The notes under the pieces were generated by a model. That model made no database searches. It was not told the DNA's origin and saw only the letters and a list, made by a program, of their open reading frames with translations. Shown here piece by piece: positions 1 through 64,000 of a stretch of 64,000 bases of DNA. The position numbers were made by a program, and so were the translations under genes. The stretch is from positions 1 through 64,000 of the IMG/VR virus record IMGVR_UViG_3300010883_000003; one strand, 5' to 3'. This stretch comes from a virus. Within the stretch, counting starts at the first letter, position 1. Each line of letters starts with the position of its first letter.

Positions 1-2
1 AA

Positions 3-3000
3 GCAGACGGTATAGAGGACTTCACATATAACGGATCCTCAACTGCCACTGTGAAGGTTGATTTATTTGATAACGCTGGTATAGTGAAGACGTCTAACGG
101 TCTCGCGCTAAACATAAGTGATGTTTCAGACTCTATCAGTACAACACCAGCTGCTGATGATCTGTTGTTTATTTACGATACATCACTACCAACTACTAGA
201 TTCACAAAGAAGATAACTGTTGGTAATCTTATGGCGGCAGCTTCATCTTTATCCACACTCGGTAATCCGCTGGCTCTTAGAGACGGTCTTGGAAATACCA
301 GCTACAACAACTCCACTGGAGTTACTGTTGATATTGATACAGCTACAAACGGTGGCTTAAATATAATCGGCGGCGCCGGATCTGGTGGCGCGGTATATGT
401 TGATCCTAATACGGCTACAGCAACAACAACGCTTAACGCTGCAAATGATTACGTTTTAATTTACGACCAAACCGCAAACGCCACTAGAAAAATTACGCCT
501 CAAAAGTTCGCGGACTTACCTTCCAGTTATTCTCTTAGTCCTGGTACGGGTTTAACGTACTCTGTAGGCTCTGCGTTTAACGCCGGTTCAAATTCTACGC
601 TAGGTATCAATACCGCTGTAGTACCAAGACTTGCAGTAGCAAATACATTTTCTGGTGACAATACATTTTCAGGAAAAAACACATTCGGTGTTTCTACAAC
701 AGCTGGGTTAACAGGATCTCTACAGGAAGTGTCATCCGGAGTTCCTTATCTAATTGGTGGAAGTAACGTATCTATTACTACTGGATCTACCGGTCAAATA
801 ACAATAGGTGCATCTTTAGCTGCTGGTGGAAACTTGACCGCGGGTACTGGAATATCTACGTTCACGTATGACGGTTCAGGAAACGCTACTGTCTCCGTAA
901 ACGCTACATCTCTTTCAACTGTAGCAGCTAATAGAAGTAACTATCTGATTTCAGCGGAAAGCGGTAATCTATCTAATATAACAAAGACAACTATAGGCTC
1001 CGTCGCGGATATCGTTGACAGAACCGCAATAGTTAATGAGGGTTCTGGGATAAGCATCACTTTTTCTGGTAATTCTAATCCGGCAACAATCGCCGCAAAA
1101 GTTGACGGGTCTACAATAAGACTTAATAGCTCCAATCAGATATCAGCAGTAACTCCCAGCGGTGGTTCCCCCGGTGGTGGTAACAGTGATAAATCAGCTT
1201 CCTACCTAGTGTTGACGGCAACAGGCTCTTTAGATAACGAGAGAGTCTTTACAGAGGGTACGGGTTTACTGAAAGTCGACTCCGGCGCAGGTTCAGCTTA
1301 CACTGTTTTAATTGATAATTCCATAGTCGCGACCTTAACAGGATCTCAATTCTCTGGAAACGTTGGTATAACAGGATCTTTAGGCGTAGAATCTAGCGCT
1401 GTATTTAAAACAGGTCTGACTGGCTCACTACAGATGCTTCCCGATGGCTTAACCCCATATATTATAGGTACTGGTAGTATAAGTGTCACCACGTCTTCTT
1501 CTGGGCAACTGGTGGTATCTTCTTCTGCTTCAGCCGGCGGCGGCAGTAGTGGTCTTAGTTCTATACAACAATCTGGCGGAAGTTCGTTCAGTAGTGTAAC
1601 AACGTTAATATTTACTGGTAGTACAGTTTCCGGTGGATCTGGGACCGTTACTGTAACTCCTGTTATTGGAGCCGCTGAAGACTCTTCATATACCGACGGC
1701 TTATTTACAGATTTCTCTTACACTACACCAATAGGAACAGCTGTGGACAGATTTAACGAGGTTCTAAAAGGGTTAGCTCCCAGCGCGGCGCCAGCATTAG
1801 ATGATATGAATTGTAACGACTCTGGCACTAGCGCTAAGATGTCGTTTGGAAATTCACAATCTATCTCTGGTTATACTAACGTCTTACCATCTACTTTAAC
1901 TCCTGCTAGTTCATTATCTAGCGTAGATATTAATGGATCATATTCATCTGCAATATCAGGAAATGATGTAAGAACCGCTTGCTTTGCTGGAAGCACAGTC
2001 ATTGATGGAATTCTAAATGCCGACGTATCAGCAGACAGCCCCAATTACGCTGCCGACGCTTTTGGTAACGGTAACCAAGGCACTCTTGAATTGTTCGTAA
2101 ATAATAACTCTACGGCAGTACACTCCACAAACTTGTCTTCATTCGGTTCAGGAACGAGCAGTAACGCTAGCGGTTCTGGTTTCGTGTTATCAGCAGTAAC
2201 AAACGGCTCATTCAGTGACGGGTCAGCGTTTAGTACGTTTAAGCACCGTACCGGTACTTATACTATAGCGGTAGCTAATCAACAGACAGGATGGAACTAC
2301 GCTAGGGTTGTACATACAATAGGTAGCACCAGCACCACCACAAACTACGTGGAATGGGTAAACGATCCAAATGCGAATGCTCTATCTGCCGACACATCAG
2401 TTATGGACAGTTTATCAATGACTGGTACAAAGCAGTTATCTGGTGTCACATATAATACTGCAGGTACAGCAGAATATCGTGTACGTGTTCTTAACGCATA
2501 CAAGAATGTATATTCAGCAAATAACATAACATTTAATGGCACAAATTGTGCTATATCTTCTCAAGCATTTCCGTCCATAGATTACGCATCAGGAGAAGAT
2601 GAGACTAAGCTCTTGCACTTGACAGGATCTGTTACGATAAATTCTGACCCACTATTAAACGGATCCATAACAGCATCCGCGAACGTACCAGCTCCCTTGA
2701 AGTCAGACTTAACTTCTGCCGGCTCACAATCAGTGGCAGGAATACTTTTATACAATCTATCAGATAGTGCAACCACAACATCGGAGCCGTTTAGAGGGGA
2801 AAGCTATAGAAGGGTATCTGGTAGCTACAATAATCAAGCGGCAGTAACTGCCGCTGGTGCAGTATGGAATTCTTCCACCAGCTTAATGACTGTTGACGGA
2901 TTACTTTTTTATAACAGTGCGTTGAGGTCTCCACGTCAAGGAACCGTGTCTGGAGACTTTAGGAATACAGCTGACGGCGGGTCCATTACAAACGGTCCAG

Positions 3001-3416
3001 CGAGCAATGTAAACTATTCCTCTATTGCTTCTGGGATGAGAACGTTTTATAGGTACTTTAGAAACACATCCGGGGGTTCTAAGACGAATTTCGCGTTGAC
3101 CTTAAACGGTTCCGGTACAATAGTGAATCAAGGGTCATCTTTATCTTCTTCGAACATTCATGTTTTGGCAAAGTTACCAACAACATCCGCTAGTTTTACG
3201 ACTGGGTGGATGGACACTGCAGTGGCGTTTGCTACAGGACAAACAGGAGATGGTGCTGGGTGTCTAAATGGTTCCCTGGATTCTTCTTTAAACGCGACAA
3301 ACAATATTACATTCGGTACACAGTCAGCTGGTGCAAACGAATATATAGTTGTTAAAATAGAGGCCGACGCTAGCTGGACTGGTAACATATCACAAATTAG
3401 CGTTTCATGGAGTTGA
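3..3416 (+). CDS. Fibre-type virion protein, 5' end outside window
   Basis: A large Ser/Thr/Gly-rich, low-charge protein of the kind found in phage fibres and head or tail appendages. The first available start is GTG at 51, but the frame is open to base 3, and the extra residues (DGIEDFTYNGSSTATV) match an internal segment (GTGISTFTYDGSGNATV), so the true start lies upstream and the gene is 5' partial. About residues 205-260 and 380-490 hold two copies of a module with the signature SG-N--ITGSL---GLTGSL, and the second copy recurs in the next gene. The last 500 residues are beta-rich without a recognisable enzyme motif. It is followed after 3 nt by the next structural gene. A role in adsorption or decoration is inferred from composition and context. 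Confidence 0.7.
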   Translation, partial: ADGIEDFTYNGSSTATVKVDLFDNAGIVKTSNGLALNISDVSDSISTTPAADDLLFIYDTSLPTTRFTKKITVGNLMAAASSLSTLGNPLALRDGLGNTSYNNSTGVTVDIDTATNGGLNIIGGAGSGGAVYVDPNTATATTTLNAANDYVLIYDQTANATRKITPQKFADLPSSYSLSPGTGLTYSVGSAFNAGSNSTLGINTAVVPRLAVANTFSGDNTFSGKNTFGVSTTAGLTGSLQEVSSGVPYLIGGSNVSITTGSTGQITIGASLAAGGNLTAGTGISTFTYDGSGNATVSVNATSLSTVAANRSNYLISAESGNLSNITKTTIGSVADIVDRTAIVNEGSGISITFSGNSNPATIAAKVDGSTIRLNSSNQISAVTPSGGSPGGGNSDKSASYLVLTATGSLDNERVFTEGTGLLKVDSGAGSAYTVLIDNSIVATLTGSQFSGNVGITGSLGVESSAVFKTGLTGSLQMLPDGLTPYIIGTGSISVTTSSSGQLVVSSSASAGGGSSGLSSIQQSGGSSFSSVTTLIFTGSTVSGGSGTVTVTPVIGAAEDSSYTDGLFTDFSYTTPIGTAVDRFNEVLKGLAPSAAPALDDMNCNDSGTSAKMSFGNSQSISGYTNVLPSTLTPASSLSSVDINGSYSSAISGNDVRTACFAGSTVIDGILNADVSADSPNYAADAFGNGNQGTLELFVNNNSTAVHSTNLSSFGSGTSSNASGSGFVLSAVTNGSFSDGSAFSTFKHRTGTYTIAVANQQTGWNYARVVHTIGSTSTTTNYVEWVNDPNANALSADTSVMDSLSMTGTKQLSGVTYNTAGTAEYRVRVLNAYKNVYSANNITFNGTNCAISSQAFPSIDYASGEDETKLLHLTGSVTINSDPLLNGSITASANVPAPLKSDLTSAGSQSVAGILLYNLSDSATTTSEPFRGESYRRVSGSYNNQAAVTAAGAVWNSSTSLMTVDGLLFYNSALRSPRQGTVSGDFRNTADGGSITNGPASNVNYSSIASGMRTFYRYFRNTSGGSKTNFALTLNGSGTIVNQGSSLSSSNIHVLAKLPTTSASFTTGWMDTAVAFATGQTGDGAGCLNGSLDSSLNATNNITFGTQSAGANEYIVVKIEADASWTGNISQISVSWS
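1198..1520 (+). repeat. Module shared with 4062-4390 (fibre genes)
   Basis: A protein-level repeat of about 108 residues running from YLVLTATGSL through NVGITGSLG to the following beta segment. It matches the stretch encoded at about 4062-4390 in the neighbouring gene (YLVLSATGSL ... NVGITGSFG). The DNA has diverged, so this is an old duplication or module exchange between neighbours. Confidence 0.65.
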
Positions 3417-3419
3417 TGA

Positions 3420-4673
3420 ATGGCATATGATCCAAAAACCCAGCGTCTAATATCTCTAAAGAAGCTAGCGGGAAAAGCGCAGACTTCAAATGATAAAGAT
3501 CTAGCGAATGAGGGTTTACCATCCGGTGTAACAGTGACGTCAGAGACGGTTTTTGGTGAGACTATTACCGCCTCACCTTCTTCTACATCGCTGTATACGA
3601 TAACAGGAAAAGTTGAGTATCTAAGATTTCCAGCTTCTTTTATAGCTGGTTCAGATACTACAAACGGCCGTCATGGTTTTGAGCTAAAGCTTCCTCCAGA
3701 CTACGAAGCAAACTCTTCAAACGGTAAAAAAGGAACATATCCCTTTATAAACGGCCAGAGCCTTAATATTACTTCTGGATCGCTACAGCTTGTACCGACG
3801 TCTTTTGCTACGTCCTATGAAGGTAAGCCTTTCTCTGGTGGCACCCAGACAAAGGGCTCAGGTACCCAGATTCCTATTCTGGACGCTAGAGATTGGTACC
3901 TTGATTACTTTAATGGAGTGTACTTCCAGCAAGACCCTCCGGGTACGGGAGATCATTCTGAAAATCCTGATTATCTTGAGGCATTTCTATACATAGGTGA
4001 CATGCTTAATGTTGTTGTTGCCGCCGGCGGAGGCGGAGGAGGCACTGGGGATGGAGATCCAAATGCGCAGTATCTTGTGTTATCTGCAACAGGTTCTCTT
4101 TCTGCCGAGCGTGTGTTAAATCCACAAACTGGCTTAATTGCTGTAGATTCTGGCGCGGGAAACAATTATAGCATATCATTAGACAATTCAGTTGCCGCAA
4201 CTTTAACTGGCTCACAGTTTTCTGGAAATGTTGGAATAACAGGATCTTTTGGTACTGAATCCACCGCTCTGTTTAATTTAGGTCTATCAGGATCACTAAC
4301 ACAACTAACGGATGGAACATCGTATCTCAAGGCCGGCTCTAACATTACTGTTGCTAGCGCTTCAAACGGTGCGATAACAATAACTGGCACCGGCGCCGGC
4401 GAAGCTAGAAAAAAAGATGCGTACTTTATGTCTTCCGAAACAGTGGCAGGATCTAGCGTTTCTGTTAGCTCATCTGATTTTTCTACCGGTAACTATAACA
4501 TGAATAAGATAGATATCTTCCTAAATGGACAATTATTACATAGCGGATCTTTGACTCAAGTATCCGCCGCTGAAAGGGATTATTATATCGACAGTGCCAG
4601 TAGCTTAAAGTTTTCTTTCGACGTGCGAATTGACGATATTTTAGATGTTGTTGTTTTCGCGATCAGTTCGTAA
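3420..4673 (+). CDS. Fibre-type virion protein with shared module and NGQ C-terminus
   Basis: A 417-aa structural-type protein. The N-terminal 200 residues are unassigned. A Gly-rich hinge (AAGGGGGGTGDG, near residues 200-212) leads into the module shared with the upstream gene. The last 60 residues carry KIDIFLNGQLLHSG ... DDILDVVVFAIS, which resembles the end of the 517-aa protein encoded at 5138 (VDVFVNGQRLLSG ... NDVVQVLDRQ). A shared C-terminal domain in consecutive genes suggests a common attachment or trimerisation element. The ATG lies 3 nt after the upstream stop. Exact role unknown; fibre or head/tail decoration is inferred. Confidence 0.7.
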   Translation: MAYDPKTQRLISLKKLAGKAQTSNDKDLANEGLPSGVTVTSETVFGETITASPSSTSLYTITGKVEYLRFPASFIAGSDTTNGRHGFELKLPPDYEANSSNGKKGTYPFINGQSLNITSGSLQLVPTSFATSYEGKPFSGGTQTKGSGTQIPILDARDWYLDYFNGVYFQQDPPGTGDHSENPDYLEAFLYIGDMLNVVVAAGGGGGGTGDGDPNAQYLVLSATGSLSAERVLNPQTGLIAVDSGAGNNYSISLDNSVAATLTGSQFSGNVGITGSFGTESTALFNLGLSGSLTQLTDGTSYLKAGSNITVASASNGAITITGTGAGEARKKDAYFMSSETVAGSSVSVSSSDFSTGNYNMNKIDIFLNGQLLHSGSLTQVSAAERDYYIDSASSLKFSFDVRIDDILDVVVFAISS

Positions 4674-4679
4674 TAGTTA
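4673..4679 (+). promoter_or_regulatory. ATAGTTA motif, putative phage promoter element
   Basis: One of a series of ATA(C/T/G)TTA heptamers in intergenic gaps. This one overlaps the upstream stop codon, 68 nt before the DUF5659-like gene. Function is inferred only from recurrence. Confidence 0.3.
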
Positions 4680-4732
4680 ATTGTAAGGTCACCTTTAGAT
4701 TTGAGGCAGATCATGCCGTCACATACTTACAA

Positions 4733-4739
4733 ATTAGGG
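4733..4739 (+). promoter_or_regulatory. ATACTTA motif, putative phage promoter element
   Basis: Second heptamer of this gap, in the extended context ATACTTACAAATTAGGG just before the start at 4748. It closely matches the copies at 32124 and 38979. Confidence 0.35.
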
Positions 4740-4747
4740 TACAGTAA

Positions 4748-4972
4748 ATGCAAGAAGAAAATAACGACATATTTGAGACATCAGACTTAGGTACCGCGGC
4801 GTACCTTTTAATAAAGGGTTGTACCCTAATCATAGCTGAAAAAGATAGATATAGGTATTCGTTTGTCTTCTCTGAAGAGAAGGTGTGCAAACAGCTATCC
4901 CTAGAGTACGTAAACAGCGAATTTTCAAGATTTGACGCAAGTCTCAAGAACTTAAGAAGCTTGATAAAATAA
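4748..4972 (+). CDS. Small DUF5659-like protein
   Basis: A 74-aa protein with the pattern FETSDLGTAAYLLIKG, a polar strand, then YSFVFSE. This resembles the DUF5659 family, short proteins of unknown function seen in phages and bacteria, in which an F-T-DL--AAYLL-KG opening is followed by an F-F strand and a helix. The family call is from memory of the pattern. There is no signal peptide or membrane segment. It sits alone between two structural genes with its own upstream ATACTTA motif and about 165 nt of non-coding DNA downstream. The reverse-strand reading frame here is its shadow. Confidence 0.6.
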   Translation: MQEENNDIFETSDLGTAAYLLIKGCTLIIAEKDRYRYSFVFSEEKVCKQLSLEYVNSEFSRFDASLKNLRSLIK

Positions 4973-4982
4973 AAAAGACGTG

Positions 4983-4997
4983 GTAAAATCATTTTAC
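4983..4997 (+). other. Short inverted repeat after DUF5659-like gene
   Basis: GTAAAA-TCA-TTTTAC, a weak A/T hairpin 10 nt after the stop codon. It lacks a GC stem and a strong T-tract, so it is at most a weak terminator or an mRNA end stabiliser. Confidence 0.3.
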
Positions 4998-5002
4998 TTC
5001 GT

Positions 5003-5009
5003 ATATTTA
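5003..5009 (+). promoter_or_regulatory. ATATTTA motif, putative phage promoter element
   Basis: ATATTTA followed by AAGATG, 129 nt upstream of the abundant-looking structural gene at 5138. If used, the transcript would have a long leader containing the 14-bp palindrome at 5075. Confidence 0.3.
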
Positions 5010-5074
5010 AAGATGTGGTCTAGAATCACAATTAGTTATTCATAGTTCGTTAATTGTTTTCCTTAGTTAATATT

Positions 5075-5088
5075 AGTTAGTACTAACT
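5075..5088 (+). promoter_or_regulatory. 14-bp perfect palindrome, operator-like
   Basis: AGTTAGTACTAACT is a loop-free perfect dyad in the 165-nt gap before the gene at 5138, preceded by direct repeats of TTAGTTA. With no loop it makes a poor RNA hairpin but a plausible binding site for a dimeric protein. Role unknown. Confidence 0.35.
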
Positions 5089-5137
5089 CACGAGTGCGTA
5101 TCTCGATATGTGCTCCTTATAAAAGGAAATAATTAAT

Positions 5138-6691
5138 ATGCCTATTAATTCAAAAATTAGATTAGAACAACTTACTGGTTCTGTCGCCGTCTTAAAGCCG
5201 GGCTCCCTCGCTCAAGGTACTGCAGCAGCCATTAAGGGTACTACAGACATGAATGATGTCTTGAAGTATTACTCTCAAGCAATCTCAAATATTCACGGAA
5301 ACGTTGAATATGGAGCTCAGCTACCTGGTGCGTTCAGTGCCACGATCTTTCCAGCAACCGATGGTGTTCAAGACTTAGGTAAATGGGGTATCGCCAACAC
5401 TGAGACTTTCGGTAATTCACTTGGCTCCTTAGATAGCTCTGGTTTCTCCGTTGGCTCTGCCACCCCCGACACCACCATGGACGCGTCGATAACAAGAATT
5501 CATCTTGGGTCATCGGCTACAGTACAAGCTAACGACCTGTTTTTGTTTCGTCAATCAGGCGGTCTCATTATGGTTTACCAGAAGAGCGGTTCAACCAGTA
5601 CAGGGGACCAGCATGATGTGCTCTTCAATGCCGGTCTATCAACGATTTTCGCGATGAACCAGAGCACCATCGATTCACAACGTATCGGAAACATCTCTCT
5701 TGTTGAAGAAAAAGAATGGGGTAAAGCAGTTGTTGCTGCCATTCAAGGTACTGCCGGTCTTGCTATTACAAATGGTCAAAAAACGACCGCAAGTGATATC
5801 CTCGTCCAATCTTCTAGAAAGCTGAGCCTTAACTCACTCGATACCGACTCTTCTGGTGGTGTTGTTCTCGAGAATCAAGCTTCGGTCGGTAAGATCCGTG
5901 CGAAGATTGCTGGTGTTGACAAGTTCATTCTTGACACTTCTGATTTTAAGATTCAGAGTACTGTAAACGTTGATGTACTTAGTGTTGTAGACGCAGCAAA
6001 TGCTACAGACGCAGCTGCTGCTATGACCATCTCTGGTGGTGTCGCAGTTGCTAAGAAGTACTTCGGTGGTGATGATCTGGCCGTTGCTGTCGACAGTAAG
6101 AAGCTTACTATTGGTAGTACCAACCCGATACTCTTACAGCACGGTGCAGTACGATCTTCGCTTAGTTCAGCAGCGCAAATGGCGATTACAGGTTCAACTG
6201 GTGTCCAGATCTTGTCAAACGCTAGTCTTGTACTGTCTGGTGCTGCAGCCACGTCTTTCTGTAGTAATGACATAAAGGACTTTACTTTTGGTGGAGCTAG
6301 TGAAGGTGGACTCGTATTAGGTGTAGCCGGCGAAGCTGCTGCATATCAGGCTGCTTTTGGAGTAACCAACAAGTCAATCTTAGGGGCGTTAACAGACCTT
6401 AAGACTGCTGCTGCTGGAAGTCTTCCAACTTCCTACGCGGTAACTGTTGCTGCAGCTGGTGCATCCGCAGGTGCTGCTCTTGCTCTTGGTAGCCCAACTG
6501 GTGGAACAGCCCAAGACCTTAGACCAGCTAATAAAGCAGCTGTTGATGTCTTTGTAAATGGACAAAGACTTCTCTCTGGTTCTGCCGCTGCACCACTGGA
6601 TTATATTGTTGATGGAGCTGCTGCTCAGCAAATAAAGATTCAGTTTGCGCTGATTCATAATGATGTTGTTCAGGTTCTTGACAGACAGTAA
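5138..6691 (+). CDS. Abundant-type virion structural protein
   Basis: A 517-aa, Ala/Gly/Ser-rich protein without enzyme motifs. Near residues 290-310 it has MTISGGVAVAKKYFGGDDL, resembling the SGG-(V/I)A--YYVGG element common in fibre proteins of marine T4-like phages. The C-terminal 50 residues (DVFVNGQRLLSG onward) match the end of the protein at 3420. Codon choice (GGT, GCT, CGT, CTT) is closer to that of the major capsid gene than to the TTA/AGA-rich neighbours, and a strong terminator follows directly; both suggest high expression. Start ATG 5138 is preceded by AAAAGGAAA. Probably a virion appendage or fibre subunit; the exact role is inferred. Confidence 0.65.
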   Translation: MPINSKIRLEQLTGSVAVLKPGSLAQGTAAAIKGTTDMNDVLKYYSQAISNIHGNVEYGAQLPGAFSATIFPATDGVQDLGKWGIANTETFGNSLGSLDSSGFSVGSATPDTTMDASITRIHLGSSATVQANDLFLFRQSGGLIMVYQKSGSTSTGDQHDVLFNAGLSTIFAMNQSTIDSQRIGNISLVEEKEWGKAVVAAIQGTAGLAITNGQKTTASDILVQSSRKLSLNSLDTDSSGGVVLENQASVGKIRAKIAGVDKFILDTSDFKIQSTVNVDVLSVVDAANATDAAAAMTISGGVAVAKKYFGGDDLAVAVDSKKLTIGSTNPILLQHGAVRSSLSSAAQMAITGSTGVQILSNASLVLSGAAATSFCSNDIKDFTFGGASEGGLVLGVAGEAAAYQAAFGVTNKSILGALTDLKTAAAGSLPTSYAVTVAAAGASAGAALALGSPTGGTAQDLRPANKAAVDVFVNGQRLLSGSAAAPLDYIVDGAAAQQIKIQFALIHNDVVQVLDRQ

Positions 6692-6701
6692 TTCGTATAA
6701 C

Positions 6702-6720
6702 AAAATAGTTTAGCTATTTT
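6702..6720 (+). other. A/T hairpin preceding terminator
   Basis: AAAATAG-TTTAG-CTATTTT, a 7-bp stem with a 5-nt loop between the stop codon and the GC-rich terminator. The other strong terminators in the window also have a weak hairpin just before them. Confidence 0.5.
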
Positions 6721-6721
6721 T

Positions 6722-6750
6722 CGAGGCCCTTCGGGGCCTCGTTTTTTTTT
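6722..6750 (+). terminator. Rho-independent terminator
   Basis: CGAGGCCC-TTCG-GGGCCTCG followed by nine T. A perfect 8-bp stem with a UUCG tetraloop ends the transcript of the 517-aa structural gene. Confidence 0.92.
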
Positions 6751-6755
6751 AATTT

Positions 6756-6784
6756 TTGTAAGATGTTATATAATCTGATATAAT
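6756..6784 (+). promoter_or_regulatory. Sigma70-like promoter with extended -10
   Basis: TTGTAA (6756-6761), 17-bp spacer, TATAAT (6779-6784) preceded by TGA, giving an extended -10. A second TATAAT lies at 6769. Placed directly after a terminator and about 20 bp before the gene at 6806, it probably restarts transcription with host RNA polymerase. Confidence 0.6.
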
Positions 6785-6805
6785 ATTAAAGAATGAGGTA
6801 TTTTT

Positions 6806-7330
6806 ATGGACTTTATTGACGTAATAGACAGCGAGATCAACAAACTGCAAATCGCTAGAGATAAGATAGAGCAAGCCGTTAAAGACCCTAACTGGTATGC
6901 AAATAAAACTTATATAATGGTAAATTCAGTGACGAAACAACTTACTGAGATAGTTAGTACCGTAGATATGGACAAAGATGACCTTCTGTCTGAATTTAAA
7001 TCTGTCTTAGACCAGCTACCACAGTTCGTAGGGTCTATATGCTCATCTACTAAAGATGATCTTGAGGCAGTGGATAAAGACATTTTAACCTGGAACCGCT
7101 TTGCTAATCTATACAGGGAGTGGACTAGTACAAATAAGACACCAGCTGCTATAGAGGAAGATGTCGTACGAATAGAGGAAAAAAAGAAAGATATAAAAAG
7201 CGGTAGCTTACAAGAGCCTAGTGTCACCTCCGGACGAAAGCGTAAAGTGGGTGCTAGACCGCCTATAACATTAAGAAGGTACAGGGAGTTAGCGGAAGAA
7301 TTAGAAAGTGATGAAGATTCTGAAGCGTAA
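6806..7330 (+). CDS. Hypothetical helical protein
   Basis: A 174-aa, mostly alpha-helical, charged protein with no family I recognise. The first 130 residues read as long amphipathic helices, including DFIDVIDSEINKLQIARDKI. A basic patch (SGRKRKVGAR, about residues 142-151) and an acidic end (ELESDEDSEA) follow. It is the first gene after a terminator-promoter pair and is followed 12 nt later by a structural gene, so it may be a virion or assembly protein. GAATGAGG upstream of ATG 6806 is the likely ribosome-binding site. Confidence 0.6.
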   Translation: MDFIDVIDSEINKLQIARDKIEQAVKDPNWYANKTYIMVNSVTKQLTEIVSTVDMDKDDLLSEFKSVLDQLPQFVGSICSSTKDDLEAVDKDILTWNRFANLYREWTSTNKTPAAIEEDVVRIEEKKKDIKSGSLQEPSVTSGRKRKVGARPPITLRRYRELAEELESDEDSEA

Positions 7331-7336
7331 TACTTA
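7330..7336 (+). promoter_or_regulatory. ATACTTA motif, putative phage promoter element
   Basis: ATACTTA fills most of the 12-nt gap before the gene at 7343 and overlaps the preceding stop codon. No good Shine-Dalgarno site is visible here. Confidence 0.25.
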
Positions 7337-7342
7337 TAGACT

Positions 7343-8284
7343 ATGGCTGGTATATTAGACAAAAAAACTAGATTTATGGACACCTTCCTAACAGATAGGG
7401 GTCGTCAAGAGTTAGCGAAAGGTGAGCTTAGGTTTTCTTTTGCTACTTTTTCCGATTACGGAACATTTTACGATTCAAGTTTAGAAGATTCTTCTGTGGC
7501 ATCCGAAGCAGTAAACAGAATAATGTTTGAAGCTGCAAATAGGCCTCAAGATCTTGTAATACCTGAGTTTGATTCTGATGGTGGTATACTATTTCCAGCC
7601 GGAGATTTTGACATAGTAAACGGCGAGTTAAAAACTATATCTGGATCACTAAGTCTAATAAAGGGCGCAGCATTAGTCTCCTCCGCGTCACTGGCCATAT
7701 CTGATTCAATGAATTCATTTAATGATATGCTACCTCTAAGGTCAGAAGAGGCTATACAGAAAAATACTGGGTTCTCCATAAGTACTACATCTAAAACGTT
7801 TAATGTAACTACTTCAAAGCCTATACCGAGTTCTAAGCCTAACGTTGCGATGCTAGATAACGTCGAGAGCTTGTGGCAGGATAAAAAGTTAACGCATGTT
7901 AAGAATTTTCAGCACATGCCTCCTATAAATAAAACTTCTCGTAAACAGCTAAAAAAATATCCGAAGTTACAGCAGCCAACCCCTTTATCATTTGATGATT
8001 TACGTCAAGAGCTCAACGCGGGTGACACGCTTAATTCTTGGTCAGCAGTCGAACCGCCGGCAAAAATAGTTTTTGATAAGACTAGTGCTACCAATAACTT
8101 AGTTTGTCAGGTCTGGGAAGTAACAAGCTCTAGCATGAATAAGTTACGTATGATCGACTTCGGTGAATTTGAAGACTCTGATCCGTTTAGTCCTGGAAAA
8201 CATGTATTCTTTGTCGGTAAACTATTCGATGATGATTCGCTGGAAAAAACTTTCGTTAACTTATTTACCGTGGTGTTCGATTAA
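7343..8284 (+). CDS. Structural protein, LTD-GR paralogue A
   Basis: A 313-aa protein opening with MAGILDKKTRFMDTFLTDRG. The pattern LTD-GR-(E/Q)-LAK followed by a (S/F)F--F strand is shared with the 235-aa protein at 16437, so the two are paralogues at the N-terminus. I know this opening from unassigned virion proteins of large T4-like marine phages. The remainder is beta-rich with no catalytic motif. Its stop overlaps the next ATG by one base, so translation is probably coupled. A baseplate or tail-periphery role is inferred from the neighbourhood. Confidence 0.6.
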   Translation: MAGILDKKTRFMDTFLTDRGRQELAKGELRFSFATFSDYGTFYDSSLEDSSVASEAVNRIMFEAANRPQDLVIPEFDSDGGILFPAGDFDIVNGELKTISGSLSLIKGAALVSSASLAISDSMNSFNDMLPLRSEEAIQKNTGFSISTTSKTFNVTTSKPIPSSKPNVAMLDNVESLWQDKKLTHVKNFQHMPPINKTSRKQLKKYPKLQQPTPLSFDDLRQELNAGDTLNSWSAVEPPAKIVFDKTSATNNLVCQVWEVTSSSMNKLRMIDFGEFEDSDPFSPGKHVFFVGKLFDDDSLEKTFVNLFTVVFD

Positions 8285-10899
8285 TGCTTTTTAAGTCTGA
8301 AAAACTACAAGATATACTAGAGTTTCCTGCGTATTCTGCAGAGATAATTGCAATGCGTGATAGTCGAAAGTCGCTAAGTCTAACAAGAACATCAACTTTA
8401 TCTGCATCTACTACCTCTTCGACAGGTACCAAGATGGTGCTGTACCAATTTGAGATTGCAATCGATGAGTTCACTGCAGTTTCCCAAGACGCTATGACAC
8501 TTCGTGCAAACGTATACAAGAAAAAGCCCGAGCCATTCAGCATAGCTGCTAGCTCTATTAAAAGCTCTGCGCAATATACTTCCACATCGAAGAATTTAGA
8601 GAAAAATGTTAGGTCACAAAAGGCCGACAATGATAGCAGGAAGATAGCTAGTAAAACTTTCGATGTGAGTAATTATATAAGCAATGATTTGGCGAATATA
8701 GCACACTCTATTTCTACAAACGCTGCTGTTGTAACATCTAGAACTCAAAAAAATAGTCTACAGGCCCGGGCATCGATTATAAAGCCTAAGAACCCGTTTT
8801 CAACTGCGCAAAAAGTAGTATTTAAACCATCCACCCCCGGTATTTTAAAGCCAGTAGGAACAGTGATAAAGAAGAAGGGATCTGGTAAACAACTAAACAC
8901 TTCTATTACACAAGGAGTAAAGGTAACAAAGCCCGTATCAAAGTCTTTTTCAAAAAGCATATTAGCAGTAAGCAAAGACCCGGCGTCGATAACGGTAGGT
9001 ACACAGACAAGCTTATCGACACTATCAAAGTCAATAAAAGCCATGGCAGCCAATCACACTTTCAGCCCGCCTACATCACTACCGGATTTACCAACATTTC
9101 GAGTATTTACTGGTAAAAAGAAAGTTTTTATTAAGATGTGGATCGAAAATGCTCCGCTTGTATCTGCTGGCTCATTCTACATCTTATTAGAGCTTGAAAA
9201 TAATGACGGAACCCGGGTTGCTCTAGCTGAAAAAGTTATTTCACATGCTAAAATATTAAACTCATTCTTAACTCCATCATTTGCCCCAAGGCTTGAAGCT
9301 CAATACGTTAAGCCTGGTACTATAACTGTAAGTTTAGAAAAGCACCCGCTTGACACGAAATGCCGCTCAATGAAAGTCTTTAGGAGACAGTCCATACCAG
9401 AAGGCAACGCGAGTACAAGCTCTGGTACAGGATGGCTAGAAGTGTTTGATTCTACAGTGGTTAATTCTGATAGTTTTGTTTTTCGTGATGTAATACCAAC
9501 CTCAAATGTTATTGTCTACAGAGCTATATCTTATGGAGAAAATCACAAACCTTCTGAGAAGTTCGAGTCCGCAGTGGTTTTACCTCCGAAAGAGTTTGAA
9601 TCTAAACAGTCTGGTTCCTTGACTGCCGTAGCAGCGTTATCAACACCTGGTACAAATTCATACGTTACTGTTAAGGTAAAAGATATTCCGTATGATGTAG
9701 TAGCAGTAATGGTACGCCGCTACAATTTAACGACTGATTCTCAATCGCAGGCTCGGTCGCGAAAAGGATCTGGATTCATATATATCGGACAAACTCCTAT
9801 ATCCCAACAAGTAACAGTCACTGAGATAGATGATGATTCTGTTGTTAGCTTATTCGACGAAACCGCAAAGGTAGGTAATAACTACCGCTACGTCCCTGTA
9901 GGCATCACTCGAATGGGCAAAGAAATTACAGGTTCTTCATTTGCATTAGAAATACCAGTATCTCCAGACCGCGCACAAGTCAGCATATCCGTGACAAATC
10001 CTGTTTTAGAAAATAATGTCGTTACCATTGCGTTATCTGGAGTATTTACTGATTTTGGATTTAGCGAGATTCGTAGGTCTCTAGCTTCAGCGCAACAAGC
10101 TGGACTGTTCTCAAATGACTTACTAGAAGATAGAAGTAAGTTCGAATCTTTAATAGGCTTCTTGGTGGAAAGAGTAAATTCAAGGACAGGTCAAGTAGAG
10201 AGTTTTGGCACTTATACAGCTGGCAAATTCTACGATAGCGATGACGTAAGGAAGCAGAAGAATATAAGCGATCTATCACCTGGTATTGAGTATACATACA
10301 TCATAACTGCGCTATTAAGCACCCCGGAAGCTCTATTTCCGCTATTAAAGAGGAAAGAAGTTGATATTCGTTCACTGGTTCCATTTGAGGCAAGTATAGC
10401 TAAGTTTAGAAATCCCTTGGCGCTGAATAAGGCCACGTTGCAATCTACCGCTCGTCAATTGGACAGATCGCTACCCAGCGCTCTAGAGCCAACTGATCCA
10501 ATAATAGCTGGTCGTACAAATATACAAGTATCTAAAGAGATCCGTATTCCAGTCAGCGTAACAGCCACAAAAGCCGTTACGGTCGAAGTTAACAGGACGT
10601 TTAACAGAGTTATATGGAGTTATGCAAACCCCGATAATATCGACCACTTTAGAATATACGTAGCTGCAGCAGGCGGTAGCGTATTAATAGACACAGTACA
10701 TTGCGACGCGTCCTCATCAACATTCTATTACAGGCATTATAATAAAGACTCTAGTATAAATTTTAGGTATGAAGTACAACCTATAGATTTATCGTATAAG
10801 GAAATGGCAAAAATTTATACTCCTACAATAAAAGCGCCAGACTTATCACATGCGTTAGGTGTTGGTGCACTTGATAACAACAAAGTTTTGAGGTTATAA
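8284..10899 (+). CDS. Large structural protein with Fn3-like segments
   Basis: An 871-aa protein. Residues 1-270 are polar, Lys/Ser-rich and probably extended. From about residue 275 there are several beta-sandwich-like stretches resembling fibronectin type III repeats: the segment with KVFRRQSIPEG near 366-375, one with VVAVMVRRYNLTTDSQ near 470-485, and a last one with WSYANPDNIDHFRIYV near 779-794. The FRR-SI element is repeated in the protein at 14584. Start ATG overlaps the upstream stop (TAATG), and the stop overlaps the next ATG in the same way. Probably a virion protein of the baseplate or fibre network; the Fn3 call is by pattern only. Confidence 0.6.
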   Translation: MLFKSEKLQDILEFPAYSAEIIAMRDSRKSLSLTRTSTLSASTTSSTGTKMVLYQFEIAIDEFTAVSQDAMTLRANVYKKKPEPFSIAASSIKSSAQYTSTSKNLEKNVRSQKADNDSRKIASKTFDVSNYISNDLANIAHSISTNAAVVTSRTQKNSLQARASIIKPKNPFSTAQKVVFKPSTPGILKPVGTVIKKKGSGKQLNTSITQGVKVTKPVSKSFSKSILAVSKDPASITVGTQTSLSTLSKSIKAMAANHTFSPPTSLPDLPTFRVFTGKKKVFIKMWIENAPLVSAGSFYILLELENNDGTRVALAEKVISHAKILNSFLTPSFAPRLEAQYVKPGTITVSLEKHPLDTKCRSMKVFRRQSIPEGNASTSSGTGWLEVFDSTVVNSDSFVFRDVIPTSNVIVYRAISYGENHKPSEKFESAVVLPPKEFESKQSGSLTAVAALSTPGTNSYVTVKVKDIPYDVVAVMVRRYNLTTDSQSQARSRKGSGFIYIGQTPISQQVTVTEIDDDSVVSLFDETAKVGNNYRYVPVGITRMGKEITGSSFALEIPVSPDRAQVSISVTNPVLENNVVTIALSGVFTDFGFSEIRRSLASAQQAGLFSNDLLEDRSKFESLIGFLVERVNSRTGQVESFGTYTAGKFYDSDDVRKQKNISDLSPGIEYTYIITALLSTPEALFPLLKRKEVDIRSLVPFEASIAKFRNPLALNKATLQSTARQLDRSLPSALEPTDPIIAGRTNIQVSKEIRIPVSVTATKAVTVEVNRTFNRVIWSYANPDNIDHFRIYVAAAGGSVLIDTVHCDASSSTFYYRHYNKDSSINFRYEVQPIDLSYKEMAKIYTPTIKAPDLSHALGVGALDNNKVLRL

Positions 10900-13800
10900 T
10901 GTCTAACTTTCTACATAAGCTTAATATCAAGGATATCTCTAAAGAAGAGTCATCCTCTAGCGAATCTTTAGAAGATCTCTTACTTGTCAACATAGCTGAC
11001 AAAAATGCCGCAGTGCTGCAAAAGCCTACGAGCACAAAAGATAGTTCCAAGTCATCAGGATCCAGTCGTAAAGGCCGCAGAGATAGACTGAAGAATAAAA
11101 GAGTTGTAAACATCTCTGGTGATGAAGATGGACCGTCTGCTGAGCAGTTAAGGCTGACTAAAGAGTACGAAGAAAAAAACAAACAAGCGCTATTACGTAG
11201 ACAACTACAGGCTAATCAAAAAAGCCAGTCTGGTTCTTCATCGGAGTTGTTCCAGTCAGCTGATCCACTGTCCAAGAATGAAACAGCGGCAGATGCCGGG
11301 ACAGAGATACTTACAGCTACAATGCGTCCAATTGTTTTGGGATCTTTTCAATACGAGCCACCGAATGCCAAAGGACACCTAACTCCAACCGGTGAGTTGA
11401 TACGCCTTAAAAGATCTACAAAGAGAATAAAGCTAGACAAGATAGTAAGACCTAGAATACAAGACGTTACATTTAAAGTCCCACAAATAGCGGATGTGTT
11501 ATCGACATACGTCAGCGCTAGGGAAGCATTCTTTAATTCACTAGCTCCATCGAATTTGTCAAACTATCACGACATTCTATCTGCATTCGGTTTAGAGCTT
11601 AATGAAAATGTATCAAACTCCGAAACTATTTATACGTTGCTAAAAGAGCTAGCACATTCTGTGAAATACGCGACTTCGAGACTTGACGAAAGTGCTGACA
11701 GACTTGTGGACGGTGATGAAAATATAGTCGGAAAAAAAGCTCCTCTAATAGAAAATTATTATGGAGCGCTTGAGCCTTGGGGCGCACCTGATAATTTTCA
11801 AAAACTAAGAGATGCTGATGTTGATGATATAGAGATATCTATAAAGTGCTTGATGTCTATTATGTCTAAAGAGACGATATATTCATATAATATAGGGAGC
11901 AAAGAACTATCTGGCCCAACGAATGTCAATCCGCATTTTATACTACAAGTTCAATTTAATAACAATTACTTGACGAACCCTCCGCCTATGCAGAATCCAG
12001 CTTTCATATCTGCTCATGGCATCGCGTTTACTTCAATAAAGCCAGATGGTGGTACGCTGACATCGACTGCAACGTCCAATTATAGTTACCCACTTGAACT
12101 AGCTCAAGTGATTAACAAAGATAAACAAACAAGGTCTGCAATCGATTTCACTAGAGAGCTAAGCAATGACTCTAGTGAACAATATCCATCCGAGGTTGCT
12201 TCAGATGCTACAATGGTGGACTCACCTTATAAAGCTATAAGTGACAGTTTCGCATCAGGAAATACCAGGTTACGTAGCTTGATCGACTCTGTAGATCTAA
12301 GCCCTGAAAGAGACATTTCTATACAGTTACTAAATACCATATTAGAAACTGTTCATATTCAAATGAAGGCCGCTGTTGGTAGTGTTAACACGTCGATAGA
12401 GTGTAACATTTTAAGAGCAGCTGCAGCGGACCATAATATATTAGGGTGGTTGCTAATATATCTCACATTTCGTTTTGAGAGAATAAATGGTGCCGGCTCC
12501 TCGGGTGATTTTTCAAAGCTTGTGACTAACAGTAAGTATCTTAGGGACTGTATTGGAACAATAGCTGGAGGCAAGGTAGAAAAAACTTTTGAAATAAGTC
12601 CTCAGAACGTTACATTAAATCCTGCCGTAGATGGTCAATCGGAGTTTACGGCTCCGTCTCAAGAAACGACTGCAACTCTGGAAACGTCTCCCGGCGCAGG
12701 AGAGACGGCCACTCTAGAAGCAAGGTTTGATGTTACTTTTGAGGGCGTTTGTGATCTATTTGCACTTGAGTTACAGAACTATTGGAGCTCCGGCGCGAAT
12801 ATACAGAATGATTTTACCACTTCTCAAAGTATAAGTGTATACCCAACTATGGTTTCATCGTGCTTAAGAAGCACTAACACTTCTAGTTCTATATTTGACT
12901 TTTTACTATCGTTTGATCAAGTACTAGAGTCTGTAATCCCTCAAGAGCAACCAGTATCTATCTTTACCGGCGAAAACAGACGAACTAGATTTTCTCAGGT
13001 ACCAAGAGAGAATATGCTGGCTATATTCTCTATGGCCACATCAAAGTTGGTTGCCTTGCTTATGACTCCCAGGTGTAATGTTATCGCCCCACCGATAGCT
13101 TCGTCTACAATCACGCAAGTAACTATGACTGCTCCCCCGGCCTACAGCGGTCAACAACAAAGCGCACGAACCTCCCGGTATAGCTATCGAGCATCGTCGC
13201 TTAGTGACGGAGTGTATAACAATAATACAATACAGCCGTCTCAATCAAATTTAGCGTTTCAGTTTTCTACGGATTATAGCTCTGTGTTACTTGATATAGA
13301 AGATTATCTTGGCTCACAAAATGATGACTTTTCTGATATAGCAGAGTCGTTTCCCGTTATTACATCTATTGGAGCTAGCCTTTTACAAGAAGAGAAGATT
13401 CTAACTGATACCGCTTCATCATTAGACACATACTTCGAAGTTGCTAATAAACAATTTGAGGCTTTACGATCATCCTTAGACATTCAGCTGCATGACGGAA
13501 CAAGTCTAAAAGAAAGAATAGCAAACGGGCTTATACCAACGCTAGACTCCGCAAAGTTGTTAAAGAGCTATTCTCACTCGTTTAATGACCCTATGATGAC
13601 TTACAACAATTCAAAAATAAAAGATAAGACAATAGGCCCACATGGCACAGACCTGATGCTGCAACATTGCTCTAATTACGATCCATTTACTAAAAAGAAG
13701 AATGCTTTCGTTATAGGAATACCTGCCGGTCTATTAGAAGAAGTCTCAAACCCTCCCGCTGAAATTCAATATATCAGAAGTAACAAGACAGATACACAAC

Positions 13801-13961
13801 CTGAGATATTTACACTCACTATACAGAAAATAGATCAAACAAACCCGAACATTGATTACGAAGACGTTAACATTAGTTTCTCTCGTAGTTTGTTTCTTGT
13901 AGGTCATGGTAGAACAAGGCAAACTGCGACCCCAAACTTTATTACTATTGATAAAAATTAA
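10899..13961 (+). CDS. Large unassigned virion-type protein, probably interrupted at 3' end
   Basis: A 1020-aa protein I do not recognise. Residues 1-130 are low complexity, with an acidic/Ser stretch then a basic one (RKGRRDRLKNKR). The rest is mixed and looks globular, with Gln/Asn-rich linkers. It ends ITIDKN at an A5 run. In the -1 frame the sequence continues without a stop as KLSAKSLSAEAVKRAFGLQV straight into the protein listed at 14039. The two are therefore best read as one polypeptide of about 1,220 residues, split by a frameshift. Start is coupled to the upstream stop by a one-base overlap. Function unknown; the neighbourhood suggests tail or baseplate. Confidence 0.6.
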   Translation: MSNFLHKLNIKDISKEESSSSESLEDLLLVNIADKNAAVLQKPTSTKDSSKSSGSSRKGRRDRLKNKRVVNISGDEDGPSAEQLRLTKEYEEKNKQALLRRQLQANQKSQSGSSSELFQSADPLSKNETAADAGTEILTATMRPIVLGSFQYEPPNAKGHLTPTGELIRLKRSTKRIKLDKIVRPRIQDVTFKVPQIADVLSTYVSAREAFFNSLAPSNLSNYHDILSAFGLELNENVSNSETIYTLLKELAHSVKYATSRLDESADRLVDGDENIVGKKAPLIENYYGALEPWGAPDNFQKLRDADVDDIEISIKCLMSIMSKETIYSYNIGSKELSGPTNVNPHFILQVQFNNNYLTNPPPMQNPAFISAHGIAFTSIKPDGGTLTSTATSNYSYPLELAQVINKDKQTRSAIDFTRELSNDSSEQYPSEVASDATMVDSPYKAISDSFASGNTRLRSLIDSVDLSPERDISIQLLNTILETVHIQMKAAVGSVNTSIECNILRAAAADHNILGWLLIYLTFRFERINGAGSSGDFSKLVTNSKYLRDCIGTIAGGKVEKTFEISPQNVTLNPAVDGQSEFTAPSQETTATLETSPGAGETATLEARFDVTFEGVCDLFALELQNYWSSGANIQNDFTTSQSISVYPTMVSSCLRSTNTSSSIFDFLLSFDQVLESVIPQEQPVSIFTGENRRTRFSQVPRENMLAIFSMATSKLVALLMTPRCNVIAPPIASSTITQVTMTAPPAYSGQQQSARTSRYSYRASSLSDGVYNNNTIQPSQSNLAFQFSTDYSSVLLDIEDYLGSQNDDFSDIAESFPVITSIGASLLQEEKILTDTASSLDTYFEVANKQFEALRSSLDIQLHDGTSLKERIANGLIPTLDSAKLLKSYSHSFNDPMMTYNNSKIKDKTIGPHGTDLMLQHCSNYDPFTKKKNAFVIGIPAGLLEEVSNPPAEIQYIRSNKTDTQPEIFTLTIQKIDQTNPNIDYEDVNISFSRSLFLVGHGRTRQTATPNFITIDKN
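13953..13957 (+). other. Frameshift site (A5 run) joining two reading frames
   Basis: The upstream frame reads ATT GAT AAA AAT TAA. One extra A, or a -1 slip, would continue it as AAA TTA AGC GCC and on into the downstream frame. That frame is open from 13955 but has no ATG, GTG or TTG before 14039. Confidence 0.5.
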
Positions 13962-14038
13962 GCGCCAAAAGCTTAAGTGCGGAAGCCGTTAAGAGAGCGT
14001 TTGGTTTACAGGTCTATAACAATCATTTATCTGATGTA

Positions 14039-14587
14039 GTGCTAAAACAGTACGCTGATGTTTTATTAGATCTAGACTTCTCTGAATCTGCTTTTCCAAT
14101 AAATCAAGGCTACGTAGCTAAATCGTTATCTAGCAAAGTTGATATATCTGCATTTAGTACAGTGGATAGTACAACAAAAGAATTTTTAAGTGGTAGTAAT
14201 TTAGCGTATGACAAGAACAGCAGAACGTTAGAGCAATTTTCATTCTATGATAAAGCGTCACAAACACTTGATACTTCATTCGTGAGTGATGACGAATACG
14301 AGTTTGCTGTAATGGACTACTTGAACTCTTATGGCTCTTTTTTCATACCTGAGGAAGAGTCTATAAAGATGGCAGATGGACTACAGTTCGAAAAAGTGTT
14401 ATGTGTGCTTATAGGTGATGATGATTTTAAACCAAACTTCTCTAGTGATGTACCGCCAGAAGTAAAGCAGCAGGTCGCCGCAGTGGACGCTGAAGAAAAA
14501 AATGTAAGTATAGGTGTTCAATCATCTAATGGCGTAGATCTCAGCACTTACAAATTCTCTATCACAATAGACGGAGCTAGGTTATGA
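14039..14587 (+). CDS. C-terminal part of split protein (frame open from 13955)
   Basis: Listed from the first canonical start, GTG 14039, which has no ribosome-binding site. The frame is open and looks coding back to 13955 (SLSAEAVKRAFGLQV, YNNHLSDVV), directly abutting the end of the 1020-aa upstream protein. Residues after the GTG begin MLKQYADVLLDLDFSES. This is therefore more likely the C-terminal 210 or so residues of the upstream gene, separated by a frameshift at an A5 run, than an independent gene. No domain is recognised. Its stop overlaps the next ATG (ATGA). Confidence 0.55.
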   Translation: MLKQYADVLLDLDFSESAFPINQGYVAKSLSSKVDISAFSTVDSTTKEFLSGSNLAYDKNSRTLEQFSFYDKASQTLDTSFVSDDEYEFAVMDYLNSYGSFFIPEEESIKMADGLQFEKVLCVLIGDDDFKPNFSSDVPPEVKQQVAAVDAEEKNVSIGVQSSNGVDLSTYKFSITIDGARL

Positions 14588-16383
14588 AATCAGTGTCGAT
14601 GCCAAGTAAGCCTATTCATTTTTTCGATGTACCAGAAGTAAATTCGTTCACTGCTGATTACAAATACAACTTCTTTATGAGCGATGAATCTATCGACGAG
14701 TCAGGTAACGAGGCCTTAAATGGGAATTTGTCTGCTAGATTTATAGATAAAGGGACCGCTGATACAACAAACTTAAATGCTAGGATCCCGCGTTACGTTA
14801 ATTTCTCTTTTTCTATTGGCGAATCTAAAAAGCCTATGTTGTCAAAAAACGCTGCGCGTGACATGCTTATGTCTAAAGAAGATATCCTGGATGCCTTTAA
14901 CAGTGGTCTGGTTGTGACGGAAGATGATGCATCTGAAAGCTTATACCATTCAATTAACATTGGCTCTAAGGGGCTAACAGGTGCCTTAGAGAACCTTATG
15001 AGACTTACGCTGAATAGATATGTAGCTAATGAATCTAGCGTGCAGCAAGCAGTCACAAAGTTTTCTGGAAAGTCTAAAGTTAACTCCAACTTCATATCAT
15101 TGATGACGCCTTCATCGCTAAATGAAAAACCACATCCTAAGCATGTGAATAAAGAGAAGCATCTTGATAGTATGAAAAAAGTAAAAAGTCAAGTGCAATT
15201 AAATAGAGCATATGCTCCTATGATAATGAGAAAGTCTATTGAGAATGGATTGACGCTACTAGATAAAGAGCTGATGACAAACTACTACAACGCCGTCTCA
15301 CGAAAGAGCGCCGATCCAGGGTTTAATGTTACGGAGGCTGAAAATATATTTGACATACCAATAGTAAGCCAAAAAAAGGTAGATTCACCAATATTCGTTT
15401 CAGAAGCAGCAGTTGTAGGCATCCTGGTAGAGAAGACTAGGGTATTTCAAGGTAAAAGATATCCGATGCCGGCAATAGTCATAGCTGGTAACAAGCCAAC
15501 CGCTGGATTCGATTCTCAAGTTGCGTATGGTCAGACGTATGAATACGTTTGTCGCACAATCGCAAAATTTAAACTGCCTGCAACAACTGATGATGGAAGA
15601 ACTTTTATACAAACTTTCTTGGTAGCATCACGACCAACAGAGCCTTCAAGTATTACGCTAACTGAAAATGTAGCGCCAGACTCTCCACAAGACATTAACT
15701 TCTATTATAAGTACGGAACTAATGACCTATACATCACTTGGTCACCACCCGTAAATCCGCAGCGTGACGTTAAGTATTACCAAATTTTTAGAAGACGATC
15801 TATCGACGAACCATTCGAGCTTATAGCAAATCTTGATTTTGATGACTCTGTCGTTAGATCAGTGCCTATTGAAACTATAGACCCTACACTGACAAAATCT
15901 TTTAGTGATATGCCGGCATCGTATATAGACCATGAATTTGACAAAACGAAGTCTTTTATTTACGCGTTGGTATCTGTGGATGCCAGACAGATCAGTTCTA
16001 CGTACTCCCCTCAAGTTAGGGTAAGCTTTGATACTTCAAAAAATAAAGTTAAGAAAGAGTATGTATGTTTTGGCGGCGCACCAAAGCAGTATCCTAACTG
16101 GACTTTAGCGGAAAACTTCTTTGTAGACTCGATGAAAGATTCATCTCATGACAAAGTGAATATTTACTTTAACCCTGAAGCTTATACTCTTATTAGAGGT
16201 AATGGAGAAGTTATCCCTGCGTTTTGTTCAACGTCGATTGATTCTTTATCGAAGTACGTTTTTCAATTTATAAATACGGACAGACTTTTAGAGCAAAAAT
16301 TTGAAGTGACAATAGATGATTCGAACTTTACAAAGAATTTTGCCGCTAGCGCAGAGGCATTAGGGAAAGATGATGATGAATAG
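14584..16383 (+). CDS. Structural protein with Fn3-like domain
   Basis: A 599-aa protein. The N-terminal 350 residues are unassigned. About residues 362-470 resemble a fibronectin type III domain: PDSPQDINFYY, then LYITWSPPVNP, then YYQIFRRRSID, ending YALVSVDARQISSTYSPQV. The FRR-SI element is shared with the 871-aa protein at 8284, which suggests a common origin. It overlaps the upstream frame by ATGA. No catalytic motif is seen. Likely a virion component, possibly in carbohydrate or protein contacts at the tail tip; this is inferred. Confidence 0.6.
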   Translation: MKSVSMPSKPIHFFDVPEVNSFTADYKYNFFMSDESIDESGNEALNGNLSARFIDKGTADTTNLNARIPRYVNFSFSIGESKKPMLSKNAARDMLMSKEDILDAFNSGLVVTEDDASESLYHSINIGSKGLTGALENLMRLTLNRYVANESSVQQAVTKFSGKSKVNSNFISLMTPSSLNEKPHPKHVNKEKHLDSMKKVKSQVQLNRAYAPMIMRKSIENGLTLLDKELMTNYYNAVSRKSADPGFNVTEAENIFDIPIVSQKKVDSPIFVSEAAVVGILVEKTRVFQGKRYPMPAIVIAGNKPTAGFDSQVAYGQTYEYVCRTIAKFKLPATTDDGRTFIQTFLVASRPTEPSSITLTENVAPDSPQDINFYYKYGTNDLYITWSPPVNPQRDVKYYQIFRRRSIDEPFELIANLDFDDSVVRSVPIETIDPTLTKSFSDMPASYIDHEFDKTKSFIYALVSVDARQISSTYSPQVRVSFDTSKNKVKKEYVCFGGAPKQYPNWTLAENFFVDSMKDSSHDKVNIYFNPEAYTLIRGNGEVIPAFCSTSIDSLSKYVFQFINTDRLLEQKFEVTIDDSNFTKNFAASAEALGKDDDE

Positions 16384-16406
16384 TTTAACGTTGTTTGCTT
16401 TACTGT

Positions 16407-16413
16407 ATATTTA
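16407..16413 (+). promoter_or_regulatory. ATATTTA motif, putative phage promoter element
   Basis: ATATTTA followed by GCAATGG, 24 nt before ATG 16437, with AGGAGG between. It sits in the first real gap (53 nt) after a run of coupled genes. Confidence 0.35.
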
Positions 16414-16436
16414 GCAATGGTTCAGGAGGAATTTAA

Positions 16437-17144
16437 ATGGGTTTCTTAGATAATAGTACAAATAATATTATAGTCGATGCGGTTCTAACAGACTACGGTC
16501 GAGAACAGCTCGCGAAGAATGATGGTAGTTTTTCTATCAAGAAGTTCGCATTTGGCGACGATGAAGTCGATTACACGATGATCGAAAAGTTCGGTAGAAC
16601 TGTCGGAAAGCAAAAGATAGAGTTAAACACTCCTGTTTTTGAAGCGCAAACAAACGAAAACTTTGCGCTCAAACATAGGCTTATAAGCTTATCAACGTCT
16701 ACGCTGTATAAGCTACCGTCTACAGGATACACATCATCCGGGCTATCTGGTAATACACTAGCCTTTAAGAAAGATGGCGCAAACGCGTCACAAACAATTG
16801 TGTTTACACAGACTTTGTCTGATGAAAATTCGATATTAACTGAGCTTCGAGATCAAACCTTTATCGTTAAATTACCGTATAGATTTCTTGAGCTTGAAGG
16901 TCGAGGCGCACCGGACCAGATAGACTCTGAAGAAATTGCAACGTATATTGTAACGAAAGATCCTCAGCCCACCGCTGCTGGTGGATCTATACTCACTCTT
17001 GTGATTAAAACTCGCTCTATATCTAATAGCGTATTTACGTTTTATGGCAACGCTGATAATAAGAGTCAAATTTCAACAACAATGACTGTTCAAGGTTTAC
17101 AGTCTGCTGTTGTAACGTCATTGTCAGCTACTATAGAGAAGTGA
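16437..17144 (+). CDS. Structural protein, LTD-GR paralogue B
   Basis: A 235-aa protein starting MGFLDNSTNNIIVDAVLTDY. LTD-GR-QLAK and the following FSIKKFAFGDDEVDY align with the start of the 313-aa protein at 7343. The remainder is Ser/Thr-rich and beta-like. A strong AGGAGG site precedes the ATG, and the next gene follows after 9 nt. This family recurs in large T4-like phages as a virion protein without a firm assignment; tail or baseplate is inferred from context. Confidence 0.65.
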   Translation: MGFLDNSTNNIIVDAVLTDYGREQLAKNDGSFSIKKFAFGDDEVDYTMIEKFGRTVGKQKIELNTPVFEAQTNENFALKHRLISLSTSTLYKLPSTGYTSSGLSGNTLAFKKDGANASQTIVFTQTLSDENSILTELRDQTFIVKLPYRFLELEGRGAPDQIDSEEIATYIVTKDPQPTAAGGSILTLVIKTRSISNSVFTFYGNADNKSQISTTMTVQGLQSAVVTSLSATIEK

Positions 17145-17153
17145 GGATAAAAA

Positions 17154-18434
17154 ATGGCCACCTTTAAAGAGATTACATCCAACGACATCACTACATCACG
17201 TTCAGTGTTAAACCAGTTAGTTGACGTCATCCAGGAAGATATATCGGGATCCGCGACCCGAAAGTCTTATCAAGCATTTGTCACTGGTGGTATTGGACCA
17301 GGCGTAACGTCTTCGCTATACCAGACGGTATTTGATCAAGACTTTTCTTTACAAACTGCAAATTCACTGTTTGATATGACTGTGGGATTGTATTCATCTG
17401 GTGATACCGTTATTTCATCGTCAAATGGATCCGTTAACGGAAAGCTATTGTTTCCGTCACAGTCGATCATGATGAGAGAAAAAGTAGATATCTATAGACA
17501 GTACGCTGCTAATCTATTAGGCGATGCTAACTCTTCATTTTCTACCCCATTCGGTTCCGCAGCCGCTGATGATACGGTGGACAACGCTGTATTCCTATCA
17601 TTTAAGCGTCTATTCACAAGAGACAAAGTCAAAAGAGAGTCATTTGCGATAAAGGTATATCCTTCGGCATCAATCATGTCCCTCGCCGCCGGCCAACCTA
17701 CCCCAGTACAGAATTTATATAACGCGAATAACTCTCCAGCACATATCTACACTGATTTTGGTTCTTCGACAAATAGACGTAGAACATTCGGTGGCGAAGT
17801 CGGTAACTTAGTCGACTCATCAGACAGTTCGAAAAATGTTGGTCTAATATTCTATGATGCCGGGACGGTTGTTCTTAACGCCGGAGGCCGCGGGACTACG
17901 CAGCAGTCAAAGAAAAGAGCATTCGACGGAGACCAGTATCTTTCAGGTGCCATCTCTGGAATGGTTTCTACTGCACCAACCAACAACACTGATGTACCTC
18001 TTGGTAAGCAAATTTTAGGTGTACCAACTGCAATCTTTTCTTCCCAGGTACCTACCGCAAGACTTGTACCTGACCTAATGGTTTCTGCTAGTATAGATGA
18101 TATTGTAGATCACATTGCTTCAACTAGATTTTCTTCTGGTTCGTTAACAGCTGCAACATTCCAGAATAACACTAATATTAACTCTACCTTACTCTTCTGT
18201 AGAGCTCAAGCAAGCGAGTTTAATTATTCTTCTAACCCAACGTATACTAATTCGTCAAACAGGATAAGAGTTATAGAAGAAGGTCAAGAAGACACCCAAC
18301 GGTCATTCACATATATCACGACCGTTGGACTATATGATGTAAACGATAACCTGTTAGCCGTTGCGAAACTCTCTAGACCAATAGAAAAGAATGATGAGAA
18401 GGACCTGACTGTTCGCGTACGGCTTGATTTTTAG
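17154..18434 (+). CDS. Structural protein with LDF-type C-terminus (A)
   Basis: A 426-aa protein, polar and beta-rich, with GGIGPGVTSSLYQTVFDQDF near residues 45-64. The last 50 residues (TYITTVGLYDVNDNLLAVAK ... VRVRLDF) match the end of the next protein (SYITNVNLLDENLNI ... IRIKLDF). The shared C-terminal domain suggests both attach to the same virion site. GAGGAT precedes the ATG. No enzyme motif is seen. Probably a baseplate or fibre-associated component. Confidence 0.6.
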   Translation: MATFKEITSNDITTSRSVLNQLVDVIQEDISGSATRKSYQAFVTGGIGPGVTSSLYQTVFDQDFSLQTANSLFDMTVGLYSSGDTVISSSNGSVNGKLLFPSQSIMMREKVDIYRQYAANLLGDANSSFSTPFGSAAADDTVDNAVFLSFKRLFTRDKVKRESFAIKVYPSASIMSLAAGQPTPVQNLYNANNSPAHIYTDFGSSTNRRRTFGGEVGNLVDSSDSSKNVGLIFYDAGTVVLNAGGRGTTQQSKKRAFDGDQYLSGAISGMVSTAPTNNTDVPLGKQILGVPTAIFSSQVPTARLVPDLMVSASIDDIVDHIASTRFSSGSLTAATFQNNTNINSTLLFCRAQASEFNYSSNPTYTNSSNRIRVIEEGQEDTQRSFTYITTVGLYDVNDNLLAVAKLSRPIEKNDEKDLTVRVRLDF

Positions 18435-18445
18435 TGGGGGTCTAA

Positions 18446-20884
18446 GTGTCCCTCTTTAAACTTGATAAAAGCTTCTTTGATACATTCAAGGTTCTAGCTA
18501 AACCTAAGAGGTTATTTTCGTCGTCAAGCACCGGTACCGTTGGAGCGATTCCAGTGTTTCCTGGCGCTTCCGTCGCTATGAAGGAAGTGACCAATTCCAC
18601 GTCAGATGACCTGGTCTATGAAACATCTGTAGAAACTTTACGACAAGAAATTAACAATACAGCGAATAAGACTCCTGGCTCTTCTGTCGGCTATGGCTCT
18701 ATGAATGAGTACTTGCTGTCAGTGAACGCAGAAACTGCAAACAACAGAAAAAATAAAGAAATGCATGTGCTGCGGTTTGAGCCGTCAGTAAAGTTTACGA
18801 CTGATACCGTAAGAAAGAGCATCATCAAGAATTCGTTATTTCCTTTCTATAAACCGAAATACGGAAAAGCATGTAATTGGGCTGTAACAAACTACAACAC
18901 GTTAAACTTTTTTTCCACCGCTGATAATACGATACCTGGCGACTCTGTGTTGATGTATCCTGCTTCATCATCATATGACTACAGACCCACCGGCTCATTT
19001 TCGTTTGATTTTTATATAAACCCTCGATACCCAGAGCAGACTAAAGGCGCCAACTATACTGCTGGATCTATTTTCCATATGTCTAGTTCATATTGCTTAT
19101 CGCTTGTAACAGGTAGCTCTAGAGATAATAACGGATATGTAGACGGATTTAGACTGATGCTACAGCTCAGCCACAGCGCTGAGTTGTTACCATCTAATTG
19201 TACGGTTGGACTAACTGGTGTACAATCATCTCCAAATGACTTCATATTTTCTTCATCTGATAACTCATTATCTAGAAACCACTGGCATCATTGTTGTGTA
19301 AGATGGGATAGTAACACCCAAAACTCAACAGGCTCGTTTGTAATCGACGGCCAGACCAAAGGAACGTTTGATATACCGGCATCTGCTTTAAGTGGCAGCT
19401 ATCTGCAGAGAGAACTACCTACAACTACAACTCGCGGAGGTGTCTCATATAATTGTGGTCCGCCAGATGTTTTGTTTATTGGGAACTTCTATGATGGGCC
19501 TAACAGTCAAGACCCATTGGGCGATGAAGATTTTACCGCTCAATTCTTTAATCCTGTTACTGCATACAATGATGGACTACCGAACTATTACGCTCCAACA
19601 TTTACTCATACTTCTCCAGGTCCGATTACAGAGCCAGACGACTTTTCTTTTGCCCACCCTCTGAATGCAGAAGTGCATGAATTAAAGATCTATAACAAGT
19701 ATAGAAGCGATGGAGATATAGCTAGCTCTATGAAGCTAGGCGTCGATAACCTAGCTAGCGAGAAGTCATCTGGTTTGCTGTTCTATGTTCCTCCGTTTTT
19801 CGTAAAAGATACAAACACAAGAAATATCTTACAAACGCCATTCCAGACTTTTAGAGGGTCCACTGATGATCCGTTTAACGTACCCTTATCTTTCGGGGTA
19901 GGTGGACACTATTTAAATTTAGAGAACTTTGTAAAAGACTTCGCTACTAACAAGTTTCCAAGACTTTACAATTTAAGCGGTTCGACAATAAACAATAGCA
20001 CTGGATGGTCTACGGCTAACAATTATTTATTCTCTACTGGTAGCGTAAGAAAACGCAACTTAACCGTCTTACCTAACGATAATGGCCTATTCATACCTAA
20101 CTTTCTATTACTTTCAGAGTCAGCTCCTAATACAGGATCATTATCTTTATTCGTAAATGATTTAGGTATTAGAGACTTAAGCTTAATTAGTTTAGATAAT
20201 CTAGTCGCCACTGCTTCAGTAGGAAGACAATTAGCGGGAGCAGAGACAGAAGGGTCTATACTACAGGCCCTACAAGGTGCAACTCCTGATGACCCTAGCA
20301 TTCCAGCGGGTTCTTTACTAACCATATATAACAGGACTAGAGACCCATCTTCAAACGAGATATCGATATTCGACGCAAGCAATTTATTTTACGGAAATAA
20401 AATAGATCCTGGGTCATATATCTTAAAAGACTCCGCTGTCACCGGTTCGGGAGGAAGAGTTTCTGTCACTTTACGTGATCACTCTGGTAGTCTATATAGA
20501 GATGACGCAATAACCACTACTGCGCACTGGCCCTCTGTGGGAACCATATTATATGAGGAAGGCATAAGCGTAGTAAAGACGCCTCTAATCCCCAGATTCG
20601 GAATAGATCAGTTTTCTGTGAATATGACAGGACAACAAAACATTCATGTTCTTCGTATAGATGTTCCTGCAGAAAGAGGAGACTTAGACTTATCTGTTAA
20701 TCCAGCGTATAAGCAGCTAGACCCAACTTCGCAACCGTCAGATAATGACACTAGATTCTCGTACATCACAAATGTTAACTTATTGGATGAAAACCTTAAT
20801 ATTATTAGTAAGACCAATTTCTCACAGGCTTTAGTCAAGAGAGAAAATGATAGGTTTATAATAAGAATTAAGTTGGATTTTTAG
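18446..20884 (+). CDS. LamG/concanavalin-like virion protein with LDF-type C-terminus (B)
   Basis: An 812-aa protein starting at GTG 18446. Residues of about 185-425 fit a LamG/concanavalin A-like lectin fold: FSFDFYINPRYP, then HWHHCCVRWDS, then GSFVIDGQTKGTF, ending AEVHELKIYNKYRSDGDI. The H-W-H---R-D followed by V-IDG and E-KIYN-Y pattern is typical. The last 50 residues share the SYIT-V-L-D ... LDF domain with the upstream protein. It therefore looks like a glycan- or surface-binding virion protein anchored by that common C-terminal domain. The fold call is from motif pattern; the ligand is unknown. Confidence 0.65.
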   Translation: MSLFKLDKSFFDTFKVLAKPKRLFSSSSTGTVGAIPVFPGASVAMKEVTNSTSDDLVYETSVETLRQEINNTANKTPGSSVGYGSMNEYLLSVNAETANNRKNKEMHVLRFEPSVKFTTDTVRKSIIKNSLFPFYKPKYGKACNWAVTNYNTLNFFSTADNTIPGDSVLMYPASSSYDYRPTGSFSFDFYINPRYPEQTKGANYTAGSIFHMSSSYCLSLVTGSSRDNNGYVDGFRLMLQLSHSAELLPSNCTVGLTGVQSSPNDFIFSSSDNSLSRNHWHHCCVRWDSNTQNSTGSFVIDGQTKGTFDIPASALSGSYLQRELPTTTTRGGVSYNCGPPDVLFIGNFYDGPNSQDPLGDEDFTAQFFNPVTAYNDGLPNYYAPTFTHTSPGPITEPDDFSFAHPLNAEVHELKIYNKYRSDGDIASSMKLGVDNLASEKSSGLLFYVPPFFVKDTNTRNILQTPFQTFRGSTDDPFNVPLSFGVGGHYLNLENFVKDFATNKFPRLYNLSGSTINNSTGWSTANNYLFSTGSVRKRNLTVLPNDNGLFIPNFLLLSESAPNTGSLSLFVNDLGIRDLSLISLDNLVATASVGRQLAGAETEGSILQALQGATPDDPSIPAGSLLTIYNRTRDPSSNEISIFDASNLFYGNKIDPGSYILKDSAVTGSGGRVSVTLRDHSGSLYRDDAITTTAHWPSVGTILYEEGISVVKTPLIPRFGIDQFSVNMTGQQNIHVLRIDVPAERGDLDLSVNPAYKQLDPTSQPSDNDTRFSYITNVNLLDENLNIISKTNFSQALVKRENDRFIIRIKLDF

Positions 20885-20887
20885 AAG

Positions 20888-21427
20888 TTGAATTTAGGTT
20901 TAGACATATCTACATCAAACGTCGGATGGTGCATTTTAGATCCCGTTACGTTAAAGTTAGTTGCTGCAAACGCAATCGAACTGTCTAAAGAGAAATGTAT
21001 ATTTCAGAAGTGTAAAGCTGTACGCGATCATCTACAATATATAAGGTCTGAATACAACATTACGTCTATCTCGATAGAAGAAAATTTACAGGCATTCAGA
21101 CCCGGCTTCTCCAGCGCTAAGACTATAGTCACGCTGGCAAGATTTAACGGGATGGTTACTCTTATGTGTCATGATGAATTTTCTATAATACCAACTTTTT
21201 TAAATGTAAACCACGCTAGGAAATTAGCTGGACTTAAAATAAATAGGAAATCTGATTCTTCTACGAAAGATCAAGTGCTTGAGTTTGTGACAGGCAAAAT
21301 ACCAGAATTTGAATGGCCTACAAAGACTCTGAAGTCTGGGGTCAGAAAAGGTCTTGTAATACCCGCTAGTTCTTGTTATGATATAGCAGATGCATATATT
21401 ATAGCTTTAGCTAGTGTGAGTGAATGA
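20888..21427 (+). CDS. RuvC-like Holliday junction resolvase
   Basis: A 179-aa RNase H-fold nuclease. The four acidic positions of RuvC are visible: D6 in LGLDIST, E64/E65 in ISIEENLQ, and D165 with D168 in CYDIADAY. Expected activity is resolution of branched recombination and replication DNA, the task T4 gives to gp49, which is an unrelated fold. The start is TTG 20888, the only start between the in-frame stop at 20882 and the conserved GLDIS strand; the ribosome-binding site is weak. It overlaps the primase by ATGA, forming a replication/recombination group with the next two genes. Confidence 0.8.
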   Translation: MNLGLDISTSNVGWCILDPVTLKLVAANAIELSKEKCIFQKCKAVRDHLQYIRSEYNITSISIEENLQAFRPGFSSAKTIVTLARFNGMVTLMCHDEFSIIPTFLNVNHARKLAGLKINRKSDSSTKDQVLEFVTGKIPEFEWPTKTLKSGVRKGLVIPASSCYDIADAYIIALASVSE

Positions 21428-22395
21428 GCGAAGATCTAATAATCAAAAAACGAGTAGCCTTAATTCGAAAGGCATTCGGCGACGTCTTACTTGACAGAGA
21501 CGGAATAAATGTAGCGATATGCTGCGTTAACAAAAAGTGTTCAACATTCTCTAAGCCTCATAAGAAGAAACTATGTCTTCGTGTAGATAACGAGTTTTAC
21601 CACTGTTGGGTTTGCGGTTATCGAGGTAAAGGTTTAGCAAGGTTCTTTAAGTACTACGCTCATAGATACTCTTCTACTGCGGAATCTTTATTCGAAAAGC
21701 AACTAAAAGAAAAAGAAAGTGATGTAATAGAGAGAATATCGTTACCAGCCGGTTTTAAGCTTCTGGCTGATATTTCGTCCTCTGATGATCCTGATCTCAA
21801 GGCGTGTAAAAGTTATGCGTTAAGAAGGGGTCTAACTGAAAAACAGCTGTGGTACTTTAGGATGGGTGCCGTTTCATCTGGCTCATTACGTCGTAGAGTG
21901 ATAATACCATCTTTTGACGAAGCTGGAGATATCAACTACTTTACTGCAAGATCAATAGACGAGTCCACCAGAAAGTACGTCAACCCAAAAGTAAAAAGAA
22001 GCGAAATAATATTTAACGAAATTAACATTGACTGGCGTGAAGAGCTTATATTGGTTGAGGGTCCTTTTGATTTAGTTAAGAGTGTATATAACTCTACATG
22101 TTTATTAGGAAGTACACTCGGTCAGTACCACGCGCTTTTTAATATGATTGTTAAAAATAAAACACCAGTTATCCTTGCGCTAGATCCGGATGCAAAGCAA
22201 AAAACCTTAAAAATCGCGTCACTGCTGTCGTCGTTTGACGTTAGCGTAAAAACTCTAGATATTTCACCCTATGATGATATAGGTGAAATGCCTCTTGGCG
22301 TATTAAAAGACATGATACCTATGGCTAAGACATGGACGATTAACGACAGACTGCTGTCATTAATTAGTACAATCAAGTCTGGCTCTATAATATAA
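21424..22395 (+). CDS. DNA primase (zinc finger + TOPRIM), gp61-like
   Basis: A 323-aa primase. The N-terminal zinc site is C34-x4-C39 with H60 and C61-x2-C64 (YHCWVCGYRG). The middle has a DnaG-like stretch (RRGLTEKQLWYFRMG, then RRRVIIPSFD). The TOPRIM catalytic acids are E212 (LILVEGPFD) and D254/D256 (ILALDPDAK). Length is close to that of the T4 gp61 primase. It makes RNA primers for lagging-strand synthesis, normally with a replicative helicase that is not in this window. It overlaps the resolvase stop and precedes the Mre11-Rad50 fusion. Confidence 0.85.
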   Translation: MSEDLIIKKRVALIRKAFGDVLLDRDGINVAICCVNKKCSTFSKPHKKKLCLRVDNEFYHCWVCGYRGKGLARFFKYYAHRYSSTAESLFEKQLKEKESDVIERISLPAGFKLLADISSSDDPDLKACKSYALRRGLTEKQLWYFRMGAVSSGSLRRRVIIPSFDEAGDINYFTARSIDESTRKYVNPKVKRSEIIFNEINIDWREELILVEGPFDLVKSVYNSTCLLGSTLGQYHALFNMIVKNKTPVILALDPDAKQKTLKIASLLSSFDVSVKTLDISPYDDIGEMPLGVLKDMIPMAKTWTINDRLLSLISTIKSGSII

Positions 22396-22414
22396 TATTT
22401 GAAACGGAGTATAG

Positions 22415-25400
22415 ATGAGCTTTAAATGTGCACACTTTGCTGATATCCACTTTCGAGGACTAAGCAGACATGATGAATACAGAAAAGTATTTTCACTATC
22501 TTACGAAAAGCTAAAGAGCTTAAAGCCTGATGTAATTTTTCTTGGTGGTGATATTGTTCATTCAAAGACGCAAGGCATTAGCCCTGAGCTCATAGAAATA
22601 CTATGCTGGTGGCTTTCTAGTCTCTCTGAAATAGCTCCGGTGCATATAATATTAGGTAACCATGACGGACTAATGTTGAATGAAGATCGCCAAGATGCTG
22701 TGACTCCGATTGTTAACGCATTAGGCAATCCAAATATAAAGCTAATGAAAGGTACTGGTGTATACCCCACAGGAATAGAGGGCTTTAACTGGTGCACTTT
22801 CTGTTGCTTCGATACAAAGACATGGGGAGACCTTACTCCGGTAGCAGGTGATGTTAACATCGCGCTTTATCATGGTCCTGTTAACGGCTCGTTAACCGAT
22901 CAAGATTGGGAAATTAACGGTGATAGTATAAAGATAGACTTCTTTAAAGATTATGACTACACTATGCTTGGAGACATTCATAAGCGTCAATTTTTAACTA
23001 AAAAGATCGCATACCCCGGATCGACTATCCAACAAAATTACGGCGAAGATGTTGAGAAAGGGTTTTTGTTTTGGGATATTGAAGATAAAGATGAATTCTC
23101 TGTAAAGTTTATACCTCTACATAATGATCATGCATTTCGAACTATTGACTGGAAAGACAGCGTGTCCGAAACGCTAGGAGATATTCCTAAGTCTTGGTCT
23201 GGGTCTAGGTTTCGTGTAGTGCATAAAGGGATAACACAAACAGAGTTTAAGCAGTTACAAAATGGTTTAAAGAATAATTTTGATGCTTATGAAGTCGTGT
23301 CAAAAAATGATTCAGATTCCTTTAAGGGTTCAGATGCAGAGATAACTACCAGCATCGGTAAGATATCCCGAAACGACCTCAGATCGTTTAAGCAGCAAGA
23401 TGCGTTAATGACTGAATACGTAAGAAAGCAGAACCTATCAGACGATGACAGAGAGTCTCTGAGAAAGCTACATAAGAGTACGTTCAGTAGATGTGTACAA
23501 GAGTCGAAGTCGAATTCACATCAGTGGAGGCTAAGAAAGCTTTCATTTGATAATACATTCGGATACGGCGAGAATAATTTGATTGATTTTGATGAGCTGA
23601 ATGGCATAACAGGTATATTCGGCAAAAACAGGATTGGTAAATCTTCTATACCTGGAACGATATCATACGCTCTTTTTAATTCGTCTGACAGAGGCACATT
23701 AAAAAATGTGCATATTATAAATAGCAGAAAGACTTACTGCAAAGCTGCTGTGGATTTCTCCGTCGGAGGAGAGATGTACCGTGCAGAGAGACAAACTTTA
23801 AAGAGGACCAGTAAGAAAGGAGCCATATCAGCTCCGACAAACTTAAACCTCTTTAAGATTGACTCAAATGGCGAGCCGATTGAAGATGCCACTGGTGAAC
23901 AGCGCCGCGAAACAGAAAAGACGCTTAGGGATTTAGTCGGAACGTTTGAAGACTTTATGATGACTTCATTCGCCGCTCAAGGAAGCATGAACTCGTTCAT
24001 AAAAGAAGGCTCTACACAAAGAAAGAATGTTCTTACAAGGTTTTTGGATCTGCAAATATTCGATGATATGTTGAAGATTGCCAAGAATGAGATATCTGAA
24101 CTACGTGGTGAAATGAAGACCTCTCCTGACAGGAACTGGCAAGAGCTAATAGATGAACAGTCATCTCTTAAAGAAAATCTAGCATCTGAAAAAGAAGAAA
24201 TAGAACATGAGTTTGTTTCTCTAAAGAAGAAAAGAGATGATCTCAAGATACAGCTTGCCGCGTTACCTTCATCAGAGCTATACACAAAAGATCAAATCAA
24301 AGATCAAATATCTTCTCTAAATAGCTTTAATCTACAAGAAAGTAAGCTAAAGAAAGAGATAATGGAATTATCTGAGCGTCTTGAGTCTACGCTAAAGAAG
24401 ATCGAAAAGATTGATATCATTCGTGAGCAATTTCCTGTCGAAAAATTAAGGGAAAACTACGAACTACAAAAAAGTCTGCAAAACCAACAAGATGTATTGG
24501 ATGCAAAGCTAGACCTTGAATTACAGCGTCTTGAGAGTAAAAAGAAGTTAGCCAAAAAACTAAAGCCATGTTCTTGTACTGAGCACTTGCCGAAGTGTCA
24601 GTATGTCAAGGATGCCAACAAAAGCGCGTCTCAAATTGATGAACAAAAGTTAGTTATCTCAAGCGCTAAAAAAGATTTACGTAACCTTAGATCAAGCTTG
24701 GATAATCTTTTGTCACAAGGTCTATCTAATAGATTAGAAAAATATGAAGAAATCATTAACAAGGCACAGTCATTAAAGCTCCAGCACTCCGAAATGCGCT
24801 TAAGCATGAAAGAGCTTGAAGGTGACCATCAAGGGGTATCGACATCTATAACATCTGGTAAAGCAACTCTACAAGAAATGAGGCTAAGATCTATAGACGA
24901 AGAAAAAGACAGGGCTGTTATTATGATGAAAAAGCAGCTAAAAAATATAGAGTCTAAAATCAACGAGCTAGATTCAGAACGACTGTACCTGACCGAACAA
25001 ATTAGCATGTCCAAACAAAAGTCACTAACTCTGCTTGACGAACAGCAACGCTTTGGTGCAATAAAGAACAGATGGGAAACGTACAATACATTTATACAGG
25101 CAGTTGATAAGCAAGGTATACCACTAACAATTTTGTCGCTACAGCTACCGCAGATTAATGGCGAGCTAAGAAAAATACTACAGGGTGTTGTTAATTTTGA
25201 ATTAGTACTACACGCAGAGCTAGAAACTAATAATATGGATATATTAATAGACTATGGCGACTCTAGAAGAATAATCGAATCTGGATCTGGAATGGAAAAA
25301 ATGATTTCTTCGTTGGCACTCCGTGTGGCACTGATTAATGTGTGTAATGCTCCTCGTAGCGATGTCCTAATAATAGACGAAGGCTTCGGCGCTTTAGATG

Positions 25401-25558
25401 ACAAAAGCATCGAAGCGTGCTCTAGATTACTAACATCGCTAAAGAAGCATTTCGCAAATATACTAATAATTTCACACGTAGATGCAGTGAAGGATGTCGT
25501 AGATAATATTCTAGATATAAGAAAGATCGGGAAAGACTCAAATGTCAGATGTGCATAA
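22415..25558 (+). CDS. Mre11-Rad50 (gp47-gp46/SbcDC-like) fusion protein
   Basis: A 1047-aa single chain. Residues 1-330 are an Mre11/SbcD metallophosphoesterase: D10-I-H12, GGD 44-46 with H49, GNHD 81-84, H153 (YHGP) and GDIH 186-189. Residues 371-1047 are a Rad50/SbcC ATPase: Walker A GKNRIGKS 403-410, long coiled coils, a Cys-rich zinc-hook-like turn near 716-728 (CSCTEHLPKC), signature SGSGMEKM near 950-957, and Walker B VLIIDE at 984-989. T4 and most relatives make gp47 and gp46 from separate genes; the fusion fixes a 1:1 ratio. Role: processing DNA ends for recombination-dependent replication and host DNA breakdown. GGAG precedes the ATG, and an AT-rich TATAATATAAT lies upstream at 22386. 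Confidence 0.9.
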   Translation: MSFKCAHFADIHFRGLSRHDEYRKVFSLSYEKLKSLKPDVIFLGGDIVHSKTQGISPELIEILCWWLSSLSEIAPVHIILGNHDGLMLNEDRQDAVTPIVNALGNPNIKLMKGTGVYPTGIEGFNWCTFCCFDTKTWGDLTPVAGDVNIALYHGPVNGSLTDQDWEINGDSIKIDFFKDYDYTMLGDIHKRQFLTKKIAYPGSTIQQNYGEDVEKGFLFWDIEDKDEFSVKFIPLHNDHAFRTIDWKDSVSETLGDIPKSWSGSRFRVVHKGITQTEFKQLQNGLKNNFDAYEVVSKNDSDSFKGSDAEITTSIGKISRNDLRSFKQQDALMTEYVRKQNLSDDDRESLRKLHKSTFSRCVQESKSNSHQWRLRKLSFDNTFGYGENNLIDFDELNGITGIFGKNRIGKSSIPGTISYALFNSSDRGTLKNVHIINSRKTYCKAAVDFSVGGEMYRAERQTLKRTSKKGAISAPTNLNLFKIDSNGEPIEDATGEQRRETEKTLRDLVGTFEDFMMTSFAAQGSMNSFIKEGSTQRKNVLTRFLDLQIFDDMLKIAKNEISELRGEMKTSPDRNWQELIDEQSSLKENLASEKEEIEHEFVSLKKKRDDLKIQLAALPSSELYTKDQIKDQISSLNSFNLQESKLKKEIMELSERLESTLKKIEKIDIIREQFPVEKLRENYELQKSLQNQQDVLDAKLDLELQRLESKKKLAKKLKPCSCTEHLPKCQYVKDANKSASQIDEQKLVISSAKKDLRNLRSSLDNLLSQGLSNRLEKYEEIINKAQSLKLQHSEMRLSMKELEGDHQGVSTSITSGKATLQEMRLRSIDEEKDRAVIMMKKQLKNIESKINELDSERLYLTEQISMSKQKSLTLLDEQQRFGAIKNRWETYNTFIQAVDKQGIPLTILSLQLPQINGELRKILQGVVNFELVLHAELETNNMDILIDYGDSRRIIESGSGMEKMISSLALRVALINVCNAPRSDVLIIDEGFGALDDKSIEACSRLLTSLKKHFANILIISHVDAVKDVVDNILDIRKIGKDSNVRCA

Positions 25559-25781
25559 TATATCATGTCACGTCCCAATAGATTGTCCCGTCTGCCAGTT
25601 CATGATGAGAGACTCTAGAGACTCGACACAGCATCAACTAACAAATTGTTGTACCGACTGCTGGATTGGGTTTTTAGAACCTTTAAGAAAACTAAACGTA
25701 GATGATACCTATTTACCTAATAGTACAGAGATTAAGATTTATCGCGAAAAAATAATTCTTATGAATAACATGGAGAAATAA
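25542..25781 (+). CDS. Small Cys-rich, probably zinc-binding protein
   Basis: A 79-aa protein with C-H-P-I-D-C-P-V-C near residues 9-18 and CCTDCW near 36-41, a spacing that could bind one zinc ion. It overlaps the end of the Rad50-like gene by 17 bases, so it is probably translationally coupled. No family is recognised. A regulatory or DNA/protein-binding accessory role is possible, given its place between recombination and packaging genes. Confidence 0.6.
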   Translation: MSDVHNISCHVPIDCPVCQFMMRDSRDSTQHQLTNCCTDCWIGFLEPLRKLNVDDTYLPNSTEIKIYREKIILMNNMEK

Positions 25782-25782
25782 A

Positions 25783-26151
25783 GTGCTAAACTTAAGAGAA
25801 ACAAGAGCGTTAGCTCAAGCAACAGAAACATCATGGGGTCATTCATCCTCTGATAGGAAGCTGACAAGTAAGCTACAAGATGATGTCTTAGAGTTACAAC
25901 TAATGACTATAGTTCACTTTGCTGGTGAAAGAGCGTTGAGTCAACAGCTGGATGCGCAAAGAGACTACGCAAATGATATGTTTAAAGAGCAGCTTAAAAG
26001 AATAAAGGATGAGTTTAAAGAGTCGTGTGACAGGGCCTTGGTAGCAAAGGAAATTGACAGATCTGATGATCTAGAATTAATATCTGCTACGTCAAACTCT
26101 CCTCGAAAGATCGCGTACTTTAAGGCGAAAGTATTATTAAAGGTCTCTTAA
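25783..26151 (+). CDS. Helical protein upstream of TerL; small terminase candidate
   Basis: A 122-aa charged, almost wholly helical protein starting at GTG 25783, two bases after the upstream stop. In T4-like genomes the small terminase (gp16) lies directly before gp17, and size and helicity here are compatible. I see no sequence motif that proves it, so the assignment rests on position. Motifs of note: LQDDVLELQLMTIVHFAGE and a basic C-terminus (SPRKIAYFKAKVLLKVS). Confidence 0.5.
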   Translation: MLNLRETRALAQATETSWGHSSSDRKLTSKLQDDVLELQLMTIVHFAGERALSQQLDAQRDYANDMFKEQLKRIKDEFKESCDRALVAKEIDRSDDLELISATSNSPRKIAYFKAKVLLKVS

Positions 26152-26154
26152 TCT

Positions 26155-27738
26155 ATGCCTCCGTTGAATAAGCAAAAGCAAATAGCTGAGATTGTTAAGT
26201 GTGGAAAAGACCCCGCGTATTTTATAAATCGATACGTGATGATCCAGCACCCTTTAAAGGGAAGGATACCGTTTCATACATTTCCATTTCAAGATGAATG
26301 CTTGATTGCGTTTAACGAGCATAGATTCAACGTTGTTGTAAAATCTAGACAGTTAGGTCTCTCAACTTTGACAGCTGCGTATGCTGTGTGGCTAGCGATG
26401 TTTAGAAAAGATAAGAGCATTCTTATTATAGCAACGAAGTTAGCTGTTGCCCAAAACTTTATAAAGAAAGTTAAAATTGCCTTAACAGGTATACCGAAGT
26501 GGATGTGGATAACAGAGATAACTGCCAAAAATACTCAAGCTATAGAATTCAGCAATGGTTCTCAGATCAAGGCGGTTCCAACATCTGATGATGCCGGTAG
26601 ATCGGAGGCTTTGAGTTTGCTTATAGTTGATGAAGCTGCGTTTATTAGAAATTTTGGTGACCTCTGGAAGGGCCTGTATCCTACTTTGTCTACTGGTGGA
26701 CGTGCTATATTAGTATCTACTCCTAACGGCACTGGTGGGCAGTACTATGACATATACCATGGTGCTATAGAGGAAGACAACGATTTTAATCCAATCAAGC
26801 TTCCTTGGGACGTGCATCCTGAAAGATCTGATGTGTGGTTCGACAAAGAATCAAAGAATCTTAATAAACAACAGGTTGCTCAAGAGTTATTATGCGATTT
26901 TCAAGCTTCTGGTGAAACTTTTCTTTCTGCTGAAGAGATTGATGGTCTACAATCAAGTATCCGTACCCCAATAGAAAAGTGGGGGCCAGAAAATGGCATC
27001 TGGGTGTGGAAGTATTTTTTAGAAAACCACAACTATGTAATCTCTGCTGACGTTGCTAGAGGGGACGGAGCTGACTACTCTACATTTCATGTTATAGACA
27101 CCACAGAGTCTGAAGTTGTAGCCGAATTTAAAGGTAAGGTTCCTCCTGACCAATTAGCTGTGATATTAGCTGAAGCAGGTCGACGATATGGTAATGCGCT
27201 ACTATGTCCTGAAAGTAATACATACGGATATGCAGTATTAATGAAGCTCCATGAACTTGGGTACAATAACATTTATTTTTCCAAAGAAAAGGATAAATTT
27301 AATGCAATGTACGGAGGTGGCCCTATTGGCAATGCCGGTTTCTCAACGCAAGGTCACAGTAGAGCGCAGATATTGACAAAATTAGAAGAAGTAATCAGAA
27401 ATAAGAAAGTCTCTATATACTCATCTAGACTAGTATCTGAATTAAAAACATTTGTATGGAGCGGACAAAAAGCTCAAGCACAAAGAGGAAAAAACGATGA
27501 TCTCGTCATGTCTTTGGCAATTGGTTTATGGTTATATGAATCATCATCGAAAAGTACAAAAAAATCTATAGATATGAATTCGGCAATGTTGGCAGCTTTT
27601 GCTGTAAACAAGTCGAAACAAGAACCTCGAAGAAGTCATGATAGTCTACGATACTTAGCTTCAAGAGGTATGCCTGTTACATTGGATGAATCACATCCCG
27701 CAATATCTGGCTCTATAGATTTTAAGTGGTTACTATAA
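26155..27738 (+). CDS. terL: Terminase large subunit (gp17)
   Basis: A 527-aa packaging motor. ATPase: Walker A SRQLGLST (64-71), Walker B LLIVDE (155-160) and coupling motif STPNG (188-192). RNase H-like nuclease: D299 (ISADVARGDGADYS), E353 (CPESNTYG) and D448/D449 (KNDDLVMSLAIGLW). Order and spacing match the T4 gp17 family, although the protein is shorter than T4's 610 aa, with a shorter N-terminus. It docks on the portal encoded 40 nt downstream, translocates concatemeric DNA into the prohead and cuts it when the head is full. Confidence 0.97.
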   Translation: MPPLNKQKQIAEIVKCGKDPAYFINRYVMIQHPLKGRIPFHTFPFQDECLIAFNEHRFNVVVKSRQLGLSTLTAAYAVWLAMFRKDKSILIIATKLAVAQNFIKKVKIALTGIPKWMWITEITAKNTQAIEFSNGSQIKAVPTSDDAGRSEALSLLIVDEAAFIRNFGDLWKGLYPTLSTGGRAILVSTPNGTGGQYYDIYHGAIEEDNDFNPIKLPWDVHPERSDVWFDKESKNLNKQQVAQELLCDFQASGETFLSAEEIDGLQSSIRTPIEKWGPENGIWVWKYFLENHNYVISADVARGDGADYSTFHVIDTTESEVVAEFKGKVPPDQLAVILAEAGRRYGNALLCPESNTYGYAVLMKLHELGYNNIYFSKEKDKFNAMYGGGPIGNAGFSTQGHSRAQILTKLEEVIRNKKVSIYSSRLVSELKTFVWSGQKAQAQRGKNDDLVMSLAIGLWLYESSSKSTKKSIDMNSAMLAAFAVNKSKQEPRRSHDSLRYLASRGMPVTLDESHPAISGSIDFKWLL

Positions 27739-27746
27739 TTTCTATA

Positions 27747-27753
27747 ATACTTA
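27747..27753 (+). promoter_or_regulatory. ATACTTA motif, putative phage promoter element
   Basis: ATACTTA followed by AAGCG in the 39-nt gap between terL and portal, with AAAGGAAA after it as the ribosome-binding site. Confidence 0.35.
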
Positions 27754-27777
27754 AAGCGTTATAAAGGAAAATATCAA

Positions 27778-29733
27778 ATGGCAGAAAAAGGAAATATCTT
27801 TCAAAGGTTAACGCAGCTTTTTAGATCTGGTCCCACGATCAAAAGAAAAGTTCGTAAATCTTCGTCTACAGATATAAAGTCATCAGCCGTAGAAACATTC
27901 CGCCGCGCTCATAATGATGTTTATGCAAACACCATGAGTGCGTATGGTTCATTCGACAGAATGTCAAGATACAGTGACTTCAGCGAAATGGAATCCACAC
28001 CCGAGATCGCTTCTGCGCTTGATATATACGCTGAAGAAACAGTGTCACCTGATGAGCAAGGTCGCGTTTTGCACATTTTTTGTGAGGATGATCTAAAGAA
28101 AGATATTCTTGAGTCGTTATTTTACGATACCCTAAACGTAGAATTCAATCTTGTCATGTGGGTTAGAAATCTCTGCAAGTACGGAGACTTTTTCTTGTTT
28201 AACGATATCGATCCAAATTATGGTGTTGTTAATGCGTATCCAATTCCTATATCAGAAATGGAAAGAGAGGAAGGGTTTGACCCTGAAGATCCATCTGCTG
28301 TAAGATTTCGCTGGTTAACGCAAGGTAACTCCACATTAGAAAATTGGCAAATTTCTCATTTTCGTCTTTTAGGTAACGATTCATTCTTACCGTACGGTTC
28401 TAGCGTCCTTGAGTCTGCTAGAAGAATATGGCGACAATTGATATTAATAGAAGATGCTATGCTGGTCTACCGTGTGATTAGAGCCCCAGAAAGAAGGGTA
28501 TTCTACATTGACGTCGGTAATGTACCTCCAGAAGACGTACCAAACTACTTAGAGCAAGCAACCAGCGTGTTAAAGAAAGCTCCTGTTATAGATCGAGAAA
28601 GTGGAAAGGTTGACCTCCGGTATAATCCCATGAGCGTTGATGAAGATTACTTCATTCCTGTAAGAGGCGGCGACAGCGGTACTAGAATAGACTCCTTGGC
28701 TGGAGGACAAAATACTGCCGCCATTGAAGATGTCGAATATATTCAAAAGAAGCTCTTTGCAGCGCTAAAAATACCTAAGGCCTATCTTGGATATGATGAA
28801 GATATTGGTTCGAAAGCTACACTAGCACAAGAAGATATTCGCTTCAGTAGAACTATCCAGCGTATACAAAAAACCGTTATTGCTGAACTTAACAAATTGG
28901 CTATGATTCATCTGTACGTCCATGGCTTTGATTCGGAAGATCTTCTTGATTTTGAATTGCGACTCTCAAACCCATCATCTGTAGCACAGCTTCAAAAACT
29001 AGAGTTGATATCCAGCCGCTTTGACATCGCCGGCAAAATTCCTGAAGGAATGCTAGACAGACGATGGGTCCAGAAAAACGTTCTTGGATTAACAGACAAA
29101 GAAATCATCGCGATCCAAGAAGGAAGAATAAAAGATAAACTTGACGATGGTAGCGTCGAAGGTGCAGGAGCAGAGGCCGGCGGCGAAGAAGCCGGAGGAG
29201 GAGATGAAGGTGGCGGTCTATTCTCTGGTGATAAACCAGAAGGAGATCAGCTTTTAACGGCGGAGCCAAGAAAAAAATACTCCTTTACCGACGATGAAGA
29301 CACTAGTGATGAAGATGATGATTTTGTAGACTTATCTAAACTATCCATAAATGATCCAGACGCACCTCTAAAAGCTCAGCAAGTCGTCAATAAATACAAG
29401 CCCAAAAAACAATCCCGTGGCCCTTTAACTACACATATGCCTGATTTTAAAACTATGGTAACACATGGTAGATCACAAGACTCGATGAGGCGCCCATACG
29501 GCGATGATTATCTTAAACCTGCTTTTGAAGGAATGGATTACGATGAGGGTGATAGTTATGTATATAGGGACGCACCTCGACCGGTAATGACACCGGAAAT
29601 GAAGAGTGTCTTTAAGTCATTGGTAAACATTTTAGATCCTAAAGGCGGAGTGCTTCTAGAAGGAGCAAACGAAAATGAGGGAAAAGCAATTCCACTCGAT
29701 GAATACGAAGCCGGAGAAATAGATGAAAGTTAA
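27778..29733 (+). CDS. 20: Portal protein (gp20)
   Basis: A 651-aa portal protein. The core has YGSFDRMSRYSDFSEME, then TPEIASALDIYAEETV, and later RAPERRVFYIDVGN and ALKIPKAYLGYDED, all characteristic of T4-like gp20. Twelve copies would form the DNA channel at the head vertex, contacting TerL during packaging and the gp13/gp14 neck afterwards. The family core ends near residue 450. A Gly/Glu-rich segment (about 459-490) and an acidic tail extend it beyond T4 gp20 (524 aa). The end overlaps the next gene by 11 bases. Confidence 0.95.
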   Translation: MAEKGNIFQRLTQLFRSGPTIKRKVRKSSSTDIKSSAVETFRRAHNDVYANTMSAYGSFDRMSRYSDFSEMESTPEIASALDIYAEETVSPDEQGRVLHIFCEDDLKKDILESLFYDTLNVEFNLVMWVRNLCKYGDFFLFNDIDPNYGVVNAYPIPISEMEREEGFDPEDPSAVRFRWLTQGNSTLENWQISHFRLLGNDSFLPYGSSVLESARRIWRQLILIEDAMLVYRVIRAPERRVFYIDVGNVPPEDVPNYLEQATSVLKKAPVIDRESGKVDLRYNPMSVDEDYFIPVRGGDSGTRIDSLAGGQNTAAIEDVEYIQKKLFAALKIPKAYLGYDEDIGSKATLAQEDIRFSRTIQRIQKTVIAELNKLAMIHLYVHGFDSEDLLDFELRLSNPSSVAQLQKLELISSRFDIAGKIPEGMLDRRWVQKNVLGLTDKEIIAIQEGRIKDKLDDGSVEGAGAEAGGEEAGGGDEGGGLFSGDKPEGDQLLTAEPRKKYSFTDDEDTSDEDDDFVDLSKLSINDPDAPLKAQQVVNKYKPKKQSRGPLTTHMPDFKTMVTHGRSQDSMRRPYGDDYLKPAFEGMDYDEGDSYVYRDAPRPVMTPEMKSVFKSLVNILDPKGGVLLEGANENEGKAIPLDEYEAGEIDES

Positions 29734-30574
29734 ACATAACAAAAAAAGAAACGTAGGACTACTTTTCGCTCAGTTGTCTCAGCTTGTATCTGAGTCAATG
29801 GTTGAAGGTGATGCGAATAGAGCTAATAAGACATTAACTCTTATAAAGAAGCATTTTGTACCTAAGTCCGAATTATTTAAAGAGTTCCGGTTATTTCGTG
29901 CCATTATGGTCACTTCTGTGCCGACAGACTCTTTAGCTAGTTCAATAATCTCTGAAGCAAAAACTGCCTCTAAGAATATTAACATGAAGTTGCTGACTCA
30001 ACAGAAGTCTGCGCTTATAAAAGATATAAACTACGAATTGAATGAAGGTAACTTCTACAATCGTAGAGTAACTGATTATAAGACATTCGCAACAGTCCAG
30101 ACTCTGCTATCTGAGTGGCGAAGTGAGTCTCCAGACTTATCTGTCATAGGAAAGTTTGAGCCTGAGCTTCATTATCATTTATTAAGAGAGAAAAAGATCA
30201 AAGATCTTGAAGAGCTTAAGTCGACAGACGTGAATTATCTTGTAGTGGATATTATGAGAAAAAAGATAGAAGAAAAGTTTAGAGCGCAACTTAACTCTGG
30301 ACAGCTATCTCTCTTAAAAGAGTACGTATTTTCTAACAACGATAAAGACAGTTTTTTGAAAAAGCTAGTGAGTATAAAATCTTCAACAATATCTACACTT
30401 GACAAGTTTGAAAAAGCATGTAATAACAAGATTATAGAAAGCCAAATACCACAAGTTAGAAAATCCGTTGCATCTCTTTCTGTTGAAAATGTAGATGATG
30501 AAACTATTTCTAGATATTTGACTTTAATGAAGATAACTGAAGAGTTGACGACTGGAGAAGAAACTAATGGATAA
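29723..30574 (+). CDS. Helical protein between portal and prohead protease
   Basis: A 283-aa, Lys/Glu/Leu-rich, all-helical protein overlapping both neighbours (11 bases with portal, 8 with protease). T4 encodes prohead core proteins gp67 and gp68 at this position, so a head-core or assembly role is reasonable, but this protein is longer and shows no obvious similarity. No motif is recognised. The basic N-terminus (MKVKHNKKRN) and the absence of Cys-rich or membrane segments fit a cytoplasmic assembly factor. Confidence 0.6.
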   Translation: MKVKHNKKRNVGLLFAQLSQLVSESMVEGDANRANKTLTLIKKHFVPKSELFKEFRLFRAIMVTSVPTDSLASSIISEAKTASKNINMKLLTQQKSALIKDINYELNEGNFYNRRVTDYKTFATVQTLLSEWRSESPDLSVIGKFEPELHYHLLREKKIKDLEELKSTDVNYLVVDIMRKKIEEKFRAQLNSGQLSLLKEYVFSNNDKDSFLKKLVSIKSSTISTLDKFEKACNNKIIESQIPQVRKSVASLSVENVDDETISRYLTLMKITEELTTGEETNG

Positions 30575-31181
30575 TTTAAAGCTTTTGACAGAGTGGAGCC
30601 CTTGGCAATATTCTAAAGAAATGATAGAAGAGTCTAAGCAGAGTAACGACGGCCGAGTAGTCATGAAGGGTGTTCTTCAAAAATCAGACACCCTAAACCA
30701 AAACGGCAGAATTTATCCAAAAGTAATCCTCGAGCGCGAAGTAAGAAATTATCAAAAATTTATTGCTGAAAATAGAGCTCTAGGAGAGTGTGACCATCCT
30801 GATAGTTCTGTTGTAGAGCTTAAGAATGCTTCTCATATTGTTAGAGAAGCTTACATGGACGGCGATGTTTGTTACGGTATGATCGAACTATTAAACACTC
30901 CGTCTGGTAAGATACTACAGAGTTTGGTAGAGTCTGGCGTTACACTTGGTATATCCAGTCGTGGCGTAGGTTCTACAAAGAGGAACGGCGATGTCGATGT
31001 TGTTCAGGATGATTTCCAGCTAATATGTTGGGATTTTGTTTCTGAGCCCTCAACACCCGGTGCCTTTATGATGAAGGAAGGTATTGAGGTCCGCCGGAAC
31101 GACCTTGATAAAGTTTTTAACAAGTCTGATCGTATTCACCGTGCGTTTAATGATGTAATCAGTTGGGGTAATGAAAAATGA
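30567..31181 (+). CDS. 21: Prohead maturation protease (gp21)
   Basis: A 204-aa serine protease of the T4 gp21 family. Conserved segments are LNQNGRIYP (43-51), GECDHP with probable catalytic H77, LGISSRG with S130/S131, and WDFVSEPSTPG with D156. Spacing between H, S and D agrees with H85/S140/D168 of T4. It digests scaffold and core and trims the capsid protein after a (L/I)-x-E motif before DNA packaging. Position between portal and scaffold/capsid genes matches T4 order. Confidence 0.92.
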   Translation: MDNLKLLTEWSPWQYSKEMIEESKQSNDGRVVMKGVLQKSDTLNQNGRIYPKVILEREVRNYQKFIAENRALGECDHPDSSVVELKNASHIVREAYMDGDVCYGMIELLNTPSGKILQSLVESGVTLGISSRGVGSTKRNGDVDVVQDDFQLICWDFVSEPSTPGAFMMKEGIEVRRNDLDKVFNKSDRIHRAFNDVISWGNEK

Positions 31182-31684
31182 GTTCTAAATGGCCTACACC
31201 CGGTCTAAATTTTACCGCCGAGTATCAAAGAAGTGGTATTCCATTTGTGACGTCTTCTCTTTCACAAGAAGTTAATACAACTACACCTGTAAGAATTTCA
31301 TTCCCCCGTGTGACTAGGTGGGTTGAGATTGTACCGTTTAATAACGATGCTGCAGCCTATCTTAAATGCGGCTTCACCTCGAACGGTGTTATTAGCGCCG
31401 GCGCAGTGACTGGCTCATATTTCGTTGAGTATGACGATGACGGCGACGTAAAGTTTAATACGACGATACCTGAACCAAGCGCATATGAAATGTCTGCAAC
31501 TGCTAGAAATTGGTTTGCTTTACCGGTAGCACAGTCATCAGTACGTCTAGAAGTTGCCTGTACAGATTTATTTATACTAACGAATGCGAGCGTGTGTGAT
31601 GTATCTGTAATCGCTGGACTAACTAACATTCCGGCATCAGACTTAGTTCTGTCTGGCGCGAATGGAAATTACGGAGTAGGATAA
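31178..31684 (+). CDS. Putative virion structural protein
   Basis: A 168-aa beta-rich protein with WPTPGLNFTAEYQRSGIPFV at the start and VRISFPRVTRWVEIVPFNN near residues 38-56. Overlaps the protease by ATGA. No family is recognised. Its beta character and place in the head cassette suggest a head decoration or vertex component. Confidence 0.55.
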   Translation: MSSKWPTPGLNFTAEYQRSGIPFVTSSLSQEVNTTTPVRISFPRVTRWVEIVPFNNDAAAYLKCGFTSNGVISAGAVTGSYFVEYDDDGDVKFNTTIPEPSAYEMSATARNWFALPVAQSSVRLEVACTDLFILTNASVCDVSVIAGLTNIPASDLVLSGANGNYGVG

Positions 31685-31685
31685 T

Positions 31686-32102
31686 ATGGCTAAAATGTCT
31701 AGAAACGGTCTCAAGTCTCTCGTAAAAGAATGCTTATTCGAGATTTTGTTAGAATCTACAGAAAGTAATACCGGAAAAATTACGGAAGCTCGTAAAGTTC
31801 TTAAGAGCGATAAGAAGCTTACTTCTCGTCGCCCAGCGCTTGACATGATAACTAATAATCCGCAACGAACTGCGACTCCGAAAAAACTCGACGTCTCTCA
31901 TTTAACAGAAGATCCAATTATGGCAGCGATATTTCAAGATACCGCTGCCACCACGTTAGTTGAGCAATCAGACGCAGAGCGAGGAAAAGTTGCTAGGGGA
32001 GCCGGCGATGCCGCGGCTCGCACAGCATCACAGAGTGATCCAACGCAGCTCTTTGGAGCAGCTGCACAAAATTGGGCTGCATTAGCATTTGATGATAAAT
32101 AA
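31686..32102 (+). CDS. Small head-region protein with helical N-terminal tag
   Basis: A 138-aa protein whose first 22 residues (NGLKSLVKECLFEILLES) form a short amphipathic helix with a (L/I)-x-E ending. Similar short helices open the proteins at 32154 and 63447. The C-terminal half is Ala-rich and low complexity. In T4, N-terminal helices of this kind direct internal head proteins into the prohead and are then removed by gp21, so an internal head or core protein is a reasonable hypothesis. It is translated directly after its neighbour with a one-base gap. Confidence 0.55.
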   Translation: MAKMSRNGLKSLVKECLFEILLESTESNTGKITEARKVLKSDKKLTSRRPALDMITNNPQRTATPKKLDVSHLTEDPIMAAIFQDTAATTLVEQSDAERGKVARGAGDAAARTASQSDPTQLFGAAAQNWAALAFDDK

Positions 32103-32123
32103 GAAAAAAAGGCTGGACACAGC

Positions 32124-32130
32124 ATACTTA
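32124..32130 (+). promoter_or_regulatory. ATACTTA motif, putative phage promoter element
   Basis: ATACTTACGAATAGG, almost the same 15 bases as at 38979 (ATACTTAAAAATAGG), followed by AGGAGG and the start at 32154. Confidence 0.4.
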
Positions 32131-32153
32131 CGAATAGGTCAGGAGGATTTGAC

Positions 32154-32429
32154 ATGACTAAAAATATTAAATTAACACCTTCTCTTCTTAGAAGAATCGT
32201 TCTAGAAGAAAAGAAAAAGATTATGGAAACCCTTGAACAGGGTAAAGAAGAGTCAGAAAAGGTATCAGCAGAAGAAACAGACGCTGATGAGTTGGCTGAC
32301 GCTCTGGAAAAAGATATAGATTTTATGGCTGCTTTAAAGATTCAAGAGAGCATGCTAAAGAAGAAGTTTAAGAAAGTTCAACTTGCCAAAAGACGTCTTT
32401 ATAAAAAGATTAATGAACGCAAAAATTAA
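32154..32429 (+). CDS. Small charged helical protein, possible prohead core
   Basis: A 91-aa, highly charged all-helical protein (KLTPSLLRRIVLEEKKKIME at the start, basic KKKFKKVQLAKRRLYKK at the end). Composition, size and place between protease and scaffold recall T4 prohead core proteins gp67/gp68. It has the same N-terminal helix type as the protein at 31686. A strong AGGAGG ribosome-binding site suggests high expression. Family unproven. Confidence 0.6.
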   Translation: MTKNIKLTPSLLRRIVLEEKKKIMETLEQGKEESEKVSAEETDADELADALEKDIDFMAALKIQESMLKKKFKKVQLAKRRLYKKINERKN

Positions 32430-32455
32430 ACCACTTACAAAAAGGAACCGTTGAA

Positions 32456-32938
32456 ATGCCAACACATACACAAAAAACAGTAGAACACCTAGCGACAGTT
32501 AGAGATATGGGATCTTCTGATTCCGCAACGGTTAAGGCTTCTTTTCCAGGGTCTCCTATCCACCAAGGTGAAATGACAGCAGAGTCGGTACGAAAGCAGT
32601 TCCAGGATGAAGTTATTGACGGTACCGTTAACGACGGCGGTCATACATTCGGAACGTTTAACAAAGATTATAGTGACTCACCAGATCTGGCTCAAGTTAA
32701 GACCGGTGGTGGTGGTCTTCCTGCGTCTCCATACGTCCCAAACCCTGTTTCTCCTGGTGAAGGAAGTTTGAATCCTACAGATCAAGCTGATCCACCTGAG
32801 GGATTCGGTCAAAGACCATCTGATACGTGGGGTTCCGGAGTCGGTTCACAGCTACAGCCTAAGACATCTTCTGAGCAACAGTCTTCTGGACGCTTAGGCG
32901 ATTATGTAATGGGCAGAGCTTGGGGAAGTAGCTCTTAA
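32456..32938 (+). CDS. Disordered Gly/Ser/Pro-rich head-region protein
   Basis: A 160-aa protein rich in Gly, Ser, Pro, Asp and Gln, expected to be largely unstructured (VKTGGGGLPASPYVPNPVSP, residues 81-100). No motif is recognised. It overlaps the next ATG by one base. AAAGGAACC precedes its ATG. A virion-internal or linker role is possible; nothing in the sequence decides it. Confidence 0.5.
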   Translation: MPTHTQKTVEHLATVRDMGSSDSATVKASFPGSPIHQGEMTAESVRKQFQDEVIDGTVNDGGHTFGTFNKDYSDSPDLAQVKTGGGGLPASPYVPNPVSPGEGSLNPTDQADPPEGFGQRPSDTWGSGVGSQLQPKTSSEQQSSGRLGDYVMGRAWGSSS

Positions 32939-33516
32939 TGTCTTCCAAGTCATATCAATCAAATCATGAGCTAAACTCAGGCCGCAAGCTTGGGCTTAGC
33001 CATGATGCCCGTCAGGGTCTTGGTTATGGCTTAACAAGAAGTAATTTTCATAATCAACGTCAAAAAGATCAACTGTTTCCGTATGTTACTGATTCCGTTG
33101 ATTTAGATAATTTGCAAGACCTAGATTTGGATATTAACGTTTTACAACAAATACAGAATAAGATAGACACACCGTATAAAAGCGGTGATAGTCTAATTGG
33201 AAGATCAGCCGATCACTCTGCATTTGTTAGCGCAAATCATCCTCTTTCTGCTGTTAGTGAAATAACGGCAAAAGGGATGGTTCCCTTTCCAGGGATGTAT
33301 AAAAATAGGATGCAAGTTGGTGGAGGAGTAAATTCTCCTAAATTAATTGCCCCCGGTGGATATAATCGAACTGGAACTTATTTTGGCTGGAGTCACGCGC
33401 CGGTCGATGATAATATAGATAATGATTACAATGAGTATGATGAAGAAACTATTTCTTTGGAAAAAGCTCGTAAGATTGTTAAAAAAGTGCTTAAAAACAA
33501 CTTAAAGAGTATATAG
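32938..33516 (+). CDS. Hypothetical head-region protein
   Basis: A 192-aa polar protein of unknown family. It starts SSKSYQSNHELNSGRKLG, has an Asp-rich middle and ends in a basic amphipathic helix (LEKARKIVKKVLKNNLKSI). The terminal helix resembles the short helices at the start of the proteins at 31686, 32154 and 63447, here at the C-terminus. Translational coupling to the upstream gene (TAATG) and position in the head operon suggest a structural or assembly role. Confidence 0.5.
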   Translation: MSSKSYQSNHELNSGRKLGLSHDARQGLGYGLTRSNFHNQRQKDQLFPYVTDSVDLDNLQDLDLDINVLQQIQNKIDTPYKSGDSLIGRSADHSAFVSANHPLSAVSEITAKGMVPFPGMYKNRMQVGGGVNSPKLIAPGGYNRTGTYFGWSHAPVDDNIDNDYNEYDEETISLEKARKIVKKVLKNNLKSI

Positions 33517-33519
33517 TTA
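33513..33519 (+). promoter_or_regulatory. ATAGTTA motif, putative phage promoter element
   Basis: ATAGTTA overlapping the stop codon at 33514, first of two motif copies in the 80-nt gap before the scaffold gene. Confidence 0.25.
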
Positions 33520-33551
33520 AGCATATTTTTAGTCATCTTCGTTTTGTGATC

Positions 33552-33558
33552 ATATTTA
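33552..33558 (+). promoter_or_regulatory. ATATTTA motif, putative phage promoter element
   Basis: ATATTTA followed by AGAGATAAATG, 39 nt before the scaffold start at 33597. Confidence 0.35.
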
Positions 33559-33596
33559 AGAGATAAATGTGTGCATTATTTTTGTGAGGTTCGTGA

Positions 33597-35129
33597 ATGT
33601 CGACTACACTGTATAAAGAAGCTATTGCTGAAGCTCATCAACTCAAAGAGTTAGCTGAGCAAAATGCAAAGAACAAAATTATTGAGGCTTTAACGCCTAG
33701 AATTCAAGCGATGGTTGAATCTCAACTCTTATCAGAACAACAAGAAATTGAAATTGAAGATCTTGATTTAGATGATGATGGGACTATCGATATGTCTGCT
33801 ATGGAGGTACCGTCTTTAGACGCCGCTCTCGCGGATGAACTTATTGGTGATGATGAAAGTGAAGACAGCAGTGCTGCTGAAGCTAGCGTTATTATTAATG
33901 CGCAAGGAGATGTTAACGTTGCAGTTCAAGAAGCTGTAAAAAATAACGTCAAGAATATCAAAGAAGTGATAAAAAACTCTACATCTTCCAACGGAAATAA
34001 GCTCGCTAATAAAATTGCAAAGCTTCAGACGAAGGTTAGGAGAATGGATGCATTGTTGGAGAGTATAGACGCAAGTGCCCTATCTAACCAGCAACGCGCT
34101 GTAATCAAACAGTCATACCGAAAATTGTTGGGCGAGGCTTTAACTTTACGTTCAGAGGTAATAATTATTTCTGAGGGTGGAGAGCAAAGGTTGAGACTCC
34201 AGCTATTCAATACATTAAAGGAGATGAATACAATGACTAAAAACCGCAGCCGCGCCATCTTCAACCAACTTTTTGAAGCTGGTTACGGCGAATTAGATGA
34301 AATGGAACTGGTACTCAGTGATGAGGACCTCGAGGCTCTTGGTGTTGAAGACGCTGAAGATGCCGATGTCGATGCACTCGACCTCGAAGTTTTGATGGAC
34401 GAAGAGTCCTTTGAAGGTGAAGAGGAAGAAGCAGAGGCGGAAGAGGTTGAAGCCGAAGACGAAGAAGGTGAGGAAGAAGAAGCCGAACTTGAACTTGGGG
34501 AGTTGGACGAGGTCTTTGAGATTGACCCACGCGTTCTCCGTAGAGAACTTCGTCGTCTTAAAACAATTAGAGAGCAAGCAGAAGAAGAAGCCGACCAGTT
34601 TGGTGGCGGTGAGGTTGAGCTTGAAGTAATGGAAGTTGATGAAGAAGACCTTCTCAATGCCCTTGCTGATGAGCTTGGAACCGTCGATTCTATTGCTAAA
34701 GCTGCTGAGGCCACAACCGGTCCAGTCGCAGAGGCACGTCGTAGACGTCGCTCTCGTGCGAACGGCAGAGCTCGTACACAACGAACATCAAACACTGTTC
34801 GTGAAAATAGAGAGTTGAAAAAGCAACTTTCTGAAATGAATCTTTTTAACGCAAAGCTACTTTATGTGAATAAGCTGATCCAGAATCGCAATGTAAGTTC
34901 TAAGCAGCAGCGTGCCATAGTCGAGGCTTTAGATAATGCCAAGACAATTCGTGAGGCTAAGCTCGTTTTCGAGGGCTTAACCAAGTCACTAAATAAGAAG
35001 TCCCTCAGTGAGGGCAAGAGAAGAGTTCTTGGTTCTTCTAGCAAGCCAACTCGCAGCGGCTCAGCCACTGTAAATGAGTCAGCACAGACGAACCGATGGG
35101 CAACGCTCGCTGGTATTAAATCAAAGTAA
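33597..35129 (+). CDS. 22: Prohead scaffold/core protein (gp22-like)
   Basis: A 510-aa, strongly acidic, helical protein (long Glu/Asp runs at about residues 50-90 and 240-305) with a basic segment (EARRRRRSRANGRARTQR, about 380-397). The C-terminal part has MNLFNAKLLYVNKLIQNR, then QQRAIVEALDNAKTIREAKL, which resembles the conserved C-terminal region of T4-family gp22 scaffolds. It is placed directly before the capsid gene, as in T4. It forms the temporary core around which gp23 assembles and is destroyed by gp21. It is longer than T4 gp22 (269 aa) because of the acidic insertions. The Ser-rich reverse-strand frames over this gene are artefacts of its acidic codons. Confidence 0.85.
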   Translation: MSTTLYKEAIAEAHQLKELAEQNAKNKIIEALTPRIQAMVESQLLSEQQEIEIEDLDLDDDGTIDMSAMEVPSLDAALADELIGDDESEDSSAAEASVIINAQGDVNVAVQEAVKNNVKNIKEVIKNSTSSNGNKLANKIAKLQTKVRRMDALLESIDASALSNQQRAVIKQSYRKLLGEALTLRSEVIIISEGGEQRLRLQLFNTLKEMNTMTKNRSRAIFNQLFEAGYGELDEMELVLSDEDLEALGVEDAEDADVDALDLEVLMDEESFEGEEEEAEAEEVEAEDEEGEEEEAELELGELDEVFEIDPRVLRRELRRLKTIREQAEEEADQFGGGEVELEVMEVDEEDLLNALADELGTVDSIAKAAEATTGPVAEARRRRRSRANGRARTQRTSNTVRENRELKKQLSEMNLFNAKLLYVNKLIQNRNVSSKQQRAIVEALDNAKTIREAKLVFEGLTKSLNKKSLSEGKRRVLGSSSKPTRSGSATVNESAQTNRWATLAGIKSK

Positions 35130-35161
35130 CAGACGCTAATTCTTTAAAGGAGAAATATACA

Positions 35162-37060
35162 ATGTCTAAAAAGTTTACACTTAGCCAATTAACCGAAGGT
35201 ATTCGGCAACGGCACCAAGGTGAGTCAAATGCTCGCCTTACAGAAAAGTGGGCTCGGACCGGTCTCCTTCGTGGTCTTGACGGCGTCCATCGTGAAAACA
35301 TGGCAACGCTACTCGAGAACCAGGCCGGTCAGGTCCTTCGTGAGTCCTCTACCCTTGGTGGTGGTGGTCTTAACCCCGCATCGAGCTCCGGTGATATCCG
35401 GGGCTTCACTAACATAGCTTTCCCAATCGTCCGCCGAGTATTCGGTGGTTTGGTTGCAAACGAGCTTGTTTCAATTCAGCCAATGAGTCTTCCTTCTGGA
35501 CTGCTCTTCTATCTTGATTACACTTACGGCACTAACGTCGGCGGTGAAGCAGATGGAGTCGGTAGTTCGACTAAGGCAACTTATAGCGATACCAATTCTA
35601 TCTACAATAACCCAGCGGGTAAGGGCGTTCGCTCTGGCTCACTCGGTGTTGGTGGACAGTATGACCTCGCTGGTAGCGGTTACTCTCGTGTTCACACGGG
35701 CTCAACCGTTATTAACCAGGATGATGCCACTACCATAAGTGTCTTCAAGCTCGGTTCGGGTTCTGCCCAGAGTCGTGCAGTCATTGGTTCCGGTGTCGCT
35801 TCGTCCGGTCAAGACGGTAGATTCTTGCAGTTCGATCCTCAGCTTTCGCAGCTTATTGATGATGAGAGCGGTACGTTCTTCTTCATGACTGTTCCTCTTG
35901 GACAGTTAGGCGATAACTTTGATGTGACAGCCGTTAAGGAAGCTGCTCTGGTACTGAGTGGAGCTACTGGTCTGAACACCGGTTGCGATATGGTTGCAAT
36001 CCCTGAAAGTATTCAGGGCGGTGCCGGCGTACATAACGTCCGTCGCTTGAACCAGCTTGTTACATCTGCCTCAGATGGGGGTACAATTACTCCTGCTCCG
36101 ATGGTAGGCGCAGGAACAGCTGGCGCAGCATTGCTAATGGTTTGCTCTGGTACTGTAACGGATGACATGACTGCATTCTCGGTTACCTATCCTAAGACTG
36201 CAACACTCAATAGTGATGACGGTTCAACTCTTGTTGTTCCAACATTCGAGTCTAGTTTCGGTTCTGATCCAACTCCGGAAATTCCTGAGATTGATATCAA
36301 GATTGAAAGTATCTCGGTTGTCGCACAGACTCGTAAGCTCCGCGCTCGCTGGTCACCAGAACTTGCACAGGACTTGAACGCTTACCACAGCCTCGACGCT
36401 GAGGTTGAGCTTACTCAAATCCTCTCTGAGCAAATCGCTCTTGAGATTGACCGCGAGATTCTAAACGACCTGCTTATGCAAGCTGACACTAACTTCTTCT
36501 GGGACCGCCGTCCTGGTCGATTCGTCAACAAGCGAAGTGGTGTTGTTGCTGCTAAGGCATCTTCTCTCGAGGGTGGTCCTTCTTTCACTGGTACAGTTCG
36601 CGAATGGTATGAGACTTTGGTCGAAACCGTTATCGACGTTGCCAATGAGATTCACAGAAAGACCCTACGTGGCTCTGCAAACTTCATCGTCGTAAGTCCT
36701 GATGTTGCAACCATCCTTGAAGCGAGTGTACTCTACAAGCCCAACTACAGCATTGATGGTGATGGCCAGGTTTCTGGTATGAGTCTTGGTGCAGAGTCTG
36801 TTGGTAGCTTAAGCAACCGCTTCACTGTCTACAAGGATCCTTACTTCCCTCGCAACAAGATTCTTGTTGGTTACAAGGGTGGTAGCTATCTTGAGACTGG
36901 GTATGTATACGCTCCGTATGTTCCGCTTATCGTTACTCCGACGATCTTCGCTCCTGAGGACTTCACTCCTCGCAAGGGCGTTATGACTCGATACGGTAAG
37001 AAGATGGTCAGAAATGACTTCTACGGTACCGTTACTTGTCTCGGTATGGACATTATCTAA
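35162..37060 (+). CDS. 23: Major capsid protein (gp23)
   Basis: A 632-aa capsid protein. The signature FPIVRRVFGGLVANELVSIQ (87-106) followed by PMSLPSG is the T4 gp23 HK97-fold hallmark, and SFGSDPTPEIPEIDIKIES and ARWSPELAQDL also fit. The N-terminus ends in LENQAGQVLRES; E61 in LRE-S is the probable gp21 cleavage site (T4 uses E65). It is about 110 residues longer than T4 gp23, with a Gly/Ser/Thr-rich insertion near residues 125-330. Codon choice (CGN for Arg, CTN for Leu) differs from the AGA/TTA-rich neighbours, as expected for the most abundant protein. AAAGGAGA precedes the ATG and a strong terminator follows. Confidence 0.96.
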   Translation: MSKKFTLSQLTEGIRQRHQGESNARLTEKWARTGLLRGLDGVHRENMATLLENQAGQVLRESSTLGGGGLNPASSSGDIRGFTNIAFPIVRRVFGGLVANELVSIQPMSLPSGLLFYLDYTYGTNVGGEADGVGSSTKATYSDTNSIYNNPAGKGVRSGSLGVGGQYDLAGSGYSRVHTGSTVINQDDATTISVFKLGSGSAQSRAVIGSGVASSGQDGRFLQFDPQLSQLIDDESGTFFFMTVPLGQLGDNFDVTAVKEAALVLSGATGLNTGCDMVAIPESIQGGAGVHNVRRLNQLVTSASDGGTITPAPMVGAGTAGAALLMVCSGTVTDDMTAFSVTYPKTATLNSDDGSTLVVPTFESSFGSDPTPEIPEIDIKIESISVVAQTRKLRARWSPELAQDLNAYHSLDAEVELTQILSEQIALEIDREILNDLLMQADTNFFWDRRPGRFVNKRSGVVAAKASSLEGGPSFTGTVREWYETLVETVIDVANEIHRKTLRGSANFIVVSPDVATILEASVLYKPNYSIDGDGQVSGMSLGAESVGSLSNRFTVYKDPYFPRNKILVGYKGGSYLETGYVYAPYVPLIVTPTIFAPEDFTPRKGVMTRYGKKMVRNDFYGTVTCLGMDII

Positions 37061-37072
37061 GAAATTAGATAA
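37053..37072 (+). other. GAAA-tetraloop hairpin over capsid stop codon
   Basis: TTATCTAA-GAAA-TTAGATAA, a perfect 8-bp stem closed by a GNRA-type loop. The capsid gene's TAA (37058-37060) is inside the 5' arm. It lies 18 nt before the terminator stem and may protect the mRNA 3' end or affect termination. Confidence 0.55.
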
Positions 37073-37089
37073 AGTCTAAACGCTTTAAA

Positions 37090-37119
37090 GGCGGGCTCTT
37101 CGGGGTCCGCCTTTTTTTT
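37090..37119 (+). terminator. Rho-independent terminator after capsid gene
   Basis: GGCGGGCTC-TTCG-GGGTCCGCC, a 9-bp stem including two G-T wobble pairs, extended by AAA/TTT, and eight T. Confidence 0.92.
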
Positions 37120-37128
37120 GCGATAAAT

Positions 37129-37138
37129 TATTTATAAC
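37129..37138 (+). other. TATTTATAAC element after terminator
   Basis: TATTTATAAC starts 10 nt after the last T of the terminator. The same decamer is at 49116, also exactly 10 nt after its terminator. On the other strand it reads TATAAATA, the T4 late promoter core, but no reverse-strand gene follows. Confidence 0.35.
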
Positions 37139-37156
37139 AATTCAATGTTATATGAT

Positions 37157-37163
37157 ATAGTTA
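37157..37163 (+). promoter_or_regulatory. ATAGTTA motif / extended -10 promoter
   Basis: TGATATAGTTAG can be read either as an extended -10 (TGA TATAGT) with a poor -35, or as the phage motif ATAGTTA. It lies 82 nt before the gene at 37245 and after the capsid terminator, so it probably drives the post-capsid genes. Confidence 0.45.
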
Positions 37164-37244
37164 GTGGTAGGCCCGGTTCAATATAATCATCTGACACCCG
37201 CAGAGAATCGGAATCATCGGGAGCAAAAAAAAGGAGAGATTATT

Positions 37245-37652
37245 ATGCCCAAGGTAATTTATTCGGCCGCAAAAGGCCTTTATCAAGAGACAGGATCAGG
37301 TTTCCAGGTTAACGACGTAGCGATTCTTGAAGAGGTTCAATCTCTTACAGATCCATCTGCAGCTACTGTTAATGCGTACGGAATTACGACACTAACCAAA
37401 ACAGCTGCATGTACAGCAACATTAGCAGCGCCTACAAGCAGTGAACCTGCCGGCGCGAAAAAGGTCATGAGCATGATCGCAGCTTCTGGTGCCGGTGCTT
37501 GTGTCGTCACATTAACTGGTGGCGGCATTCAAGATGACGGCGCGACAGCTCTTGTATCTCTTTCTTTTAACGCTGTTGGTGAAACCGCAGTATTAATTTC
37601 TAACGGATCAAAGTGGGTAGCAGTTGCCTTAGCTGGCGCAACAGAAGCATAG
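37245..37652 (+). CDS. Post-capsid structural protein, paralogue 1
   Basis: A 135-aa protein. I chose ATG 37245, preceded by AAAAAAGGAGA, over an upstream GTG at 37164 because the resulting N-terminus (MPKVIYSAAKGLYQETGSGF) aligns with that of the next gene (MPKLNYTSAKGLYEDTGSGF). The rest is Ala/Gly/Thr/Val-rich and beta-like (ISNGSKWVAVALAG at the end). Directly after the capsid gene and behind its own promoter, it is likely an abundant head decoration or fibre protein. Function unproven. Confidence 0.65.
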   Translation: MPKVIYSAAKGLYQETGSGFQVNDVAILEEVQSLTDPSAATVNAYGITTLTKTAACTATLAAPTSSEPAGAKKVMSMIAASGAGACVVTLTGGGIQDDGATALVSLSFNAVGETAVLISNGSKWVAVALAGATEA

Positions 37653-37662
37653 GGAGACTGAA

Positions 37663-38460
37663 ATGCCTAAATTAAATTATACGTCCGCTAAAGGACTCTA
37701 TGAAGACACTGGTTCTGGCTTTGCGGTAGACGGTGTAAGCCTTCTTCCTGGAGTTTCTGATACAGTCACCTTAACAGGTGCGCTAACAACTGTCACATGC
37801 GTTGCAGATGTCGGCGATAGCCTTGATGGTAAGTACTTTATCATTTATGATCAAGCTGGTAACTCTTATGGTCTTTGGTTTGACACAGATGATGACGGAA
37901 CAACAATACCTGCCGGTGCTTCCGCCGCGACCTATAACGTTGAAGTCGCTACTGTAAATACAGGCGGAAACGCCGGAGCTGTTGCCACAGCAGTGCAAGG
38001 TGCTATCGATGGTGATGGAACAGCTAGTGCTGCTTTTGAGGCTGTAGTGGATGGTAGCGATGTCTTAGTTTACAACATTCAAGTTGGATCAATGACTACC
38101 ACCACAGAAGATGCTGGTGACTCTGGTTTTACTGTTACTCTTACAGATAGTACAACAGACTCATCAATACCTGCAGCTCCAATGGCTCAAGCAACTGTGA
38201 CATGTGGTCGTGATGTTGCAACTGTATTACAGGAAATCCCTCTCGATGACGGAGGAGCTGCTGGACAAGAGAAGTTTATTCAGCTTGCAGCACTTTCTTC
38301 TGGTCAAGCTAGATTTACTGGAAAGTTCTTGAACGGCGTAACTGCTGGTACAAAGTTAACATTTAACGCTGCAACCGGTGCTGCTAACGGTTTATATTGT
38401 ATATGGACTGGTACTCACTGGTTTGTTGTTAATAAAATGACAACGCAAACTGTCAGCTAG
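37663..38460 (+). CDS. Post-capsid structural protein, paralogue 2
   Basis: A 265-aa protein sharing its first 20 residues and its ending style (NGLYCIWTGTHWFVVNK) with the 135-aa protein upstream, so the pair arose by duplication with a central insertion. Residues 28-175 are rich in Asp, Thr and Val and resemble beta-sandwich appendage domains (TVTLTGALTTVTCVAD, YDQAGNSYGLWFDTDDDG). AGGGAGA precedes the ATG; a terminator follows. Likely exposed on the head or attached to the capsid lattice; inferred. Confidence 0.65.
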   Translation: MPKLNYTSAKGLYEDTGSGFAVDGVSLLPGVSDTVTLTGALTTVTCVADVGDSLDGKYFIIYDQAGNSYGLWFDTDDDGTTIPAGASAATYNVEVATVNTGGNAGAVATAVQGAIDGDGTASAAFEAVVDGSDVLVYNIQVGSMTTTTEDAGDSGFTVTLTDSTTDSSIPAAPMAQATVTCGRDVATVLQEIPLDDGGAAGQEKFIQLAALSSGQARFTGKFLNGVTAGTKLTFNAATGAANGLYCIWTGTHWFVVNKMTTQTVS

Positions 38461-38484
38461 CTTTTAATAGATAGCTATTTAATT

Positions 38485-38516
38485 GCCGTCAACCATCAGG
38501 TTGGCGGCTTTTTTTT
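38485..38516 (+). terminator. Rho-independent terminator
   Basis: GCCGTCAACC-ATCA-GGTTGGCGGC, a 10-bp stem with one wobble pair, and eight T. A weak AATAG-ATAG-CTATT hairpin lies just upstream at 38466-38479. Confidence 0.92.
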
Positions 38517-38575
38517 ACTTTACTCTACCATACAATAAAATATTATTATAACTTAAATCCTTGGAGGGAATTATA

Positions 38576-38929
38576 ATGGCTATAACATCAAAAGAAAAGA
38601 CAGCTAAGAGCACACCATCCGTAAAAGAAGCTCCAGCTACGACGAAAGCTGCTACCGCGGCCCCAAAGACATTTACAGCTAAACCTGCTGTACAAGAAGC
38701 AAAAGACTTCACATCAGATATCACAAGCTTAGTGGCTCAAATTAATTCTCTAAAAGAAGAAGTCGCAACACTAAGAGAGACTTTAAGCTCACACCAGCAT
38801 GCTACCACAGCGACGGAACGACCTGCGTCTAGCGCATCTTCATCACAAGATGTTGATAGATTACGACAAAATATCAGGGGTGTTTTAAAGAAAATGGGCG
38901 CCAGAGATCATATGATATCCGGATTGTAG
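38576..38929 (+). CDS. Ala/Thr/Lys-rich protein with coiled coil
   Basis: A 117-aa protein. ATG 38576 is preferred over TTG 38561 because GGAGGG (38563-38568) sits at ribosome-binding distance and would otherwise be inside the gene. Residues 1-45 are Ala/Thr/Pro/Lys-rich and extended. About 50-75 form a heptad coiled coil (ITSLVAQINSLKEEVATLRE). The C-terminus is a basic helix (DVDRLRQNIRGVLKKMG). It looks like a small oligomeric linker or head accessory protein; no family is recognised. Confidence 0.6.
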   Translation: MAITSKEKTAKSTPSVKEAPATTKAATAAPKTFTAKPAVQEAKDFTSDITSLVAQINSLKEEVATLRETLSSHQHATTATERPASSASSSQDVDRLRQNIRGVLKKMGARDHMISGL

Positions 38930-38978
38930 AATCATCAACATAACTACTTTATACAAAGACATTTCTTCTCTGTAGGTA

Positions 38979-38985
38979 ATACTTA
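38979..38985 (+). promoter_or_regulatory. ATACTTA motif, putative phage promoter element
   Basis: ATACTTAAAAATAGG, 16 nt before the neck gene start at 39001, in a 71-nt gap. Matches the copy at 32124 over 13 of 15 bases. Confidence 0.4.
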
Positions 38986-39000
38986 AAAATAGGTGGTAAT

Positions 39001-40167
39001 ATGTCTTTGTTTTCTTTTACAAGAAATCCAACGCCGTTTGGCTTTTTCGATACTGATGTTGATTTTCAGCAAGAAGCCGACGCGTGTGTAACGTTTACCA
39101 AGCGCAAGCTTGGAGATGATATATTAAGTGTTGAACTGACAAAAAAGCAGATCTGGGCGTGCTTAGAAGAAGGTATGCTAGAATACTGCCGAGTTATTAA
39201 TGAGGCAGACGCAAAGTCACAGCTTAATAACCATCTAGGATACTCTACAGGCAGTAATAAAGCTGGCCTATTTCCGAAGCAGAATCTCGAATATCTTCTC
39301 AGAATGGCTGAACCATACGCTATGGAAGCAGGTGTCGGTGGATCGTATAACGAAATAAGCGGATCGATACAGCTGACTGATAACGTACAGGATTACGACA
39401 TCTATACGCAGCTAAAAGACGACACCGGCACGTTGATTGTATCTTCGAGCGGTAACTCTCCTCGTAACAGGATGAAGATTAGAGAAGTATATCATTTTTC
39501 TCCATCTGCTGGATATAGGTTTTTTGATACAACATCTGCAGTAAATTATCTCAACAACGAATTTAGCTTTGAATCTTTTACTCCTGAAACGATGTTTTAC
39601 GTCTTGCCTGTATTCGAGGATGTTCTAAGAGCAGGCCAGATGGAAATGTCAAATAGGGTTAGGAAGTCCAATTATTCATACAGGATAATGGGTAGTAAGA
39701 TTCGCATCTTTCCAAGACCAACAGGTGATCAAACTAACAGAAAGCTCTGGATAAGAGTTCAATTCAATCCAGATCCCTACAATCCCGACGTAACTGATGA
39801 GTCAATTTACGGCGTATCTAATCTTTCAAATGTACCTTTCGGTCTATATGAGTATGTAAAGATTAACTCTGTAGGCAGACAATGGATTAGACAATATTGT
39901 CTTGCACTCTCCCGAGAGCTGCTGGGTCAAGTTCGTTCAAAGTTTTCTAGCGTACCGATTCCAAATGCTGATTTGCAACTAAACGGTACGGATCTAATAT
40001 CTCAAGGAAGAGAAGATCAAGGACGTCTAAGAGACCAGTTGATAGAGCTTCTTGATAGTCTATCATATAGTAAGCTTCTAGAGGGTCAAGCACAAGACGC
40101 AGAGAATATTACTCGTGCTCTTAAAGCGATCCCTATGCCGATTGGCAAATCGATAATAATGAAGTAA
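39001..40167 (+). CDS. 13: Neck/head completion protein (gp13-like)
   Basis: A 388-aa protein. Helical N-terminus (LTKKQIWACLEEGMLEYCRV), a beta core with SYRIMGSKIRIFPRP and KLWIRVQFNPDPYNPD, then a helical C-terminus (WIRQYCLALSRELLGQVRSK). This layout fits the T4-like gp13 neck family, and the following genes resemble gp14 and gp15 in T4 order. It would sit below the portal, closing the filled head and accepting the tail. It is longer than T4 gp13 (309 aa). Confidence 0.65.
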   Translation: MSLFSFTRNPTPFGFFDTDVDFQQEADACVTFTKRKLGDDILSVELTKKQIWACLEEGMLEYCRVINEADAKSQLNNHLGYSTGSNKAGLFPKQNLEYLLRMAEPYAMEAGVGGSYNEISGSIQLTDNVQDYDIYTQLKDDTGTLIVSSSGNSPRNRMKIREVYHFSPSAGYRFFDTTSAVNYLNNEFSFESFTPETMFYVLPVFEDVLRAGQMEMSNRVRKSNYSYRIMGSKIRIFPRPTGDQTNRKLWIRVQFNPDPYNPDVTDESIYGVSNLSNVPFGLYEYVKINSVGRQWIRQYCLALSRELLGQVRSKFSSVPIPNADLQLNGTDLISQGREDQGRLRDQLIELLDSLSYSKLLEGQAQDAENITRALKAIPMPIGKSIIMK

Positions 40168-40180
40168 GGATTCTTAGGTT

Positions 40181-40846
40181 ATGGCTCGACTTTTCATTAC
40201 ACCCAGAGAACAAGACTTGATATCAGATCTTACCAAGGAGATTGTTAAGGATGTTATAGGTCAAAAGATATACTATTATCGTGTAATGTCTGAGGTCACA
40301 AAAGTTCATGATATATACGAAGAAGCTATCGAGAAGCATTTTGACACCCCGATCGAGCTCGACGCGACAGTTGAATGGGGTGATCAAACAACATCAACAA
40401 ATAGATTTGGATCTGAGCAGCTGTATGGTATAACCGCATTCGTCCACTACAGAGATATAATAGACAAAGATATAGAAGTTAACGAAGGTGATTACTTTTC
40501 ATACGGAGAAACGTTCTTCGAGATAACTTCAACAGTGTATTTATCTGAAATATACGGTGAGATAGAGTACAAGACGGGCATCCAGCTTAATGGCAGACAG
40601 GCTCGTAAGGGTTTAATAGATAAAGACCCAATAGGTCCCACTGACGAAGGAAACGGGGATGCTGATGCTTTACAAGAGACGTTTGTACAACAGCGCGGTC
40701 AAGCTGAAAATGAGCTTGGAGAAACTGGTGATATCCGCGCATTACAAAAGCAAGGTAAACTAGAGGCCCCTCTGGACGGACCGAAACAAGTTTCACCAAA
40801 GGGTGATCCAGATGATGTAAGCTCTTCATTTTATGGTGATGAATAA
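40181..40846 (+). CDS. 14: Neck protein (gp14-like)
   Basis: A 221-aa protein. IGQKIYYYRVMSE, then NEGDYFSYGETFFEITSTVY and GIQLNGRQAR, follow the same strand order as T4 gp14 (EGDLIYFP--NSLFEIN). With gp13 it forms the collar-neck connection between portal and tail. The acidic, Gln-rich C-terminal 70 residues are probably flexible. The stop overlaps the next ATG by one base. Confidence 0.65.
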   Translation: MARLFITPREQDLISDLTKEIVKDVIGQKIYYYRVMSEVTKVHDIYEEAIEKHFDTPIELDATVEWGDQTTSTNRFGSEQLYGITAFVHYRDIIDKDIEVNEGDYFSYGETFFEITSTVYLSEIYGEIEYKTGIQLNGRQARKGLIDKDPIGPTDEGNGDADALQETFVQQRGQAENELGETGDIRALQKQGKLEAPLDGPKQVSPKGDPDDVSSSFYGDE

Positions 40847-42156
40847 TGGCTACTAGATACACAAATAGCGGACAAAGAGGCCAGGAAAAAGTAGCATCTG
40901 GATACTCTAATGATCCAGCTACCGACTTCACTATGCCTTCCTGTACAATAGAAGATGTTGATAGAGGTGTATTTAATCTGTTTGATAAAGAGCTACCCTT
41001 ATACTACCGACGAAAAGATGCCCTTAAGAAAGTCCCTGTAATCTTTGCAACAGGTGAAAGATTCGCTATATTATCTAGAAACAGGCCTCTTAGAGATAAA
41101 GATGACGCTTTAATACTTCCTCTTATATCTGTTGTTAGAACAGGTATTGAGCAGGAAGACTCAAAAGGAAACACTCTTAATCAAGGCGCTCCTATTCTAG
41201 TTAAGGTAAAGCTGTCTGATGAAGATCCGATCTATCAGCGCTTGCAGAACAAATTAGGATTTAAGAACAGTGATACATCCGCGATCACAGCTGAAGAAAG
41301 CACCACCGAAGGTCTTGGTGGATCAACTACTCCCGGTAGGATAGCAACTAGAAGAGTAGCGCCAAGCATCTCGGTTTCTGCCAGAAATGGCACAGTATTA
41401 GATCCAAAGTTACAAAAAAATATATTTGAGTTTATAGAAATTCCGCCCGTTAAGCAATACACTGCAAGTTATGAAATAACTTTTTGGGCACAATATACAC
41501 AAGAAATGAACTCGATGTTGACTGTAATGATGAGTGGATATATAGAGAATAGAAGAAGGACGTATGTAATAGAAACAAAAGAAGGTTATCGATTTACTGC
41601 GTTTACAGACTCTGCGTTAACACCGCAAAATAATTTTGATGACTTTACAGATGCCGAAAGGTTAGTAAAATATAGTTTCACGATGTCTGTTGCTGCATGC
41701 GTAGTCGCTGCACAAGAACCCGGTATGCCTGTGCCATTTAGAAAAACTATATCTGCTCCTGAAATATCATTTGATACTTCGACTAGCCCTAGAGGAGGAC
41801 CTGCCGGCGGAAATCGCGGCGCGGTACTTTCTGGAGATCCATCAGCATATATTTTACAAGACTTACAGACTGACGCAGACGGTTACCCGACGTCTGCAAT
41901 TGCCTCAGATAAAAAAAGATTGACGACCGGATTTCCAGGAAAACCAGTTGCTTCAATAGGCGGTCAAAAATCTGATTTAGGCAATTCCGCTCCCACCGCT
42001 ATAATTACTGATATAGATCCTTTTACTGGTAAAAAGGAGAAGAGGTTTGTACTAATGTCCGTTTCAACTCCCAATAAAGGAGAGACCGTTTTTCGGTTTG
42101 GACTTAAATCACCCGAGGGAATTGAGATTGACTTGGGCAAATTACTTAAAGATTGA
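40846..42156 (+). CDS. 15: Tail completion/sheath terminator protein (gp15-like)
   Basis: A 436-aa protein. KVPVIFATGERFAIL, then ALILPLISVVRTGIEQ, then PPVKQYTASYEITFWAQYTQ and RLVKYSFTMSVAACV, reproduce the strand order of T4 gp15 (VPI-YAS--HF, LPRI, PSP-KM-YEL-I-TRY, W-LTFEV). gp15 caps tube and sheath at the head-proximal end. It is longer than T4 gp15 (272 aa) owing to a Gly/Thr insertion near 145-175 and a C-terminal extension. Order gp13-14-15-18 supports the call. Confidence 0.7.
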   Translation: MATRYTNSGQRGQEKVASGYSNDPATDFTMPSCTIEDVDRGVFNLFDKELPLYYRRKDALKKVPVIFATGERFAILSRNRPLRDKDDALILPLISVVRTGIEQEDSKGNTLNQGAPILVKVKLSDEDPIYQRLQNKLGFKNSDTSAITAEESTTEGLGGSTTPGRIATRRVAPSISVSARNGTVLDPKLQKNIFEFIEIPPVKQYTASYEITFWAQYTQEMNSMLTVMMSGYIENRRRTYVIETKEGYRFTAFTDSALTPQNNFDDFTDAERLVKYSFTMSVAACVVAAQEPGMPVPFRKTISAPEISFDTSTSPRGGPAGGNRGAVLSGDPSAYILQDLQTDADGYPTSAIASDKKRLTTGFPGKPVASIGGQKSDLGNSAPTAIITDIDPFTGKKEKRFVLMSVSTPNKGETVFRFGLKSPEGIEIDLGKLLKD

Positions 42157-42190
42157 TTTCATGATAAAAGACATTTCGCTATTGCACGAA

Positions 42191-42197
42191 ATAGTTA
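42191..42197 (+). promoter_or_regulatory. ATAGTTA motif, putative phage promoter element
   Basis: ATAGTTA in the 75-nt gap before the first sheath gene, next to an ATTTCG/CGAAAT inverted repeat (42173-42192) and a second near-match ATAGCTTA at about 42204. Confidence 0.3.
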
Positions 42198-42231
42198 TTT
42201 GTGATAGCTTAAGATCCAGGAGACCCGACTA

Positions 42232-45200
42232 ATGGCCGAACAAACTTTTAGATCACCCGGTTTTTTTGAACGTGAGATAGATGCATCTCAACGACAAACA
42301 GAAATTGTGGGTGTACCCGCAGGTATCGTAGGCACAGCTGAAAAAGGCCCTGCGTTTATTCCTGTCACAGTTGGCAGTACTGCCGACTTCATAAACAAAT
42401 TTGGTGAAGTAGATCCAGAGAGATTTGGACCTTATGCTGTAGAAGCATTCTTAGCAAATAGAACATCTATGACTTACGTCAGGGTTCTAGGAGCAGGCGC
42501 TAACCAAACAACAACAGATATTAGTAGCACAAATAGTAAAGGAACAGTCAAGAACGCTGGAGTTAAAGTTGTACCATCTACAACTATTGCTTCATCTGGC
42601 TCTGATCATACTGTGCAATTCATCACTGCACGACATTATGTTTCTTCGTCTACAGACTACTCTTATCCAATATTCGCTGATAATCCATCTTTCAGCATGA
42701 CTGCAACTGATGAACGATCAGCAGACCGCGCCGACCTTGTCCGTGCTGTACTGTTGACTTCGACAGGTAGTAGAATGCAGATTCTGAATATCGGTGAAAC
42801 GTGGAGTAACCACCTCGACCAATGCGCGAAGCTGAACACCTCTGATGGTGTATTTGCTCTCGCAATATCATCTTCAGACGGAGCTAGTTTTACTAGCAAG
42901 TTCAAGGATGTTGCTGGCGATGGTGTTAAAATCGTAACTGCTTCGCTAAACCCAACTCATCAATCATATATTGCTAATGTGTTGAATACAGATCCTTTAC
43001 GATTTACAGAAGAAAGACATCTTCTCTATCTCGACTTCGCGGTTGAGAGTGAAATTGCTTCTGTAGATTATCTTAGCACTTTCGGTGTATCCTTATTATC
43101 TGGATCAGGAGCAACGGTTAATACTACACTTTCTGGTGAAGATACTAAAGCGTTATCTGCTTTCGGTAGGTTTGACACAAGATATACTACCCCGCGTAGT
43201 CCACATATCATATCTCAACCGTACGGTAGCAAAGAGCATAACTTGTTCTACTTCGAGACTTTGTCTGATGGAGCCTGGGGCAACGACAAAGTTAAGATGA
43301 CTATTGCTAATATCAAGGCATCTACAAATGGAAACTATCCATATCCAAGCTTTGAAGTTCAAGTACGTAGATTTAACGACTCTGATTTAGATCAACAAGT
43401 CCTAGAATCTTACCCTGGATGTGTTCTTGATCCTGACTCGTCAAGCTTCGTTGGTAAAAAGATCGGTGATTATAAGGCACGTTACAACTTCGATGCTACA
43501 AACGCTAGTGAGAAGAGAATTATAGTTACGGGACGTTATCCAAACATCTCTAACTTTATACGCTTAGTAATAAGTGATGAAGTATATAATAAGACTCTGC
43601 CTGCGGATGTTTGTCCATTCGGTTTCCGTGGTGTTCCAGTACTTAAGACTGCTGATTCAATGACAGATGATGCGAAAAGAGCGTTAAAAGTCGACAGTAT
43701 CAGTTACGGAACTGTGAGTGCAACACCTCGATTATGGGGCGAAGCCGCTGACCATGCCGGCGTAATTCGCGCATTAACCGGCTCGATAATTCCACCTTTG
43801 CCACTTCGTTATAAGATTACTCGTGGACAAGCCACAGACGGCTGGTTTTCAGGTCATCCTGGTGAGAATGAGTTAGTAGACAGACGCTTAAACTGGGGCG
43901 TAAAATATGAAAGAGCTCCAGAAACAGGAAGTCTTGCTAACGCAAATAGAGATGTTAACGCTTCTAGCGTTGCGAATCCTATAATAGAAGCCTATGCGAA
44001 GTTTCAAGGTATATCGAAAGTTGGTACTTTATTAACTGGTTCTGGTGCTGATGTTTACTGTGCTAATAAGTTCACCCTTTCAAGGGTTGCTCTTGCAGGT
44101 ACTGGCTCAGCCGCTACTGGTAATACTTTACAGCATCTTACTGCTTCTGCACAAGAACACATGCTGGAAGCTGCATATCTACGAAACGTAACACCAGATT
44201 CTAAAGACTACACCCTGATGGATCCAGATGAAGTTGGTTACGGCCGAGTAAGTCTTGGTACACTCATACAGTCTTCATCGGTCAAGTTCAACAGGTTTAC
44301 TGCTTATACTGCATTCAACATTCCTGTATACGGAGGCTGGGACGGTACGAACATATTAGATAAAGATATGTTCTATATGAATGACAGGGCTTCTTCAACC
44401 GATGATACATCATCTGTTAACGGCTTAGTTGGTAAGGCTGCATCTTCATTCGATGCAAGAACGATTGGTCTAAAGACTAATCCCGCCGGCGAAGGAAGAC
44501 AAAATAACAACATCTCGTCATATCGGGAAGCTGCCACAATCATAACTGACCCAATGGCAACTTCAATTAATATCCTTGCGATTCCCGGTATCAGAGATTC
44601 ATTCGTAACAGATCACGCTGCAGAAAAAACGAAAGATTATTCTATGGCAATCTATCTAATGGATGTAGCATCATACTCCGAGTCTAACACAAGACTATTC
44701 TTGACAGAAGACAGAAGTAAGGTTGTTAGTGCTTCAACAGCATTCCCTGACGTCCGAGAGACAACAGAGCAATTTGAGTCTAGAGTGTTTGATAATAACT
44801 ACACCGCGACTTACTTCCCTGATGTTTATATAACTGATAGTAAGCTTGGCTCTAAAGTCAGAGTTCCGGCATCTGTGGCAGCGATTAGCGCGCTGGCATA
44901 TAACGATTCCGTAGCGTACCCTTGGTTCGCACCTGCTGGCTTTAATCGCGGCGGATTGGATGTTGTTAGTAATACAGATGTCCGCCTCACAGCGGGTGAC
45001 AGAGATACCCTATACGATGCACGTATTAATCCAATAGCAAACTTTGCTGATGGTAGCTTTGTAATATTTGGACAGAAAACTTGTCAACTTGCTCAATCGG
45101 CGCTTGATAGAGTTAATGTAAGAAGAATGTTACTTGAACTTAAGAGACAAGTCGTGTCGGTGGCTGATAGGCTTTTATTCGAACCGAACAATAACTCAAC

Positions 45201-45420
45201 TAGAGCACGCTTCGTTAACTCGGTTACCCCGCTGCTATCGACGATACAGTCACAGCAAGGTATAGAGTCTTTCAAAGTTGTTATGGATGACACGAATAAT
45301 GGTGTCGAAGATGTTGAGAATAACAGACTAAATGGTAGGATAGTCGTCGTACCAACAAGAGCTATCGAGTTTATTGCGATAGATTTTGTAATAACTAATA
45401 GCGGCGTAGACTTCCAGTAG
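42232..45420 (+). CDS. 18: Tail sheath protein, copy 1 (gp18-like)
   Basis: A 1062-aa contractile sheath protein. The N-terminus (TFRSPGFFEREID, then GVPAGIVGTAEKGPAFIPV) and the C-terminus (AQSALDRVNVRRMLLELKRQ, then LLFEPNNN and IEFIAIDFVITNSG) are the conserved gp18 ends that interlock between subunits. About 400 residues longer than T4 gp18 (659 aa), with the excess in the middle domains. It polymerises around the tube and contracts to drive it through the host envelope. A second, diverged full-length copy follows after 34 nt. GGAGA precedes the ATG. Confidence 0.92.
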   Translation: MAEQTFRSPGFFEREIDASQRQTEIVGVPAGIVGTAEKGPAFIPVTVGSTADFINKFGEVDPERFGPYAVEAFLANRTSMTYVRVLGAGANQTTTDISSTNSKGTVKNAGVKVVPSTTIASSGSDHTVQFITARHYVSSSTDYSYPIFADNPSFSMTATDERSADRADLVRAVLLTSTGSRMQILNIGETWSNHLDQCAKLNTSDGVFALAISSSDGASFTSKFKDVAGDGVKIVTASLNPTHQSYIANVLNTDPLRFTEERHLLYLDFAVESEIASVDYLSTFGVSLLSGSGATVNTTLSGEDTKALSAFGRFDTRYTTPRSPHIISQPYGSKEHNLFYFETLSDGAWGNDKVKMTIANIKASTNGNYPYPSFEVQVRRFNDSDLDQQVLESYPGCVLDPDSSSFVGKKIGDYKARYNFDATNASEKRIIVTGRYPNISNFIRLVISDEVYNKTLPADVCPFGFRGVPVLKTADSMTDDAKRALKVDSISYGTVSATPRLWGEAADHAGVIRALTGSIIPPLPLRYKITRGQATDGWFSGHPGENELVDRRLNWGVKYERAPETGSLANANRDVNASSVANPIIEAYAKFQGISKVGTLLTGSGADVYCANKFTLSRVALAGTGSAATGNTLQHLTASAQEHMLEAAYLRNVTPDSKDYTLMDPDEVGYGRVSLGTLIQSSSVKFNRFTAYTAFNIPVYGGWDGTNILDKDMFYMNDRASSTDDTSSVNGLVGKAASSFDARTIGLKTNPAGEGRQNNNISSYREAATIITDPMATSINILAIPGIRDSFVTDHAAEKTKDYSMAIYLMDVASYSESNTRLFLTEDRSKVVSASTAFPDVRETTEQFESRVFDNNYTATYFPDVYITDSKLGSKVRVPASVAAISALAYNDSVAYPWFAPAGFNRGGLDVVSNTDVRLTAGDRDTLYDARINPIANFADGSFVIFGQKTCQLAQSALDRVNVRRMLLELKRQVVSVADRLLFEPNNNSTRARFVNSVTPLLSTIQSQQGIESFKVVMDDTNNGVEDVENNRLNGRIVVVPTRAIEFIAIDFVITNSGVDFQ

Positions 45421-45421
45421 T

Positions 45422-45428
45422 ATAGTTA
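45422..45428 (+). promoter_or_regulatory. ATAGTTA motif, putative phage promoter element
   Basis: ATAGTTA followed by AGAAATG, in the 34-nt gap between the two sheath genes, two bases after the stop. Confidence 0.35.
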
Positions 45429-45454
45429 AGAAATGAAACAGGAGATAATCACAA

Positions 45455-48400
45455 ATGGCTGAACTTACCTTTAAGAGTCCCGGCGTATCGACACGAGAGA
45501 TCGATCTATCTGGACCAACACAGTCTGGACCAAGCGGTATTCCCGCTGGTGTAATTGGAACCGCAAAACAAGGTAGAGCTTTCGTTCCGATCACAATGGC
45601 TACATTCGCTGACTTCATAGCAGAGTTTGGAGATGTTGAGACTAATCTTTTTGGACCACTCGCAATGCGCCAGTGGTTAGGCTATGCCAATTCTGGAACG
45701 TACGTACGTACACTAGGGATTGGTGATGGTAAAAAGAGATCAACTACTGGCGTTGTAACGAACGCTGGCTTTACAGCGGGATCGCAGACTGTACAAGCAA
45801 ATGGAGTAGTTGGCGCGAACACATACGCTGGTATTACAACCACAAATGCTGGAGCGCTTGGTAGAACACACTTCCTTGCTGTGATTATGTCACAGTCAAA
45901 TGGGTCAAACGTATTCTCTAACGCGGGCTTAGACCCAGTAATACCAATATTAAGAGGTGTCCTATTAGCACCTTCTGGTGTTAATCTTGCTCTTAGCTCT
46001 TCAAGAGCAGCTGTGACCAATAACCTTCCATTAGGCGGACCATCAAAGTCTAACTTTGCTGCTGCTTTTGAATTTGGTACTGCTGCAACGAAAGATGCAG
46101 GGTCAACGCTCGGTGCTGTAAATATCGCCGCCGGTCGGCAAGAGTTTGTTATGTTACAAAACGGACATTCTCACACCGACTCATATCCAACTATAGTCAC
46201 TGCATCTTTCGATCCAGTTGCCCCTAACTACTTCGCGAACGTATTTAATACAGATCCAACGAAAACTGAGCAGGCTGGACACTGTCTATACACTCACTTT
46301 GATGTTACTACCGGCATAGCCGCCGTCACAGGTTCTACGAAAATGGCTGCGGCCTACGCTGCCTCGTTTGATGGTGTAAAAGAAGGCACTGCTCTAAAGA
46401 TGGAGGATATTGCGTTCTTAACTACAGGTTCTCTGGCTAGAGCGACAGGAAATACAACGAAGCCTGATTTTGAGAGCTTTACAGACAGATTTAGAACAGC
46501 TAAGTTTCCTACAATAATATCACAAGAGTTTGGTGGACAAAATAAAGACTTGTTTACGATGCATTGCTTGGATGACGGTGCTGTAGGAAGCTCTAGGGTA
46601 AAAGTCTCTATAGAGAATATTATAAAGTCTAATAACACGAATAACAAATACGGAACATTCGATATGTTAGTTCGTGACTTTAACGACACAGACGCTGAGC
46701 CTCTTGTCTTAGAGAGGTTTGTTAAGTTAAGTCTGGATCCAAATAGCGAGAGATACATCACTAGAGTCATTGGCGACTATAACATTTTCTATGATTTTGA
46801 CAAAAGAGTTGGTGGCCAGAAGTTAGTCGTAGAAGGTAGCTATCCCAACGCATCAAACTATGTGAGAGTAAGTCCTTCAACCGAAATGGAACGCGGAAAT
46901 ATTCCAGCAACTTCCTTACCGGTAGGGTTCAGAGGTATTCCACATATAGTGTCATCTGGATCTGCAATCTTTGGAGGACCTGAGCCGGGGACGTTAGTTG
47001 CACTAAAAGCTGACGTTCATGCTCAAATGGTCCAGCCTCCAATCCCAATGCGTCAAACAGTTGCTCAGGGACAATCACCTCGTAAGAGAATCAATACCTC
47101 ACTTTACTGGGGTATCCAAGCTGAAAAACGCTTATCTGTTGCAGAGCCAAATTCTTCTACTGTCGTTGATCCATCTATATCGTCATACGGCGCGTACTTT
47201 CCAAACTATAGATTAGACCAACAAGCAGTTATGGCCGACTCCTCATTTGGAGTTGCTGACGTTACTGGAACAATTTTAGATTGTGATAGATTTAATAACA
47301 ATAAATTCTCTCTTGAGAAGATCCAAGTTATTACAACATCAGCTGACAAAGCCGACGCCGCCCAATGGGCAGCAGCAACATATCGTAGAGACGGTTCAAG
47401 CACCGCTACGTTAACAGATATAGATGGTACTTCATCTTCTTCTACTAGACTGTTAAATGTCTCTAAAGACTTTGGTCTTTCAACAGCTAGGCCATTCCTT
47501 AAATTTACTATGACAGCCCAAGGAGGGTTCGACGGTCTGGATATCTTTAACGATGCCAGAACAAAGATGAAATCTGAAGCTGTTCGTAGAGAAATGACAT
47601 ATACAGATCAAGGTCTAACCGCCGGTCCAACAGTTGCAGCGTACAGAAAGGCTCTTGATGTCATGTCCGAAAGATCAGACGTAGACATTCAGCTATTAGC
47701 TATACCTGGTATTAGACACAGCGGTGTAACAGATTATGCTATTACAACAGTTGAAGAAAGATTCGATGCTTTATATATCATGGATCTTGAAGTAAAAGAT
47801 ACACTAGGCAACATCGTTTCAGGATCTGATCAAGAAGTAAGTGTTACCAATACAGCAGCCGATTTTAATTCTAGAAATCTAGATTCCAGCTTCGCAGCAG
47901 CGTATTTTCCAGATGTGGTAATGATTGACCCATCATCGGGAGCCGCTTCTTCTGCGCCTCCTAGTGTTGCCGTAATCGGTGCCTTTGGGCTTAACGACTC
48001 TGTAGCGTTCCCGTGGTACGCACCAGCTGGGTTTACTAGGGGTGCATTAAAGAATGTTACCGAGACACAGGTCAAGTTAAACAGAAGCAATCTGGACACA
48101 CTATATGAAGCTGATATTAACCCCATCACATCATTCCCACAGTCAAAAGAAGTTGTGGTGTTTGGACAAAAGACACTTCTCGCAGCACAATCTGCTCTAG
48201 ATAGAGTGAATGTACGTCGACTTCTCATCGACATTCGTAGACAGGTAAGAAAGATTGGTGATACATTCTTATTCGAGCCAAACAGAGAGTCCACCCTAGC
48301 AAGATTCTCTGCTGCTGTCACCCCTGTATTAACAAGAATTCAAGCCCAACAAGGTCTCGAAAGATTCAAGGTACAGATTGACACAACAACAACGACACAG

Positions 48401-48511
48401 GCCGATGTTGAGAACAACACTGTTAGAGGTAAAGTCTTCTTACAGCCAGTTCGGTCTGTTGAGTTTATATCACTTGATTTTGTGGTAACAAACGCTGGAT
48501 TGGACATATAG
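45455..48511 (+). CDS. 18: Tail sheath protein, copy 2 (gp18 paralogue)
   Basis: A 1018-aa paralogue of the upstream sheath. N-terminus TFKSPGVSTREID, then GIPAGVIGTAKQGRAFVPI; C-terminus AQSALDRVNVRRLLIDIRRQ, then LFEPNRES and VEFISLDFVVTNAGLDI. Both sheath ends align almost without gaps, while the middle domains differ. Both copies look intact, so the virion may contain two sheath subunits, or one may be specialised. It is preceded by an ATAGTTA motif and CAGGAGA, and followed by the tube gene. Confidence 0.92.
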   Translation: MAELTFKSPGVSTREIDLSGPTQSGPSGIPAGVIGTAKQGRAFVPITMATFADFIAEFGDVETNLFGPLAMRQWLGYANSGTYVRTLGIGDGKKRSTTGVVTNAGFTAGSQTVQANGVVGANTYAGITTTNAGALGRTHFLAVIMSQSNGSNVFSNAGLDPVIPILRGVLLAPSGVNLALSSSRAAVTNNLPLGGPSKSNFAAAFEFGTAATKDAGSTLGAVNIAAGRQEFVMLQNGHSHTDSYPTIVTASFDPVAPNYFANVFNTDPTKTEQAGHCLYTHFDVTTGIAAVTGSTKMAAAYAASFDGVKEGTALKMEDIAFLTTGSLARATGNTTKPDFESFTDRFRTAKFPTIISQEFGGQNKDLFTMHCLDDGAVGSSRVKVSIENIIKSNNTNNKYGTFDMLVRDFNDTDAEPLVLERFVKLSLDPNSERYITRVIGDYNIFYDFDKRVGGQKLVVEGSYPNASNYVRVSPSTEMERGNIPATSLPVGFRGIPHIVSSGSAIFGGPEPGTLVALKADVHAQMVQPPIPMRQTVAQGQSPRKRINTSLYWGIQAEKRLSVAEPNSSTVVDPSISSYGAYFPNYRLDQQAVMADSSFGVADVTGTILDCDRFNNNKFSLEKIQVITTSADKADAAQWAAATYRRDGSSTATLTDIDGTSSSSTRLLNVSKDFGLSTARPFLKFTMTAQGGFDGLDIFNDARTKMKSEAVRREMTYTDQGLTAGPTVAAYRKALDVMSERSDVDIQLLAIPGIRHSGVTDYAITTVEERFDALYIMDLEVKDTLGNIVSGSDQEVSVTNTAADFNSRNLDSSFAAAYFPDVVMIDPSSGAASSAPPSVAVIGAFGLNDSVAFPWYAPAGFTRGALKNVTETQVKLNRSNLDTLYEADINPITSFPQSKEVVVFGQKTLLAAQSALDRVNVRRLLIDIRRQVRKIGDTFLFEPNRESTLARFSAAVTPVLTRIQAQQGLERFKVQIDTTTTTQADVENNTVRGKVFLQPVRSVEFISLDFVVTNAGLDI

Positions 48512-48523
48512 TCCGTGAACGAT

Positions 48524-48530
48524 ATAGTTA
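48524..48530 (+). promoter_or_regulatory. ATAGTTA motif / possible promoter for tube gene
   Basis: GATATAGTTAG, the same 11 bases as at 37155-37165. A TGGACA (48501-48506) lies 16 bp before TATAGT, so it can also be read as a sigma70-type promoter. ATG of gp19 is at 48553. Confidence 0.4.
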
Positions 48531-48552
48531 GATTTAACAAGGAGTAACGAAA

Positions 48553-49041
48553 ATGCCAGAAACACTATCAGTTACCGACATGCTGCCGAATAAGTTCGAG
48601 CCGAAAAGAAAATTTCGGTGGGTTTTCGCTATCGAAGGAATTGACGCTTTCTTAATTAAGACCGCTGCACGTCCGGTTATGAATACCGCCGAGATTGAAA
48701 TTCCATTTATGAACTCAACTCGGTATATTGCCGGTAAAACGAAATTTGATGCAATTTCGGTTACCTTACACGATCCAATTGCTCCCTCGGGCGCTCAACA
48801 GGTTATGGAGTGGGTACGAACTCATTACGAATCTGTTTCTGGTCGTGGTGGTTATGCCGATTTTTATAAGAGAGATTGCCAGCTCAAGATGCTTGACCCA
48901 GTGGGTACGGTTGTAGAGCTATGGGATATGAAAGGGTGTTTCTTAACATCTGCCGGATTCGGTGATCTAGATTATGGTTCGGAAGATCCAGCAGAGATTG
49001 CGTTGACGATTAGATTTGATAATTGCGTTTTGCAATACTGA
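48553..49041 (+). CDS. 19: Tail tube protein (gp19)
   Basis: A 162-aa protein of typical gp19 length. Characteristic segments: FEPKRKFRWVFAIEGIDAF (17-35), IEIPFMNSTRYIAGKTKFD (48-66), ISVTLHDPIAPSG and WVRTHYESVSGRGGYA. Hexameric rings stack inside the sheath to form the DNA conduit, with length set by the tape measure. Placement directly after the sheath genes is the T4 order. AAGGAG precedes the ATG; a hairpin and strong terminator follow. Confidence 0.95.
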   Translation: MPETLSVTDMLPNKFEPKRKFRWVFAIEGIDAFLIKTAARPVMNTAEIEIPFMNSTRYIAGKTKFDAISVTLHDPIAPSGAQQVMEWVRTHYESVSGRGGYADFYKRDCQLKMLDPVGTVVELWDMKGCFLTSAGFGDLDYGSEDPAEIALTIRFDNCVLQY

Positions 49042-49060
49042 TCTTACAAGTAAATAAGCT

Positions 49061-49078
49061 TTAAGTCTATCTACTTAA
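49061..49078 (+). other. A/T hairpin preceding terminator
   Basis: TTAAGT-CTATCT-ACTTAA, a 6-bp stem immediately before the terminator stem, in the same arrangement as after the 517-aa structural gene and the capsid gene. Confidence 0.45.
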
Positions 49079-49079
49079 G

Positions 49080-49106
49080 AAGTCCTCCTTTACGGAGGAC
49101 TTTTTT
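49080..49106 (+). terminator. Rho-independent terminator after tail tube gene
   Basis: AAGTCCTCC-TTTAC-GGAGGACTT, a perfect 9-bp stem ending in six T. Confidence 0.93.
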
Positions 49107-49115
49107 GCTTTAAAC

Positions 49116-49125
49116 TATTTATAAC
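49116..49125 (+). other. TATTTATAAC element after terminator (second copy)
   Basis: TATTTATAAC, identical to 37129-37138 and at the same 10-nt distance from the terminator T-run, with GC--TAAA between in both. The next gene starts at 49195. Confidence 0.35.
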
Positions 49126-49194
49126 CGTATACACGGCGTATTATTTTTTTTAAGATAGTAATAATCGTGTTATTAAATAAATGGAGAGCACTAA

Positions 49195-50043
49195 ATGTCA
49201 ACTGATACCCCGACTAATGAAAGAAGTGATATATTTGGTTCAATGAGAGACCAAATTCCCACTCGTAACGTAATCAAGGATGATTTTGGTTTCGAGATTC
49301 CTGTTGAAACCGTGCCGCTGCCTTCTGGCGGAAAGTGTTACGATGAAGAACATCCTCTTCATAATAAAGACACGGTCGAAATCCGAGCCATGACAGCTAG
49401 AGAAGAAGACATCTTAACATCGAAAGCGCTGATTAAAAAAGGTACGGTCATTAGCCACCTTATAAAGTCTTGTATGATCGATAAACGTGTTGATCCTGAC
49501 TCTTTACTTGCTGGTGATAGAAATGCGCTGATGATTGCACTACGTGTTACAGGTTACGGCGCTGAGTATAAAGTGGAGATAGATTGTCCCGCATGTAGTG
49601 AGAGATCGAAGCATTCATTTAATCTTGGTGAGCTACCTGTTAAAAGACTAGACATTGACCCTGTGGTTATGGGTTCAAACGTTTTTGAGACAGATCTCCC
49701 AACAACGAAGGCTAAAGTTAGATTCAAGCTATTAACAGGTAAAGACGAACAAGAAATTATGGTCGCCGGAGAGCGGCGTAAGAAGCAAGGTCAACGCTCT
49801 GATAACCTCATTACACAGCGTCTTAAGTACTCGTTAGTTTCGGCAAACGGTATTTCTGATAAGACTAAGCTTGATATGATGGCCAGTAATCTCCCAGCAA
49901 GAGACTCTTTATACCTCCGGAAGTATATCGATAAGCACGAACCCGGTATAGAAATGTCTTCATGGATGGACTGTCCTTCATGTCTTGAACATTCGGAGGT
50001 ACGGCTCCCACTGGGTGCCGCGTTTTTTTGGCCTGACGAGTGA
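49195..50043 (+). CDS. 26: Tail assembly chaperone / baseplate protein (gp26-like)
   Basis: A 282-aa protein of the T4 gp26 baseplate family type: VPLPSGGKCYDEEHPL, VEIRAMTAREEDILTSKALI and four cysteines in two pairs (C131-x2-C134 and C260-x2-C263), probably a zinc ribbon. Long-tailed phages place a chaperone with a programmed frameshift just before the tape measure gene. Here the frame ends five codons after a T7 run (50023-50029), and a +1 frame carries on for 85 residues. It likely guides tape measure protein into tail assembly. Family call from pattern; precise T4 equivalence is uncertain. Confidence 0.75.
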   Translation: MSTDTPTNERSDIFGSMRDQIPTRNVIKDDFGFEIPVETVPLPSGGKCYDEEHPLHNKDTVEIRAMTAREEDILTSKALIKKGTVISHLIKSCMIDKRVDPDSLLAGDRNALMIALRVTGYGAEYKVEIDCPACSERSKHSFNLGELPVKRLDIDPVVMGSNVFETDLPTTKAKVRFKLLTGKDEQEIMVAGERRKKQGQRSDNLITQRLKYSLVSANGISDKTKLDMMASNLPARDSLYLRKYIDKHEPGIEMSSWMDCPSCLEHSEVRLPLGAAFFWPDE

Positions 50044-50284
50044 GTCTAAAGAGGTCTATCTAGACCAAATATTTTTATTGATGTATTATATGGGTTTCAC
50101 TTTTGTGGAAGGATATAACATACCAATATGGATAAGATACTGGTTCATCAAGAGATTGAACAAAGAGCTTAAGGGCGCAAAAGACCAAGGCTCAAGGGCA
50201 GCCCACCAAAACGACGCCGAAACTAGGGCGATGATGGGCCGACATAGAGCACAGACTCCGTCAAAACTGCGTAGATTCACATAG
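49985..50284 (+). CDS. Frameshift extension of the tail assembly chaperone
   Basis: An overlapping +1 frame. Its only upstream start is TTG 49985 without a ribosome-binding site; the first ATG is 50081, also without one. The part beyond the T7 run begins GLTSESKEVYLDQIFLLMYY and continues GFTFVEGYNIPIWIRYWFIK, then a polar, basic tail. This is best expressed as a C-terminal extension of the gp26-like protein by ribosomal frameshifting (product about 361 aa), like gpG-GT of lambda. It could instead be a separately translated gene, or the split could reflect a homopolymer error. Confidence 0.6.
   Translation: MNIRRYGSHWVPRFFGLTSESKEVYLDQIFLLMYYMGFTFVEGYNIPIWIRYWFIKRLNKELKGAKDQGSRAAHQNDAETRAMMGRHRAQTPSKLRRFT
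50023..50029 (+). other. T7 slippery site
   Basis: GCG TTT TTT TGG in the upstream frame. A +1 (or -2) slip gives TTT TTT GGC and enters the downstream open frame. A -1 slip meets TGA within three codons. Confidence 0.55.
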
Positions 50285-50305
50285 TTATGATTAGAGGTAT
50301 ATATT

Positions 50306-50548
50306 ATGAATGTTAATAAGCAATTTCTAAAAGAGTGTGCGCTGTATATTAGAGGCGAAGTGCCTGAAATAAAGATTAGAGGAAACTCTAAGATCATATC
50401 TTTATTTGCGAATACGTTATCTGAGTCAAGAAGACTTTACCTCGCGCTGCAATCTGGCGAATTGAGCAAGACACTACCATTGCTAGAGAACAAGAGGGCC
50501 GCATCTAAACTTCTCCGAGAGAAGACGGGTTATGTTTGGCCTCTGTGA
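50306..50548 (+). CDS. Small hypothetical protein before tape measure
   Basis: An 80-aa basic helical protein of no recognised family (FLKECALYIRGEVPEIKIRG at 8-27, KLLREKTGYVWPL at the end). AGAGGT precedes the ATG. It lies between the chaperone and the tape measure, so a tail-assembly role is possible. Confidence 0.6.
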   Translation: MNVNKQFLKECALYIRGEVPEIKIRGNSKIISLFANTLSESRRLYLALQSGELSKTLPLLENKRAASKLLREKTGYVWPL

Positions 50549-50578
50549 TTAAATAAGTGGCGTAGTTTCTCGTTTGCC

Positions 50579-50585
50579 ATATTTA
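50579..50585 (+). promoter_or_regulatory. ATATTTA motif, putative phage promoter element
   Basis: ATATTTA followed by TTGTTGAATG, 35 nt before the tape measure start. Confidence 0.35.
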
Positions 50586-50619
50586 TTGTTGAATGACTTT
50601 TTAGCGGGAAACGAGCTGC

Positions 50620-53600
50620 ATGGCTGATTCAAAAGAACTACAGACACAATTAGGTATAAACCAGCAAATAAATAAAGTGCTGGCTGATCGTGCTAAGCAG
50701 CTCGATGCTATGTCTAAACAAATATCCGGACAGGCACAGCTAGCTAAAGAGCTGTGCGCCGCGATGGACTGTAAGGAGCTTGACGGTCTTGAAGACAGAA
50801 TAGGTTCGATCAACGCATCTCTTTCCGAAGCCGCCGATCAAGCTGGTTTAGCCGGCGCCGGAATGGATAAGATGGCCAGTGACGGGCAGAAAGGTACCGA
50901 TAAGCTCGGCGGCTCGCTTGGTGGTATCCTATCCAAAGTAACACCTATGAAAGGCGCCGCAGTCGGCGCTGGCATGGGCTTCATGAAAGGCTTCAAAGGC
51001 GTCGGTGGAATGCTTAAGATGGTTGCAGGCGGAGTCGCCGGTATAGCATCTGGTGTTGCAAAAGTCGGCATGAGCATTATTGCCATTCCTTTTAAGATTT
51101 TAGGCGGATTTGTCGATGCGGCAGCCGCCGGCTCTGGCGGGGTTGACGCGTTACGTCAAGCAATGGAGAAAGTCCGTGGTGAGTTTGGCGATCTAGCCAC
51201 CGGTGAAGGCAAGGCCTTAGTAGATGGTCTTGATACTATGCGGGGTTCCTCTAGCGCCCTTGCCAAGTCCGGTATGAACCTTGGTCAAGTGTTCGGCTAC
51301 GGCAAAGCTGGCGCGGCAGCCATGCTGGAAGCTGTTTCTGGAATAGCAAAAGCAGCTGGCGCAAACTTCTCCATGATGGGCGCGCAAATCGCGGGCGCAG
51401 CCGACAAAATGGTTATGATGAACAAGGGCCTTGGTATGACCAACGAGGCTCTTGCGGAAATGGCCAGAAGAGCCCATAATACCGGCCAAGATGTGGGTCA
51501 AAATCTAGTTGACATGGGATCCATGGCGATACAGATGGGAAACAAATTTGGCGTCTCTGCTAAGACCATTGGTAAGAATATGTCTGCGCTCATGGAAGAT
51601 GTCGAAAACTTCGGCGGAATGAGTAAGAAAGAATTCGGCGCGACTGCTACATACATGGCTAAGTTAGGTTTAGAAGCTAAAGACCTCCAGGGTGTTATTG
51701 GTAAGTTCGATGATTTCGAGTCTGCTGCCGGATCTGTATCACAGTTAAACCAAGCTTTCGGTATACAGCTTGACACCATGGAAATGATGAATGCCGAGAA
51801 TCCAGCTGAGCGCATCGACATGATGAAAAACGCGTTCCATGAAGCTGGCAAGTCAGTCGAAGATATGACCCGCCAAGAAAAGAAGCTCATGGCTGAGCAA
51901 ATGGGTCTGTCTGTATCCGCGATGGAGAATGCTCTAGCAACAGAAAATATGGGCACCTCTTATGAAGATATGGAAGGCGCTGCCTCAGAAGCTGAAGCTA
52001 ATAAGATGAGTGAGAACGAGGTTATGCTCGAACTCGCAAAATCCGTCGAAAAAATGGTCAAAAGTGGTCAGAAGGTCGATGGATTCTTCGACTCGTTTAG
52101 GAAAGGATTCGCAAGAGGATTCAAGCAGAATAAAGAATATATGGAATCGATTCGAGCGATCCGGGAGTCGCTAAAGGTCGTAGGTAAATTTGGTAGAGAA
52201 GTCGGTAAGATATTCGCTGAGATGATGGGTACAATGGGCCTATTCAAATCTATTAAGAAGATATTCGATCCAGCAGCATTAGGAGAGATGCTTACAGGCG
52301 ATGGCGGTCTCTTAGGAATGTTGAAAAAGTTCCAAAAATCGACCGCAGAAGGTGGCGATTATAGCTTAGCTGATATGCTAAAAGATATGTTCGCTAGAGT
52401 TAAGAAATATCTTACAACTGGTGCCGTAAAAGAAGGTGGTGACGGTTTCGCTGTGTGGATGGAGAAAATGATCCGGTTCATGGGTGATGGTCTTGCTTCT
52501 GCACTTCCCTTTATCGTAGAAAAGATAACTGAAACGATTCAATTTATAGCCGATGTAATCCGTGACCCATCGAAGCTGTCATCGATTGGTAGCGCCGGAC
52601 AAACTGGTATAGGCGGCGCGCTAGCTGACTCTTTTTCTAAGATTGGCGAAGCGCTTGCACCAGTTCTGCCGCTACTTTGGGATGCGTTTAAAGACCTATT
52701 CTCTGCCTTATACGAAAAAATCGAACCGTTCTTGATGTTCGGACTTAAGCGTATCATCCTATTTGCTGTAGTGAAAGCAGTCGTGTCCGCGCTGGCTAAC
52801 GCCGCCGCGGGAGCAGCAATCGGCGGCGCCGCGAAGCTCCTCGCAAAGGGTCTAGGCATGAAGATGGGTAAGGGTATGGACGAAACCGCCGGCAAGCAGA
52901 TGCAGAAGAGCGGCGGCGGATTCTTTAAGGGCTTAAAAAGTATGCTCCAATCTATTGGCAAGATCAAGCCCACCACCGTTGCCAAAGCAGGATTTAATTT
53001 GCTGATTTTGGCCGCCTTCGCGGCTGGATCAATGGTCGCATTTGCACTAGGTATTAGGGCTGCTTACGAAATCTTAAAATCTGTTTCATGGGAAGGTCTA
53101 GCGAAGGTTTTTGTTGTATTAGCAATCTCTATTTTGGCAATGATACCGTTTGTGTTGGCTGCGCTAATGATGGAACCAACAACCATCACCACGGCCGGTT
53201 TAATGATGCTTATCGGCGCCACCTTCTTCGCCATCTCTGTCGTCGCATTTGCGGGTGCTATTAGAATAGCGTACGAGATTCTAAAGCCCGTGGCCTGGTC
53301 GGCTTTTGCATCCATACTCGGGATGGTTGGTGTTGCCATTCTGGCTACTATCGCTCTTGCAGTTGTTGGATTAGCTTTTGCGAGCGTAGCCCCTGCGGTA
53401 CCAGCTATGATTGTTGGTCTAGTCGCAGCAGCCCTCTTATTCACTGCAGGAATAGTAATATACGCTAAAGCCATTGCCATAGCTTATGATATACTAAAAT
53501 CTGTACCGCTGGCAGAGTTCGCGGAACAAATAAAAACAGTAGGGCTGGCTCTTGCAGCCACTGTCGCGTTTGGGGTGATCGGAGGTACTCTTGCAGCGTT

Positions 53601-55251
53601 CTTCCCTCTTGTTCCGATGATGGTTATTGGCCTAGTCGCAGCAGGTACCTTGTTCACAGCCGGGGTCTTCATCTTTGGTGAAGCAATTATGATGTCTCTC
53701 CCTATGTTTAAAAAGATTGCCCAAAATGAACAGGCTGTTACTGCAGGTATGTCCGCACTAGATACAGTCGTCAACGCCCTGGGCAAAATGGGTTTATTGG
53801 CTGCGGTATTTACTGCTTTTGGACCGTTCGTCGGTATTCTTAAGCGGGGGTTTGCCAAAGCCGCTGACTTCTTTGTAAGCTCGGCTGGTCATATAGAGGG
53901 AATGATCGGCGCTGTTCTAAAGATCCCCATGTCAAACCCTGAAGACGTTGCAAAACGAATAGAGATTGTTGCACTAATAGCTGAAGCGATGCAAAGTCTA
54001 GCCGGTATCGGTCTAGAAGCTGCCAAAATGGGTATTGTTTCTGAGCTAATGGGCGGGACAGATATGCCTACGATGTTTAAATCAATGGGAGACTTTCTCG
54101 GTAAGATAGCGAACATCATGATTGTGATGATATCGCTGATCGTTTCTCTTGCATCTGGCTTGAGCGAAAGTGACATGAAGGGTGTGGAAGTCATTGCGAC
54201 AGTTCTACAAGCTATCGCCGCCCTCGCCTCCGCACTGTTCTCCCCGCTTGAAGCTGTGTCAAAAATGTCATCAGGTATGTTCGGTCCTAGTGTCTCGGAA
54301 GCTATGGGTGCTGTTGTCGGAGGTATCACTCAGCTCATGCTCGCAATCTATATCTTCTTACCAGCGCTGATTACTAAAATAATCGAAATTGCGAACGGTA
54401 TTCCAGGAGATCCGGCAGCGCTAAAACCAAGGATGGAAGTAATCGCAATAGCGCTAGGAGCCGTTGGGAGTTTTGCTAAAGCCATCGGTGACGTGGCTAA
54501 GCTCATGCCGGAAGAGGGCGGCGGCTTCTTCGGTGGCGGAGCTAGTATGGCTGAGCGGCTCGCCGATATGAGCAAAATTATCAGATCGGTTGTCGAGTCA
54601 GTAAAGAAGCATATGCCACCTCTTATAAAGGATCTCCTAAAAATAGAGATCCCGGGAGATCCAGCCACTGCCAAAGCAAAAATTGAAATCATTGGATCTG
54701 CCATGACGGCCATCAGTCAATTTGCGGATGTCATCTCAAAGCTAGCTGGTATGGCCGTCCCAGATGGCGCATCAATGGGAAGCTTAATTCGAAATATCGT
54801 TACCGGTGTTAAATCTGCTTTAACTGGTGACGACGGTCTGCAAGGATTGTTTACAGCACTGGGCGGCGTAACTCTTGATGAGTCCGCGCTGGCACCCCTT
54901 GATGCAGCGAATACAGCTTTAGAAAAGTTAACGAGCTTCGGTGCCAATATTATTAAGATGCAAGAGAAAATGGCGGAAGTCCCGGGCGGCGGTCTAGCCA
55001 CAGCCGTGACGTCGATGGTTACAGAGGCGAAACTAGCCGTTGAAGCGATGAACTCCCTCGGCGAACTAGACGCCACAGTAGCGCTTGATAACTTTGCTTC
55101 CGCCATCGGAACGGGTCAGGGAGAATTTACTATCACCAATGAACCAATTAATATTACGATCAATATGAATGTCACTATGGACGCGAACGAGGTCGGTAAG
55201 GTGCTGGTTAATAAATCAGTAATGACAACGCCTCTAACAACTGCGGAGTAA
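50620..55251 (+). CDS. Tape measure protein (gp29-like position)
   Basis: A 1543-aa protein. Residues 1-75 are a coiled coil. A Gly/Met/Ala/Lys-rich region (about 100-330) follows, then helices with FDSFRKGFARGFKQNKEYME (488-507). A hydrophobic block at about 788-1045 contains four roughly 70-residue repeats, each with a membrane-type helix followed by A-AY-ILK-V. The C-terminus is amphipathic and ends in a beta strand (INITINMNVTMDANEV). Size, hydrophobic block and position after the chaperone identify the tape measure, which fixes tail length and may later enter the host membrane. It is far longer than T4 gp29 (590 aa). GGGAAACGAG precedes the ATG. Confidence 0.88.
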   Translation: MADSKELQTQLGINQQINKVLADRAKQLDAMSKQISGQAQLAKELCAAMDCKELDGLEDRIGSINASLSEAADQAGLAGAGMDKMASDGQKGTDKLGGSLGGILSKVTPMKGAAVGAGMGFMKGFKGVGGMLKMVAGGVAGIASGVAKVGMSIIAIPFKILGGFVDAAAAGSGGVDALRQAMEKVRGEFGDLATGEGKALVDGLDTMRGSSSALAKSGMNLGQVFGYGKAGAAAMLEAVSGIAKAAGANFSMMGAQIAGAADKMVMMNKGLGMTNEALAEMARRAHNTGQDVGQNLVDMGSMAIQMGNKFGVSAKTIGKNMSALMEDVENFGGMSKKEFGATATYMAKLGLEAKDLQGVIGKFDDFESAAGSVSQLNQAFGIQLDTMEMMNAENPAERIDMMKNAFHEAGKSVEDMTRQEKKLMAEQMGLSVSAMENALATENMGTSYEDMEGAASEAEANKMSENEVMLELAKSVEKMVKSGQKVDGFFDSFRKGFARGFKQNKEYMESIRAIRESLKVVGKFGREVGKIFAEMMGTMGLFKSIKKIFDPAALGEMLTGDGGLLGMLKKFQKSTAEGGDYSLADMLKDMFARVKKYLTTGAVKEGGDGFAVWMEKMIRFMGDGLASALPFIVEKITETIQFIADVIRDPSKLSSIGSAGQTGIGGALADSFSKIGEALAPVLPLLWDAFKDLFSALYEKIEPFLMFGLKRIILFAVVKAVVSALANAAAGAAIGGAAKLLAKGLGMKMGKGMDETAGKQMQKSGGGFFKGLKSMLQSIGKIKPTTVAKAGFNLLILAAFAAGSMVAFALGIRAAYEILKSVSWEGLAKVFVVLAISILAMIPFVLAALMMEPTTITTAGLMMLIGATFFAISVVAFAGAIRIAYEILKPVAWSAFASILGMVGVAILATIALAVVGLAFASVAPAVPAMIVGLVAAALLFTAGIVIYAKAIAIAYDILKSVPLAEFAEQIKTVGLALAATVAFGVIGGTLAAFFPLVPMMVIGLVAAGTLFTAGVFIFGEAIMMSLPMFKKIAQNEQAVTAGMSALDTVVNALGKMGLLAAVFTAFGPFVGILKRGFAKAADFFVSSAGHIEGMIGAVLKIPMSNPEDVAKRIEIVALIAEAMQSLAGIGLEAAKMGIVSELMGGTDMPTMFKSMGDFLGKIANIMIVMISLIVSLASGLSESDMKGVEVIATVLQAIAALASALFSPLEAVSKMSSGMFGPSVSEAMGAVVGGITQLMLAIYIFLPALITKIIEIANGIPGDPAALKPRMEVIAIALGAVGSFAKAIGDVAKLMPEEGGGFFGGGASMAERLADMSKIIRSVVESVKKHMPPLIKDLLKIEIPGDPATAKAKIEIIGSAMTAISQFADVISKLAGMAVPDGASMGSLIRNIVTGVKSALTGDDGLQGLFTALGGVTLDESALAPLDAANTALEKLTSFGANIIKMQEKMAEVPGGGLATAVTSMVTEAKLAVEAMNSLGELDATVALDNFASAIGTGQGEFTITNEPINITINMNVTMDANEVGKVLVNKSVMTTPLTTAE
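52981..53760 (+). repeat. Four degenerate ~210-bp repeats in tape measure gene
   Basis: Protein-level repeats. AYEILKSVSWEGLAKV (residue 815), AYEILKPVAWSAFASI (884), AYDILKSVPLAEFAEQ (954) and a worn fourth (IMMSLPMFKKIAQNEQ, near 1028) are spaced about 70 residues apart, each preceded by a hydrophobic helix. Confidence 0.75.
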
Positions 55252-55253
55252 TA

Positions 55254-55451
55254 ATGAAAGATAATAACCAAGGATTAGAAGAAGTACTTCGGCAACAAAA
55301 GTCTGGTTTTACAAAGATTAAAAACGATTTTAAAGAAGGTAGCACGAGTCCTGCGATTAATAGCTTACTAGAGCTTATAGACTTTATTCGTAATGACGAA
55401 GACGCCTTAAGCAAACTACAAGAAGAGATTGTTAGACATTATGGCGAATGA
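55254..55451 (+). CDS. Small helical protein after tape measure
   Basis: A 65-aa charged helical protein (LEEVLRQQKSGFTKIKNDF, then LLELIDFIRNDEDALSKLQE). It starts 2 nt after the tape measure stop and overlaps the next gene's start by 11 bases, so all three are coupled. No family is recognised. Confidence 0.6.
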   Translation: MKDNNQGLEEVLRQQKSGFTKIKNDFKEGSTSPAINSLLELIDFIRNDEDALSKLQEEIVRHYGE

Positions 55452-58400
55452 AAAAGATTATATTCCCGAAGGTTCTGGTACAGAAGGTCAGTTTAAAGAG
55501 GGCGATGATCTAAAAAACTCTTCAAAAGATACTCTAGGCTCATTTTTGAGCGCAAAAACAACTAACGCTGCTACACTTAATGAGTTCCCTATAGAAGACG
55601 CACCGCGTACTGAAATTTCGTTACAAGGGTCCGCTGGTCGTCCTGCAGAGTTCACAACAGGTGGCCAGGATGGAAACCCTGGCTTTACGAATACATTCCC
55701 TTCTGGACCAGGTTCTTCCGAAACCAGTGTGAGCGATTTTGACACACTAAGCGATTCTGGGAAAATTGAAACGCTTTCCGATGTATTAAACAAAAACGCA
55801 CAGTCTGATGGACATTCACTTCTTAGGGATATCGTTTCGAATCGCCAGCCTGGTGAACCCGGTATCGGCGCTACTGCCGGTGCTAGCGCAGCAGCAGATC
55901 CAACCAAAGCCACTCCGCTGCAGAAAAAAATATCGTCGATGTTAAAGATGGGTAATAGATTTGATCCAACTCCTGGTTCATCACCCTATATAGAGGATGG
56001 ACAGTTTACAGAACCAGGGATCCCTATAGAGCAAGGAGCGTTTGGTGTATACAATGACGATGCTGTAAGAACATCACTTGAAGATCTGCACAAGATATCT
56101 TCATCTATGCTAGTTCGACAAGCTGGACATGCATATGGTAACACAGATCCGGAAAGCGTGAGTAGTTTGTCAACCACGGGTGTTCAGATGGGCAGCGAAA
56201 AAGTTGGCGTATCTAGGTTAAGACCTCGGAATGCTTATAACGCACCCTCAAAAATAGATCTGCAAAATGCCGAACTAAGATTTGATGATCTGACGGGAGA
56301 CGCGTTACTAGATAAAGAGTCTTACGGTGTCTTATCGACATATAAAGAGCCGTTTGGCAAAGCCCCTCTAGCAAATATGAATACCGCGCTACAGTCACTG
56401 GCGGAGTATCTTGTAGGTGCTGCTGTTTTTACTGCCATTACTTCGCTGGTCGAGGTTCTTGAAGTAGGTACCGCTACCCCCTTGCCAGGAAAGCCTCACA
56501 CGTTAAAGAAGGGTTCTTGGAAAAAAGAGCCGGCACAGTTGCGTATGATTCGTCAACTAGGGTTCCCATCCCTAGACCGTCCCGCGTGGTTATGCTTTTG
56601 TTATGGCTTAGGGGCATTTTTAAAGCTTCCGCCCTCCGCCTTACCTGACCCATCTGGACCGCCACCTCCTATTCCAGGCGGCTGGACAGCCGTAGGCGCA
56701 TGGTTCACAGGTGTTTTGGCGGATGCCGACTCTGTCTTCTTTAACATGCTGTATGGGGCTGGATATTACGCAAACATTATGCGGGTAATGAGAAGAGATT
56801 TAGAGACTATGCTAGAAGAAATAGAACTAGCTACATCTTCCTCAGGTCCAGATCCAGCGATTATAATGTTTAATATGATAACTAGTCTAAACAGCTATCC
56901 GGCTTGGAATTTCTTTACAGCGATACTAAGAATGGGCGATGTATGGTTATCATCATACGAAAGACACATCAGATTCGCCAGTATGAATACCACAGGTCAG
57001 ACCCGCCAGAGACTTAGTCGAGATCCGGGGGGATCAAAAGGTCTGGCATGGAGGCATAGCAGTGCTCCAGCATTAACTCTGTTAAACGAAAAATATGTAA
57101 ATGCGTCTACGGTGTTTGGTTATGATCCTACGTTTATGCAACAACTGCATAATACTATAGGAGATACTTATTCTAGAAGTGATAAGAGCCCGTATAAAGA
57201 CAGTGGTAAAAGAGGTACTCAAGCGAGAGGACTATTTGCAAGTAAGCCGCAGGCAGGAAAAAGATACACATCAGAACAAGTCACGGAAATAGAAAATGAG
57301 CTTGATGCAGAGTATTGCCCGTTTTATCTACATGATCTAAGGACTAATGAAGTTCTTGGGTTCCATGCTTTCTTAGGTGACTTAAAAGATTCGTATTCAA
57401 TATCTTATGCCGAGTCTGGTGGATATGGCAGGATTGATAAAGTCAAGATATACCAAGATACGACTAGATCTATAAGCTTGAGCTGGACCATGGTCGCAAC
57501 AAGTCCTTCAGACTTTGATTCTATGTGGTGGAGCTTAAATAAGCTTATATCTATGATATACCCACAGTTTTCGATGGGTAAGCCTGTTACGGCTGGTAGC
57601 AAAAAGTTCATTATGCCATTCTCTCAAATTCCAACTGCTAGTCCTGTTTTGAGACTGAGAGTTGGTGATGTAATTCGTAGCAATTATAGCAGATTTAATC
57701 TAGCTAGAATATTCGGTCTAAGTGAGGTAATGCCGGCACCAGACACCGAAGCCGGCGCCACGAGTGGGACTGGTCCAGCCGGCGCAGAGTTTAGGGCAAT
57801 CGCCGGCGCCACGTTTGATATATCTGCAACAGCAAAGGTGGATTCTGCTACCGCAGCTGCGTCAAGCGCAACAGCTACCGCGGCGTCGACTCACGCGGAT
57901 GCTTTAATTGCGAGGTTTAAAGATGAGCCATCATCGTACTCTGACGTTAAGCAGGGCTTTTTACCAGGTGACCCAACCTGGGGTAAAGCTACACTCAAGC
58001 CCGGTGCATATACAACATATGATACTAAAGCCGGTAATGTGGTAGAGGTCACAGACGGTACTGCATCACCAGAATTAGCAAAAAATAAGCACACCGCAAA
58101 CACACCTGATACTGGAGCGACCCACGTCTCCACCGTACCGTTTGTTAGTAGGCCTTCAGCTGCGGGTACAGTCACTATCTGTGAGAGAATTGTTGTACCG
58201 CCTAACACCGGCGATGCTATAGACCAAGATTCTGACGAAGCAAAAGAAAAGCCTCACGCAGAATATTACGTTCAATATGTTAACCAAGATGATGAAGCTG
58301 ATCCTTATGGCAAAGCTTCAGACAAACGTCACTTTCACACATATGTTGTTACTTCTGCGGATTTAGATCCTATTCCGCCACCTCCCCCCGCCGCAACACT

Positions 58401-58857
58401 ACCAGCTGATTCTACAGTAACTCTCTCCGATCAAATAACAGACGTTGGTGACTTTTTTAAGCCCGAAAATAACGCGATAGTAAGATCATTCGAAGCTGCC
58501 GGCGGCCGTGGTCTCGCTGGTGTTATAACAAGCTTTGATATGGATTGGGGTGAAGCACAATGGGACATGAGTGGGATAGGTAGACGAGCACCAACTATGT
58601 TAAATATCTCCATATCATTTAGCCCAATCCATGATATCATACCAGGTCTTGATAACAACGGTATGATGCGCGCCATAAACTATCCAGTCGGTAATATAGC
58701 AGGACCTCTAGGCACAGACTTTTACGATAAGGGTGGCATAAAAAACGATTCAATTGCAACTACAGGTAGGATACCCGGTTCCGATTCACCTAACGACGCC
58801 GCGAGAGAAAATTATGTTAAATTCGCAAAATCTGCTAAAATGCCTGGAGGAGAATAA
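55441..58857 (+). CDS. Large baseplate or tail-tip structural protein
   Basis: A 1138-aa protein. I prefer ATG 55441 (AGAAGAG upstream) to TTG 55429. Residues 1-270 are polar and probably extended. A helical, Trp/Pro-rich middle runs to about 610. Residues about 622-720 form a beta domain (CPFYLHDLRTNEVLGFHAFL, DKVKIYQDTTRSISLSWTMV, MWWSLNKLISMIYPQFS) that looks like a tube- or baseplate-type fold. A Pro-rich linker follows (PIPPPPPAATL, near 980-990). Between tape measure and LysM/hub genes, it may be a tube initiator or baseplate wedge protein; no family is securely recognised. Confidence 0.6.
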   Translation: MANEKDYIPEGSGTEGQFKEGDDLKNSSKDTLGSFLSAKTTNAATLNEFPIEDAPRTEISLQGSAGRPAEFTTGGQDGNPGFTNTFPSGPGSSETSVSDFDTLSDSGKIETLSDVLNKNAQSDGHSLLRDIVSNRQPGEPGIGATAGASAAADPTKATPLQKKISSMLKMGNRFDPTPGSSPYIEDGQFTEPGIPIEQGAFGVYNDDAVRTSLEDLHKISSSMLVRQAGHAYGNTDPESVSSLSTTGVQMGSEKVGVSRLRPRNAYNAPSKIDLQNAELRFDDLTGDALLDKESYGVLSTYKEPFGKAPLANMNTALQSLAEYLVGAAVFTAITSLVEVLEVGTATPLPGKPHTLKKGSWKKEPAQLRMIRQLGFPSLDRPAWLCFCYGLGAFLKLPPSALPDPSGPPPPIPGGWTAVGAWFTGVLADADSVFFNMLYGAGYYANIMRVMRRDLETMLEEIELATSSSGPDPAIIMFNMITSLNSYPAWNFFTAILRMGDVWLSSYERHIRFASMNTTGQTRQRLSRDPGGSKGLAWRHSSAPALTLLNEKYVNASTVFGYDPTFMQQLHNTIGDTYSRSDKSPYKDSGKRGTQARGLFASKPQAGKRYTSEQVTEIENELDAEYCPFYLHDLRTNEVLGFHAFLGDLKDSYSISYAESGGYGRIDKVKIYQDTTRSISLSWTMVATSPSDFDSMWWSLNKLISMIYPQFSMGKPVTAGSKKFIMPFSQIPTASPVLRLRVGDVIRSNYSRFNLARIFGLSEVMPAPDTEAGATSGTGPAGAEFRAIAGATFDISATAKVDSATAAASSATATAASTHADALIARFKDEPSSYSDVKQGFLPGDPTWGKATLKPGAYTTYDTKAGNVVEVTDGTASPELAKNKHTANTPDTGATHVSTVPFVSRPSAAGTVTICERIVVPPNTGDAIDQDSDEAKEKPHAEYYVQYVNQDDEADPYGKASDKRHFHTYVVTSADLDPIPPPPPAATLPADSTVTLSDQITDVGDFFKPENNAIVRSFEAAGGRGLAGVITSFDMDWGEAQWDMSGIGRRAPTMLNISISFSPIHDIIPGLDNNGMMRAINYPVGNIAGPLGTDFYDKGGIKNDSIATTGRIPGSDSPNDAARENYVKFAKSAKMPGGE

Positions 58858-59150
58858 TGGCCACTAGATACCGTCGCGCCCCTAAGCTTAGAGGTGGTAA
58901 ATCATACGGCACGTACGCAGCTGGTAATGTAATATACAGAGCATGTCAACAAAGCGCAATTGCATATACTACGTATGTAACGAAAGAAAGCGAAAGGCTT
59001 GACATCATCGCTGGTGAGCACTACGACGATGGTAACCTATGGTGGGTCATAGCTGCTGCAAGTAGCATCGGGTGGGGTCTACAAGTTCCTCCAGGCACGC
59101 AATTGTTAATACCCACAGATTTAGCACAAATAGAAGCGTTGATAGGTTAA
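58857..59150 (+). CDS. LysM-like baseplate protein
   Basis: A 97-aa protein built around a LysM-like motif: SERLDIIAGEHYDDGNLWWV, then VPPGTQLLIPT. This arrangement occurs in the gpX family of P2-like phages and as the LysM part of T4 gp53, both small baseplate components that bridge hub and wedges or contact peptidoglycan. The start overlaps the upstream stop (TAATG). The next gene follows after 3 nt. Confidence 0.7.
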   Translation: MATRYRRAPKLRGGKSYGTYAAGNVIYRACQQSAIAYTTYVTKESERLDIIAGEHYDDGNLWWVIAAASSIGWGLQVPPGTQLLIPTDLAQIEALIG

Positions 59151-59153
59151 GCA

Positions 59154-62100
59154 ATGGCAATTTACGACTCAAAACTTGCTATGATTGTAGAGGCGTTAGG
59201 TCGCTACTATAGCGTTGTGTCAAAAGAGAAGTTTATGTCTATTCTCGCATTCGGCGACGACAATGCTATAAGCTCATTTGGCTCTGTAAACCTTGATCCA
59301 ACACCAGAAATGAATAAACTAGTTCGTACGTTCACTGATGCTACTGAAGGCGGCGTCATTATGACAAAGAACTTTACTGCTCTTAAAGATATTGCTACAG
59401 GTGATGAAGCTGGAGAGATTGAGCAAATGGCTCAAAAATTGTACCGATATGTTGGTGAGCCTTCTGCATTTGAAACTATATGGGACTCTTCGTGGACAAA
59501 AGTTTGTTCTCAAATAAGCGTATCTGATTTTTGCAAGATATCACCCGGTACCGATGGCAGCAGAGATGGGACCATTAACGGTGCGTTTGCTTCACCAACT
59601 AAATTTACACCTAATCTATGTGCACTAGAAGTAAAGAACCCTAAGTTAGTTCCAGCAGCAAGAGATTCCGGCGCAGCTGGTCTTTTCATGAATTGTATAC
59701 CTACTCTAGAATTCTCAAGACTTCAACCGCATCTGGATATTACGCTAGTGTCGCCCAGGGATGGGATGAGTGATTCCGGAAAAATTCAGTCTATTGGCTT
59801 AATGCAGCATCTTATTGGTCAAAGTCAACCTTCATCAGATGCTAATAAAAGTCTAGCGTCAGCAGTTGACGAAAGCGCTGTCCAAGGAATGCTTGAGGCA
59901 GCGGATGCCGACGCAGCTGCTGGCGGGGCAGATACTCAAGTATCATCAGCCGATATTGCTGTTTCCACGGCAGGAATGGAGATGTTTACAGCACCCCAGA
60001 CGTTGGTCCCCCATATAAATGGTCAACTAGAAACCTATGGCGACTATGAGTCGTTTTCAAACGTGATAGGAGACGATGGTGAGCCTATTTCATCAGGTGG
60101 CCGCCGCGGCGCAGCAATAATAGACCCATTTCGCCCTCTTATGAGTATCGAAGGTTTTGCAATAACAGTGAGCCCTTCACGTGGTATGATGTCTCATAAG
60201 ACTGCTGAACTATCACTTACACTACATGATCGGTCTAGACTATCTGAGGTTGCTGAATTTGTAAAGCCTGATCTATATGGTCACAGTGAGTTAATGATAA
60301 CGTACGGGTGGTCTCATCCTGACGACTCTGCCTCGACTTCTACAGACGGTGTCAGGTCTGGTAATTTTTATGGTTCTTTCTTAAATGCCATGAAGGTCAC
60401 TGAAAAATACATGATAGTCAATAGTAGCTTTAGCTTTGATGAAGTAGGACAAGTTAAAATTAAGCTTAAGCTTTCTATGAAAGGTGCTAGCAATCTAGAC
60501 ACGAATAATATAGGTCAAGGCGAAGATGTTGAGACTGCCGTCCAAGCCTTACAAGATATGGTGGAAGTGATTAGGCAACTGAAAGCAACTGCAATATCTG
60601 AGGCATCCTCAATGGGCGGCGGTAGCGAAGCCAGAGATGTGTTCGGTGAATCTTTCTTTTCCGCCGCTTCCGACACTAGTCGAGCGATGACTATAGATGA
60701 AGAAACCCAAAAAGCATTAAAGAAATACATCTCTGATAACAGAGGCGCAAGTGGGACAACAGGAGAGCTAGCAGGCACACTTGAAAATATGTTTGGTAGC
60801 GATGGGACCGGTGGCGCTGTCGAGGCGTTGCAAAAAACGATAGCCGACGCAATCTCTGCTAAGATGTCTCATCTTGTTTCACTGCGCACCGCGAATAAAG
60901 ATCCATTTGCTAAAACAATAACTGGTAATGAAGGAAGCACGAAGTACGTAAATATAACTAAAAGATCTTCAAAACACGTATCTCTCGGCGCCCTTGTCAT
61001 GTATATGGTTGGAAAGCCTTTAGCATCGACAAAGAGATTTGACGAAATCCAGTTTATATTTTATCCTGTAAATGATAAAGCATCGTATATTAAAGACTGT
61101 ACGACGGCTGAAATTCCTATAAACATGGTGGATTTTCAAAAGACTTTTAAAGAAAATACGAAAACTTCTATAAATCTGCCTCTTGGTCGTTTTATGAGCA
61201 TGGTCGGTAAAGAATTCGTGCATAATCAGGCTTCTGAAGCATACGGTCTTGCAGCACTATATGACACAGATGAAGAGGGAAAAAAGAAGGTTAAGGAAGA
61301 CCTCTCCGAAGATCCTACAAAGCTAAACGATGAAAAGAAAAAACGTCTTGAAGATGCTTACGGTATGGAGGCAGACATGGAATTCAAGATGCCACGAATA
61401 AGGTTTCATCTTGAAGCCGTTCCAGCAAAAGAAACAGGTCACGACGAAGGTCGCCGCTCCACTATACTAAGGATACATGTATACGACTCTGTTTGCACTC
61501 CCCACACTGCTTTAGGAAAATTAATGGCCGCCTCAAGGTCAAACTCACTGGGGTTATTAACTTCCGCCGCCAGCAAAGCTGCTAGACCACCGACGCCAGA
61601 TACAGATAGCGACGAAGCAGAGGTGTCTGTATCCCACGCCGATGCATTTTATGATGAGCTACAAAAAGCGCTGGACTATGGTCTTCTAGAGGCTGTTCCG
61701 TCGCTCTCTGAAGATGATACATCGGGCTATGATCCAGCGACCCAGCCAAATACGTATTTTCGTGTAAAGGGCGGATTCAAGGCGTTGAAAAACTTTATGC
61801 AAGCCTCAATGCCTACCATAATATACGGTAGTACAAACTCTGCTGTTCTGTCAGCAGACGTTGCTTCTATGAATAATCCTAAGCTGGCATCTATGAATAT
61901 GATGAGAAGTGGCATGGGCGGCGGCACGACAGCTCAAGGCGCCCGAGACGCCGGCGTACCTCTTCAAACAGCGCCCGTTACTCTTTCATTAACGACACTA
62001 GGGTGTCCAGTAGTCAGCTATGGCCAGAGCTTCTTTGTAGATTTTGGTACTGGGACGACAGTAGATAATGTCTTTGTAGTTTCTGGAATAAGTCATACAA

Positions 62101-62225
62101 TACAAAAAGGTAAGTTTGAAACAAAGTTAAAGATGACCCAAGTGGATGCTTTCGGTAAGTACGCTAGTATGATGGGTAACGTTACTAAGGCGCTAACAGC
62201 ATTATCCGAAAGCAAAGAAGAATAA
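59154..62225 (+). CDS. Baseplate hub-like protein
   Basis: A 1023-aa protein. The middle has MSIEGFAITVSPSRGMMSHK, then LHDRSRLSEVAEFVKPDLYG and ELMITYGWSHPD, typical of hub proteins that form the tube-fold ring under the tail tube. The C-terminus has VSYGQSFFVDFGTGTTVDN, then VSGISHTIQKGKFETKLKMT, the characteristic hub ending. Residues 225-300 are an Ala/Asp/Ser-rich insertion. It is much larger than T4 gp27 (391 aa), so extra domains are present. Directly after the LysM protein, it probably forms the baseplate centre. Exact T4 counterpart uncertain. Confidence 0.65.
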   Translation: MAIYDSKLAMIVEALGRYYSVVSKEKFMSILAFGDDNAISSFGSVNLDPTPEMNKLVRTFTDATEGGVIMTKNFTALKDIATGDEAGEIEQMAQKLYRYVGEPSAFETIWDSSWTKVCSQISVSDFCKISPGTDGSRDGTINGAFASPTKFTPNLCALEVKNPKLVPAARDSGAAGLFMNCIPTLEFSRLQPHLDITLVSPRDGMSDSGKIQSIGLMQHLIGQSQPSSDANKSLASAVDESAVQGMLEAADADAAAGGADTQVSSADIAVSTAGMEMFTAPQTLVPHINGQLETYGDYESFSNVIGDDGEPISSGGRRGAAIIDPFRPLMSIEGFAITVSPSRGMMSHKTAELSLTLHDRSRLSEVAEFVKPDLYGHSELMITYGWSHPDDSASTSTDGVRSGNFYGSFLNAMKVTEKYMIVNSSFSFDEVGQVKIKLKLSMKGASNLDTNNIGQGEDVETAVQALQDMVEVIRQLKATAISEASSMGGGSEARDVFGESFFSAASDTSRAMTIDEETQKALKKYISDNRGASGTTGELAGTLENMFGSDGTGGAVEALQKTIADAISAKMSHLVSLRTANKDPFAKTITGNEGSTKYVNITKRSSKHVSLGALVMYMVGKPLASTKRFDEIQFIFYPVNDKASYIKDCTTAEIPINMVDFQKTFKENTKTSINLPLGRFMSMVGKEFVHNQASEAYGLAALYDTDEEGKKKVKEDLSEDPTKLNDEKKKRLEDAYGMEADMEFKMPRIRFHLEAVPAKETGHDEGRRSTILRIHVYDSVCTPHTALGKLMAASRSNSLGLLTSAASKAARPPTPDTDSDEAEVSVSHADAFYDELQKALDYGLLEAVPSLSEDDTSGYDPATQPNTYFRVKGGFKALKNFMQASMPTIIYGSTNSAVLSADVASMNNPKLASMNMMRSGMGGGTTAQGARDAGVPLQTAPVTLSLTTLGCPVVSYGQSFFVDFGTGTTVDNVFVVSGISHTIQKGKFETKLKMTQVDAFGKYASMMGNVTKALTALSESKEE

Positions 62226-62232
62226 CTTACAC

Positions 62233-62261
62233 TTGAAAATAAGTTCGCGTTATGATATAAT
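62233..62261 (+). promoter_or_regulatory. Sigma70-like promoter of the DNA polymerase gene
   Basis: TTGAAA (62233-62238), 17-bp spacer, TATAAT (62256-62261) preceded by TGA, an extended -10. The -35 sits inside the inverted repeat AACTTA (62224-62229) / TAAGTT (62240-62245), which could be an operator. The ATG is only 5 nt after TATAAT, so the transcript would be nearly leaderless. Confidence 0.75.
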
Positions 62262-62266
62262 CTACT

Positions 62267-63454
62267 ATGTCTATCCTTATTAACAAACATATTATAGGTT
62301 CTTCCTATCACGCAGCACTTGACGGTGAGTTGTTAAGCTGGTCTGATAATAAGGAGACAGGTTATCGTTATGGATTCGAAGGCGCTCAAAATTCAATTGA
62401 ACCTTTGTTGACTTTGTTTGCATGTCAGCAACCTTCTTTAGTTCCTACTCCGGTTATTAATTCGTTTAAGGAATGCGGATATAACTCGGCGCCATGGAGC
62501 AAAGTTATACCTCCAAAAAAGTTTAAGAAGCTGTTTATGGAGTTTATATCAGAGATGCAGACAGCTATCGGTATTATAGATCATAGTGAGTACCCTAGTT
62601 TCTTTATTGAGACAAACAAGCTATTTTCATATCTTGGATCTAGTACAGTTTCTAAAGCAAGGTGTGATAGCTACCTTAAAGTAAACGATAACCACTCTCT
62701 TAAAGCGATAACAGGTATGCTTAAAGGTAATAAGCTTCCAGTCCCGCTATATAACAGGGTCTCGACTAAGACCGGTCGCTTAACAATAAAAGCTGGACCG
62801 CAAATACTAACACTAAAGAAAGACTTTAGATCAATATTTATTCCGAGTATACCGGGTAATAAGCTATATGAGATAGATTTTACTTCTCTTGAGCCACGTG
62901 TGGCCTTGAATATAGCAGGAAAGCAGGCAGACACAGACGTGTACACTTCTTTTTCTGTAAGTAGCGGTTTCGATATACCTCGCGACGTTTCCAAGCTGGC
63001 TACTCTTTGTGCCTTGTACGGAGCCGGAACTTCAAAACTAGAAAGTGTTTTACGTACAAACGATCACAAGATAACAGCAAAAAGATTGCTCAAAGAAGTT
63101 AAGCAGTACTTTCAAATTTCTTCCTTGTCAAAGTCTCTAAGATCTCAAGCATCAGCTGGAACAATAACAAACTGCTTTGGTCGACCCATTATAGTCGACG
63201 ATGCGCGAGATTCTATTTTGGTTAATAACTTCTTACAGTCTTCAGCTACTGACATTGCCCTACTTGGTTTTTTAGATTTTTGTGAAACGTTAAAAGACAT
63301 CGTCAAGCCCATATTTATTATTCATGATGCTTTAATTTTCGAAGCTGATCCTGAGCAATTAGGACCGGTAGTTGAATACGTAAACAGCGGATTTGAGTTA
63401 AAAGAAATGGGAAATTTTCCACTAAAAATTTCGGAGTTTAGTTCTAATGAATGA
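62267..63454 (+). CDS. polA: Compact family A DNA polymerase (no exonuclease domain)
   Basis: A 395-aa polymerase. All Pol A palm/finger motifs are present: STKTGRL (166-172), motif A YEIDFTSLEPR with D204, motif B R239-x3-K243 to Y251-G252, NCFGRP and LQSSATDIA (302-331), and motif C HDALIFE with H353, D354 and E359. There is no room for a 3'-5' exonuclease; Pol I Klenow is about 600 aa. T4 and most relatives use a family B gp43. The thermophilic T4-like phage RM378 is described as having a split Pol A, so a separate exonuclease gene may exist elsewhere. The start has no ribosome-binding site and little or no leader. It is followed by an overlapping gene. Confidence 0.88.
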   Translation: MSILINKHIIGSSYHAALDGELLSWSDNKETGYRYGFEGAQNSIEPLLTLFACQQPSLVPTPVINSFKECGYNSAPWSKVIPPKKFKKLFMEFISEMQTAIGIIDHSEYPSFFIETNKLFSYLGSSTVSKARCDSYLKVNDNHSLKAITGMLKGNKLPVPLYNRVSTKTGRLTIKAGPQILTLKKDFRSIFIPSIPGNKLYEIDFTSLEPRVALNIAGKQADTDVYTSFSVSSGFDIPRDVSKLATLCALYGAGTSKLESVLRTNDHKITAKRLLKEVKQYFQISSLSKSLRSQASAGTITNCFGRPIIVDDARDSILVNNFLQSSATDIALLGFLDFCETLKDIVKPIFIIHDALIFEADPEQLGPVVEYVNSGFELKEMGNFPLKISEFSSNE

Positions 63455-64000
63455 AGATAAGTTAAGAGTTTATATACGTAAGATGTTAGCTGAGGGACCA
63501 GATGTACCTGCGACAGATGATAAAGAAAAGAAACCACCCTCAAAACGCAAAAAGAAAAAAGCTGATACTGCACCAGGCGAAATTGGTGTCACTGCCGGTA
63601 GAGGTAGCTGGAGTAAGTCTGTAAAGGAAGCCGGCGCTCTTGCTGAAGAGGCTCCTGATGAACTTATGAGTAATCTTGGTATTAAAAATGCTGCATCCGG
63701 ATTTGCTGGAATTTCAAAACTGCTAAATCAAGCATTTAAAGAATCTGATGTTATGAAGCGCTCATACGGAGGAATTTCTAACGTAACACAAGGAAAAAGC
63801 AAGGGAATTATGATCTCTATGGGCGAGCTAGACAGCCGTAATGGTGCAAAATATCTTCACCACACGCTGATCGGCGCCCAGAACGCTGGAAAGCTATCTC
63901 TTGACGTGCCTGTGCAGATCCAGCGAATTGACACCGGTACGGTAGTTATTCACTCTTCACCTATGAAAAATTCATGGGTTGTAAAAGATAAAAAGCAAGA
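63447..64000 (+). CDS. Partial protein with helical N-terminal tag, 3' end outside window
   Basis: Starts at ATG 63447, overlapping the polymerase stop by 8 bases, and stays open to the window end (184 codons). It begins MNEDKLRVYIRKMLAEGPDV, the same type of short amphipathic helix with an L-x-E ending as in the proteins at 31686 and 32154. A Lys-rich run follows (KEKKPPSKRKKKKAD). The remaining part (SKLLNQAFKESDVMKRSYGG, LDVPVQIQRIDTGTVVIHS) is mixed. No family is recognised; possibly a virion-packaged protein, on the strength of the tag only. Confidence 0.6.
   Translation, partial: MNEDKLRVYIRKMLAEGPDVPATDDKEKKPPSKRKKKKADTAPGEIGVTAGRGSWSKSVKEAGALAEEAPDELMSNLGIKNAASGFAGISKLLNQAFKESDVMKRSYGGISNVTQGKSKGIMISMGELDSRNGAKYLHHTLIGAQNAGKLSLDVPVQIQRIDTGTVVIHSSPMKNSWVVKDKKQ

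Follow-up and report, generated by a model that had tools for sequence, protein, structure and literature searches.

The tail assembly chaperone (TAC) gene of this virus very probably produces both a short and a frameshifted long chaperone, by a +1 slip of the ribosome at NUU_UGG. The window analysed here comprises 64,000 nucleotides of a virus record that is 116,688 bases long. Comparison of its sequence with those of relatives supported a programmed +1 frameshift in the chaperone gene located before the tape measure. The relevant features, with coordinates in the window, are:

48553..49041, + strand, tail tube protein (gp19-like), the upstream neighbour (phrog_4542, 1e-30)
49183..49188, + strand, GGAGAG, ribosome-binding site of TAC-N, 6 nt before the ATG (direct reading)
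49195..50043, + strand, TAC-N, putative gp26-like tail assembly chaperone of 282 aa with two CxxC zinc-ribbon-like pairs (PF12322, phrog_150, AF2)
49995..50000, + strand, GGAGGT, internal Shine-Dalgarno-like element (synonymous-conservation peak, locus counts, z values)
50023..50029, + strand, TTTTTTT run containing the slip site (read directly; kept in the close clade)
50026..50031, + strand, proposed slip site with P-site TTT (50026-50028) and A-site TGG, UUU to UUU re-pairing in +1 (NTT TGG in 99/99 loci)
50030..50284, + strand, TAC-C, +1-frame extension of 84 aa plus stop (dN/dS, conserved motif, helical model)
50306..50548, + strand, 80-aa ORF with its own ribosome-binding site, between TAC-C and the tape measure (reading; similar ORF in several relatives)
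50620..55251, + strand, tape-measure candidate of 1543 aa (size, position, hydrophobic stretches)

According to the proposed mechanism, most ribosomes would stop at 50041-50043 and yield TAC-N. A minority would stall when tRNA-Phe occupies the P site on UUU (50026-50028) and the A site holds UGG. These ribosomes would move ahead by one base, to the overlapping UUU, and go on translating in +1. The fused product, TAC-NC, would count 362 aa, with 84 codons past the slip and a junction peptide spanning ...GAAFFGLTSESK. By analogy with lambda gpG/gpGT, the role of TAC-N would be to coat the tape measure protein, and that of TAC-C to bring in tail tube subunits. Gene order, the conserved slip site, selection on the extension and, in many relatives, the want of a usable start for TAC-C were read from the sequences, and from there we infer the actual shift, its efficiency and the chaperone function.

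The chaperone gene and its neighbours

The 3' end of the TAC-N reading frame reads GCG TTT TTT TGG CCT GAC GAG TGA. As described in a preliminary description of this DNA, seven T are present at 50023-50029 and the gp26-like frame ends five codons past this run. The +1 frame stays open as far as 50284; by base composition alone, 84 open codons have a probability of about 0.004. TAC-N belongs to the gp26 family, with a match to PF12322 (T4_baseplate) at 3e-17 and 63.4 bits, against a curated cut-off of 24.5. It also matched phrog_150 (baseplate hub) at 9e-20, and its AF2 model had a mean pLDDT of 89.

The gene has the position of a G/GT-type chaperone, with the tube gene upstream and the tape-measure candidate downstream, and is therefore best read as a tail assembly chaperone with a short and a frameshifted long form. 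Family profile searches gave no confident match for the tape-measure candidate. Foldseek searches of the PDB with TAC-N and TAC-C gave no significant match, which counts against our explanation, so that the putative chaperone role is assigned from family membership, position and analogy.

The extension likewise agrees with a G/GT-type chaperone, in that the 3' end holds a conserved coding stretch in a different frame. Its dN/dS was 0.07-0.18 where dS was measurable and a third-position excess was found in the +1 frame, which indicates, at the level of sequence comparison, that TAC-C is under purifying selection. TAC-C carries the conserved motif E..F.L.YY.G...E.YNLPv..R.WFi.R and is predicted to be helical, with three main helices in the model and pLDDT above 90 over residues 11-50. 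An HMM search with TAC-C alone found no family.

Several other elements were observed near the gene. No family match was found for the 80-aa ORF at 50306-50548; similar small ORFs occur in L002, L008, L011, L012, L028 and other relatives. The motif TTAAATAA(A/G)TG is present at 49173-49183 and 50549-50559, upstream of the TAC gene and also of the tape measure gene, and is possibly a T4-like late promoter. WTAAATAARTG had only these two copies in 64 kb (0.36 expected), and 5 of 100 shuffles reached two. Between the tube and TAC genes, at 49080-49102, lies a perfect hairpin, AAGTCCTCC-TTTAC-GGAGGACTT, followed by T; it appears terminator-like by eye and was absent from the pattern-scan list.

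Conservation of the slip site

Relatives comprised 39 IMG/VR loci (L001-L039), to which a profile scan added 80 loci. The extension was in the +1 frame in L001-L028 wherever the contig reached far enough, and in every testable locus of the profile scan. The non-redundant +1 set contained 99 loci, in which the slip site read TTT TTT TGG (78 loci), TTT CTT TGG (11) or TTC TTT TGG (10). Hence, all P-site and A-site codons were NTT TGG, with TTT TGG in 88 loci and CTT TGG in 11, and the zero-frame stop followed 4-7 codons beyond the P site. Leu at the P site was always encoded by CTT, though CTT makes up 28% of the Leu codons in these genes. Since the T run was broken in 21 of the 99 loci, leaving only three or four T, the sequences indicate that TTT TGG or CTT TGG, and not the seven-T run, is the essential element.

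Codon usage in 14 genes pointed to the same place. Among 59 degenerate columns with an invariant amino acid, only F278 (TTT) and P280 (CCT), which flank W279, were also codon-invariant. The invariance of P280 is explained by dual coding, as read from the alignment, because its T also serves as the middle base of the Leu codon in +1; that of F278 is not explained in this way.

The same junction was present in isolate genomes, e.g. Microcystis phage Mel-JY01, and Flavobacterium phage immuto likewise has this site. Where isolates lack TGG, their +1 site mostly consisted of UUU and a following pyrimidine (GXN1, SP-15, LuckySocke, BRock, LR756508). The site TTC TTT CGT of Streptococcus phage GXN1 (L044, end of CDS 2483-3232) resembles the influenza PA-X +1 cassette UCC UUU CGU. 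Rhodothermus phage RM378 also carries TTT TTT TGG, with an extension not recognisably of the same family. A frameshift was marked in none of the annotated isolate records that were examined.

More distant relatives (L029-L039) carried a related extension in the -1 frame, at T TTT TTC. The shift direction, as judged from these sequences, has therefore changed within the chaperone family. A canonical X XXY YYZ heptamer was found in L030-L033, L037 and L132-L134. A -1-frame extension was also observed in L043, L132-L134 and L049, mostly at T TTT TTC, which is the reading of the L049 site. Assignment of L029, L038 and L039 to +1 by ORF length proved to be a high-GC artefact, their conserved extension being in the -1 frame.

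Direction and nature of the shift

The slip had previously been described as +1 or -2, with 85 further coding-like residues up to 50284; the +1 direction stood, whereas the -2 direction did not, and the codons number 84. The direction follows from the CTT TGG and TTC TTT TGG variants, which re-pair by +1 but not by -2. Re-pairing in +1 is perfect for UUU_U, prfB-like for CUU_U, and works in all 99 loci. In bacteria, UUU_Ynn is reported to undergo +1 shifting with particular ease (PMC5009743); the sites of prfB are CUU_U and UUU_U, with a poly-T slippery version in some prfB genes (PMC12421855). A -2 frameshift, in which tRNA-Phe would use the seven-T run of the window to re-pair two bases back, is very unlikely, for it mispairs at TTC TTT TGG (10 loci) and at TTT CTT TGG (11 loci). 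The window site does not qualify as a -1 slippery heptamer (X XXY YYZ) either, as its extension lies in +1 whereas the -1 frame closes early. Homopolymer runs can favour slippage of RNA polymerase, and the window has such a run of seven T. We nevertheless regard transcriptional slippage as highly improbable, given that the arrangement is kept in the 21 loci with runs of three or four T and that every locus has NTT in the P site.

That TAC-C is instead an independent gene with a start codon of its own, aided by the internal GGAGGT, seems equally improbable. The +1 frame in the window does contain TTG at 49985 and GTG at 50015, and there is a strong SD-like element upstream, but the distance from this element to the GTG is 15 nt. 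Moreover, 49 of the 99 loci have no ATG, GTG or TTG ahead of the slip within the open +1 frame, in 28 a stop closes the +1 frame no more than 12 nt ahead of the P site, and the commonest first ATG is codon 17, within the conserved core. Homopolymers are also prone to sequencing error and the junction sits in seven T, and such an error had been named as the main alternative. The probability of a sequencing error or a recent inactivating frameshift is now negligible. The same seven-T junction occurs in L001, another metagenome contig with a 100% identical protein, and the arrangement recurs in the 99 non-redundant loci and in isolates, which excludes a homopolymer error; purifying selection on the extension argues against both. 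Comparative evidence from the 99 loci thus favours a programmed +1 shift, and sustains the earlier reading of a chaperone with a frameshift extension before the tape measure.

Upstream and downstream elements

A second peak of synonymous conservation, at codons 264-271, coincides with GGAGGT. In the window, 26 nt separate GGAGG from the P-site codon, and among the loci that have it GGAGGT mostly precedes the slip site by 18-27 nt. A 9-mer pairing with the anti-SD at -7 kcal/mol or better was present between -36 and -8 in 82 of the 99 loci, versus 3.4% of comparable windows from the rest of the gene. Recoding simulations that kept amino acids and codon usage gave -5.0, compared to -9.3 observed (z -16.7 for all loci, -9.3 for representatives below 60% identity and -6.5 below 50%); the loci are related, and hence these z values overstate independence. 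The 3' end of the best 9-mer was near -24 or -18, two main positions that are two codons apart and use different protein residues, which argues for selection on the nucleotides. Relatives with a -1 shift mostly had no SD-like element in this region.

These sequence patterns suggest that GGAGGT is under selection, and it may be a stimulator of the frameshift. Known SD-like stimulators have a spacing of 3 nt in prfB and about 10 nt in dnaX. With somewhat less than even confidence, we propose that GGAGGT stimulates the +1 shift at a distance outside these spacings, and that this is widespread in uncultivated T4-like phages; it would then be a cis-signal of a new type for forward slippage. If true, a functional distal element would challenge the view that such stimulators need close spacing.

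Conserved RNA structure was not found, which counts against our explanation: RNAalifold gave 4 pairs without covariation at -1.5 kcal/mol. Downstream folds compared with shuffles were inconsistent across loci (z -0.2 in the window, -0.3 in L022, -2.1 in L002, -2.6 in L012). Rfam returned nothing above threshold and no tRNA was found in the window.

Comparison with known systems

The TACs of T4-like phages are reportedly the subject of a 2022 paper by Vladimirov, Gautam and Davidson (Virology 566:9-15), as its title and citation indicate. Neither a +1 shift at NUU_UGG in this family nor the distal SD-like element was found in the literature searched, in which the 2022 paper figured by citation only; the distal element is apparently new. 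The polyT frameshift signals in TAC-N genes of T4-like phages are cited as -1 in PMC12846349. By that citation, the TACs of the 2022 paper are the same gene type with polyT signals, whereas the shift described here is +1.

Similar to our site, prfB (RF2) combines a P-site CUU_U or UUU_U slip with an upstream SD-like element, and NUU followed by U was found in all 99 loci. In contrast to prfB, the A site holds UGG rather than a UGA stop, and the SD-like element lies mostly 18-27 nt rather than 3 nt upstream. Both the missing stop codon and the spacing count against our explanation. The tail chaperone of the archaeal myovirus HSTV-2, of an unrelated host domain, is thought to use +1 according to PMC5009743. 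The loci together form a large natural collection of +1 frameshift sites whose A-site codon is a sense codon. They also suggest an annotation rule, TTT or CTT TGG near the end of a gp26-like gene, for a protein missed in the annotated isolate records examined.

The principle of chaperone frameshifting is already known, and +1 is the rarer, forward direction. As in lambda gpG/gpGT (Xu, Hendrix & Duda 2004), one gene directly upstream of the tape measure region would give a short and an extended product, near its 3' end, with a small C-terminal domain. However, lambda shifts -1 rather than +1 at NUU_UGG, and the family here is PF12322, not gpG. T4 gp26 and gp51 are both PF12322, encoded by two separate genes without a frameshift. 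The TAC-C profile gave no success against the single T4 gp51 (hhalign) and a weak colinear match to the gp51 family alignment (E 1.3e-4 at full length, 0.003 for the C-terminus alone). This weak kinship with the gp51 C-terminus counts against our explanation. The colinear alignment of the C-terminal addition of gp51 with TAC-C is nonetheless consistent with T4 encoding its two chaperone forms as separate genes, as the 2022 title also implies. The earlier remark that the pair is normally separate in T4-like phages applies to T4 itself, whereas other T4-like groups shift, according to the citing literature. One chaperone family would thus have used +1, -1 and, in T4, two genes, probably with the same two-product outcome.
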